From contig JAFGTD010000004.1 of NCBI GenBank assembly GCA_016934295.1, positions 1 through 35,387 on the forward strand: DNA of 35,387 nucleotides, written 5' to 3'. Under the pieces are notes generated by a model, which did no database searches, was not told where the DNA came from, and saw only the letters and a program-made list of their open reading frames with translations. The DNA comes from Acidobacteriota bacterium (GTDB taxonomy: Bacteria > Acidobacteriota > UBA6911). Every line of letters starts with the position of its first letter. The stretch's first letter is position 1. Below are positions 1 to 35,387 of the stretch, piece by piece. Position numbers and translations under genes: made by a program.

Positions 1-411
1 CATGCCGCCGCCTTTACCCATACCACCACCTCCTGTACCCGGGGATGCTTCCATGCCGAAATGATCCGACACATTGGCTCCGGGACTCGTTTTATAATTC
101 CCTTTTTTATAGTTTTGAACAGCATCCTTCACGCTACCGGAAACGCCTGTCACGATCTGAATTCCTGCGGAGGACAGAACCTTAAAAGCATTGGGACCGC
201 AATTTCCGGTTAAGACCGCCTGTACGCCTTCATTCGCTATTGTTTGGGCGGCTGAAATACCGGCTCCGCCTGCATCCATGGCGCTGGTATTATCCATGGA
301 ACGGAACTCCATCGTATCCGGATCGACGAAGATAAAGTAGGGGCAGCGACCAAACCGTGGTTCAACCACAGTATCCAGGTCGATGCCGCGGGCTGAAATC
401 GCCAATAGCAT
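1..411 (-). CDS. NifX/NifB-type dinitrogenase iron-molybdenum cofactor domain protein, partial
   Basis: The frame is open for 137 codons from an ATG at 411 to the window edge, so the 3' end is missing. The start has a strong AGGAGG about 4 bases upstream. The product begins MLLAISARGIDLDTVV and contains EPRFGRCPYFIFVD, followed by a stretch (AGISAAQTIANEGVQAVLTG, then GNCGPNAF) typical of the small NifX/MTH1175-like fold, which binds Fe-Mo or other metal-sulfur clusters. The visible C-terminal part is Gly/Met-rich (GTGGGGMGKGGGM), as in many stand-alone members from sulfate reducers. Such proteins are common beside UPF0251 regulators and P-loop ATPases of the Mrp/NBP35 type. It is probably the last visible gene of an operon with the two genes to its right. 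The exact cluster handled is unknown. Confidence 0.85.
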   Translation of the reverse strand, partial: MLLAISARGIDLDTVVEPRFGRCPYFIFVDPDTMEFRSMDNTSAMDAGGAGISAAQTIANEGVQAVLTGNCGPNAFKVLSSAGIQIVTGVSGSVKDAVQNYKKGNYKTSPGANVSDHFGMEASPGTGGGGMGKGGGM

Positions 412-494
412 GTTTCCTCCTTGCTCTATTTTTATCTGCAGGTTACGTAAGTATGTTTGCCCCGCATTCTTAAAGAATTCATTTCCCCGGCGAA

Positions 495-1241
495 TTAAGA
501 CACCGCATCTTTAGGGCCTCGAATCATTGTAAGCCTCAGAACTCCCTTGATCTGTCTGAAATTGGCGCCCTGGCTTATACAGCGTATGGCCAGGTCCGGA
601 TCGATAACTTTCGTGCCCGATACGGCGTTAATCCCGTAATCAAAAAGGATGGGGGATAAAGGTGCGCTGTCCCCCAGCACAACCACAAAAGCGCCTGGAC
701 TGCATAATTGCAGCAGATGCTCGATTGTGCGATTGGTAAATGCGGTACCCGTGATGCCGACAACATCCGCATCGGGAATGACGTTTTCGGCTTCGGATTC
801 CGGGAGGTCGCCTTCTGTAGGATTCTTTTCAATGACCTGGAGTTCCCTGACCGCCTTCCGGAGATCGGGAATAAAAGGGAAGTGCCCCACAATCGCGACT
901 TTTTTGTCTCTCCCCTTCTCGGCAATCAGATCGCGGGCATTGAGGTTCCGGCAGGAAGATTCGTCGATATCGAGAAGGGAATTGATGGCGGCCATGCCGA
1001 TCGCCGATTCGATTATGCTTTGAGACCGGGTCATTTGGACCAGTTCCGAAGCGGTCCTGCTTAATAAAGTTCCCGGTCCTTTCATCAAGGGCGGCTCCTG
1101 TTTCAGTGCATCCCTCGGCAGGGTGGCCGCCAGGCCGCAGTTGCGGGTCAGGACTGCGCTATGGAATAAACCAACGCGGATATCCCTTACGGGGGCTTCC
1201 GTATTCAAGGTTGCAATCACGTCTTCTATTATCTTTGTCAC
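495..1241 (-). CDS. DUF4213/DUF364 putative heavy-metal chelation protein
   Basis: This 248-residue protein has the two-part DUF4213 (N-terminal, enolase-like) plus DUF364 arrangement annotated as putative heavy-metal chelation. The first half carries the RVGLFHSAVLTRNCGLAAT region and the IGMAAINSLLD helix. The second half is Rossmann-like (KKVAIVGHFPFIPDLRK, VVGITGTAFTNRTIEHLL, VVVLGDSAPLSPILFDYGI). The start is GTG at 1241 with GGAGG five bases upstream; no better ATG exists. It lies 36 bases downstream of the UPF0251 gene and 83 bases upstream of the NifX-like gene, all on the minus strand, so a joint role in metal or metallocofactor homeostasis is inferred. Substrate and reaction are not known for the family. 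Confidence 0.85.
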   Translation of the reverse strand: MTKIIEDVIATLNTEAPVRDIRVGLFHSAVLTRNCGLAATLPRDALKQEPPLMKGPGTLLSRTASELVQMTRSQSIIESAIGMAAINSLLDIDESSCRNLNARDLIAEKGRDKKVAIVGHFPFIPDLRKAVRELQVIEKNPTEGDLPESEAENVIPDADVVGITGTAFTNRTIEHLLQLCSPGAFVVVLGDSAPLSPILFDYGINAVSGTKVIDPDLAIRCISQGANFRQIKGVLRLTMIRGPKDAVS

Positions 1242-1277
1242 CGCTGCCTCCGCCTTTCGGCTGGAATTTGAATTTTG

Positions 1278-1733
1278 TCAGGAACGTCGTTTCTTTGCGG
1301 TACCGCTCCAGCCTATTCCCTTCGGGGAAATGGGCATAATGCTGGGTGTCTCACAACTGGGACATGATTCAGGCGGGGTCGATACCATGGTTTCGAACGG
1401 AACATCCCATTCGTGGCCGGACAGGCATCGAAAGCGGCGCACGGCCATTTCAAAATTGCCGCCTTCAATGCGCAATCCTTTCCCGTTAAGGAGAGCATCC
1501 GCTATTTTCCGCCGCGCCGCATCGAGAATGCGCGAGAAGGTGGTTCTTGAAATGCGCATTCTCGAGGCGCATTCTTCCTGCTCCAGCCCTTCAAGATCCT
1601 TGAGCCGTATGGCCTCCGCTTCTTCAACAAGGAGGTTCACTTCGTCCATGCCTGCCTGCGGGATTCCCGTAGGCGTGAAATGGTTGATTTGAGGCATGAT
1701 ACTGACCTTCCGTTGCATGCGTCGCCTTCCCAT
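1278..1733 (-). CDS. UPF0251 (DUF134) DNA-binding protein
   Basis: A 152-residue member of the UPF0251/DUF134 family, small helix-turn-helix proteins resembling sigma-70 region 4. The HTH spans about residues 35-80 (EAIRLKDLEGLEQEECA then RISRTTFSRILDAARRKI). A C-terminal section contains C103, H107 and the pair C124/C127 (CPSC), which suggests a zinc ribbon. The ATG at 1733 is chosen because GGAGGG lies about seven bases upstream and because family members begin with a short basic stretch like MGRRRMQRK. The same frame stays open to 1832 but lacks a ribosome site there. It heads a minus-strand cluster with DUF364 and NifX-like genes and is likely the local regulator. A promoter and an inverted repeat lie just upstream. 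Confidence 0.85.
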   Translation of the reverse strand: MGRRRMQRKVSIMPQINHFTPTGIPQAGMDEVNLLVEEAEAIRLKDLEGLEQEECASRMRISRTTFSRILDAARRKIADALLNGKGLRIEGGNFEMAVRRFRCLSGHEWDVPFETMVSTPPESCPSCETPSIMPISPKGIGWSGTAKKRRS

Positions 1734-1796
1734 ATGCCGGCCCTCCGGTTGTTTCGGGTATATGTCCTTTATTTGATAATTATGAACATATGACCA

Positions 1797-1860
1797 AAAT
1801 ATTAAGATAGTACTCAAGCCGCCGTTTATCAAGATTTCTTTTAGAGAATCCTTAATATTT
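1797..1860 (-). promoter_or_regulatory. Promoter and 10-bp inverted repeat upstream of the UPF0251 gene
   Basis: On the minus strand a TTGATA (1832-1827) and a TATCTT (1809-1804) are separated by 17 bases, a plausible sigma-70 promoter for the UPF0251 operon. A perfect 10-base inverted repeat, AAATATTAAG at 1797-1806 and CTTAATATTT at 1851-1860, flanks it. One arm overlaps the -10 element and the other lies upstream of the -35. That geometry fits an operator, possibly for autoregulation, but the regulator is inferred only from position. Confidence 0.4.
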
Positions 1861-1945
1861 CGTCAGTTTTTCGATTGAGCTGGACCGGTTACCGCTAAAA
1901 CCAGATGGCCAGGATTGTCTAATATCTTATTTCCTCCAGTCGGTG

Positions 1946-1951
1946 TATAAT
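1946..1951 (+). promoter_or_regulatory. TATAAT -10 element upstream of the DUF3857 gene
   Basis: A perfect TATAAT preceded by GTG lies 47 bases before the ATG at 1999. No convincing -35 sits 16-18 bases upstream; a TTGTCT at 1915-1920 is 25 bases away. It may work as an extended -10 type promoter. Confidence 0.3.
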
Positions 1952-1998
1952 CGGTTTATTCTTTCTGTCAATAGATAATCATAATTGGGGGGTGGATT

Positions 1999-4900
1999 AT
2001 GTCGGGTCCTCGCTCTGGCTTGATGGTATTCCTCTTTGCTCTTTGTATCTCATTCGGATTCGGACAGGATCCGGGGAAAAAAGATGGAAATCAAAGTTCC
2101 AGTGATTTTCTTGATCAGTCTATTATCTTTGATCAGATTTCCACCACAATCACTGTGCAGGAAGATGGACGTTATGAATCCGAAGGTTATTGCCTTGCCA
2201 GAGTGGGTAATGAAGGTGGAGTCGAAGAAATGGGACGACTGGTATTCGGCTACTGGTCGGGACACGAACGGCTCGAGATACTGACGGCCCGGGTCTTGAA
2301 AAAAGATGGAACTTACATTGAAGTTGGACCGGATTCCATAATTGAAGTTACCGAACCTTTTGCCGGAATCGCCAATCAGTATACGGACCTGCGACAGAAG
2401 CATATCATTCTGCCCGGACTGCGCCCCGGGGATGCGGTGGAGTATCGTGTAAAAACGATTCATTTCAAGCCGTTTTCACCGGGAAACTTCTGGTTCAGTC
2501 ACAGTTTTGTCAATGATGTGACGTGTCTGGAAGAAAAACTGAAGGTAAGCCTGCCGCCCGCGTATGAAATCCACCTGAAACATAAACCGGAGTACCCGCC
2601 GTCGATAAAGGATGAATCAACAGGCAAAGTTTATGAATGGACCCATACGCATCAAAAGGAGGATGGAATCAACGACGAAAACATAGAGCATGAACCATTA
2701 AGTGATGAAGAGATTGAAGAAGCAGCCCGGCCGGATATTCGGATGACGACTTTTGACAACTGGGAAGAGGTTGCTTCCTGGTACAGACCACTTCAGCTGG
2801 AAAGGATGGCACCGACGGATGCGCTTCAAGCTAAAACGGAAGACTTGATTCGTAACTGTAAAACCGATCTTGAAAAGATACAGGCAATTTATTCTTTCGT
2901 ATCGACGGATATTCGTTATATCAGTCTGTCTTTTGGATTAGGTAAATTCATTCCTCATTTCGCGGACGAGGTGTTAAAAAATCTTTACGGTGACTGCAAG
3001 GACAAGCACACCCTGCTTGCAGCCATGCTGGAAATAGCGGGGTATGACGCTTCTCCGGTTCTCGCAAATGTGTATGAAGATATTACGGAGGATTGCCCTT
3101 CCCCGGACCGTTTCAATCACGTCCTGACGGTAGTGCATCTTGGAGGTTCGGACGTCTGGCTGGACACAACAGTGGAAACAGCTCCGTTTCAGGTTCTTCC
3201 CGCTTTTCTAAGAAATAAGAAAGCATTGATCATTCATTTGCATGGTTCGGCGGAATTTTCGCAGATTCCCGGAGACGCTCCATTCCCCTTTAGGGAGGAA
3301 ATTGAGATTGACGCGGAGTTGTCTGAATCGGGCAAAGTTACGGGAAGGGTATGCTATCGGGCGCGTGGGGACAGAGAGATCCAACTACGGAACCTCTTCC
3401 GGCAAATTCCGGCTGCGGACTGGAATATAATAGCCGAGCAGTTGAATAGCACTTTCGATCTTCCCGGGGATGTGAGGAATACGACAACCACGGATCCGCT
3501 GAATACCCAAATACCGTTTCAGATCGATTATGAATTTTCGGGATTATTGAATATTTCCCAGAAATCGGACAAAAAGCAGACAGTTGCCGAACTGCCGCTT
3601 CCTTATTTTCTACCTCCTAAAGTCAGTATTGATAACTCTTCCGATCCAGAGCCTATAGACCTGGGATACCCGATTAAAAGAACGGCCCGCCTTAAAATGA
3701 ATCTTCCTGAAAATTTTGATGTAAACATTCCGGTTCCTGTCTCGGTTAAAAGGGATTACGGCAGCTTTGAGTCCATATATCGGATCGATGGGAATGTGCT
3801 GTTTGCTGAAAGAAACCTGGAAATACGTGCTCCGGAGATATCCGGAAGTCGTGCCAGGGAACACAATTCTTTTCACCAGACAGTCAAATCCGATTCAGAA
3901 CAATACCTGAGACCTTCCGCTGCTTTTATCGAAAGGGTTCTGAATACCGAAGAAGAGGATGCGGATAAGATCCATGAAAGCGCCTATACCGCTCTGGAGA
4001 ATCAAGATTATTCATTAGCGCTGAAACTCTTCAAGCGAACTATTGAGCTGGAACCGGAACACCGGTTTGCCTGGAACAACCTGGGGCGTGTTTATAGGAG
4101 TCTCGGGGAATACGAACAGGCGATTGAATGTTTTAAAAAACAGATCGCCATAAATCCTTATGATGAGTATTCCTATCAAAATCTTGGAGACGCCTGTATG
4201 TTACTTGCGCGTCTATCAGAGTCTGAGCAGGCGTACCGGAAGCATCTGGAAATCGACCCGCTGGATGACGTTGTCCATTTCAGTCTCGGGAGAATCTTAT
4301 TAATGCAGGGCAGGATTTCTGAAGCGATCCCGGAATTTGAAAACACTTTAAGGATCAAACCAGACAATGCGGATACCGAAATATGGCTTGGCATGGCATT
4401 ATTTTTGGATAATCAACGCGAGGAAGCCATTCTGAAATTTGAAAGAGCGCTGAAAGAAAGCTCCGGTACTGCTAATTTGAATTTAATCGCCCAAATGCTG
4501 GCAACCAGCAAATACAGAATGGACCTTGCCGAAAAGTATGCAAAAAAGGCGCTTAATATTTCAGAATTACTTCTTCGCAATATGCCGATTGAAATTGTCA
4601 AAATAAATCCCGAATTAACCGGTTACTTCGTCTCCCCCTGGACGACGCTCGGATATATTTACCTTGAAAAAGAGGATTATGAAAAAGCCGAGAAGTACCT
4701 CTTGAGCGCGTGGGAACTGGAACAAACCGGGCAAAACGCCTACTACCTGTCCTTGCTTTATCTACGGCGTGGCGACATGGAAAAAGCCATTCCGCAGTTG
4801 GCGATTTCATCCGTCGGTATTTATCCACATCCGGATGCTCGAAAGCTTCTGGCGGGGCTCGTAGAGGAGGAAAACATAGAGACCTTTAAAGAACAGGCAA

Positions 4901-5262
4901 TCCGGGATCTGGAAAAAATGCGAATGGTCGAAGTAAATCCCGGGATTGCGGAAGATCTTGAGGCCAAATTTTTGATTGTGCTTTCATCCAGCCAGCCATC
5001 TGAAGCCGAATTCGTTTCAGGCGATGAGAAACTGCGTGTATACGAAAAGCATTTATTAAACACGCAATTTCGATTCCGTACTCCGGATGATCAGCCGCTA
5101 CGTCTGGTCCGTCGTGGAAAGCTTAAATGTTCGCAGAGAGATGGAAAATGCAGGTTTATAGTTGATGTATCCAAAGCAGCATCCTCTCTTTTACGGGCTG
5201 TATCGAATAATGAAATCGATAATGTGGAAATCACCTCTCCACTGGGGCGCGGTATCGAATAA
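1999..5262 (+). CDS. Secreted DUF3857 / transglutaminase-like / TPR protein
   Basis: A 1087-residue protein with an N-terminal signal peptide (GLMVFLFALCISFGFG then QDPGKK). A DUF3857 domain follows at about residues 30-260, then a transglutaminase-like core at about 280-400. The core carries the expected catalytic triad: C333 in GDCKDKHTLL, H374 in RFNHVL and D389 in WLDTT. A beta-rich linker leads to tetratricopeptide repeats at about 659-825 and again at 879-940. The C-terminal 120 residues are not recognised. DUF3857-transglutaminase proteins are usually exported and of unknown substrate; TPRs suggest binding of a protein partner. The ATG at 1999 follows a G-rich ribosome site (GGGGGGTGG). 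The gene stands alone, divergent from the UPF0251 cluster. Transglutaminase, protease or peptide-ligase activity cannot be told apart from sequence. Confidence 0.9.
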   Translation: MSGPRSGLMVFLFALCISFGFGQDPGKKDGNQSSSDFLDQSIIFDQISTTITVQEDGRYESEGYCLARVGNEGGVEEMGRLVFGYWSGHERLEILTARVLKKDGTYIEVGPDSIIEVTEPFAGIANQYTDLRQKHIILPGLRPGDAVEYRVKTIHFKPFSPGNFWFSHSFVNDVTCLEEKLKVSLPPAYEIHLKHKPEYPPSIKDESTGKVYEWTHTHQKEDGINDENIEHEPLSDEEIEEAARPDIRMTTFDNWEEVASWYRPLQLERMAPTDALQAKTEDLIRNCKTDLEKIQAIYSFVSTDIRYISLSFGLGKFIPHFADEVLKNLYGDCKDKHTLLAAMLEIAGYDASPVLANVYEDITEDCPSPDRFNHVLTVVHLGGSDVWLDTTVETAPFQVLPAFLRNKKALIIHLHGSAEFSQIPGDAPFPFREEIEIDAELSESGKVTGRVCYRARGDREIQLRNLFRQIPAADWNIIAEQLNSTFDLPGDVRNTTTTDPLNTQIPFQIDYEFSGLLNISQKSDKKQTVAELPLPYFLPPKVSIDNSSDPEPIDLGYPIKRTARLKMNLPENFDVNIPVPVSVKRDYGSFESIYRIDGNVLFAERNLEIRAPEISGSRAREHNSFHQTVKSDSEQYLRPSAAFIERVLNTEEEDADKIHESAYTALENQDYSLALKLFKRTIELEPEHRFAWNNLGRVYRSLGEYEQAIECFKKQIAINPYDEYSYQNLGDACMLLARLSESEQAYRKHLEIDPLDDVVHFSLGRILLMQGRISEAIPEFENTLRIKPDNADTEIWLGMALFLDNQREEAILKFERALKESSGTANLNLIAQMLATSKYRMDLAEKYAKKALNISELLLRNMPIEIVKINPELTGYFVSPWTTLGYIYLEKEDYEKAEKYLLSAWELEQTGQNAYYLSLLYLRRGDMEKAIPQLAISSVGIYPHPDARKLLAGLVEEENIETFKEQAIRDLEKMRMVEVNPGIAEDLEAKFLIVLSSSQPSEAEFVSGDEKLRVYEKHLLNTQFRFRTPDDQPLRLVRRGKLKCSQRDGKCRFIVDVSKAASSLLRAVSNNEIDNVEITSPLGRGIE

Positions 5263-5307
5263 ATGCCTCCATGATATCAAAATTGGACCATAAGAAATTG
5301 TATATAA

Positions 5308-5682
5308 CTAATCCGCGTCCAGCCGGTTGAAGCAGTTTCTCTTCAGTATGCAGGAGGACAGGATAAAAAGTCCTATCAGGACCGAAAAGGGCGTCCGGTT
5401 TTTGCTGACCAGGATCAGCGGCGCCGCCATGATGGAAAGCTGCCGGACGATCCCGACGGCGACATTGAACATGTCCCGGGCGCACTGGTTGTTGGCCTTG
5501 AACTCCGGGTTCTTCTTCTGCACTTTTTTCAGTACCGGTTTCCAGAAACCCCATGGGCGTACGGAATGAACACCTGGTTGAAGAAGGGCCGGATCCAGGG
5601 TATGAAGGCGCTTTTCATTCCATACAATGCCCGTAGGGAATATTACGTTCGGAATAAAGAGACCGAATTTTTCATGAGGGGA
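5308..5682 (-). pseudogene. Decayed C-terminal remnant of a sodium:solute symporter
   Basis: The minus strand between the transporter stop (5683) and 5308 stays open for 125 codons with no credible start or ribosome site. Its translation contains RPWGFWKPVLKKVQKKNPEF, then CARDMFNVAVGIVRQLSIM and a last hydrophobic segment ending ILKRNCFNRLDAD. The order RPxGFWKPV ... DMFNVAVGI ... ILK...RLD matches, from memory, the cytoplasmic tail and last helix of sodium:solute symporter (SSS) proteins. Just upstream, a second frame reads IPWIRPFFNQV, which looks like the preceding FYxxV segment, so a frameshift near 5535-5570 is likely. The other 12 or so helices are absent. The piece is in frame with, and directly after, the stop of the upstream transporter, which is itself full length. 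This fills most of the 420-base gap. Confidence 0.55.
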
Positions 5683-7338
5683 TCATAGGAATATCAATAT
5701 GGAAAGAATCACCTGCGCCAGGATTATCTTGGCTACCATGGAAGCCGGATAGACGGTGGTGTACCAGATATTGGGAAGGTCGGTCTCGGTCTGCTGGTTG
5801 GCATAGACAAGGCATGCCGGCTGGGTCTGTATCCCCGACATCATGCCCATCACGGCAGACATCGGCAGCTTGAGGTATAAATTGCCGACCAATATTGTCG
5901 TAAGCGTGACAAAGGAGGTGAGTATCGCCCCGGCGGCGATCAATTCCCACCCGCCCGATTGGAAGGTTGTTCCGAAACCGTCTCCCGCTTTGGTCCCGAT
6001 GCCGGCCAGGAAAAAGACCAGGCCGACCTGGCGCAGGACCAGGTTGGCGTTGAAAGGCATTTCCCAGATAATCGGCCCGGTGCGCTCAATCCGCCCCAGT
6101 ATCAGGCCGGCTACCAGCGGGCCGCCGGCGAATCCCAGCTTGAAGCTCAACCCGTGTCCCAGCGGGATCGGAATCATTCCCAGGAAAACTCCCAGGACGA
6201 TACCCAGTGAAAGGGACAGGTAATCGGTTTCAGAGACCGATTTTAAAGAATCGCCGAAATACCGGGTGACACGGTCCATATTGTCCCGTTGCGTGATGAC
6301 CCGGATGCGGTCGCCCATCTCCAGAATAGTGTCGGGTGTCGGGACAATGTCGACATCCCCGCGTCTCAGGCGTGTGATGATGGCGCGCAGATCCCGGGTG
6401 ATGTGCAGATCCCGGATGTACTTTCCTGCGACGGCTTTGTTGGAAACAAAAATTCTTCTGTAGCGGATATCGCTTATCTCTTCAACCAGGTTCTCCGGGG
6501 ACAGTTCTCCGAATATCAACTTGGCCCGCTCAAGGGCGTCTTTGTTTCCAACCGCGACGATGTGGTCGTTCAATTCAAGAACCGTCGTGGATTGAATGAG
6601 TTCTGTACGGCCGGTTTCCTTCCGTATACGGCTTAGAATAAATCCGGAATTCCTGACCGGAGCAAGGGTTTCCTTGACGGTTTTACCGATGACGGCAGGA
6701 TTGGTTACAATAAAAGTACGGCTGTAAATAGCCGTCATTTCGGATTCCTTCTTAGCGTTGCTTTCTTCCGTCTCCCGGTTTCCTTTCAGAATCCGGTTGG
6801 AGATGAAAAACCACAGGATGACTCCAAAAACTCCAAATGGGTAGGTCAGGCCGTAGGTAACAACGGGACTTGAAATATATTGCTGATACGTTTCCGTAGG
6901 GAGACCGGTGTAGAGATTTTTGGTCGCTTCAACAACGGCGGCCAGGGCCGGTGTGTTGGTCAAGGCGCCGCAGAAAAGCCCGGCGGCACCCGGTGCGGTA
7001 AGTCCCAGGATGTTTTTTATGATAACGGTGACTGCGGCACCGGCCAGTAAAATCAGACCGGAAATAATGCTGAAACGAAGACCTCGCTTCCGGAAGGAGG
7101 CAAAAAACCCATGGCCGCTTTGAAGCCCGATAGCATAAACGAAAAGAACCAGTCCGATAATGTAGATGTGTTCCGGAAGATTCAGGCGACTGTCTAAAGT
7201 GCCGAAAAAGATTCCAACGAACAGTACCGCCGCTACGCCAAGCCTGAATCCGAAAATACTGATATTTCCTACCAGATAACCGAGCCCGATAACCGTGAAC
7301 AGCAGCAATAGAGGATTTTGCGCCAGCAGGTCCAACAC
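5683..7338 (-). CDS. AspT/YidE-family putative transporter with two TrkA-C domains
   Basis: A 551-residue membrane protein of the aspartate:alanine exchanger (AAEx; AspT, YidE, YbjL) family. It has the diagnostic duplicated membrane domain: an N-terminal half with GALTNTPALAAVVEATKN and a C-terminal half with GMMSGIQTQPACLVYANQ. Between them are two TrkA-C/RCK-C ligand-binding domains (about residues 205-290 and 295-375; VIGKTVKE, DHIVAVGN and GDRIRVIT). Length is normal for the family. The start is GTG at 7338 with AAGGA about seven bases upstream. Characterised members exchange aspartate for alanine, or other dicarboxylates, across the inner membrane; the substrate here is unknown. The TrkA-C domains suggest gating by a small ligand. 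Its 3' end abuts the symporter remnant. Confidence 0.88.
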   Translation of the reverse strand: MLDLLAQNPLLLLFTVIGLGYLVGNISIFGFRLGVAAVLFVGIFFGTLDSRLNLPEHIYIIGLVLFVYAIGLQSGHGFFASFRKRGLRFSIISGLILLAGAAVTVIIKNILGLTAPGAAGLFCGALTNTPALAAVVEATKNLYTGLPTETYQQYISSPVVTYGLTYPFGVFGVILWFFISNRILKGNRETEESNAKKESEMTAIYSRTFIVTNPAVIGKTVKETLAPVRNSGFILSRIRKETGRTELIQSTTVLELNDHIVAVGNKDALERAKLIFGELSPENLVEEISDIRYRRIFVSNKAVAGKYIRDLHITRDLRAIITRLRRGDVDIVPTPDTILEMGDRIRVITQRDNMDRVTRYFGDSLKSVSETDYLSLSLGIVLGVFLGMIPIPLGHGLSFKLGFAGGPLVAGLILGRIERTGPIIWEMPFNANLVLRQVGLVFFLAGIGTKAGDGFGTTFQSGGWELIAAGAILTSFVTLTTILVGNLYLKLPMSAVMGMMSGIQTQPACLVYANQQTETDLPNIWYTTVYPASMVAKIILAQVILSILIFL

Positions 7339-7458
7339 AGTCGATTCCTTTAGGACTTAAATACCGCATGAAAATTGAAAGATATAGCAAAGACGAGTAC
7401 CGGACAAGTGGCAATTCGTAGACTTTTATCCCTGTTGGCTTGTCGTCGGGCTTTCATT

Positions 7459-7547
7459 ATGGATCCCGGTTTCCCTCCGGTAAGGGCAGATAGATAATCG
7501 GTTTTTGACCATGAAGCCGGTGAGTGATAGGCTCTTCAGGGATCCAT
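7459..7547 (+). other. Candidate structured 5' leader RNA of the NCS2 permease
   Basis: A perfect 9-base inverted repeat (ATGGATCCC at 7459-7467, GGGATCCAT at 7539-7547) could close an 89-base domain. Inside it, three small hairpins can be drawn: CCCT/AGGG with loop CCGGTA; CGGTTTT/GAAGCCG with two wobble pairs; and GAG/CTC with loop TGATAGG. The result would be a multi-branched junction ending about 30 bases before the first start codon of a nucleobase permease transcript. I could not match it to purine, xanthine, preQ1, tetrahydrofolate or molybdenum-cofactor riboswitch consensus. The fold is drawn by eye only. Confidence 0.25.
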
Positions 7548-7579
7548 ACATTTTACCTGTGGAATTTGGAGGGACATAG

Positions 7580-7657
7580 ATGCAGCCGGCGACGATTCTG
7601 GAAGAAGCGATAGAATCCTGGCAGGATGTGCGCGTGGGATTCACCGATGAAGCTTGA
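7580..7657 (+). CDS. 25-codon upstream ORF overlapping the NCS2 permease start
   Basis: This ORF begins with ATG and has the best ribosome site of the leader (GGAGGG, seven bases upstream). The product starts MQPATILEEAIESW and ends QDVRVGFTDEA. It terminates at 7657, eight bases past the permease ATG at 7647, so the two reading frames overlap by 11 bases. Since the permease start itself has only a weak site (GTGGGA), translational coupling is a reasonable inference. It could instead be a leader peptide or a chance ORF. An in-frame TAG directly precedes the ATG. Confidence 0.35.
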   Translation: MQPATILEEAIESWQDVRVGFTDEA

Positions 7658-8933
7658 ATATGATTTAGAGGATTCTCCGCCATTAACCGCGAACCTGGTT
7701 CTCGGCCTGCAATGGGCCCTGATCGCGATTTCCACTATTGTGATTCTCGGCAAGATTGTCGGCTCGATTCATTTGGGGCAATCGCAGGATGAAATTCTCT
7801 ATCTTCAGAAGCTGTTTTTCCTGACGGGAGCGACCCTGATATGCCAGCTTCTTTGGGGACACCGGCTTCCCTTGATTTCGGGTCCCGCCGCAGTCCTTCT
7901 TATAGGCATCGTTTCCAGCCAGGGATTCCGGATCTCCGTGATCAATACATCGATGATGATCGGAGGCGTTTTCGTCGCCGTACTGGCCGCGACGGGGCTT
8001 TTCAGCTATATCCGAAGGCTGTTTACGGCCAGGGTGATTTGCGTTGTGCTCCTGCTGATTGTTTTCACCCTTGCGCCGACAATCCGGGATCTGATGATTG
8101 GATTTTCCAGCGGGATAGATCCCCTCTGGAATATCACGTTTGCCATATTTCTTGCGTTTGCCATGTTTCTGCTGAACAGAGTTCTGTCAGGCATATGGAA
8201 AACGGGCCTTATCCTTTTCTCAATGCTGGGCGGCAGTGTTGTTTACTTTTTAATTTTTTCCGCAGCATTCAGCAGCCATTTATTTACGCATGAATCGTGG
8301 GTGCAGTTCTTTTTCGAGAATCTGACGCTCCGTCCGGTCGTAGTGCCCGGCGTTCTCCTGTCCTTCCTAATCTGCTATCTGGCGCTGACGGTGAACGATC
8401 TCGGTTCGATCCAATCGCTGAATGCAATGCTCGATCCGGATCGCAAGGATCGAAGGATAACCCGGGGTGTCATCCTGACCGGGATATCGAACGCAGCGTC
8501 CGGATTCCTGGGCGTCCTGGGGCCGGTGAATTACGCCCTGAGTCCCGGAGTCATCGCGTCCACACGCTGCGCCTCCCGCTATCCCCTGATAGTGGCCGGA
8601 ATTTTTGTTCTTCTCCTGGCACCCTTTCCCAGGCTGATAGGATGGCTGGGATGCGTGCCCTCCGTTGTTGTTGGCGGGATTATGGTCTATATCATGGCTT
8701 CCCAGGTTTCCGCCGGTCTGCAATTCGCCTTTCAGGATGTACGGAATGGGGAGTTTTCCTTTGACAGCGGCATTATTATCGGGCTGCCCGTGTTGCTGGG
8801 AAATATCATTTCTTTTCTTCCCGAGGAAGTCCTGGAAAGAGCCCCGGACATGTTTCAGCCGGTGTTGGGAAACGGTTTTGTCGCGGGTGTTTTCGCCGTG
8901 TTATTCCTGGAACACATCGTTTATAAGAAGTAG
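7647..8933 (+). CDS. NCS2-family uracil/xanthine-type permease
   Basis: A 428-residue polytopic membrane protein of the nucleobase-cation symporter-2 family. The N-terminus MKLEYDLEDSPPL followed by VLGLQWALIAIS is the usual entry into helix 1; family members often have QH where this has QW. The helix-8 signature region reads VNDLGSIQSLNAM and the helix-10 region GPVNYALSPGVIASTRCASR, the latter unlike the NxG pattern of well-studied uracil transporters, so specificity is uncertain. The ATG at 7647 is preferred over 7626 because MKLEYDLEDSPPL matches the conserved start of this subfamily. The role is proton- or sodium-coupled nucleobase import. It stands alone on the plus strand behind a possible structured leader and a short upstream ORF. 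A hairpin follows at 8981. Confidence 0.85.
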   Translation: MKLEYDLEDSPPLTANLVLGLQWALIAISTIVILGKIVGSIHLGQSQDEILYLQKLFFLTGATLICQLLWGHRLPLISGPAAVLLIGIVSSQGFRISVINTSMMIGGVFVAVLAATGLFSYIRRLFTARVICVVLLLIVFTLAPTIRDLMIGFSSGIDPLWNITFAIFLAFAMFLLNRVLSGIWKTGLILFSMLGGSVVYFLIFSAAFSSHLFTHESWVQFFFENLTLRPVVVPGVLLSFLICYLALTVNDLGSIQSLNAMLDPDRKDRRITRGVILTGISNAASGFLGVLGPVNYALSPGVIASTRCASRYPLIVAGIFVLLLAPFPRLIGWLGCVPSVVVGGIMVYIMASQVSAGLQFAFQDVRNGEFSFDSGIIIGLPVLLGNIISFLPEEVLERAPDMFQPVLGNGFVAGVFAVLFLEHIVYKK

Positions 8934-8980
8934 GGGCGAAGGCGGACAAGTTGGTTTTAGCCCTTCAGGTGAGTAAGTAT

Positions 8981-9000
8981 CCTCCGGTCCTAGCCGGAGG
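8981..9000 (+). terminator. Hairpin after the NCS2 permease
   Basis: CCTCCGG and CCGGAGG form a 7-bp GC-rich stem with a TCCTAG loop, followed by CTTTATAAAT. It lies 48 bases past the permease stop. The T-run is short, so it is a weak or Rho-assisted terminator candidate. Confidence 0.45.
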
Positions 9001-9040
9001 CTTTATAAATTGAGCTGCTCAAAGCGGCTTGAAAAAATTG

Positions 9041-9124
9041 TCGGGGTTGGTATCGGGATCGATTCCACTGGAGATATTGGCCTTCCTATTTCGACCGCGA
9101 TTCCGATACCGACTCCGACCCCGA
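9041..9124. repeat. Imperfect inverted repeat built of CCGAYN hexamers
   Basis: The right arm (9098-9124) is a run of hexamers, CCGATA-CCGACT-CCGACC-CCGA. The left arm (from 9041, TCGGGG-TTGGTA-TCGGGA-TCG) is its near complement, one hexamer shorter. The arms are separated by about 35 bases and lie between two convergent genes. It looks like a dispersed intergenic palindrome or a hexamer microsatellite turned back on itself. Confidence 0.5.
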
Positions 9125-9153
9125 TTTATGCAACTGTCAAACTTTTACTGCCT

Positions 9154-9170
9154 CCCCGGCAGAGCCGGGG
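9154..9170 (-). terminator. GC-rich hairpin at the end of the sigma/anti-sigma operon
   Basis: CCCCGGC, loop AGA, GCCGGGG gives a perfect 7-bp stem 14 bases beyond the minus-strand stop at 9185. No T-run follows in either direction, so termination is only presumed. Confidence 0.35.
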
Positions 9171-9184
9171 GATCTCTCTGGTAA

Positions 9185-10855
9185 TTAGGATGCCGATTCC
9201 TGTATTTGTTCCGTTTCATTGCGACCCCGGAACATCCGATAAGCCGTGATCAGAAAAGCCCCCAGGCCTATCAGCATTAAAAGAATGTTGAGAATGCCGC
9301 CGATAAACGGAAGATTTATCGCTACAACAATAATTGTAATTCCAATGAGAAGGGATAAAGCCGTGGAACCCACGGTATCGTTTCCGTTCCCCAGCAGAGT
9401 GCTCCCGATGTATCTTCCGATGACAATTTTGGAAAGATAGAGCGCCAGCAGCCAGAAAGCCAATGTTACCAGGGCGAGGGGAAGTCCAATAACTGTGATC
9501 GCCAGAATGACTCCAGCAATCGGTGTTGCGACGGCCGCCAGAAAACCGATGCCGCCTGAAGCCAGCAGACCGCGTCCGCTGGAGAGTGGAGCGCGTTTCA
9601 GCCCGGGAAGCAGCCAGAACAGGAGCAGTCCCGCCAGGAAAGCTCCGACAATCCGAAGCAACTGGCGAAAATAGAAACCGATCTTCATATATCTGCTTGC
9701 ACCCTCTTCCTTCTTCATCAATTCAACCTTCGTTGCACCCTGAATCGTTGCACTCGGATCAATCTGCACATTTTTTTCCAACTTTACCCAGGCATTGAGA
9801 TCCCGGCCGATTACAGATGTATCGTGCACGGACAACCGTTCTCCGCGAATATTGAGGTCCCGTCCCACGGTCCCGCTGATGTCATGGAATGCTCCAAATG
9901 CCGTAATGTCCTTGCCGACATTCCCATCTACAGTTATATATGTGGCAAACATGGTGGCGTTCTGGCCCAGCTTGCCGTCCGGATCGATCGCTATGTTCTG
10001 GGCAAAAGCCCAGAGATTCTTTCCAACCTCTCCGTCAGCCCGAATCGTCTGCGCGAATCCGATAATATCCCCGTCCACCTTTCCCCGGACGTCGACATTC
10101 TGCCCGAAAGTGATGACGTTTCCCTGGACGGCGCCCGCAACGTTGATCCGCCGTGCAAAGGTGATGAGGTCCCCGGTAACGGTTCCCCGGACATCGACCG
10201 AATCGGCGAAGACAACCAGGGAGTCGTCAATGGTTTCACCCGCCGGTATGGATACACTGCCCAGGATGCCTTCTTCCTTTTGAGGTTTACGGATTTCTAC
10301 AGCGTGGCCGGGAACGATGGCAACCAGCAGCATTGCCGAAAGGGAAATCGCGGCGGTTATTATCCTTGTGCGCCGGATCATGACAACCAGCAGTCCCAGT
10401 ATCAATAAACTTAAAACAGCGGCGCTGACTTCGTTAACAAGTGCGGTCATAATGCCCCTCCCTTTTTCCAGGAAGTAGAAAAACCCGGTGGCAATCAGAT
10501 TCAGGAATCCCGAAAGGCTGAATGGGTGCAGCCAGTCCAATACCGGAGGCAGTTCTTTGTCGAGTATGAAATCGATTCCCGACCGCAATAGAACGGCGAT
10601 CGCGAACAAGGGGAAAGCCAGTCTGCTGATCCAGGCGGTCCCGGGAATTTTTCGCCGGACGGTTTCCGGTTCCGGTTCCCAAAGTTCGATCTCCTGCAGG
10701 CTCTCTGCAAGAAGCCGGGTTTCGGCTTCGAAAGCCAGTGCCCGTTTCCGGCAAACGGCGCAGACTTCAAAATGCGCGGCCAGTTTCCCGGCTTCGTCTT
10801 CCGGCAGTTCTCCGTCCGCGTATTGGGAAAGAGTGAAATCGTCAGGGCAAATCAT
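9185..10855 (-). CDS. Zinc-finger anti-sigma factor fused to bactofilin-like repeats and a membrane domain
   Basis: A 556-residue protein. Residues 1-40 form a zf-HC2 anti-sigma zinc domain with C3 and the H28-x3-C32-x2-C35 motif. Four hydrophobic segments follow (about residues 72-185). Residues about 200-365 are short repeating units (VDVRGTVTGDLITFARRINV, VRGKVDGDIIGFAQTI, ADGEVGKNLWAFAQNI) typical of polymer-forming, bactofilin-like beta-helices. Another membrane block (about 385-545) and a hydrophilic tail end it. It overlaps the ECF sigma gene by 14 bases, the usual coupling of a sigma factor with its anti-sigma. The inferred role is an inner-membrane anti-sigma factor whose beta-helix, if outside, senses envelope state; whether the repeats polymerise is unknown. 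The ATG at 10855 begins MICPDDF, the expected zinc-finger start. Confidence 0.85.
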   Translation of the reverse strand: MICPDDFTLSQYADGELPEDEAGKLAAHFEVCAVCRKRALAFEAETRLLAESLQEIELWEPEPETVRRKIPGTAWISRLAFPLFAIAVLLRSGIDFILDKELPPVLDWLHPFSLSGFLNLIATGFFYFLEKGRGIMTALVNEVSAAVLSLLILGLLVVMIRRTRIITAAISLSAMLLVAIVPGHAVEIRKPQKEEGILGSVSIPAGETIDDSLVVFADSVDVRGTVTGDLITFARRINVAGAVQGNVITFGQNVDVRGKVDGDIIGFAQTIRADGEVGKNLWAFAQNIAIDPDGKLGQNATMFATYITVDGNVGKDITAFGAFHDISGTVGRDLNIRGERLSVHDTSVIGRDLNAWVKLEKNVQIDPSATIQGATKVELMKKEEGASRYMKIGFYFRQLLRIVGAFLAGLLLFWLLPGLKRAPLSSGRGLLASGGIGFLAAVATPIAGVILAITVIGLPLALVTLAFWLLALYLSKIVIGRYIGSTLLGNGNDTVGSTALSLLIGITIIVVAINLPFIGGILNILLMLIGLGAFLITAYRMFRGRNETEQIQESAS

Positions 10856-11393
10856 GGTAATTCTCCTTCTTGAGCTTCTCCCGCAATTGCTGCTTACCGC
10901 GAAAGAGAAGCGTGGCTACGGTATTTCTTGGAATGCCCATGGTTTCGGCTATTTCGTCGTAGGTAAAATCGTTGAAGAAAGCCAGGATCAGGGGAGTGCG
11001 AAATCTTTCGTTTAAGGATGCGATAGCGCGCCGAATCCTATTGCCCTTCTCCGATGTCAGTATGTCCCGAAGGGGACTGGGCTTGTCCGAAGAGGGATCC
11101 AGTGATTCCGATGTGTCGAGGACGAAAAGGCGTTTTTCCTTTCCCCGCTTCCTGAGCAGATCCACGCAATAATTGCTCGCGATCTTTAAAATCCAGTTGG
11201 AAAGAGGAAATTCGGGATTGTATGTATCTATTTTGCGCTGTACGCGCATAAAAACTTCCTGGGCGGCATCTTCAGCGGCATCCCCTGAATTCAACAGATA
11301 GGCACAGAGGTTGAAAACCCTGCGATGGTGATCGTGATAGATATCCGTAAGATCCAATTCCGTTGACATGGACAATTCCGCTGTTGCATTCAT
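10842..11393 (-). CDS. ECF-type RNA polymerase sigma factor
   Basis: A 183-residue sigma-70 family protein of the extracytoplasmic-function type. Region 2 covers about residues 18-95 (DIYHDHHRRVFNLCAYLL, GDAAEDAAQEVFMRV, FPLSNWILKIASNYCVDLLR). Region 4 covers about 128-178 (LNERFRTPLILAFFNDFTYD, EIAETMGIPRNTVATLLFRG). The start at 11393 has AGGAAAG next to it, but an ATG eight codons downstream (MSTELD) is also possible. The ribosome site lies in a 7-bp hairpin. Its stop overlaps the start of the anti-sigma gene, so both are made from one message and the sigma factor is probably held at the membrane. Target promoters could not be identified in the window. Confidence 0.92.
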   Translation of the reverse strand: MNATAELSMSTELDLTDIYHDHHRRVFNLCAYLLNSGDAAEDAAQEVFMRVQRKIDTYNPEFPLSNWILKIASNYCVDLLRKRGKEKRLFVLDTSESLDPSSDKPSPLRDILTSEKGNRIRRAIASLNERFRTPLILAFFNDFTYDEIAETMGIPRNTVATLLFRGKQQLREKLKKENYHDLP

Positions 11394-11411
11394 GTCTTTC
11401 CTACGAAAGAC
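11394..11411 (-). promoter_or_regulatory. Hairpin enclosing the ribosome site of the ECF sigma gene
   Basis: In the minus-strand message GTCTTTC-GTAG-GAAAGAC ends exactly at the ATG at 11393. The 7-bp perfect stem with a 4-base loop contains the AGGAAAG ribosome site. Folding would hide it; unfolding or protein binding would expose it. As DNA it could also be an operator. Confidence 0.4.
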
Positions 11412-11656
11412 ATTCCGGAGAATTTCAAAAATGTTGTTACCCCGCCTTTTTCACGGCAGGGATAAAACCGGCTTTTTGTTTGCCTGGACCGTGTTGCTTT
11501 TTCAGGATTACGATACTATTTAATATATAAGAATAGATACTATCCAGCATGAAACTGAGTTTCCCCCATCAGAAATGCGGATGAACCTTTAAATAATACG
11601 GACCGTGTTTCTCACGAACCTACGGGACGGTATCAGACAGGTAAAAGGAGATACGC
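11412..11656. promoter_or_regulatory. Divergent intergenic region with a repeated GATACTAT
   Basis: This 245-base region separates the ECF sigma gene (minus) from the metal-binding lipoprotein gene (plus). GATACTAT occurs at 11512-11519 and again at 11536-11543, 24 bases apart, inside an AT-rich core. It may hold operators for one or both genes. No convincing -35/-10 pair was assigned. Confidence 0.3.
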
Positions 11657-12004
11657 ATGAGACAGTGGTTTTTATTGGGTGTTCTTTCCTTCACGCTGAT
11701 TTTTTTCGCGGGATGCAGTTCCGATCAGAGAGATACGGAAGGGCATCTGCATGGTGAAGGGGCGATGGAATCCATGCCGAAAAGCGATTCCATGAAAAGC
11801 CTCCAGGAGTGGATTCGGTCTGAGCCTGTGGATGTAGAAGCCGTAGATGTGAATGGGGACGGCTTCGTGTATCAGGACCCGATGGACTGGAACGTTATCG
11901 CGGATGAAGAGGGGAAATGCCCGAAGTGCGGCATGTTTCTGGTGCGGGTATCAATCGACGAGGCGGTCAAAAACCTGAAGGACAACGGTTACACGGTCAA
12001 ATAG
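11657..12004 (+). CDS. Small lipoprotein with heavy-metal-binding (CPKCGM) domain
   Basis: A 115-residue secreted lipoprotein. The signal peptide MRQWFLLGVLSFTLIFFAGC ends in lipobox FAGC with C20 as the predicted lipidated residue. The C-terminal half reads VYQDPMDWNVIADEEGKCPK followed by CGMFL, the short heavy-metal-binding domain (usual form YxCPMHPxV ... PGKCPKCGM) found at the N-termini of copper ATPases and in CusB-like adaptors. Here the first motif is changed to DPMDW, with CPMH lost, so only the second Cys pair remains. The His-rich stretch GHLHGEG may also bind metal. Ribosome site AGGAG precedes the ATG by about seven bases. It is divergent from the ECF sigma operon; a role in metal binding at the membrane is inferred. 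Confidence 0.75.
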   Translation: MRQWFLLGVLSFTLIFFAGCSSDQRDTEGHLHGEGAMESMPKSDSMKSLQEWIRSEPVDVEAVDVNGDGFVYQDPMDWNVIADEEGKCPKCGMFLVRVSIDEAVKNLKDNGYTVK

Positions 12005-12025
12005 TCCCGATTTCCGAAATGGTTT

Positions 12026-13072
12026 TTAATCGATAATGCTTTCGCGCAGCGCTTTCGGACTGGGGACCGGAATCGGGGAGCAGATGTCTTTGTCCTGGTT
12101 GTACATGAAACGGTAGGAGGCCATGCGGGAAGTCGTCTTGTAAACATGGTCCCAGCCACGCACATAGTAGGGGCAGTTGTCGTTGAAACAGATATACAAG
12201 AACTCGTTTTCCCATGTCGCTTCGAAAGGATTTTCAGGAACAGCCCATTTTTTCATTTTCTCATCGCAGTGGGGACATCGAAGAGTTTTGTGAATCTGTT
12301 CTTTTTTTGTTTCCAGGGTGTCTTTATTCATTGCGCCTTCCTTGAGCAAGCGGATCGGGGGGCGAGATTTTCTGGAGGCGGCCTTCCCCGGTTTTTCCGC
12401 GTATATTGCATAAACCGGATCGCTGGGTGTTCCAAGATTGGCATACTTGTCGTCGCTGGGGCGGGGGCGCCCTTTGGAAATAAAAAGCCCGGTTGAATCG
12501 AATGCGCCGGTTTCCTGGAATATTTCTTCCAAAAGCAGGATGCGTTCTTCCTCACTCGATTCCCGCCAGATTTTAACGGCTTTTTCGGGAAACATGCGGT
12601 TGGAAAAAATTACCAGAAACAGTCCTCCCGGTTTTAAAATCCTCCCCACTTCGCGGAACACCTCAACGGGATTTTTCAGGTAATCCACCGACACGGTGTT
12701 GAGCACTACGTCAAAATGCCCGTCCGGAAAAGGAAGCCTGCAGTCCCGGTTCAGGTCGTGGACAACGTAATCTGAAAGAACTTCGTTTTTTTTCAATTCG
12801 GTTTCGTTCATACCCAGGCCGGTGATTCGGCACGAACGCAAACGGACTGGAATGTGCGAATCCCAGCTTGCCATTAAATCGAGTATTGTGGGATTGTCCT
12901 CGACGACCAGGTTTTCAATCAAATCAACGATGGTTTCCAGCGCCAGGGAATCCAGATGAGAGACCAATCGTTCTTTGGAATAGAAAAGGGCGTCATCGCT
13001 TTCATCCATTCTGGAAAAATTGACCTGATGATGTGAGGGATCCACAAGCAAAGGAATAAAATTTTCATGCAT
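12026..13072 (-). CDS. Class I SAM methyltransferase fused to an Ogr/Delta-like zinc-ribbon domain
   Basis: A 348-residue protein in two parts. Residues about 40-215 are a Methyltransf_11-type Rossmann domain: motif I is ILDLMASWDSH (residues 63-73), with the usual GCGTG replaced, followed by LPFPDGHFDVVLNTVSVDYL and VGRILKPGGLFLVIFSNRMF. Residues 248-348 are a zinc-ribbon domain with C266/C269 and C295/C300 (CPHC; CFNDNC) ending PIPVPSPKALRESI, similar to short Ogr/Delta-like zinc-finger proteins that are often free-standing in sulfate reducers. The ATG at 13072 has GGAAGG nine bases upstream; the open frame to 13267 lacks a ribosome site. An internal ATG at 12331 with AAGGAAGG before it could yield the 101-residue zinc domain alone. 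The methyl acceptor is unknown. Confidence 0.8.
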   Translation of the reverse strand: MHENFIPLLVDPSHHQVNFSRMDESDDALFYSKERLVSHLDSLALETIVDLIENLVVEDNPTILDLMASWDSHIPVRLRSCRITGLGMNETELKKNEVLSDYVVHDLNRDCRLPFPDGHFDVVLNTVSVDYLKNPVEVFREVGRILKPGGLFLVIFSNRMFPEKAVKIWRESSEEERILLLEEIFQETGAFDSTGLFISKGRPRPSDDKYANLGTPSDPVYAIYAEKPGKAASRKSRPPIRLLKEGAMNKDTLETKKEQIHKTLRCPHCDEKMKKWAVPENPFEATWENEFLYICFNDNCPYYVRGWDHVYKTTSRMASYRFMYNQDKDICSPIPVPSPKALRESIID

Positions 13073-13123
13073 TTCAATGTGCCTTCCATTTAAACCGACT
13101 TGTCTTTTCCTGCATGCCGGCCG

Positions 13124-13153
13124 TTGACCCGAACGTTGCAAAGTCCTTACTAT
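13124..13153 (+). promoter_or_regulatory. Putative sigma-70 promoter of the YjbQ gene
   Basis: TTGACC at 13124-13129 and TACTAT at 13148-13153 are separated by 18 bases and lie 48 bases upstream of the ATG at 13202, in the divergent gap between the methyltransferase and yjbQ. Confidence 0.4.
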
Positions 13154-13201
13154 TAAAATAAGATTCGACGGCCTTTTGTCAAACAGAGGGAGGAGGGAGC
13201 A

Positions 13202-13597
13202 ATGAAGTCTTTGAACGTTCGCACGCAGAAGCATACTCAGTTTCTGGATATTACCCGGGAAATACAATCCTCATTGTCCGATCTTGGGATTCAAAGCGGA
13301 GTAGCCGTTATATTTGTGCCCCATACAACGGCGGGTGTGACGATTAATGAAAACGCGGATCCGGATGTAGTTGAGGATATTGCGGATGCTTTGGAAAAAG
13401 CAGTCCCCTGGCAGGCGGCGTACAGGCACTCCGAAGGCAATGCCGCCGCCCACGTCAAAGCGAGCATGATGGGTTCTTCCGTCCACATCCCTGTCGAAGA
13501 CGGCCGGTTGAATCTGGGTACCTGGCAGGGTGTGTATTTTTGCGAGTTTGACGGCCCCCGGTCCCGCAATGTGTGGATTCAGGCTATAGAGCGGTAG
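13202..13597 (+). CDS. yjbQ: YjbQ/UPF0047 family protein
   Basis: A 131-residue protein of normal length for the YjbQ (UPF0047) family. Conserved pieces are VAVIFVPHTTAGVTINENAD, the central YRHSEGNAAAHVKASMMG block with its conserved His residues, and LNLGTWQGVYFCEFDGPRSR near the C-terminus. Members have been reported to show weak thiamine-phosphate synthase activity, but the physiological role is not settled. A very strong ribosome site (GGAGGAGGGAG) precedes the ATG. It is transcribed alone, divergent from the methyltransferase and convergent with the receiver protein gene 21 bases away. Confidence 0.92.
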   Translation: MKSLNVRTQKHTQFLDITREIQSSLSDLGIQSGVAVIFVPHTTAGVTINENADPDVVEDIADALEKAVPWQAAYRHSEGNAAAHVKASMMGSSVHIPVEDGRLNLGTWQGVYFCEFDGPRSRNVWIQAIER

Positions 13598-13618
13598 GAT
13601 TGGGCCGGTGTGCCCCGG

Positions 13619-14017
13619 TCATGGATTGCCCAGAAGCTCTTTCACCTTTGATAGAAGGACAGAGGGTTCTACCGGTTTCTCGATAAAACCCTTTACCGGC
13701 ATGAAATCTTCGCTGATATCGGTATCGGAAAAACCGAAGGACATATTGCTTTGTTGATTTACCGCGCTTAAGAGCAGAACGGGGATATTTTTAACCTCTT
13801 CGTTCTTATGCAGTTCGCGTGCTGCAGTAAATCCTGCATTGGGATCTTCAGGGAAAATGATATCGAGGATAATCAGGTCCGGAGCTGCTTCCCGGATAGT
13901 ATTTACCAGATCATCCGTATCTGTTTTCACCGATACCTGGTAGCCGTTGGATTCCAGAATCATCTTCAGGCTGTCAATAATATCCAGATCATCATCAATG
14001 ATTAGTATGTTCGCCAT
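13619..14017 (-). CDS. Stand-alone CheY-like receiver protein
   Basis: A 132-residue response-regulator receiver domain with no output domain. The acidic pocket D8/D9/D10, phospho-acceptor D52 (LIILDIIFPEDP), S84 (VLLLSAV) and K114 (GFIEKPVEP) are all present, so it should be phosphorylated. An insert after S84 (about residues 87-108) lengthens the alpha4 region. It follows the histidine kinase on the same strand, separated by a 99-base inverted-repeat structure, and is probably that kinase's partner. The ATG at 14017 has AGGAG about nine bases upstream. With no output domain it must act by protein contact or in a phosphorelay. Confidence 0.9.
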   Translation of the reverse strand: MANILIIDDDLDIIDSLKMILESNGYQVSVKTDTDDLVNTIREAAPDLIILDIIFPEDPNAGFTAARELHKNEEVKNIPVLLLSAVNQQSNMSFGFSDTDISEDFMPVKGFIEKPVEPSVLLSKVKELLGNP

Positions 14018-14036
14018 AATTAATATTCTCCTGCGT

Positions 14037-14135
14037 TAGGGCCGGTCAATGAATAAAGGTTGCATTTTGGCGCGAGCGCCGGGCGGGCATGGGGGCCAGC
14101 AGCAAAATGTAACCCTTATTCATTAACCGGCCCTA
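14037..14135. repeat. 33-base inverted repeat spanning the histidine kinase stop codon
   Basis: The arms TAGGGCCGGTCAATGAATAA... (14037-14069) and its complement (14103-14135) are 33 bases long with three mismatches. The 33-base centre holds a second hairpin, GGCGC-GA-GCGCC. The right arm encodes the last residues of the kinase (VGPVNE and stop). It has the look of a small palindromic, MITE-like element inserted at the gene end; as RNA it would form a very stable hairpin between the kinase and receiver genes. Confidence 0.8.
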
Positions 14136-15546
14136 CTTCTATAGTGTCAAATCTTACAGTAAAGCTGCTTCCTCTGCCAACGATGCTTTCCACCTGAATG
14201 GATGCTCCATGCAGAACAACGATTTCCTTGACTATGGAAAGCCCCAGCCCTGTCCCGCCCGCGTGATGGGCTACGGCATTTTTACTTCTAAAATGGTCAT
14301 TGAATATCTTATCCAGAGCATCTTTGGGAATGCCGATACCGTTGTCCTGGACGGCCACTTCCGCCTTTCCGGGTGAAGTCTCAACGGACACCACCACGCG
14401 CCCTATGTTGTCCGGACTATAGTTGATGGCATTCTGGATCAGATTGGAGAAAAGAGTTTTCAGATGCTCGTAGGAACCCATGATATGAACGGGAGGGTGG
14501 TTTTCTACAAGATTGATGATCTTGATTTTTCGGGATTCTCCGATCAGGGCTCCTTCGCCGGCCTCTTCACATAAAACCGAAATCAGGTTTACCGAAACCA
14601 GGTTCATTTCGGTCACCACCAGGGTTCTCAGATTGCTCAGGTGGATGATATCCGTGATCCTGTCCGTGATCTGGTCGCACCGGTTGCCGATACGCGTAAC
14701 AACGGCCTGCGCTTTTTCAGGGAGCTGTCCGCAATAGCCGTCCCGCAGAGTGTATACATAGCTTTTTATGGCGGCGAACGGGGCTTTGAGTTCGTGCGTG
14801 GCGAGAAGAGTCGACTGCGTTTTCTCCTTGTCTATTTTTATCATCATTTGATGGGCATCTTCGAGTTGACGCTCTCTCAGTTTCAGGCTTGAGCTGATCT
14901 CGCTTACCAGATACCAGCAGAAGAGGTAGACGCCGCCGCTTGCAAGCACGAATCCTAAGGTAATCCCAAAGTCGTGGCTGACGGCTTCCCTGAACTCGCT
15001 TTTGAAAATACTCTGGACGGGAATAATCCCGGCCAATTCCAGCATAAGCGGTGCGGATGCGTAGACCCATCCGGCCGCCGCTATCATCAGGGACTGCCAG
15101 CGGGAAAAGAGAAGGGTGGCCAGGATAATGTGGGCCATGAAAAGAGAGCCCATCGGCGTTTCAATGCAGCCAAGCGAATAGGTTAGAAAGCTCAATGCGG
15201 TGAAATCACCGAACATCTGCCACAGAAGGAGTCGCTGCAGCTCCCTGCGGCGCGTTTTGTCGCCGAAAAGATTGTGCCCGATTTTTGAATAAAGCAGATT
15301 TGTAAATGACAGAAATGCGATCGTAATGACAAAATCGACAGGGTTGACATCGGCCGGGACAATATCCGTCGTCGCGATGACCGCGCCGACGGCACATGCC
15401 AGGATGGCCAGCCATCGCATTTTGATAAACCAGGTCGCCCGGGCTGCCAGCTCCTGGTTCCTGATGTCCGGAATGATGGTGGTTACGGAACCCCAATTAT
15501 AGAAAAAGGAATGTTTTTTCCTTGTCACGGGGTTATCCTTTACCAT
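14116..15546 (-). CDS. Membrane-bound sensor histidine kinase
   Basis: A 476-residue kinase. About five to six hydrophobic segments lie between residues 43 and 217 (WLAILACAVGAVIATT, VDFVITIAFLSFTNLLY, LITYSLG-like, LFMAHIILATLLF, GITLGFVLASGGVYLFCWYL), so sensing is probably at or within the membrane. The HisKA domain has the phospho-acceptor H251 in LLATHELKAPFAAI, followed by HATPase_c with the N box (NLIQNAINYSP), G1 (DNGIGIP) and G2 (GGTGLGLSI). The ATG at 15546 has AAAGGCGG upstream. It lies 47 bases after the hydrogenase maturation protease and before the receiver gene, so the two-component pair may be part of the hydrogenase transcript. The last six codons are provided by an inverted repeat. 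Confidence 0.9.
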   Translation of the reverse strand: MVKDNPVTRKKHSFFYNWGSVTTIIPDIRNQELAARATWFIKMRWLAILACAVGAVIATTDIVPADVNPVDFVITIAFLSFTNLLYSKIGHNLFGDKTRRRELQRLLLWQMFGDFTALSFLTYSLGCIETPMGSLFMAHIILATLLFSRWQSLMIAAAGWVYASAPLMLELAGIIPVQSIFKSEFREAVSHDFGITLGFVLASGGVYLFCWYLVSEISSSLKLRERQLEDAHQMMIKIDKEKTQSTLLATHELKAPFAAIKSYVYTLRDGYCGQLPEKAQAVVTRIGNRCDQITDRITDIIHLSNLRTLVVTEMNLVSVNLISVLCEEAGEGALIGESRKIKIINLVENHPPVHIMGSYEHLKTLFSNLIQNAINYSPDNIGRVVVSVETSPGKAEVAVQDNGIGIPKDALDKIFNDHFRSKNAVAHHAGGTGLGLSIVKEIVVLHGASIQVESIVGRGSSFTVRFDTIEVGPVNE

Positions 15547-15593
15547 GATCCGCCTTTACAAGTAAACGATTTTAACCTGCAGGGATCCGCATA

Positions 15594-16073
15594 TTATTGC
15601 TGCAACCGGGAACAGATGTTTTTCAGGGCGGCAAGGAGCGAAGGTAAGAGCTTCGACATCTCCCGAGTCAGCCCCTGTTTCGGGGAAACGTCGAAAGGCT
15701 GAACGCCGAATATACCGATCGTTCGATCATAGCCCAGCGTTCTGGCGAGTTCCAATCCTTCCGCCAGCCCCAGCCCGTGCGTCGAGACGGAACTGGTTTT
15801 CATAGTTATTGCAGCATTGTTGTCTGAAAAGAAACTGTATTCCCCGGGAGCGAGACCCATATCGGCGGCATCAACCAGAATTACCGGTTTTTGCCATTCC
15901 AGAAGCGATGAAGCCACCATGGCGGCATCGGCGCACTCCAGGAGAATGCAGCATTCGGCGTATTCCAATTCCCGGGACAGGGCCCGGACCAGGGCGAGCC
16001 CGATTTCATCGTCACCGCCTGCCGGCGTTCCCGTTCCTACAACCAGCCAGTCCGAATCCGGATACGATTCCAT
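15594..16073 (-). CDS. Hydrogenase maturation protease (HycI/HoxW type)
   Basis: A 159-residue endopeptidase of the hydrogenase maturation family. The N-terminus has WLVVGTGTPAGGDDEIGLAL; the usual GNxxxxDDGxG appears as GTGTPAGGDDEIG, with the metal-binding acidic residue kept. The second region is VILVDAADMG and the third has SVSTHGLGLAEGLELARTLG, carrying the conserved His. It removes the C-terminal tail of the large subunit after nickel insertion; its substrate is presumably the alpha subunit encoded just upstream. The ATG at 16073 (MESYPDSDW) is chosen because AAGGA lies eight bases before it and because the longer frame to 16160 is encoded by a palindromic repeat element. It is 227 bases downstream of the alpha gene. 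Confidence 0.88.
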   Translation of the reverse strand: MESYPDSDWLVVGTGTPAGGDDEIGLALVRALSRELEYAECCILLECADAAMVASSLLEWQKPVILVDAADMGLAPGEYSFFSDNNAAITMKTSSVSTHGLGLAEGLELARTLGYDRTIGIFGVQPFDVSPKQGLTREMSKLLPSLLAALKNICSRLQQ

Positions 16074-16110
16074 CCGAAGATCCTTTGGTCTATGCTCGTA
16101 ACTCCTTGGT

Positions 16111-16205
16111 CCGCATTTCTCGCAGGATTTCTGTCGTGGAGATTCCGTTTTGCCAGCCATGTTGAAACCTGTAGCGAAGCGATCGAACTAACGGGAGAAA
16201 TGCGG
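16111..16205. repeat. Palindromic repeat element, copy A
   Basis: Terminal inverted repeats CCGCATTTCTC (16111-16121) and GAGAAATGCGG (16195-16205) are perfect over 11 bases. The interior contains GCAGGATTTCTGTCG and GTAGCGAAGC, both shared with copy B at 20299, and similarity continues to about 16236 (TTAACCTCAATTCCG). It lies between the hydrogenase alpha gene and the maturation protease gene. The long 5' extension of the protease ORF is translated from this element. Confidence 0.7.
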
Positions 16206-16300
16206 ATTAACCTCAATTCCGAAGTTGGATTATCCCACGTTAAACTATTGAGATCCAAAGATTTCGACCTCTTTAAGTGTCACAATATCGGAATGGAGGC

Positions 16301-17608
16301 TTAATCGACAAATTCCACGTCCAACATATGCACGGAACAGGAGATGCAGGGATCGTAAGCCCGCAAAAGCATTTCCATATGAAGCGTAAGCTCATCCTGC
16401 GACATTTTGGGGAGCATTTCGGGTACAAACGCCTTCATGTCCTGCTCAACATTGTTAATATTCTGGCTGGTGGGGATCACCGCATTGGCGTCGATGCAAC
16501 GGCCGTTTTCATCGAATGTATAATCGTGAAAGAGTATGCCCCGGGGCACTTCGCAGGATGCTATCCCATGGCCTGCCTTCACCTGGTAGGAGGTATCCTC
16601 GGCTTTGAGCCCGCCGCCCAGCACTTCATCCAGCATCCGGACGCTGTTGTAGGCGCAGTGGACGACTTCCACCACCTGAGCCACGTTGTTCATGTACGGA
16701 TTGTAGCAGGGCACGTTAAGCCCAAGCGCCGCCGCCGCCTGCTTCGCCTCGGGAAGCAGCTGATCGAAGTTGTTGTTTACCCTTGCCAGGGCTCCGACAA
16801 AGTAGGAGTCGCGATGCCACTTGGACCATTTGGTCGTGCAATGTGCGACGGTGAATTCGTTCGTTACATCCCGGTATTGGTCTACGGGAACCGCGGACTT
16901 CGTGTCCGAACTGTAAACATCCCCATCATAAAGGGCGTATTCATCCGGGTGCTTCAGCGAAACAAATTCCGTCTCCCTTTCATAAGGAGGAACCTTGAGA
17001 GTTTTGACTATGCCGATGGTCTCTTCCAGATCCGGGATTGCATCCAGCATTCGCTTGCGCAGTGCGGCAACGGCATCCAGATCCGGAAGCTTCCTCCATC
17101 CTTTCAGGGTGTTGGCCATGGGATGCAGCATGCGTCCGCCGAACACGGCCGTGTAATCGTTTGCCAGCTTTTTAAGCCGGAGCGCCCGTTTTACTACTTC
17201 GGGGTGCGTTTTTGCCAGCGGCAACACGCTTTGGACGCCCAGGTAATCGGGCACCGCCAGGAAATAAACATGCAGGAGATGACTCTGCAGAAACTGGGAT
17301 TCCGTCAGGAGCTTGCGGAGCAGGACGGTCTGGGGGCTGACCTCAATACCGAGGGCCGCCTCCACGGCCTTGGTGGCCGTCATTTGGTGTCCCACGCAGC
17401 AAATCCCGCAGATGCGGCTGACAATCCAGGGAATTTCCGCCGGATGCATTCCCCGGACAAAATTTTCAAAAAAACGGTTGGCTTCCGTGATGGAAAGCTT
17501 TACCTCTTTAACAGCGCCTTCTTTGGTGCTGACAATAATCCGTCCGTGCCCTTCCACGCGGGTAACATGGTTGACGTCGATTTTATATGTTTTTTCTTTC
17601 AAATCCAT
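16301..17608 (-). CDS. hydA: [NiFe]-hydrogenase large (alpha) subunit, group 3b type
   Basis: A 435-residue catalytic subunit that binds the Ni-Fe(CN)2CO site. Motif L1 is RICGICCVGH (C67, C70, H74) and L2 is DPCISCSVH (C421, C424, H427). The eight residues after H427 (MLDVEFVD) are the tail expected to be cut by the maturation protease encoded downstream. RVEGHGRI near the N-terminus is also typical. The short L2 and the neighbouring beta, gamma and delta genes assign it to the cytoplasmic NADP-linked bidirectional hydrogenases (sulfhydrogenase, HydBGDA). It is two bases downstream of the delta gene. The reaction is H2 oxidation or evolution coupled to NADP(H); elemental sulfur or polysulfide reduction is known for archaeal relatives. 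All metal ligands are intact. Confidence 0.95.
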   Translation of the reverse strand: MDLKEKTYKIDVNHVTRVEGHGRIIVSTKEGAVKEVKLSITEANRFFENFVRGMHPAEIPWIVSRICGICCVGHQMTATKAVEAALGIEVSPQTVLLRKLLTESQFLQSHLLHVYFLAVPDYLGVQSVLPLAKTHPEVVKRALRLKKLANDYTAVFGGRMLHPMANTLKGWRKLPDLDAVAALRKRMLDAIPDLEETIGIVKTLKVPPYERETEFVSLKHPDEYALYDGDVYSSDTKSAVPVDQYRDVTNEFTVAHCTTKWSKWHRDSYFVGALARVNNNFDQLLPEAKQAAAALGLNVPCYNPYMNNVAQVVEVVHCAYNSVRMLDEVLGGGLKAEDTSYQVKAGHGIASCEVPRGILFHDYTFDENGRCIDANAVIPTSQNINNVEQDMKAFVPEMLPKMSQDELTLHMEMLLRAYDPCISCSVHMLDVEFVD

Positions 17609-17610
17609 TT

Positions 17611-18387
17611 TCAGACTCCTCTGCCAATCGGTTCGGCGCCAAGGAAAAGACGGTATCGATTTCGGATGTCCTCGTCTTTAATATTGTGTTCCCGCATCAG
17701 GGTTATATGGGAATCGATGTTGGCATGGGGAAGCGTTCCGCGACAGCCGTCGCATACATAGCCGTTATTGACGCAGATGCTGTTGCACCCGCCCCAGGTT
17801 ATCGGTCCCATGCAGGTTTCCCCGCGTTCCAGGACGCACTCGTTTCCATTTTTCTTGCATTCCACGCAAACGGCATCAGGCGGGAAAAACGGCGTGGTTC
17901 CATGCAGCACGGATTTCACCAGATGCAGGAATTCCGCCGGCACCACCGGGCAACCGCGAAGATATGCGTCCACCTTTACAACGGCATCCAGGGGCCGCAC
18001 GCGCGTGTGCGACCATAGAGACCAGTGGTCGGCATCCACCTGAACCCGGTTCCGGGCTTCCTCTCCATAGATCACTTCATAATTGACGGCCGGCGCTACG
18101 AAGTTGGAACGGGCCTGAACGTTGCCGTTGCAGGCGCATGCACCCAGCGCAACCAGGACGGTAGTTCGGGATCGCAGGTTCTGGAGCCGTTCGATGTCTT
18201 CGTCCCGGTGGATACTTCCTTCTACAAAAGCTATATCATAGCGCGGCGCTTTTTCGGAGAGAGCTTCGCGGAACTCCACGAGATTAACAAGGTTAAGGAT
18301 GTCGAGTAAAATATCCTCGCAGTTAAGGATAGCCAGCTGGCATCCCTCGCAGCTGGCAAAATCGAAAAATGCCACTTTGGGTTTCAT
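17611..18387 (-). CDS. hydD: [NiFe]-hydrogenase small (delta) subunit
   Basis: A 258-residue subunit of the NADH:ubiquinone oxidoreductase 20-kDa type. The N-terminal SCEGCQLAILNCEDILLDIL carries the proximal [4Fe-4S] cysteines, followed by ALGACACNGNVQA and RGCPVVPAEFL. Further cysteines (VCVECKKNGNEC, ETCMGPITWGGC, CVNNGYVCDGC) supply the additional clusters. It passes electrons between the Ni-Fe site in alpha and the gamma subunit. The ATG at 18387 overlaps the gamma stop by four bases and the stop sits two bases before the alpha start, so translation is coupled. Confidence 0.94.
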   Translation of the reverse strand: MKPKVAFFDFASCEGCQLAILNCEDILLDILNLVNLVEFREALSEKAPRYDIAFVEGSIHRDEDIERLQNLRSRTTVLVALGACACNGNVQARSNFVAPAVNYEVIYGEEARNRVQVDADHWSLWSHTRVRPLDAVVKVDAYLRGCPVVPAEFLHLVKSVLHGTTPFFPPDAVCVECKKNGNECVLERGETCMGPITWGGCNSICVNNGYVCDGCRGTLPHANIDSHITLMREHNIKDEDIRNRYRLFLGAEPIGRGV

Positions 18388-19238
18388 TGAAGCGCCTCCG
18401 GTATACCTGAAAGATCGGAGAACCGGAACACCGGTCCATCCTGACAGCAGTAAATCTTATTGATCTGGCAGTGTCCGCATTTGCCCACACCGCATTTCAT
18501 GCGCCGTTCGAGATCGACAAAAATCTGGTCGAAGTTCATCCCCCGAACGTTGAGAGCCTTGATGACGAATTTGTACATAACCGGGGGACCGCAAAGAGCG
18601 GCCATGGTTTTTTTCGGATCCATTTCCAGTTTTGGGATAGGATCGGTAACAAGGCCGGTACCGAATTCCCACGGCATATTTTCCGTACCGTCCACGAGCC
18701 TGATTACGTCCATTCCCGCGTCCGTCGTCCACGTCTCGAGTTGGTCGCGATACAGCTCTTCGGCCGGGTTCCGGCAACCGGAAATCAGCGTGATGTTTCC
18801 GAAACGGCCCCGTTCCTTGATGATAGGTGTAATCAGGGACCGCAGCGGCACCAGGCCGAGCCCTCCGGCTACGAAGAGCACATCGTGGCTATAGAAATCA
18901 TCCAGGTTAAAACCGGATCCGTAGGGACCGCGAATGCCCAGCTGGTCCCCGACCTTCAGTTCGTGAATTGCCTGGGTCAGGCGGCCTATGCGGCGAATGA
19001 CCATTTCCAGGATATTGTCTTCCGAGGGGCCATTGCTTATAGATATGGGAGCTTCGCCCAAACCGAGGACGGAAACCATCACGAACTGCCCCGGCCCGTG
19101 TCCCAAAGGTTTTTCAAGTTCGATCCGGAAATACCGGTCCTTGGCGGTCATGTCGGCAATCTCGACAATCTTGCCGATCTGCGGAAGAAAAGTCTCCCTG
19201 GCAATCTGATCGTATTGAGACGGAACGGTTTTCATCAT
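18384..19238 (-). CDS. hydG: Hydrogenase gamma subunit, FAD/NAD(P)-binding with [2Fe-2S] site
   Basis: A 284-residue flavoprotein of the ferredoxin-NADP reductase fold. The FAD region contains HGPGQFVMVSVLGLGEAPIS followed by ISNGP; the nucleotide-binding half has VLFVAGGLGLVPLRSL and later MAALCGPPVM. The C-terminal [2Fe-2S] motif is CGVGKCGHC with C249, C254, C257 and C264 or C265, as in dihydroorotate dehydrogenase PyrK and the sulfhydrogenase gamma subunit. It is the NADP(H)-reacting module. Its start overlaps the beta stop, and its stop overlaps the delta start, by four bases each. Confidence 0.94.
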   Translation of the reverse strand: MMKTVPSQYDQIARETFLPQIGKIVEIADMTAKDRYFRIELEKPLGHGPGQFVMVSVLGLGEAPISISNGPSEDNILEMVIRRIGRLTQAIHELKVGDQLGIRGPYGSGFNLDDFYSHDVLFVAGGLGLVPLRSLITPIIKERGRFGNITLISGCRNPAEELYRDQLETWTTDAGMDVIRLVDGTENMPWEFGTGLVTDPIPKLEMDPKKTMAALCGPPVMYKFVIKALNVRGMNFDQIFVDLERRMKCGVGKCGHCQINKIYCCQDGPVFRFSDLSGIPEALQ

Positions 19239-20281
19239 TGATCTCCTTCATTTATCAAATCAGCGACAATATCGTATATATCGATTTTGGCCGTGCATTG
19301 CCGGCCGCATCGCCCGCACCCGACACAGACCGCACCATGGCCAAATTTTTCCGTCAGGTATTCAAATTTTCGTTTGACCCTGTGGCGTTGTCTTGCCGCC
19401 GGATCGGGACGGAAATTGTGGCCGCCGCCTACAACAGCAAAGTGAGGCAGCATGCAGCCGTCCCAGGTTCGGGTCCGGTTGCCCGATGCCACATCCAGAT
19501 TCATGTCGTCGCTTACATCAAAACAGTAACAGGTGGGGCAAACCAGGTTGCAGCTGCCGCAGGAGAAACAGCGTTCGACATGTTTGTCCCAGACGGGACT
19601 TTTCCATTTTTCGGCGACATTTTTATAAATATCCTGGGCGGTGACCGGGAACGTACGGCCAAACGGCTCCGGCATATCAGCGACCGTTCCCACTTTTCTG
19701 GCGGGCCCGTCATCGCACGTCTGCCAATCGGTTCCGGCCGCCAGTTTCTCTCCAAGTTCCGTTTTTACCTCAACCAAAAGATCCCCGTGCTTAAGAGGCG
19801 TGATAAAAATATCCGCGCCTTCGGTGTGGTGCAGAGAATCCACTGCGGCACAGAACACCCGCGAGTCGCATGGAGCCGTGCATGCCCAGCCGACCAGGGC
19901 CGTATTCTCGCGTCGCGCCAGGTAGTGTGCATCCGGCACGCCATCCTTTAAGAACAGGTCAATCAGGAAAATTGCTTTAAGATCGCAAGGCCGCACGCCG
20001 GCTATCACACGAAAGGATTCGTCAAGAGTCGGATTTATTTCGGTCTTGCCGTCCGCATGCTTTTTAAAGCTTAAAAGCTCTTCCCGTGCCGGGATAAGCA
20101 ACTTGACCGGCGGCAATACCGTAGGGGTGTAATGTTCAAACTGTATGTCGGAATCGGCTTTGACTTCTGCGAATCGGTAACTCGCATGCCCGAATTTTTC
20201 CGGGAAATATACCGGGTTTTCGGAAGCCGTCTTTCTTATCCAGTTGGTTATGTTCTGTAGAGTGGTAAGGTAATAACTCAT
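19235..20281 (-). CDS. hydB: Hydrogenase beta subunit, 4Fe-4S dicluster protein
   Basis: A 348-residue iron-sulfur subunit, first gene of the hydrogenase operon. The N-terminal half has IAGVRPCDLKAIFLID and WACTAPCDSRVFC, conserved in the sulfhydrogenase beta and anaerobic sulfite reductase A family. The C-terminal half carries two [4Fe-4S] motifs, RCFSCGSCNLVCPTCYC and VCVGCGRCGRQC. It probably relays electrons to a further acceptor such as polysulfide or ferredoxin. The ATG at 20281 has GAGG about nine bases upstream. Palindromic copy B begins only 17 bases upstream, inside what must be the 5' untranslated region or promoter. Confidence 0.94.
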   Translation of the reverse strand: MSYYLTTLQNITNWIRKTASENPVYFPEKFGHASYRFAEVKADSDIQFEHYTPTVLPPVKLLIPAREELLSFKKHADGKTEINPTLDESFRVIAGVRPCDLKAIFLIDLFLKDGVPDAHYLARRENTALVGWACTAPCDSRVFCAAVDSLHHTEGADIFITPLKHGDLLVEVKTELGEKLAAGTDWQTCDDGPARKVGTVADMPEPFGRTFPVTAQDIYKNVAEKWKSPVWDKHVERCFSCGSCNLVCPTCYCFDVSDDMNLDVASGNRTRTWDGCMLPHFAVVGGGHNFRPDPAARQRHRVKRKFEYLTEKFGHGAVCVGCGRCGRQCTAKIDIYDIVADLINEGDQ

Positions 20282-20298
20282 GGGAGTTCCTCTCTAAG

Positions 20299-20368
20299 CC
20301 CGCATTTGTCCCAGGATTTCGTCGCCTCGATGTAAGCGAAGCCCCTGGATCCCTGGGGCAAATGCGGG
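20299..20368. repeat. Palindromic repeat element, copy B
   Basis: CCCGCATTTGTCCCAGG (20299-20315) and CCTGGGGCAAATGCGGG (20352-20368) are complementary at 16 of 17 positions, the mismatch being a possible G-U pair. The interior carries CAGGATTTCGTCG and GTAAGCGAAGC, as in copy A at 16111, and both copies continue into TTAA and CCTCAAT. It sits immediately upstream of the hydrogenase beta start. Confidence 0.7.
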
Positions 20369-20591
20369 TTAATTCTACAAACCTCAATCCGGATTCCCAA
20401 ATGGGATTCCCCAATAGTCCTTTTTATATCAATAGACTGCATCGGCAAATCCAACTTCGTCGGAGTAAGATTCCCGCAGTTGAATGATTTGATAAAGGGA
20501 TAGAATTCATATATGTATCCTGAATCCGGAATCAGGGCTGAATCGTCAAATCCGATTCATGAAAACATCAACCCGTTAAGGGGCAAGACAT

Positions 20592-20688
20592 TTAAGTATA
20601 TATAAATCTGATTTAGCGTCAAATATAGATAACCTGGTTAACACCCCTTAGTATATATATTTCTACTCAAACGTCAATAATATATAAT
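20592..20688. repeat. Direct repeat, two units 55 bases apart
   Basis: A unit of about 40 bases, AGTATATATA...CGTCAA.ATATA.ATAA, occurs from about 20592 and again from about 20647. AGTATATATA, the CTnnnT middle and CGTCAA keep the same 55-base offset. The units are diverged but clearly related and may be paired protein-binding sites. Confidence 0.45.
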
Positions 20689-20912
20689 TTAAATTAATAC
20701 TTTGAATTTAAGGAAAAGATCTCCGGTCGGGAAAACCCGGTTTCGGACAATGCAGTTCAGCCGCGATATGTAAATTTTAAATTATAAATATGGTTAGAAG
20801 CGGTCGTGGAGGCTGGAACTGAGAATTACCCGAGCGGATATCCACAGGGTATGCCCGACAAGTTGTGGACTCTTCTTTGCTACAGGGATCCCGGGACGGG
20901 ACTTCTGCATTT

Positions 20913-20948
20913 CCTGATCGGAGCCTGTCTTTGAAAGACCTTCTCAGG
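20913..20948 (-). terminator. Hairpin at the end of the small peptide gene
   Basis: CCTGA (20913-20917) pairs with TCAGG (20944-20948), around an inner near-palindrome GTCTTTGAAAGAC (20927-20939). The outer arm overlaps the stop codon of the 68-residue peptide. No T-run follows, so it is only a weak terminator candidate. Confidence 0.3.
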
Positions 20949-21150
20949 ATGGAAAATTATCATTACAGATGGCGGGGCAGGTGCCTTTGATCTGCTCAAA
21001 GCAAAGGTTTTTACTGGTCTTGGCAACGGCGGACTGCTGGCCGCCGCCTTTGCAGGCCAGCAATACGGCTTCCTCCGGCCGGCTTCTCACGAGAACAATC
21101 AATTGCGGTTTTTCCCATTTTTTCTTCGGTTTTGTAGCGCTGTCGGTCAT
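20944..21150 (-). CDS. Small Cys-containing peptide, possible modified-peptide precursor
   Basis: A 68-residue peptide. It has a Lys-rich start (TKPKKKWEKPQLIVLVRSRP), then EEAVLLACK, then a Gly/Ser/Cys-containing tail (KGGGQQSAVAKTSKN, LCFEQIKGTCPAICNDNFPS). Cysteines are at 33, 50, 58 and 62. The segment WxxPxLxxLxRxxPEEAVLxxCK gives the impression of a conserved leader, followed by a variable Cys-bearing core, the layout of ribosomally made, post-translationally modified peptides. I recall similar short ORFs in anaerobes but no named family. No radical-SAM, lanthipeptide or cyclodehydratase enzyme, protease or ABC exporter is near, so this rests on layout alone. The ATG at 21150 has AGGAT eight bases upstream. 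A LuxR-type response regulator lies immediately upstream on the same strand. Confidence 0.6.
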   Translation of the reverse strand: MTDSATKPKKKWEKPQLIVLVRSRPEEAVLLACKGGGQQSAVAKTSKNLCFEQIKGTCPAICNDNFPS

Positions 21151-21289
21151 ACAAACATCCTATCGGTCGTTCCAAGGAATAGGGTGGTTTTTTCCCCAGT
21201 CCGGAACCTCTTGGGTAAATCGATTCAAACACTGCTATTATCGGAATTCTTTTGGTATTTCTGAATAGGCAAATATCTGAAGGATTAAT

Positions 21290-21306
21290 CTAAGAAAAAC
21301 TCTTAG
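21290..21306 (-). terminator. Weak hairpin after the LuxR-type regulator
   Basis: CTAAGA and TCTTAG form a 6-bp stem with loop AAAAC (GTTTT in the message), 15 bases past the regulator stop. AT-rich and without a clear T-run. Confidence 0.25.
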
Positions 21307-21320
21307 AGGGAATAAGAATT

Positions 21321-21959
21321 TTAGCCCATGTAAAGAATGCCCTTTTCCCTCCCGAGCTTGATCAGTTGGACAACCGTGTCGGCGCCCAGTTTTTTCATCA
21401 GATTCTGGCGGTGTGTGTAGGCGGTTTTTACGCTGATATTCAGTTCCAGTGCGATTTCTTTCATCCTCTTACCATGGTCAAGCAATTGTAGAATTTGTTT
21501 CTCTCTTTCAGTAATCACCTGTTGCTTCGAAGGCTGCCGGATGTAGGAGTCGATCAGGGTGCGCGCTATGGATGGGCTAATATAATTCTTATGGTCCGAA
21601 ACGCTCTGAATTGCCGTGACCACTTCCTCGAGTTTGCTGTTTTTTAACACATAGCCCATTGCGCCCGCTTTAAACATCTGCTCGACGAAACCTCGATCCT
21701 CGTGACCGGAGAGGGCAATAATTCGAGTATCGGGAAGGTCCGACATTATCCTGCGGGTTGCCTCAATTCCATTAATGTCGCACATATCCACATCCATGAG
21801 GATGATATCGGGATTGGCCTCAAGCGCAATCTGAATAGCTTCCCGCCCACTGGAGGCTGTTCCGATGAGATCAATGCCCTCAATCATTTTAAGTGTTCGA
21901 GCCATCAGATCCAGGAAGAGGATTTCGTCATCGACGATCAGTACTCGTGTCTTATTCAA
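21321..21959 (-). CDS. NarL/LuxR-family response regulator
   Basis: A 212-residue regulator. The receiver has D10/D11 (VLIVDDE), phospho-acceptor D56 (IILMDVDMC), the S/T position in IIALSGHED and K in YVLKNSKLEE. The C-terminal LuxR-type HTH spans about residues 150-205 (ITEREKQILQLLDHGKRMKE, then IALELNISVKTAYTHRQNLM). The start is TTG at 21959 with AGGAG six bases upstream (product MNKTRVLIVDD); no ATG fits. No histidine kinase is adjacent, so it is an orphan unless it pairs with the kinase at 14116. Its neighbours are the small peptide gene downstream and a sigma-54 activator upstream, both possible targets or partners by position only. Confidence 0.93.
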   Translation of the reverse strand: MNKTRVLIVDDEILFLDLMARTLKMIEGIDLIGTASSGREAIQIALEANPDIILMDVDMCDINGIEATRRIMSDLPDTRIIALSGHEDRGFVEQMFKAGAMGYVLKNSKLEEVVTAIQSVSDHKNYISPSIARTLIDSYIRQPSKQQVITEREKQILQLLDHGKRMKEIALELNISVKTAYTHRQNLMKKLGADTVVQLIKLGREKGILYMG

Positions 21960-22340
21960 GGATTCTCCTGATTCTCCGATGCAGTTATTGTCCGTACAGC
22001 TTTTTCATCTTCACCGACAAGGACTGTTTCCTTTCCCTGCAACGGGAATTCTGTATTCTCCTCGCCTGTCAGCCTTTACTCATAATACTTTACCTGATAC
22101 CGAAGTCTTTCCGGAAGCGGATTGTTGTCTATAAAAAAGGAAAGGCGGTCATCAATTCGACCGGTAAATCAAAATAGCCAAAACACGAATTGATAACCAC
22201 CTTAGGTGACTTCAAATTGTTGCTATATAATATGCACAATCCATGCCAAAACGAAGTCCAAGGAAGTGACTTTGTATACCGTTGAAATATAAAGATTTAA
22301 TTTAGACAGGAATGGGACGGGATCAAGGAAGCTTATCGAT
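21960..22340. other. Intergenic region between the response regulator and the sigma-54 activator
   Basis: About 380 bases without a supportable gene. A perfect 9-base inverted repeat, ATCAATTCG (22151-22159) and CGAATTGAT (22186-22194), with a 26-base spacer, and a CACC-TTA-GGTG element at 22198-22208 lie in the likely promoter region of the response regulator and could be operators. No sigma-54 -24/-12 box was found. Confidence 0.4.
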
Positions 22341-22382
22341 AAATCTACGATATATCGGAGCCCTCCGATATATCGTAGATTT
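22341..22382. repeat. Perfect 20-bp palindrome with nested palindromes at the sigma-54 activator stop
   Basis: AAATCTACGATATATCGGAG (22341-22360), spacer CC, and its exact complement (22363-22382). Each arm contains the self-complementary CGATATATCG, and TTATCGATAA lies just outside (22333-22342). The right end overlaps the TAA of the activator gene (22381-22383). It may be a terminator (a TTTAT follows in the minus direction) or a protein-binding or mobile palindrome. Confidence 0.85.
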
Positions 22383-24696
22383 ATGACGGGCGCTTGATTC
22401 CATACTTCAACATGCGTGACTCCAGTGTGGTCGGTTTGATTCCGAGAATTTCAGCCGCCCCGTTTTCGCCCCGAATCCGCCAGTCTGTCTGCTCCAGAAC
22501 ATCGATAAGGTGTTTTTTTTCGACCTCGACCAGTGTTTTGAGCGAAGGGACCGATTGGTTTGGCTGGAATACAGGAGGCACTCTAAGAATATTGTCCTGG
22601 GCCTGGATCATGGCACGCTCGATCACATTGTGCAGTTCCCGTATGTTCCCGGGCCAGTCGTGTTTCAGCAGGGCATCGATACTGGGTTGCGGAATTTTCT
22701 CGATAATTTTCCCCATTTTTTCGCCCATCTCATTGACAAAATTCCAGACAAGCATCGGGATGTCTTCCTTACGGTCTCTTAACGGCGGGAGGGAGATCGG
22801 GAATACATTGAGCCGGTAGAAAAGATCTTCGCGAAAATTGCCGGCCCTCATTTCCTGTTCCAGATCCCGGTTTGTGGCGGCAATAATCCGGACATCAACA
22901 CGAATAGTCCGGGTGCTTCCCAACCGCTCAAACTGCCCCTCCTGAATGACCCGGAGTAGTTTTACCTGGACATCCGGGGACAGCTCCCCGATTTCATCCA
23001 GGAAAATGGTCGATCCGTGTGCGATTTCAAAACGACCTATCTGGCGGGCGGATGCCCCGGTAAATGCCCCTTTTTCTCTACCGAACAGTTCGCTTTCCAC
23101 CAGAGTGCCGGGTATGGCGGCACAGTTTACGATAACAAGGGGACGGTCTTTTCTGGAGCTCATGTTGTGAATCGCCCTGGCCAATAATTCCTTCCCGGTA
23201 CCCGTTTCCCCGAGAATAAGCACCGTTGAGTCTGTTTCCGCCACCTGCTCCGCCAGTGACAGCACGGATTTAATGGCGGCACTTTGTCCAACGATATCGC
23301 CATGTATATGGGCCATTCGGATTTCTTTGTTCAGGTAGACGTTTTCCGCTTCAGCCGATTCCTTCATCCGACGCACTTCTGCCAGTGCGCTATTGAGGGC
23401 TTCCTCCGCCTTCTTCCGTTCCGTGATGTCCCGTACAATGGCGATGAATCGTTTTTTGTCCTGGATATTCAGGGGATCCAGGTTTACTTCCGCATCAAAC
23501 AGCTCGCCGTCATAGCGTTGATGTCGCCATTCGAAGAACTGTGGGCTTCCGTCGGCGACTTTCTCCAGTATACGCCCGGCTTTTTCTCTGGAATTCTGCC
23601 CGTCAGGCTGAAAGGGGGGCGAGAAGTCCGCCGGGGTTTTGCCCAGTATCTGCTCCCGGGTGCAGCCGAACAGTTTTAAGACCTTCTGATTACATTCAAC
23701 GAAATGAGTCTGTTCCATTATAAAGACGGCGTCGCTTGCCGATTCAAACAGGGTTCTGTAGTACCGTTCGCTTTCCAGGAGTGCTTTTTCCGTCATCTTC
23801 CGTTTGGTAATGTCTTCTCCGGAACTGAGAGTGCCTGTGATTTGTCCGTTTTCGTCCTTTAATGCAGTGTTGTGCCAGGCAATAATTTTCTTCTCTCCGG
23901 ATTTAGTCAGGATCGGATTTTCATAATATTCCTGAAAAAAGGACTGTTCTTTCAGGATATCCTGGAAGACCTCTTGGATTTTGGTTTTTATGCCGTCGGG
24001 AATGAATGTATCGAAAAAATTTTTTCCTATTAACTGATCGTGCGGATATTCAAGGATATGGCATCCTTTCCGGTTGATCAGCGTTATGCACCCGTTTTTA
24101 TCCAGCGCCATAAGGATGACTTCCGCTAAATCCAAGTAGGTGCTTGTTTTGTCCCGCTCCTGTTTCAGTGATTGCTCGATTTGTTTTCTGTGGGTGATGT
24201 CGTGTGAAAAGACAGCGAATTGAACCAGTTCACCCCGGGAATCGAAAACCGGATAAACGCTGTTTTCCAGCCAGCGTCCGTCCCGATGGTCCTCAAAACG
24301 GATTAATTGTTTTTTCCGTGCGGCTTCAGATTCTCTTGCTTTTCTCTGTTCCGCCAAAGCGGGAGGAAAATAATCGTAGATAACGGTTCCAAGGATACTT
24401 TCGCGGGATTTTCCCACGGATGCGGCCATGTTGTCGTTCGCATCGAGTATGATGCCGTTATTGTCGATCAGTAGGGCGGAATCGGCCGTTGCATTCAGCA
24501 GCGCCCTGCTGGCCTGTTCTCTTTCCTCAAATGTCCGTGCCTCCGGTTTTCCCCCGGTCGTATCGGACGGCGGACCGGTGCCGCCGTCCGGTTCCCCGGC
24601 ATTCGGAGTTTCTTTTTTTTCCAGGGATGTCACCCGCGACCGGAGCGCCTCGATTTCACGAAGCATCCGTTCAGTCTCTTCCCGCTCTGTTGACAC
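22381..24696 (-). CDS. Sigma-54-dependent transcriptional activator with three PAS domains
   Basis: A 771-residue enhancer-binding protein. A short N-terminal coiled coil (residues 1-30) and a Gly/Pro linker precede three PAS domains (about 60-170, 180-300 and 310-425), each ending in the usual DIT.RK junction. The AAA+ domain covers about 470-700: Walker [15 protein letters not shown], the sigma-54 contact loop GAFTGA at 543-548, Walker [11 protein letters not shown] and the R-finger region [11 protein letters not shown] Fis-type HTH ([20 protein letters not shown]) ends the protein. All motifs for sigma-54 activation are intact. The signal is probably sensed by the PAS domains (redox, light or small ligand). 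The start is GTG at 24696 with GGAG about eleven bases upstream. It follows murJ by 67 bases. Its target promoters are not visible nearby. Confidence 0.94.
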
Positions 24697-24763
24697 TATT
24701 TATGAACTCCACCGGCATTAATTTGCAAATCGTCACCCGAGAGATACTTTATGCAGTATTGTA

Positions 24764-26332
24764 CTAGAGAAGGGATCTTCGGTGTAGGAACTTCTGTATA
24801 AGCATTTTGATTTCTTCGATTTTCATCAGATACCCGCCGATGATGAGCAGCAGGCAGTATCCGCCGCCAATCACGCAACAAATCCAGAATGCCTGAGCGA
24901 ATCCGAGACTGCCTGAACCGGCAAAAGCCCAGCGCCGGAACCATTCCGCCAGTATACCGACAGGAATGCTGATAAGTATTATTTTTGCATAAAGGTAGAA
25001 AACGCTGCGGCTTTCCCTGTTGCCGGTTCTCCGGTTCCAGAGAATGTAAAGGAGGATGACTTGAAAGATTACGGAGACGGATACGGCCAGGGCTATTCCA
25101 TGAGCGCCGATCCATTGCATCGCGAACCAGTAAACCGGCAGACTGCAGACGACGGCGATAGTGAGGAAAATGGCCGGGAACATTGTGTTTTGCATGGCAT
25201 AGTATCCGCGCACAACGACGGTATAGGACGTCACGGCGAACGCACATGGCAGAAGAAATACCAGGATGCCGGCAGTCAGTGTGGTGGCATCGGCATCGAA
25301 TTTTCCTCTCTGGTACAGAATCCGAACCAGCTCATGTCTGACGACGATCATCATGATCGAGATTGGAATGACCAGGGCCAGGTAACGCAGGGCTGCGTTT
25401 ATTATCCGATTCATTTCCATAATCCGGTTTTCGACGGCCAGACGGGCCATGAAGGGGAAAGAAGCTGTTCCAACAGCCTGTCCGAAAAGGCCGGCAGGAA
25501 TCAGCATGATTATTTTGGCGTAATCCAGTGCGGCAACAGTTCCTTCAGAAAGGTAGTTCCCAAAGAATCTAAAAAATATGTCCATGGAAAACATCATGGT
25601 CAAACCGAACATCAGCGGCACTGTCAATCGAAGATAGCGTGAAAAATCGGGGCTGCGTAAACCAAAACGCAGGCTGTATTTCATGCCGACACGGCCTGCG
25701 CCCCACATCTGCAGAAGAAACGGACCCAGGAACGCCCCGGCCAGGACGCCCCAGCAAAAGCCTTCCATTCCGATATAACGTCCCAATACCAGCCCACCAA
25801 GGATAATTCCAAGATTATAGATAAGCGGCGACAGCGCCGGTATCAGGAATTTTTCTTTGGCGTATTGGACAGCCATAAAAAGCCCGCCGGTCATGTGGAA
25901 CAACTGGGCGGGAATGATAATGCGGGTCATTCTAACAACCTGGCTGCGATACTCCGGGTCATTATTCCCGCTGGCCGCAATATCGATAAATTCCGGCGTA
26001 AAAACCATGCCGATTGCGACCAGAAACAGCAGTAAAACTCCGTAACTGTTCAGAATAATATTGAATATTCTCCATCCGTCGCTTTCACGATCGCGGGACA
26101 GATATTCAGAGAAAATCGGTATGAACGTGATCGCAAGGAATCCGCTGGCCGTGAAATGATTAAATATATCCGGGATCATAAACGCCGTCTTGTACGCATC
26201 GACAGCGGCTTCCACGCCGCCGATCTTGGCAACGACTATCTCCCTTAAGAGTCCGATAACCCGGCTTAAAAAAACCGATCCCATCATGATCAGCGATGCA
26301 ATGCCGATTTTTTTCCCCAGTGAATGCGCCAT
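24764..26332 (-). CDS. murJ: Lipid II flippase MurJ
   Basis: A 522-residue polytopic protein of the MurJ/MviN family, with about 14 transmembrane helices. Family features are SVFLSRVIGLLREIVVAKIG at the N-terminus, FNHFTASGFLAITFIPIFSE, and YQRGKFDADATTLTAGILVF in the second half. It moves lipid-linked peptidoglycan precursor across the inner membrane. The ATG at 26332 is 49 bases downstream of an NCS2-like permease gene on the same strand. The arginines and acidic residues of the central cavity appear present, and the length is normal. Confidence 0.94.
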   Translation of the reverse strand: MAHSLGKKIGIASLIMMGSVFLSRVIGLLREIVVAKIGGVEAAVDAYKTAFMIPDIFNHFTASGFLAITFIPIFSEYLSRDRESDGWRIFNIILNSYGVLLLFLVAIGMVFTPEFIDIAASGNNDPEYRSQVVRMTRIIIPAQLFHMTGGLFMAVQYAKEKFLIPALSPLIYNLGIILGGLVLGRYIGMEGFCWGVLAGAFLGPFLLQMWGAGRVGMKYSLRFGLRSPDFSRYLRLTVPLMFGLTMMFSMDIFFRFFGNYLSEGTVAALDYAKIIMLIPAGLFGQAVGTASFPFMARLAVENRIMEMNRIINAALRYLALVIPISIMMIVVRHELVRILYQRGKFDADATTLTAGILVFLLPCAFAVTSYTVVVRGYYAMQNTMFPAIFLTIAVVCSLPVYWFAMQWIGAHGIALAVSVSVIFQVILLYILWNRRTGNRESRSVFYLYAKIILISIPVGILAEWFRRWAFAGSGSLGFAQAFWICCVIGGGYCLLLIIGGYLMKIEEIKMLIQKFLHRRSLL

Positions 26333-26381
26333 GATCCCGCTTAGATAAGAATATGGATAAATGGATCCAGCCTGAAACCGC

Positions 26382-27926
26382 CTATACTATCGCATCATTT
26401 GGCTCTCTTTTGAAGAAGTAAGACGCCGCCAGCAACCCGATGCCGACCAGGATATATCCAAGCGCAATTTGCCATACGAAGTTGCTGTGGATGTCCCAGG
26501 GCAGATAGATTTCTCCGGAGGGGACAACGGAATGAATGAGACCGAACAGGGTGCATACGGCACAGGCGAACATATAGGGGGAAGCGCTTCGAAGACGACC
26601 GTCAATGAGTTCGGCGAGCAATCCGCCCCAGAGGATCGCCGTCAGAATGAATCCATGGCCGACGGCGCGCAGAATTATATGTTCGGCCGCCAGCGAATCG
26701 GGGATCAGAATCGACGGATCCAGCTTGTCCAGCAGACTGTCGGCGTATGTCAGAACGAGGTAGCCGACGCTGGGGATTATGGCGAAGGCAACGGCCGGCG
26801 CGTGTTTGCGGGGGGATTCGACGAAAGCCTGGGAAATAATCTCAATGCCCACGAACAGGAGGATAGGGGTGATAACGGCTTCGGGAATCGCTTCAACGAC
26901 AAAGGACATAATTCCGAGCGCGCCGCCGATCCCGATAAAAAGGCCGGTTGCCAGCGTGTAAGCCGCGCGGCCTCCCATCGCTTTATAGGCGGGATGCCCG
27001 ATATAGGGCGTGGATTGGGCGACGCCGCCGAACAGAGCGGCAACGACCGTGGCGAACGCTTCAACAAGAAGGATGCTGCGCGTCCGGTACGCGTCTCCCG
27101 CGACGCGGGCGCTTTCCGTGTTATTGATTCCCCCCAGGATGGTAATCAGGGCGAAGGGAAAAGCGATCGGCAGGTAGGAAACCGCTTTGCCCAGGCCATG
27201 AATGAAACCGACGGTGGGAAAAGGAAAAGCGGGATGGAATTCAACGGAGGGGAACAAACTTTGCGCCCCCAGTATGCCGAATCCACCCATGAGGTAGTAG
27301 AGAAAGCAACCGACCGCAACGGCCAGGAAAGCTCCGGGAATTTTAAACGGCAGAGGCCGGCGGGCAACGATGGCATACAGGATGATTCCCAAAGCGGCGA
27401 TTCCGGCGACCGGGGCGGAGAAGATCTTCATAATCGGGAAAAATGCCAGCAGCGTAATGCCTATCCCGGCCAGGGATCCAAGCAGTCCCGCTTTCGGAAT
27501 GTGCGAACGCACCCAGTCGCCGAAGAAGGAAAGAACGACTTTGAAGACACCGATGATCATGAGGGTCGCCATCCCCACCTGCCAGGTGAGTACCGGATCC
27601 TTCGTTTCCAGGTAAACCGGGCCGAGGACGGCCGTCGCGATGCCTACGGTGGAGGGCGTATCCAGTCCAAGGGGCATTGCAGTCACGTCGGTCCTTCCGG
27701 TCCTTCCGGCCAGGCGGAATGCCATCCATGTGTACAGGAGATCTCCGAAAAGAACCCCCAGCGCGGTCCCGGGTATCATCAGGCTGAAAACTCTGTCGGC
27801 CGGATACCCGAAGACACCGACGAGAATCCCGGTAAGAATGACGAGATTCGTGACGTTATCGAGCATGAGTCCGAAAAACGCATTCAGGTCTCCCCATTGC
27901 GCCCAGCGGTATCGTTGTTGCTCCAT
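26382..27926 (-). CDS. NCS2-like (xanthine/uracil/AzgA-type) permease
   Basis: A 514-residue membrane protein resembling the NCS2 superfamily. The N-terminal block WGDLNAFFGLMLDNVTNLVI, the FGDLLYTWMAFRLAGRTGRT-like loop, the central ITILGGINNTESARVAGDAY motif and FGGVAQSTPYIGHPAYKAMG match a subgroup near the AzgA purine transporters. Substrate is unknown. It is not closely similar to the NCS2 permease at 7647. The ATG at 27926 has GGTGG about eleven bases upstream. The long plus-strand frame opposite it (26469-27962) is a hydrophilic mirror of the membrane codons and not a gene. It may be co-transcribed with murJ. Confidence 0.85.
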   Translation of the reverse strand: MEQQRYRWAQWGDLNAFFGLMLDNVTNLVILTGILVGVFGYPADRVFSLMIPGTALGVLFGDLLYTWMAFRLAGRTGRTDVTAMPLGLDTPSTVGIATAVLGPVYLETKDPVLTWQVGMATLMIIGVFKVVLSFFGDWVRSHIPKAGLLGSLAGIGITLLAFFPIMKIFSAPVAGIAALGIILYAIVARRPLPFKIPGAFLAVAVGCFLYYLMGGFGILGAQSLFPSVEFHPAFPFPTVGFIHGLGKAVSYLPIAFPFALITILGGINNTESARVAGDAYRTRSILLVEAFATVVAALFGGVAQSTPYIGHPAYKAMGGRAAYTLATGLFIGIGGALGIMSFVVEAIPEAVITPILLFVGIEIISQAFVESPRKHAPAVAFAIIPSVGYLVLTYADSLLDKLDPSILIPDSLAAEHIILRAVGHGFILTAILWGGLLAELIDGRLRSASPYMFACAVCTLFGLIHSVVPSGEIYLPWDIHSNFVWQIALGYILVGIGLLAASYFFKREPNDAIV

Positions 27927-28065
27927 TGCTGCTCGTCCACCTTTCCAAAGTTATGTCGATAATATTTCCAACCGTGATGCCGCATATTACCATAGATAAG
28001 TCCGCGGCATTTTGCCTTGGCTGCTTAATGGTCAGGAAGACCAATAATGGTTCGTTGAATTATCG

Positions 28066-28087
28066 GGCGGCACGCTGATGTGCCGCC
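28066..28087. repeat. 8-bp GC hairpin in the divergent gap
   Basis: GGCGGCAC (28066-28073), loop GCTGAT, GTGCCGCC (28080-28087). It lies between the divergent permease (minus) and acetyltransferase (plus) genes, about 67 bases before the acetyltransferase start, and could be an operator or a leader hairpin. Confidence 0.4.
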
Positions 28088-28154
28088 GCCGAATTTGCAT
28101 CCTGTTTGGAAAAAGCCATGATATATTGGCCGTTATTTTAGGAGGTTAAGCGCC

Positions 28155-28748
28155 ATGGAACAATTCTTAAAGACAATAAAATTAAGAGATGGTACGAGCA
28201 TATCTATCCGTCCCATTCAGAAACAGGACGGTCCCGCACTACTCTCCTTTTTTTCCGAACTGCCTAAAGACGATCGTCTTTTCCTTAAGGAGGATGTTAC
28301 CAATAAAGACGTTATCAATCGATGGATGGAGGAGCTGAATTTCGATAAGGTAATCGCTATCGTAGCAGAAAAAGATTCTGCGATAATCGGCGATGCAACG
28401 CTGCATTTAAATCAACGTGGTTGGCAGAAACATATGGCCGAAATCCGTTGCGTGGTTTCCAGGGAATACCAGCAGAAAGGTCTGGGCACGGCTTTAATGC
28501 GGGAGCTTGTCGCCCATGCGGTGGAAAAAAGGATCCTCAAGCTGAGCGCAACCATGATGGATATTCAAAAGTCCGCACAAAGAGCCTTTGAAAGGATCGG
28601 ATTTAAAAAGGAAGCGGAACTGAAAGACTTCGTTATGGATATTGACGGTAAATATCACAACCTGGTTATTATGGTTAACGATGTTTCCGAGCTTTGGAAG
28701 AAAATGGAGGATTTGCTGCACTACTATGACATTAGGACAATGCACTAA
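28155..28748 (+). CDS. GNAT-family N-acetyltransferase
   Basis: A 197-residue acetyltransferase. The acetyl-CoA site is in YQQKGLGTALMRELVAHAVE (Q/RxxGxG/A pattern), preceded by the beta-strand MAEIRCVVSREYQQ and followed by AQRAFERIGFKKEAELKDFV, the usual end of the fold. The N-terminal IKLRDGTSISIRPIQKQDGP places it in the broad RimI/Pat-like group; the acceptor (protein, small amine or amino acid) is unknown. A strong ribosome site (AGGAGG) precedes the ATG by about nine bases. It is a single-gene unit, convergent with the SlyD-like gene. Confidence 0.88.
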   Translation: MEQFLKTIKLRDGTSISIRPIQKQDGPALLSFFSELPKDDRLFLKEDVTNKDVINRWMEELNFDKVIAIVAEKDSAIIGDATLHLNQRGWQKHMAEIRCVVSREYQQKGLGTALMRELVAHAVEKRILKLSATMMDIQKSAQRAFERIGFKKEAELKDFVMDIDGKYHNLVIMVNDVSELWKKMEDLLHYYDIRTMH

Positions 28749-28839
28749 AAGCCCGCATACGCCGATCCGCGGTAGAGGCGTCGGAACCATCACGTTTTAA
28801 AAAAGATACGCCTGAAATGAAACGCCGCAGTATGAAAAG

Positions 28840-28880
28840 GGCCTGGATATGCACCTTGAATATTGGTGAATATCCAGGCC
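28840..28880 (-). terminator. Terminator hairpin between convergent genes
   Basis: GGCCTGGATAT (28840-28850) and ATATCCAGGCC (28870-28880) form a perfect 11-bp stem; CACC/GGTG extend it inside. In the minus direction it is followed by TTTTCAT, so it should terminate the SlyD-like gene 22 bases after its stop; it may also serve the acetyltransferase. Confidence 0.75.
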
Positions 28881-28902
28881 GGCGAGAAATGCAGACCGGT
28901 CC

Positions 28903-29325
28903 TTATTCAATGGAAACCACTTTCACATCGAACTTAAGATCCTTTCCGGCTAAGGGGTGATTCAGGTCTATAGTGATGGAATCTTCCTGAACATCCGATA
29001 TGCGGACCAGGATTTCTTTTCCTTCCGGGGAATGTGCCTGCAGCATCATTTCTTTTTTAGGATCCAGTCCTTCCGGGAGTGATGATTTGGGCAGTTCCTT
29101 GAAAGCATCCGGATTCACTTTTCCGTAGGCGTTTTCAGCGGCTATAAGGACGCTTTTTTCATCCCCTTCGTTCATTCCTTCCAGCTCGGAAGCCAAACCG
29201 GGAATAATTTCTCCCGATCCGTGCGTGTAGGCCAGCGGTTGCTGCCCCTCAGAGGTCTGAACTACCTGTTCGTCTACTGTAAGAGTATAGTGAAACATTA
29301 CTTTCTTCCCATCTTCAATAGCCAT
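28903..29325 (-). CDS. SlyD-like FKBP-type peptidyl-prolyl isomerase
   Basis: A 140-residue cytoplasmic isomerase and chaperone. The FKBP half is KVMFHYTLTVDEQVVQTSEG with the GSGEIIPGLASELEGMNEGD loop. The insert-in-flap domain (AAENAYGKVNPDAFKELPKS to VRISDVQEDSITIDLNHPLAG) and the strand LKFDVKVVSIE close the fold. NHPLAGKxLxFDVxV is diagnostic for the SlyD subgroup. The C-terminal His/Cys-rich metal-binding tail of enterobacterial SlyD is absent, so a nickel-delivery role is less likely. A repeated GAGGAGGAGG ribosome site precedes the ATG at 29325. Confidence 0.93.
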   Translation of the reverse strand: MAIEDGKKVMFHYTLTVDEQVVQTSEGQQPLAYTHGSGEIIPGLASELEGMNEGDEKSVLIAAENAYGKVNPDAFKELPKSSLPEGLDPKKEMMLQAHSPEGKEILVRISDVQEDSITIDLNHPLAGKDLKFDVKVVSIE

Positions 29326-29398
29326 AGCCTCCTCCTCCTGGACAAAACCGGTGGTGATGCTGCCAGGATTGAAATATACGCTGCAGACTGCTTATAAA

Positions 29399-29436
29399 TA
29401 AAAAATCCGCACAGCCCAATATCTTGAGTTGTGCGG
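29399..29436 (-). terminator. Rho-independent terminator of the lytic transglycosylase gene
   Basis: CCGCACA (29407-29413) and TGTGCGG (29430-29436) form the stem. In the minus direction it is followed at once by ATTTTTTATTTAT. It lies about 145 bases past the stop at 29582. Confidence 0.75.
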
Positions 29437-29581
29437 CGCACAAGATACCCCACTATATTTGAAACGTTTTCGGTAAACCGTTCAAGGCCCTTGCAATCAG
29501 GCTATGGGAATAATCCGGGCCTGTCAAGGCATCATCCCCGGATTTCCAGCCTGCATCCTGCCGGTGCAGTAGAAATTCCGA

Positions 29582-30724
29582 TTAATAATTTGCGGGGATT
29601 TTCAGTTTCTGACCGATCCGGAGGAGGTATTTGGGGCCGCGCAGATTATTCATGACGGCGATTTCTTTTGTCGAGCAGTTGTAGCGTTTTGCGATCTTTA
29701 TCAGGAAGTCTCCTTTAACGACAGTATAAATAATGAGTTCGGGGAACCTCGCCTCGTGCAGTTCCAGTGCGCGTTTGACCAGGTCCCCTTCAAGGCAGTT
29801 CTGTTCGTAGGCTTGCAGCAGGATCGAAGGGATTACAATTGTTTCACCCGTTTCGATCGGGTCGTCGGGTTCAAGGCGCGGATTGAGGTTGCGCAGTGTT
29901 CGAAACCACCCGTCCCTCTGATCCTGAGTCTGGCCGAGGCAGATGCTGATCTGATCCAGGGCGGTGTCCTGCTTGACCGTCAACAGACTGGTTTCCGTTC
30001 GAAACGACCCGAACTGGATATTGTAGTCCTCCGGATGGAGAAACAGCCAGGCCGCTGCAAGGATGCGGGGCACGTATATTCTTGTTTCGTTGGGAAGAGA
30101 ATTGTAGAACCGGCTGTCCCAAAAATCGACTCCCCGCAGTTTTCGATCCAATCTCCGGAGCCTGTTCTCTCCACCGTTGTAGGCGGCCAGCGTTTTTTCC
30201 AGGTTCTGGTTCATTTTATCCAGCTGTTCGTTCAGATAAGCGACATTGGCCCGGGTTGCTTCAATCGGATCGAGCCGCATGTCGAAGCCGTTCTCCACGG
30301 TCAGGCCGTAACGCTTCCCGGTACCGCTCATGAACTGCAGCAGCCCGGTGGCGCCCGCGTCGGAGACGGCATGCACCTTGCCGCCTGTTTCGGTCGCAAT
30401 CAGGGCGAAAAGCAGGGCTTCCGGCAATCCCGCCTCTTCATAAATCGGAGCGATTTTGTCGCGCAGGTACTGGTAATTCTGGTAGGAGTCCATCAACAGC
30501 GGGCGCATCCAGGTCAGCCAGTCGTTCATGGCCGCTTTCACAGGTTCGTTCAGCTCGATGAGTTCGTGCAGATCTTTTCCGCGCAGCAATGGCGGGTTTT
30601 CCGCGCTTTCGGGCGGGGGGATCGACGCATCCGGAGACTGCCCGGAGCAGGACAGGACGGAGCCGCTAAAAAAAATGGTGCAGAGAATAAGCGGGAAGAG
30701 AAGATTTTTTATTTGCACGTTCAA
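29582..30724 (-). CDS. LysM-containing lytic transglycosylase lipoprotein (MltD-like)
   Basis: A secreted murein hydrolase. After a hydrophobic signal (LLFPLILCTIFFSGSVLSC) with a probable lipobox VLSC, an SLT domain covers about 120 residues: catalytic Glu in LIATETGG, then AGATGLLQFMSGTGKRYGL and AAYNGGENRL. A C-terminal LysM domain (IIYTVVKGDFLIKIAKRYN to LLRIGQKLKIPANY) should bind peptidoglycan; an earlier weak LysM-like stretch precedes it. The frame is open to an ATG at 30778, but that start has no ribosome site and would add 18 residues before the signal. The TTG at 30724, seven bases after GGAG, gives a normal signal peptide; GTG at 30718 is an alternative. It cleaves glycan strands to 1,6-anhydro products. 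Confidence 0.88.
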   Translation of the reverse strand: MNVQIKNLLFPLILCTIFFSGSVLSCSGQSPDASIPPPESAENPPLLRGKDLHELIELNEPVKAAMNDWLTWMRPLLMDSYQNYQYLRDKIAPIYEEAGLPEALLFALIATETGGKVHAVSDAGATGLLQFMSGTGKRYGLTVENGFDMRLDPIEATRANVAYLNEQLDKMNQNLEKTLAAYNGGENRLRRLDRKLRGVDFWDSRFYNSLPNETRIYVPRILAAAWLFLHPEDYNIQFGSFRTETSLLTVKQDTALDQISICLGQTQDQRDGWFRTLRNLNPRLEPDDPIETGETIVIPSILLQAYEQNCLEGDLVKRALELHEARFPELIIYTVVKGDFLIKIAKRYNCSTKEIAVMNNLRGPKYLLRIGQKLKIPANY

Positions 30725-30815
30725 CTTCGAACTCCAATACACTTTATGTCCTACGGCTCGGGGATATTCCTGTTGCATATATTTACAATCATAATACGGC
30801 CGGGATCCGGGCGCT

Positions 30816-31517
30816 TTACTCGTTTCCCGTTCTCATATACCGGTAATAGGATTCCGAAAGATAGAGAGCTCCAAGGGGATTGTGTGCCAGGAGCCTGTCT
30901 TTCACGGCCAGCACCGTTACCGGGACATCGCAATATTTAATGAACATTGTGTCGTGCCCGATGCAAAGCCCCAGCATGATGGCCAGGTCGACTTTCGTGC
31001 GGTTGATAATCATTGCCTGTGCGATGGGGTTGCACATGCTTTCCCAGTTCTCCGGGCCGGATATTTTTTCCGTCGCGGCAATGCCGATTTCCTCCTTTGC
31101 AACGGCGCCGGCTTTACATTGAACCGAAACGACTTCAAAACCGTTTTTTTCCAGGACGTTGGTTAAGAGCCCCGCCTCCCGTATCAATCCTCCACAATGG
31201 GCAATGCCGAGCTTTTTGTACCCGCATTTCAATGCGAACTGCATCAGTTCTTCAATGCGTGAAAGTCTCGCCCTGTGCTGGCTGGACGGCTTTTCGAAAC
31301 ACTGGAATTCCTGCACGGAAGCCAGGCGGGCAAACTCCCGCACTTCCGGTTTATCGTATTCGGCAGCCGCATCGGTAAAAACATCGGGCATAAGTTTCAT
31401 CGGGCAGAATCCCGGCAACTTTTTCATGGATGGGGGCCCGTCGGTCATTTTAGCGCCGTGATTTTCACAGACCCTGGTAGGGCAGCGTGCACATTTGGGA
31501 TCCTGGGTTTTTGGCAT
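30816..31517 (-). CDS. DUF1847 Cys-rich protein
   Basis: A 233-residue DUF1847 protein. The N-terminus has a metal-site-like CARCPTRVCENHG. Further conserved pieces are KKLGIAHCGGLIREAGLLTN, VVSVQCKAGAVAKEEIGI, MCNPIAQAMIINRTKVDLAI and GLCIGHDTMFIKYCDVPVTV. The many conserved Cys and His residues (HCGG, MCNP, GLCIGHD, KYCD) suggest a metal or iron-sulfur centre. No reaction is known; the family is found mainly in anaerobes. The ATG at 31517 has AAAGGAG about eight bases upstream. The lytic transglycosylase gene follows after about 90 bases. Confidence 0.85.
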   Translation of the reverse strand: MPKTQDPKCARCPTRVCENHGAKMTDGPPSMKKLPGFCPMKLMPDVFTDAAAEYDKPEVREFARLASVQEFQCFEKPSSQHRARLSRIEELMQFALKCGYKKLGIAHCGGLIREAGLLTNVLEKNGFEVVSVQCKAGAVAKEEIGIAATEKISGPENWESMCNPIAQAMIINRTKVDLAIMLGLCIGHDTMFIKYCDVPVTVLAVKDRLLAHNPLGALYLSESYYRYMRTGNE

Positions 31518-31571
31518 TGGTAACTCCTTTAATATAATTTAATGATAAGTACTCAAAAAGAGTTCAAAAAC

Positions 31572-32819
31572 CTATTGTCCTCCGGCAGATACGTTCCGTA
31601 TTGCCCGAATGCGTTCCAGTACCGGGGGGTGACTATAGGATAAAAAGACCTTAACCGGATGCGGTGTAAGGTTTGAAAGATTGTCCACGCTCAGTTTCTT
31701 AAGAGCTTCTATCATTGCCGAAGGATTTCCGTACGTTTTTACGGCATAGCGGTCCGCCGCATACTCGTTCCGGCGGGAAATGATGTTGCCGAATATGGAT
31801 AAAACCGTATCGATGGGGCCGTACAGGAATCCGAAAAAAACAAGGCTGGCGTAAACGGATGTTTCTTCCATCCGGAAAGCGGCAAAGAGCTGCGGGTTGT
31901 TGATGAACAGGGACAGGATATAAAACATGAGCCCGAAAGTCAGGAAAGAAAGGAGCATGGATTTCCAGATGTGCCCCTTTTTGTAATGTCCCATCTCATG
32001 GGCCAGGACCGACACCAACTCGGTCGTTGTGTGTTTTTCTATGAGAGTATCGAAAAGGACGATGCGTCGAAACCGGCCGAAACCGCTGAAAAAGGCATTG
32101 GACTTGGTTGATCGGCGCGAGCCGTCCATCTGGTATACGCCTTTCAATTTAAAATTTTGGGATTTTGCGTAATTTTCTATTGCTTCCCGGAGGTCGTCCT
32201 TTTCGAGAGGGATATATTTGTTGAATATCGGCATAATGACTACCGGGGCAAGGAAGGCAAGCAGAAGCTGGAAAGCTGTGACGATCATCCAGCAGTAGAA
32301 CCAGGCCCATTGGCCGCTGCTCTCGAAAAACCAGATTATGACGTAAAGCGCCACGCCTCCGATCAGGGCCGTCAGGAGCCAGCCCTTGAGGATATCCAGG
32401 ATGAACGTTTTCGGCGTAGTTCGGTTGAATCCGTATTTTTCTTCAATGACAAATGTATCGTAGATAGAAAAGGGAATTTCGAGCAGCTGGGAGGCGAGAA
32501 GGAGAACGCCGGCAAACACCAGCCCGGTAAGGATGGAATCCAGATTGAAACTCCGGGCGAACCGGTCTATGAGGTTGAATCCTCCGAGCAGTATGAAGGC
32601 GACGGTAACAGGCATCATGATGGAGCTGTTAATAAGGCCGAAGCGTGTATTTTCAATCAGATACTCCTGCGATTTTTTATAGCGCTCCTGATCGTAATGG
32701 CCTCTGAATTCCTCCGGCAGTTCCGTCGTCAGGTTGCGTAAATTCAGCCGCTCCACGAACAGATCGAGAAGGTAGGATCCGATAATGATGGCCAGGATGA
32801 AGATGAGGTAGTAATTCAT
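31572..32819 (-). CDS. M48 metalloprotease, Ste24/CAAX-protease-1 type
   Basis: A 415-residue integral membrane zinc protease. The zinc site is HEMGH in VSVLAHEMGHYKKGHIW, with the third ligand Glu in NEYAADRYAVKTYG. The N-terminal half (Ste24-like peptidase_M48_N) has several helices and the conserved FNRTTPKTFILDILKGWLL. SRRSTKSNAFFSGFGRFRRI and LSYSHPPVLERIRAI near the end match Ste24 homologs. Bacteria have no CAAX prenylation pathway, so substrates are probably membrane proteins. It starts two bases after the second M48 gene, hence one operon. Confidence 0.92.
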   Translation of the reverse strand: MNYYLIFILAIIIGSYLLDLFVERLNLRNLTTELPEEFRGHYDQERYKKSQEYLIENTRFGLINSSIMMPVTVAFILLGGFNLIDRFARSFNLDSILTGLVFAGVLLLASQLLEIPFSIYDTFVIEEKYGFNRTTPKTFILDILKGWLLTALIGGVALYVIIWFFESSGQWAWFYCWMIVTAFQLLLAFLAPVVIMPIFNKYIPLEKDDLREAIENYAKSQNFKLKGVYQMDGSRRSTKSNAFFSGFGRFRRIVLFDTLIEKHTTTELVSVLAHEMGHYKKGHIWKSMLLSFLTFGLMFYILSLFINNPQLFAAFRMEETSVYASLVFFGFLYGPIDTVLSIFGNIISRRNEYAADRYAVKTYGNPSAMIEALKKLSVDNLSNLTPHPVKVFLSYSHPPVLERIRAIRNVSAGGQ

Positions 32820-32821
32820 TT

Positions 32822-33574
32822 TTACACCTTGTTTTCCAGGTCGGCAATTCGGTCGGCGAAGGAAGGATGGGTGGAGAAATACTCCGCCAGGCCTGAATTG
32901 TCGGGGGAAACCCGGCTCAGGCGTTCCAGCGCCCGGATGGCGGCACGGGCATTGAAACCTGCAGCCGCGGTTAACCGTACCGCTTCCCGGTCGGCTTCCC
33001 GTTCCAGCGTTCTGGAATATCCCTTGGTGACCATCTGGCGGAGCAGTTGTCCGGCTCCGGAGAGCCGGGCGGAGATGGCATTCAGGAGTGTTTTTGCCGT
33101 CAAATTTTCCTTTGCATGGCCGCAGGTAACATGGGCGATTTCGTGTCCCAGGAAAAAGGCAATGGTATCCCTGTCCTGTTCGCAGAGATCGAGCAGAGAT
33201 CGGGTGATAAAGACGAAACCTCCCGGAAGGGCAAAAGCATTCGCCGCAGTGGAAGCGACCGCATGGAAGCGGAACTCAAGGCGCGGATCTCCTGCGGCTT
33301 CGGCAAGTCTGGATCCGATCTCCGCTACCAGCTCCTGGTCTTGACGGGGCACGTCCCCGGGAAATTGTTTAATAAATTCCCGGGCACATTCCCGCCCGTA
33401 ATCCCTTTCCGCCTGGATCGCTTCCTCTTCCGAGCCTGTCGCCGAGCTCCATAGCCACTTTGCCTGGCGATACGGTTTTCGCGCCTGCCGACCGAGTTGG
33501 CTGCCCATTTGCGGCAACAGTCTCGACCCGAACAGCAACAGAAGTATTAGAATGATCAGAATCAGCGCCGACAT
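32822..33574 (-). CDS. M48 metalloprotease with TatA-like N-terminus
   Basis: A 250-residue protease when started at ATG 33574; ATG 33577 is adjacent and GGAGG lies only 4 bases (or 1 base) upstream. The zinc motif HEIAH is in FFLGHEIAHVTCGHAKENLT and the third ligand is in LEREADREAV; THPSFADRIADLE closes the domain, as in BepA/YcaL/Oma1-type enzymes. ALPGGFVFITRSLLDLCE is the usual strand before the site. The first 40 residues are unusual: MSALILIILILLLLFGSRLL followed by PQMGSQLGRQARKPYRQAK, with the FG hinge, LP and G-x2-LG-(K/R) pattern of TatA. No signal cleavage is evident. The remaining frame back to 33733 is hydrophilic and lacks a ribosome site. Confidence 0.88.
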   Translation of the reverse strand: MSALILIILILLLLFGSRLLPQMGSQLGRQARKPYRQAKWLWSSATGSEEEAIQAERDYGRECAREFIKQFPGDVPRQDQELVAEIGSRLAEAAGDPRLEFRFHAVASTAANAFALPGGFVFITRSLLDLCEQDRDTIAFFLGHEIAHVTCGHAKENLTAKTLLNAISARLSGAGQLLRQMVTKGYSRTLEREADREAVRLTAAAGFNARAAIRALERLSRVSPDNSGLAEYFSTHPSFADRIADLENKV

Positions 33575-33810
33575 CATGCCTCCACCGCAGGAAAATGCGT
33601 TGCGGGATACGCGATACAGTTTAACATCAGAAGGTGAGTCACAGTACCCTTCTTTGAATGAGGATTCTTTTAAGGAAATTTCTTTTTTCTTGTTGGCGAT
33701 ATGGAAGCTGATTATAGTAATCCTGTATTTCACGCAAACCTCTTTTTCAGGCGGAATAATCGATTTTCATTAACCTAAATATGCAACCGACAATGAATCA
33801 GGAGGATAAT

Positions 33811-34224
33811 ATGAAAAAGGTCCGAACCAGCTTTATAGCGATTTTGTGTATGACCTTCTGTATTACTATCTTGCAAAATGGCATGGGTCAGGATGCCGCA
33901 GCGCTTGAAGTCGTTGATTCCGCCATATGCACCGGCGTTGAGGATCGTGCCTGTGTCGATCCCAAGGAAGAATTTTCCACCGGCGTCGAAAAACTTTACT
34001 GTTTTACGAGGATAAACGGGGCCCGGGAGGATATCGAGATAACCCACGTCTGGTATTTCGGAGACATTGAAAGAGCGCGTATTACGCTGGCGGTCCGTTC
34101 CTCCAGTTACCGGACATACAGCTCCAAGCGGATTCAGGCGCACGAGATCGGCAAGTGGCGGGTAGAGGTTCTTGGCCCCGACGGTACGGTCCTGAAAACG
34201 ATTCCGTTTGCGGTTGCTCCTTAA
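33811..34224 (+). CDS. Secreted DUF2914 protein
   Basis: A 137-residue protein. The signal peptide MKKVRTSFIAILCMTFCITI runs to about MGQDAAA. The rest is a DUF2914 domain: VDSAICTGVEDRACVD, KLYCFTRINGAREDIEITHV, WYFGDIERARITLAVRSSSY, and WRVEVLGPDGTVLKTIPFAV. The family is periplasmic or exported with an unknown role, probably a beta-sandwich binding domain. The ATG at 33811 has AGGAGG seven bases upstream; an in-frame ATG at 33781 is ignored. It is divergent from the M48 operon across a 236-base gap. Confidence 0.88.
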   Translation: MKKVRTSFIAILCMTFCITILQNGMGQDAAALEVVDSAICTGVEDRACVDPKEEFSTGVEKLYCFTRINGAREDIEITHVWYFGDIERARITLAVRSSSYRTYSSKRIQAHEIGKWRVEVLGPDGTVLKTIPFAVAP

Positions 34225-34288
34225 TACGCTGTGTTTCCTGCAACAAGAATTAACGGAATAGTCGAAGTACCCGTTGGAGGCGGTAGTT

Positions 34289-35119
34289 GTGAAAATATCG
34301 GATTTATTCGGTGTGGATGGTTATGGAGCGGTTATTACGGGCGGCGCCAGCGGAATCGGCCTGGGGTATGCGGAGGCGCTTGCTTCCAACGGGGCGCGTG
34401 TGACCCTGCTCGATGTGGATGCCGAACGTATCGATAAGGAAACGAAGCGTCTGTGCGGTGAAGGATTCGACGTCCGTGGAGAGATTGTCGACGTAACCGA
34501 TCATACGGCGCTCGATGCCGCTGTCGATGCTGCCGTCCGGACCTACGGAAAACTGGATGTCGTATTTGCAAATGCCGGGATAGATCCGGGCGTGGGTTTC
34601 GTCGGCGACTGGGTCGGGGAAGAAAGGCCGCGCATTCCCGAAGGTGCGATAGAAAACTATACGGATGAACGCTGGAACCGGTTGATTGATATCAATCTAA
34701 GCGGGATATTCGCGACAGTTCGGGCGGCCGTGCGTCATATGAAGCCGCAGAAGGCGGGACATATCGTTGTGACTTCCTCGCTGGCATCCACCCGGGTTGA
34801 GCCGGCTATCGGCGCAGCCTACATGGCTGCCAAAGCCGGAGTGGTTCAGTTCATGAAAACCGTGGCTCTGGAGGTCGCGGCCTTCAACATAACAGTGAAC
34901 GCCATTGCGCCCGGATATATCGTTACAAATATCGGGGGCGGCCACGCGCACGATCCGGAGGAACAGAAAGCGGTTGCCGGGGTGATCCCATCGCATCGAA
35001 TAGGCTATCCGGAAGACCTTTACGGACTGGCGCTCTTTTTTGCATCCGGGGCGTCGGATTACATAACGGGGCAGGAAGTCATCATTGACGGCGGCTACGG
35101 TCTCGGAGTCGCCGATTAA
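34289..35119 (+). CDS. Short-chain dehydrogenase/reductase
   Basis: A 276-residue classical SDR. The cofactor site is ITGGASGIGLGYAEALASNG; LLDVDAERIDK (acidic residue after beta2) indicates NAD(H) preference. Next come DVVFANAGIDPG (NAG) and IDINLSGIFATVRAAV. The catalytic set is S in VVTSSLAS and Y/K in AAYMAAKAG. INAIAPGYIVTN-like (NAIAPGYIVTNIGGG) and ITGQEVIIDGGYGLG end the fold. A loop after NAG (GVGFVGDWVGEERPRIPEG) is longer than in the simplest family members. The start is GTG at 34289, eight bases after GGAGG; TTG at 34274 would overlap the ribosome site. The substrate is unknown. It is probably co-transcribed with the DUF2914 gene, 64 bases upstream. Confidence 0.92.
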   Translation: MKISDLFGVDGYGAVITGGASGIGLGYAEALASNGARVTLLDVDAERIDKETKRLCGEGFDVRGEIVDVTDHTALDAAVDAAVRTYGKLDVVFANAGIDPGVGFVGDWVGEERPRIPEGAIENYTDERWNRLIDINLSGIFATVRAAVRHMKPQKAGHIVVTSSLASTRVEPAIGAAYMAAKAGVVQFMKTVALEVAAFNITVNAIAPGYIVTNIGGGHAHDPEEQKAVAGVIPSHRIGYPEDLYGLALFFASGASDYITGQEVIIDGGYGLGVAD

Positions 35120-35120
35120 G

Positions 35121-35150
35121 GGCGAGCGTAAAAAAATCTTTACGCTCGCC
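35121..35150. terminator. 12-bp hairpin after the SDR gene
   Basis: GGCGAGCGTAAA (35121-35132), a 6-base loop, and TTTACGCTCGCC (35139-35150) form a perfect stem directly after the stop. The T-run is short on the plus strand, so it may act together with the next hairpin. Confidence 0.6.
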
Positions 35151-35157
35151 TTAAAAA

Positions 35158-35212
35158 AACGGGAACACAACACCTGTGTATAAAATCAGGCGCGGTGTTC
35201 CCGTTGTTTTTT
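35158..35212 (+). terminator. Rho-independent terminator
   Basis: AACGGGAACAC (35158-35168) and GTGTTCCCGTT (35195-35205) form an 11-bp stem with a 26-base loop that can pair further, followed by GTTTTTT. This should end the DUF2914-SDR transcript. Confidence 0.8.
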
Positions 35213-35306
35213 CACCTGGAACCGTCAATTATTATTGAAACTGCGGAGTGAATGAGAAGGGGCGAACACAAGGTTCAGTGCTGTCCAAATTAGCGTTTTC
35301 GTTTTA

Positions 35307-35386
35307 GGTCCGAAGGACCGGCATTGGAGTAGGCCCGGCCGTAAGGCCGGGATCCTCATGTTGTTTATTATGAGCGCCGAAGGTGC
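35307..35386. repeat. Cluster of three short hairpins with GAA/GTAA loops
   Basis: GGTCC-GAA-GGACC (35307-35319), CCCGGCC-GTAA-GGCCGGG (35334-35351) and GCGCC-GAA-GGTGC (35374-35386) follow one another in a gene-free end region. All place CC-G(T)AA-GG at the loop. The cluster is cut by the window edge. Nothing else was recognised between 35213 and 35306. Confidence 0.5.
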
Positions 35387-35387
35387 G

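What the first reader, a model, noticed from the sequence alone, without database searches (positions are those of the whole stretch)
20944..21150. Orphan small peptide that looks like a modified-peptide precursor
The 68-residue product has a patterned front (WxxPxLxxLxRxxPEEAVLxxCK) and a Gly/Ser/Cys tail with Cys at 33, 50, 58 and 62. That layout is typical of a recognition leader plus core. No maturase or exporter is nearby, but a LuxR-type response regulator lies directly upstream and a 660-base regulatory region directly downstream. If real, it would be an unclustered precursor acted on by enzymes encoded elsewhere, or a new family of small Cys peptides.
Basis: partly seen in the sequence, partly recalled or inferred. 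Interest (0 to 1): 0.7.

Follow-up and report, generated by a model that had tools for sequence, protein, structure and literature searches.

The report
Orphan precursor of a modified peptide
This small gene most likely encodes the raw material for a chemically modified peptide whose modifying enzymes are encoded elsewhere in the same genome, and it belongs to a widespread family of such peptides for which the family libraries searched hold no model.

Summary
The 68-aa ORF is real and lies on the minus strand (20944-21150). The genome carries one other copy, inside a maturation cluster on another contig: three radical SAM enzymes (one fused to a kinase-fold domain), PqqD, a signal-peptidase-like protein, an ABC exporter and a PF14907 nucleotidyltransferase. 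The two copies are under purifying selection (dN/dS 0.17; leader 0.05, tail 0.27). The only PqqD found in the draft genome sits beside the other copy, so maturation of the window peptide in trans is the best reading.

A degenerate scan and profiles gave 131 non-redundant members, from bacterial and methanogen MAGs among others. Leader (WxxPxLxxLxRxxPEExVLxxCK) conserved; tail hypervariable except about three Cys and a terminal Ser/Thr. PqqD or radical SAM homologues lie in 81 of 116 loci of at most 8 kb. Orphans recur: one 1.5-Mb genome has 21 precursors on 10 contigs but one PqqD.

Neither Pfam nor NCBIfam gives a convincing match. Terminal Ser plus a PEPCK/HprK-fold domain recalls lasso peptides phosphorylated on their C-terminal Ser; the enzymes are distant relatives of the SynChlorMet cassette, below its cut-offs. 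Chemistry and function are inferred.

The parts
20944..21150 (-). ORF of the 68-aa precursor peptide (stop codon included)
   Evidence: profile match (the peptide is itself a row of that profile); dN/dS 0.17 against the paralog
21158..21161 (-). AGGA, likely ribosome-binding site, 7 nt before the ATG
   Evidence: read from the sequence
21049..21117 (-). Leader W12-K34: WEKPQLIVLVRSRPEEAVLLACK, predicted PqqD-binding/recognition segment
   Evidence: W12, P15, L17, E27, L30, C33, K34 invariant in A2 (profile-found) and in A3 (mostly pattern-found, where the pattern fixes them); leader dN 0.047, dS 1.03
20947..21048 (-). Variable tail (residues 35-68), predicted core, with Cys50, Cys58, Cys62
   Evidence: hypervariable except Cys and last residue; tail dN 0.25, dS 0.95
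20947..20949 (-). C-terminal Ser68, candidate phosphorylation site
   Evidence: Ser/Thr last in 126 of 131 members and in 42 of 43 non-redundant members from profile-fetched loci, against 65 of 439 other ORFs
21237..21265 (-). sigma-70-like TTCAGA-17-GATAAT, possible promoter of the peptide gene (weak: 9 of 12)
   Evidence: 7 sites found in the region against 3.4 expected
21321..21959 (-). LuxR/NarL-type response regulator upstream, same strand (context; functional link unproven)

Best explanation
It is the precursor of a ribosomally made, post-translationally modified peptide (RiPP). The N-terminal half (WxxPxLxxLxRxxPEEAVLxxCK) binds the PqqD-type recognition protein, which presents the Cys-containing tail to radical SAM enzymes; these probably install Cys-based cross-links. 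A PEPCK/HprK-fold domain, fused to one radical SAM enzyme in this genome, probably phosphorylates the conserved C-terminal Ser68; the PF14907 nucleotidyltransferase may extend that group; the signal-peptidase-like protein may remove the leader and the ABC protein export the product. All of this is encoded on contig C2 beside the paralog, so the window copy is matured in trans. Shown here: gene, selection, family, gene association, predicted fold of the kinase-like domain, single PqqD in the draft genome. Inferred: leader binding, cross-links, phosphorylation, cleavage, export, maturation in trans.
Against: No product, expression or modification is shown. 35 of 116 loci showed neither PqqD nor radical SAM, though many are cut short. 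The genome is a 93.8%-complete draft in 343 contigs, so a nearer cluster could be missing. Pfam's HPr kinase model reaches one kinase-like protein only weakly (E 0.0019, under its cut-off) and not the window genome's copy; structural TM-scores to HprK are low (0.24-0.32 by query). Pfam's SPASM model was not among the matches of the own radical SAM proteins. In the window genome the peptidase-like protein has Cys where Ser is usual, so leader cleavage by it is less sure. Two subfamilies, several members of which are orphans, keep similar tails.
Confidence: 0.8

Rival explanations
1. Decaying duplicate: the window gene is a silent copy of the C2 precursor with no role of its own.
For: No maturase nearby; profile A3 hits only one of nine other genomes of the genus, and that is a Y-type peptide.
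Against: Purifying selection over a synonymous distance near 1, intact start, ribosome site and all Cys; orphan copies recur in other genomes. The pairwise dN/dS cannot say on which branch the selection acted.
Confidence: 0.1
2. Signalling variant: the window copy is a modified signal peptide controlled by, or sensed through, the adjacent two-component genes; the C2 copy is the export product. (Compatible with the best explanation, which is silent on role.)
For: A response regulator lies within 500 nt of 8 of 37 orphan precursor groups and 1 of 31 clustered ones; in G408:C43 the order is histidine kinase, LuxR-type regulator, precursor on one strand; in G397:C260 a hybrid kinase abuts the precursor.
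Against: Four of the eight are one orthologous locus; counted once it is 5 of 34, the window included, against a 6% background rate, so weak. The nearest histidine kinase match in the window is 5.4 kb away.
Confidence: 0.25
3. Small Cys peptide that is not modified: a metal- or redox-binding peptide working as translated.
For: Nearly invariant Cys33 and mostly two or three tail Cys; hydrogenase operon downstream.
Against: Variable spacing and sequence between the Cys, recurrent radical SAM/PqqD neighbours, leader of a type reported for PqqD binding.
Confidence: 0.05

Closest known systems
HPr-kinase-associated lasso peptides (paeninodin, pseudomycoidin)
   Same: PqqD-type protein, HprK-like kinase, nucleotidyltransferase and C-terminal Ser (PMC8498205 and PMC7533575, passages). 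1 of 74 members matches the paeninodin model weakly (E 0.009).
   Different: Radical SAM enzymes; no asparagine-synthetase-like or transglutaminase-like protein among nine ORFs of the own cluster region scanned; Cys-rich tails.
SynChlorMet cassette (ScmC, ScmD, ScmE, ScmF; NCBIfam TIGR04248-TIGR04251)
   Same: Same kinds of part: HprK-like (best ScmC match E 2.6e-13, L247), PqqD-like, paired radical SAM.
   Different: All scores far below the curated cut-offs. Radical SAM genes over the ScmE cut-off lie in other loci of some of these genomes (3 of 30; 1 of 38); in G444 one such locus directly adjoins a cluster of this family, with a different candidate precursor. That the SynChlorMet precursor was unidentified is recalled, from no call.
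Prochlorosins (Nif11-type precursors with one promiscuous ProcM)
   Same: Many precursors served by one modifying enzyme (PMC10783134, start of abstract only; conserved leader and varied core are recalled).
   Different: Different leader and enzymes; no Nif11 model matched the 74 members.
Sactipeptides and ranthipeptides
   Same: Radical SAM maturases acting on Cys peptides; solved relatives include SkfB, named in PMC6231123 as a sactisynthase (listing and abstract start).
   Different: Kinase-like domain, nucleotidyltransferase and conserved terminal Ser; thioether chemistry not shown here.

Membership tests
RiPP precursor | Conserved leader, variable core | tested here: met
   own pair leader 22/24, tail 23/34 identical
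RiPP precursor | Modifying enzymes encoded with the family | tested here: met
   81 of 116 loci; clusters; density control
RiPP precursor | Modified product | not testable with these tools
   needs mass spectrometry
Lasso peptide | Asparagine-synthetase-like cyclase and B2 protease in the cluster | tested here: not met
   none among nine ORFs of the own cluster region; other clusters not scanned for these
Lasso peptide | Precursor matches curated lasso models | tested here: not met
   window copy 0 families; 2 of 74 members weakly, E 0.005 and 0.009
SynChlorMet cassette | ScmC/D/E/F models over curated cut-off | tested here: not met
   own cluster bits of cut-off: ScmF 113.8 of 400, ScmE 75.4 of 400, ScmD 28.2 of 100, ScmC 31 of 125
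PEPCK/HprK-fold kinase superfamily (cluster protein) | Fold and P-loop | tested here: met
   (one relative, L053, modelled)
HPr kinase (HprK) proper | Curated model over cut-off | tested here: not met
   TIGR00679 15.2 of 240 (own) and 22 of 240 (L247); PF07475 18.2 of 33.3 in L247 only
Sactipeptide/ranthipeptide | Cys-to-carbon thioether links | not testable with these tools
   needs chemistry
Sactipeptide/ranthipeptide | SPASM-domain radical SAM enzyme | tested here: inconclusive
   radical SAM domain met; Pfam SPASM not matched at E 0.01; similarity to SPASM-named NCBIfam models, the listed ones all under cut-off, and C-terminal Cys motifs
Prochlorosin/Nif11 | Nif11-type leader | tested here: not met
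   no match among 74 members

The most novel reading that the evidence does not exclude
An undescribed class of RiPPs, shared by anaerobic bacteria and methanogenic archaea, in which one assembly of radical SAM enzymes, PqqD and a PEPCK/HprK-fold kinase modifies many scattered precursors in trans, yielding hypervariable Cys-cross-linked peptides that are phosphorylated on their C-terminal Ser, with orphan copies recruited beside two-component systems as private signals.
Probability: 0.3. Interest if true: 0.9.

Novelty: new variant of a known kind. Interest (0 to 1): 0.72.

Why it matters
It turns an orphan 68-aa ORF into the marker of a large peptide family that cluster mining anchored on maturases would partly miss, because many precursors lie far from them. 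The leader alone finds them. A 1.5-Mb genome with 21 such precursors and one maturation cluster would be a radical-SAM-based counterpart of prochlorosin-like combinatorial biosynthesis, and the terminal Ser next to a kinase-fold domain gives a testable prediction of the chemistry. A cultured isolate (Desulfobotulus alkaliphilus) with a full set of genes makes it workable.

Tried and rejected
SynChlorMet membership: my first guess from memory; rejected, scores far below cut-offs. Lasso membership: rejected. In-frame TGA in relatives as selenocysteine: by eye these look like ordinary terminal stops. sigma-54 promoter: 7 matches in the window against 14 expected. Terminators near the gene: 2 against 2.4 expected. 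Link to two-component genes: kept only as suggestive. Profile A3 against solved structures: two chance-level matches, E 0.11 and 0.14. Literature (titles and abstract starts of listings only, unless a paper is cited as passages): PEEAVL as text, 0 papers; HPr kinase, radical SAM, precursor peptide, nucleotidyltransferase, PqqD, four of five: 3 papers, all on lasso peptides; SynChlorMet or GeoRSP: 1, irrelevant; hypervariable core, radical SAM, precursor peptide, Omnitroph, three of four: 0; radical SAM, HprK, RiPP, C-terminal serine, three of four: 2, on synthesis of other sactipeptides; Methanomicrobiales with RiPP terms 0; SPASM, PqqD, HPr kinase, signal peptidase, RiPP, three of five: 24, 15 listed, no title on this family. 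Searches listed general RiPP papers, 20 of 30, 20 of 129 and 12 of 19. Only open-licence papers are in that library, so absence from print is not proven.

Limits of counts: the 131-member set (window copy included) mixes pattern-found and profile-found members, and the pattern fixes several leader positions; one search corrects for that. One search uses loci fetched by profile, some of whose members also match the pattern; 54 distinct peptides fell to 43 after redundancy removal. The search profiles were built from the same loci, and the radical SAM profile may match unrelated radical SAM proteins; one search is the density control. The 29 genomes were chosen because nearly all their loci lacked visible maturases, so 68 of 102 precursors without PqqD on their contig is biased upward, and many contigs are short. 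Archaeal and phylum labels rest on titles of draft metagenome bins.

Full report
OBSERVATION. The ORF is on the minus strand at 20944-21150: MTDSATKPKKKWEKPQLIVLVRSRPEEAVLLACKGGGQQSAVAKTSKNLCFEQIKGTCPAICNDNFPS. AGGA stands 7 nt before the ATG. The upstream neighbour on the same strand is a response regulator with a LuxR-type DNA-binding domain; further upstream is a PAS/sigma-54 activator; downstream, after 662 bp, begins a hydrogenase/sulfhydrogenase-like operon. No Pfam or NCBIfam family matches the peptide up to E 1.

A CLUSTERED PARALOG. A DNA search of the own genome gave one other place, contig C2 (78% identical over 178 of 207 bases); the protein is 76% identical over residues 10-68. 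That copy (L003:7122-7313) lies in a cluster: PF14907 nucleotidyltransferase (opposite strand); radical SAM enzyme fused to a P-loop domain; second radical SAM enzyme; precursor; PqqD (PF05402, E 5e-16); a signal-peptidase-like protein with an acetyltransferase-like end (just under Pfam's cut-off); third radical SAM enzyme; ABC exporter. With a 74-member profile the search found these two precursors only, and one PqqD, on C2. Assembly completeness is given as 93.8%.

SELECTION. Over 58 aligned codons: 17 synonymous and 13 amino-acid changes, dN 0.163, dS 0.98; leader dN 0.047, dS 1.03; tail dN 0.254, dS 0.95. The pair has diverged as protein-coding sequence, and the leader is held more tightly than the tail.

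FAMILY. Profile searches matched 24 of 396 genomes of the phylum, own included, with the 4-member profile at E 0.01 and 40 of 396 with the 74-member profile at E 0.001; some of these are weak, and one (G356) lies in a 531-aa ORF and looks like chance. By resemblance to named Aminicenantes and Acidobacteria records the phylum is probably Acidobacteriota (inference). By the 80 titles shown they come from, among others, Aminicenantes, Omnitrophota, deltaproteobacteria, Chlorobiaceae, Chloroflexi, Actinomycetota, Planctomycetota, WOR-3 and Methanomicrobiales/Methanotrichaceae, nearly all draft metagenome bins. A sister subfamily begins with Tyr (YxxPxLxxVxLRPEEAVLGxCK-like).

ANATOMY. In 131 non-redundant members (window copy included) the tail is 26-37 residues in 116 of 131, with 3 Cys in 82 and 2 in 37; Cys at seventh from the end in 109; Ser or Thr last in 126. 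Among 43 non-redundant members from profile-fetched loci Ser/Thr is last in 42, against 65 of 439 for other ORFs of 200 aa or more in the pattern loci. Outside the Cys and the last residue the tail shows next to no similarity above shuffling (0.235 against 0.228, gapped), whereas leader positions not fixed by the pattern do (0.316 against 0.175 gapped; 0.315 against 0.086 ungapped). Without these corrections the contrast looks smaller: free leader positions 0.321, whole tail 0.276. The window peptide is typical: Cys50, Cys58, Cys62 (seventh from the end) and Ser68.

TRANS ARRANGEMENT. Orphan precursors recur. In 29 genomes chosen mainly because they held loci without visible maturases, 102 precursors were found: 23 within 5 kb of a PqqD, 9 within 15 kb, 2 farther, 68 on contigs without PqqD (biased choice, many short contigs). 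The clearest case is G406 (1.5 Mb, the genome of L103, titled Omnitrophota): 21 precursors on 10 contigs, one PqqD. Of the 12 stretches fetched, which hold all 21, only one has maturation genes. G114 and G177 each have one orphan in a 19.5-kb stretch without maturation genes and one copy beside radical SAM sequence, as in the window genome.

MECHANISM. PqqD-type elements are reported to bind W/Y/LxxP/L/I recognition sequences (PMC12710340, passages), matching WEKPQL. HPr kinase homologs of lasso clusters phosphorylate the C-terminal Ser of the precursor with little demand on the rest, and a nucleotidyltransferase adds hexose to that phosphate in pseudomycoidin (PMC8498205, passages; also PMC7533575, passages). 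The combination here of a PEPCK/HprK-fold domain, PF14907 nucleotidyltransferase in some clusters, and near-universal terminal Ser/Thr suggests the same step. The radical SAM reaction is unknown; Cys-based links are a guess from the Cys and from relatives such as SkfB. My estimates: functional gene 0.93; PqqD-bound leader 0.85; maturation in trans 0.75; Cys cross-links 0.6; Ser68 phosphorylation 0.5; signalling role 0.25.

REGULATORY CONTEXT. A response regulator within 500 nt: 8 of 37 orphan groups, 1 of 31 clustered; nominal P 0.001, but four of the eight are one orthologous locus and the window is one of the rest; counted once, 5 of 34 against a 6% background. G408:C43 repeats the window's order with a histidine kinase ahead. 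Suggestive only.

NOVELTY. Of 74 members, two match curated lasso models at E 0.005 and 0.009 and one a Myb model at 0.004; otherwise nothing at E 0.01. Ten text searches of an open-licence library listed no title describing this family. RiPPs, PqqD-radical SAM systems and scattered precursors are known kinds; this combination I file as a new variant of a known kind.

Noticed in passing
L260:6165-6470 (G444:C85) and L264:16087-16386 (G445:C1): Candidate precursors of SynChlorMet-like cassettes: Cys-rich small ORFs with W/YxxP starts next to kinase-like genes (not scored against ScmC). The L260 cassette has a radical SAM over the ScmE cut-off and adjoins a cluster of the present family; that of L264 is under the cut-off (360 of 400 bits). 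I recall that the SynChlorMet precursor was never identified.
   Followed up: partly
G406 (L215-L226): A 1.5-Mb genome with 21 hypervariable precursors on 10 contigs and one maturation cluster.
   Followed up: partly
L188, L198, L228, L231 and L196, L200, L187, L137: Two subfamilies whose tails are similar between genomes (GPxRPANHxCLHPAFGPCQ and GTGPEQAATGCMNVTGNAAC types). Several are orphans, but L137 has maturation genes nearby and L187 a kinase-like gene. The first lies among two-component genes. Their products may have fixed roles.
   Followed up: partly
L003:7683-8549, L044, L090, L108: The signal-peptidase-like protein has Cys in place of the usual Ser in longer forms of about 290-310 aa; in the own genome this form carries an acetyltransferase-like end.
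   Followed up: no
L186:5500-9390 and L199:11693-15532: Beside two clusters of this family lies a second set with PqqD-like segments fused to a radical SAM enzyme, a short kinase-like protein and an ABC exporter: perhaps a sister system.
   Followed up: no
window 15594-20281, minus strand: Four genes resembling sulfhydrogenase/NiFe-hydrogenase beta, gamma, delta and alpha subunits, then a HycI-type maturation protease; two identical TTGACG-16-TATACT boxes 55 nt apart (20677 and 20622) precede them.
   Followed up: no
L247 (Desulfobotulus alkaliphilus ASO4-4): Cluster in a cultured isolate: nucleotidyltransferase, kinase-like, radical SAM, PqqD, S26-like, radical SAM, precursor, ABC.
   Followed up: yes
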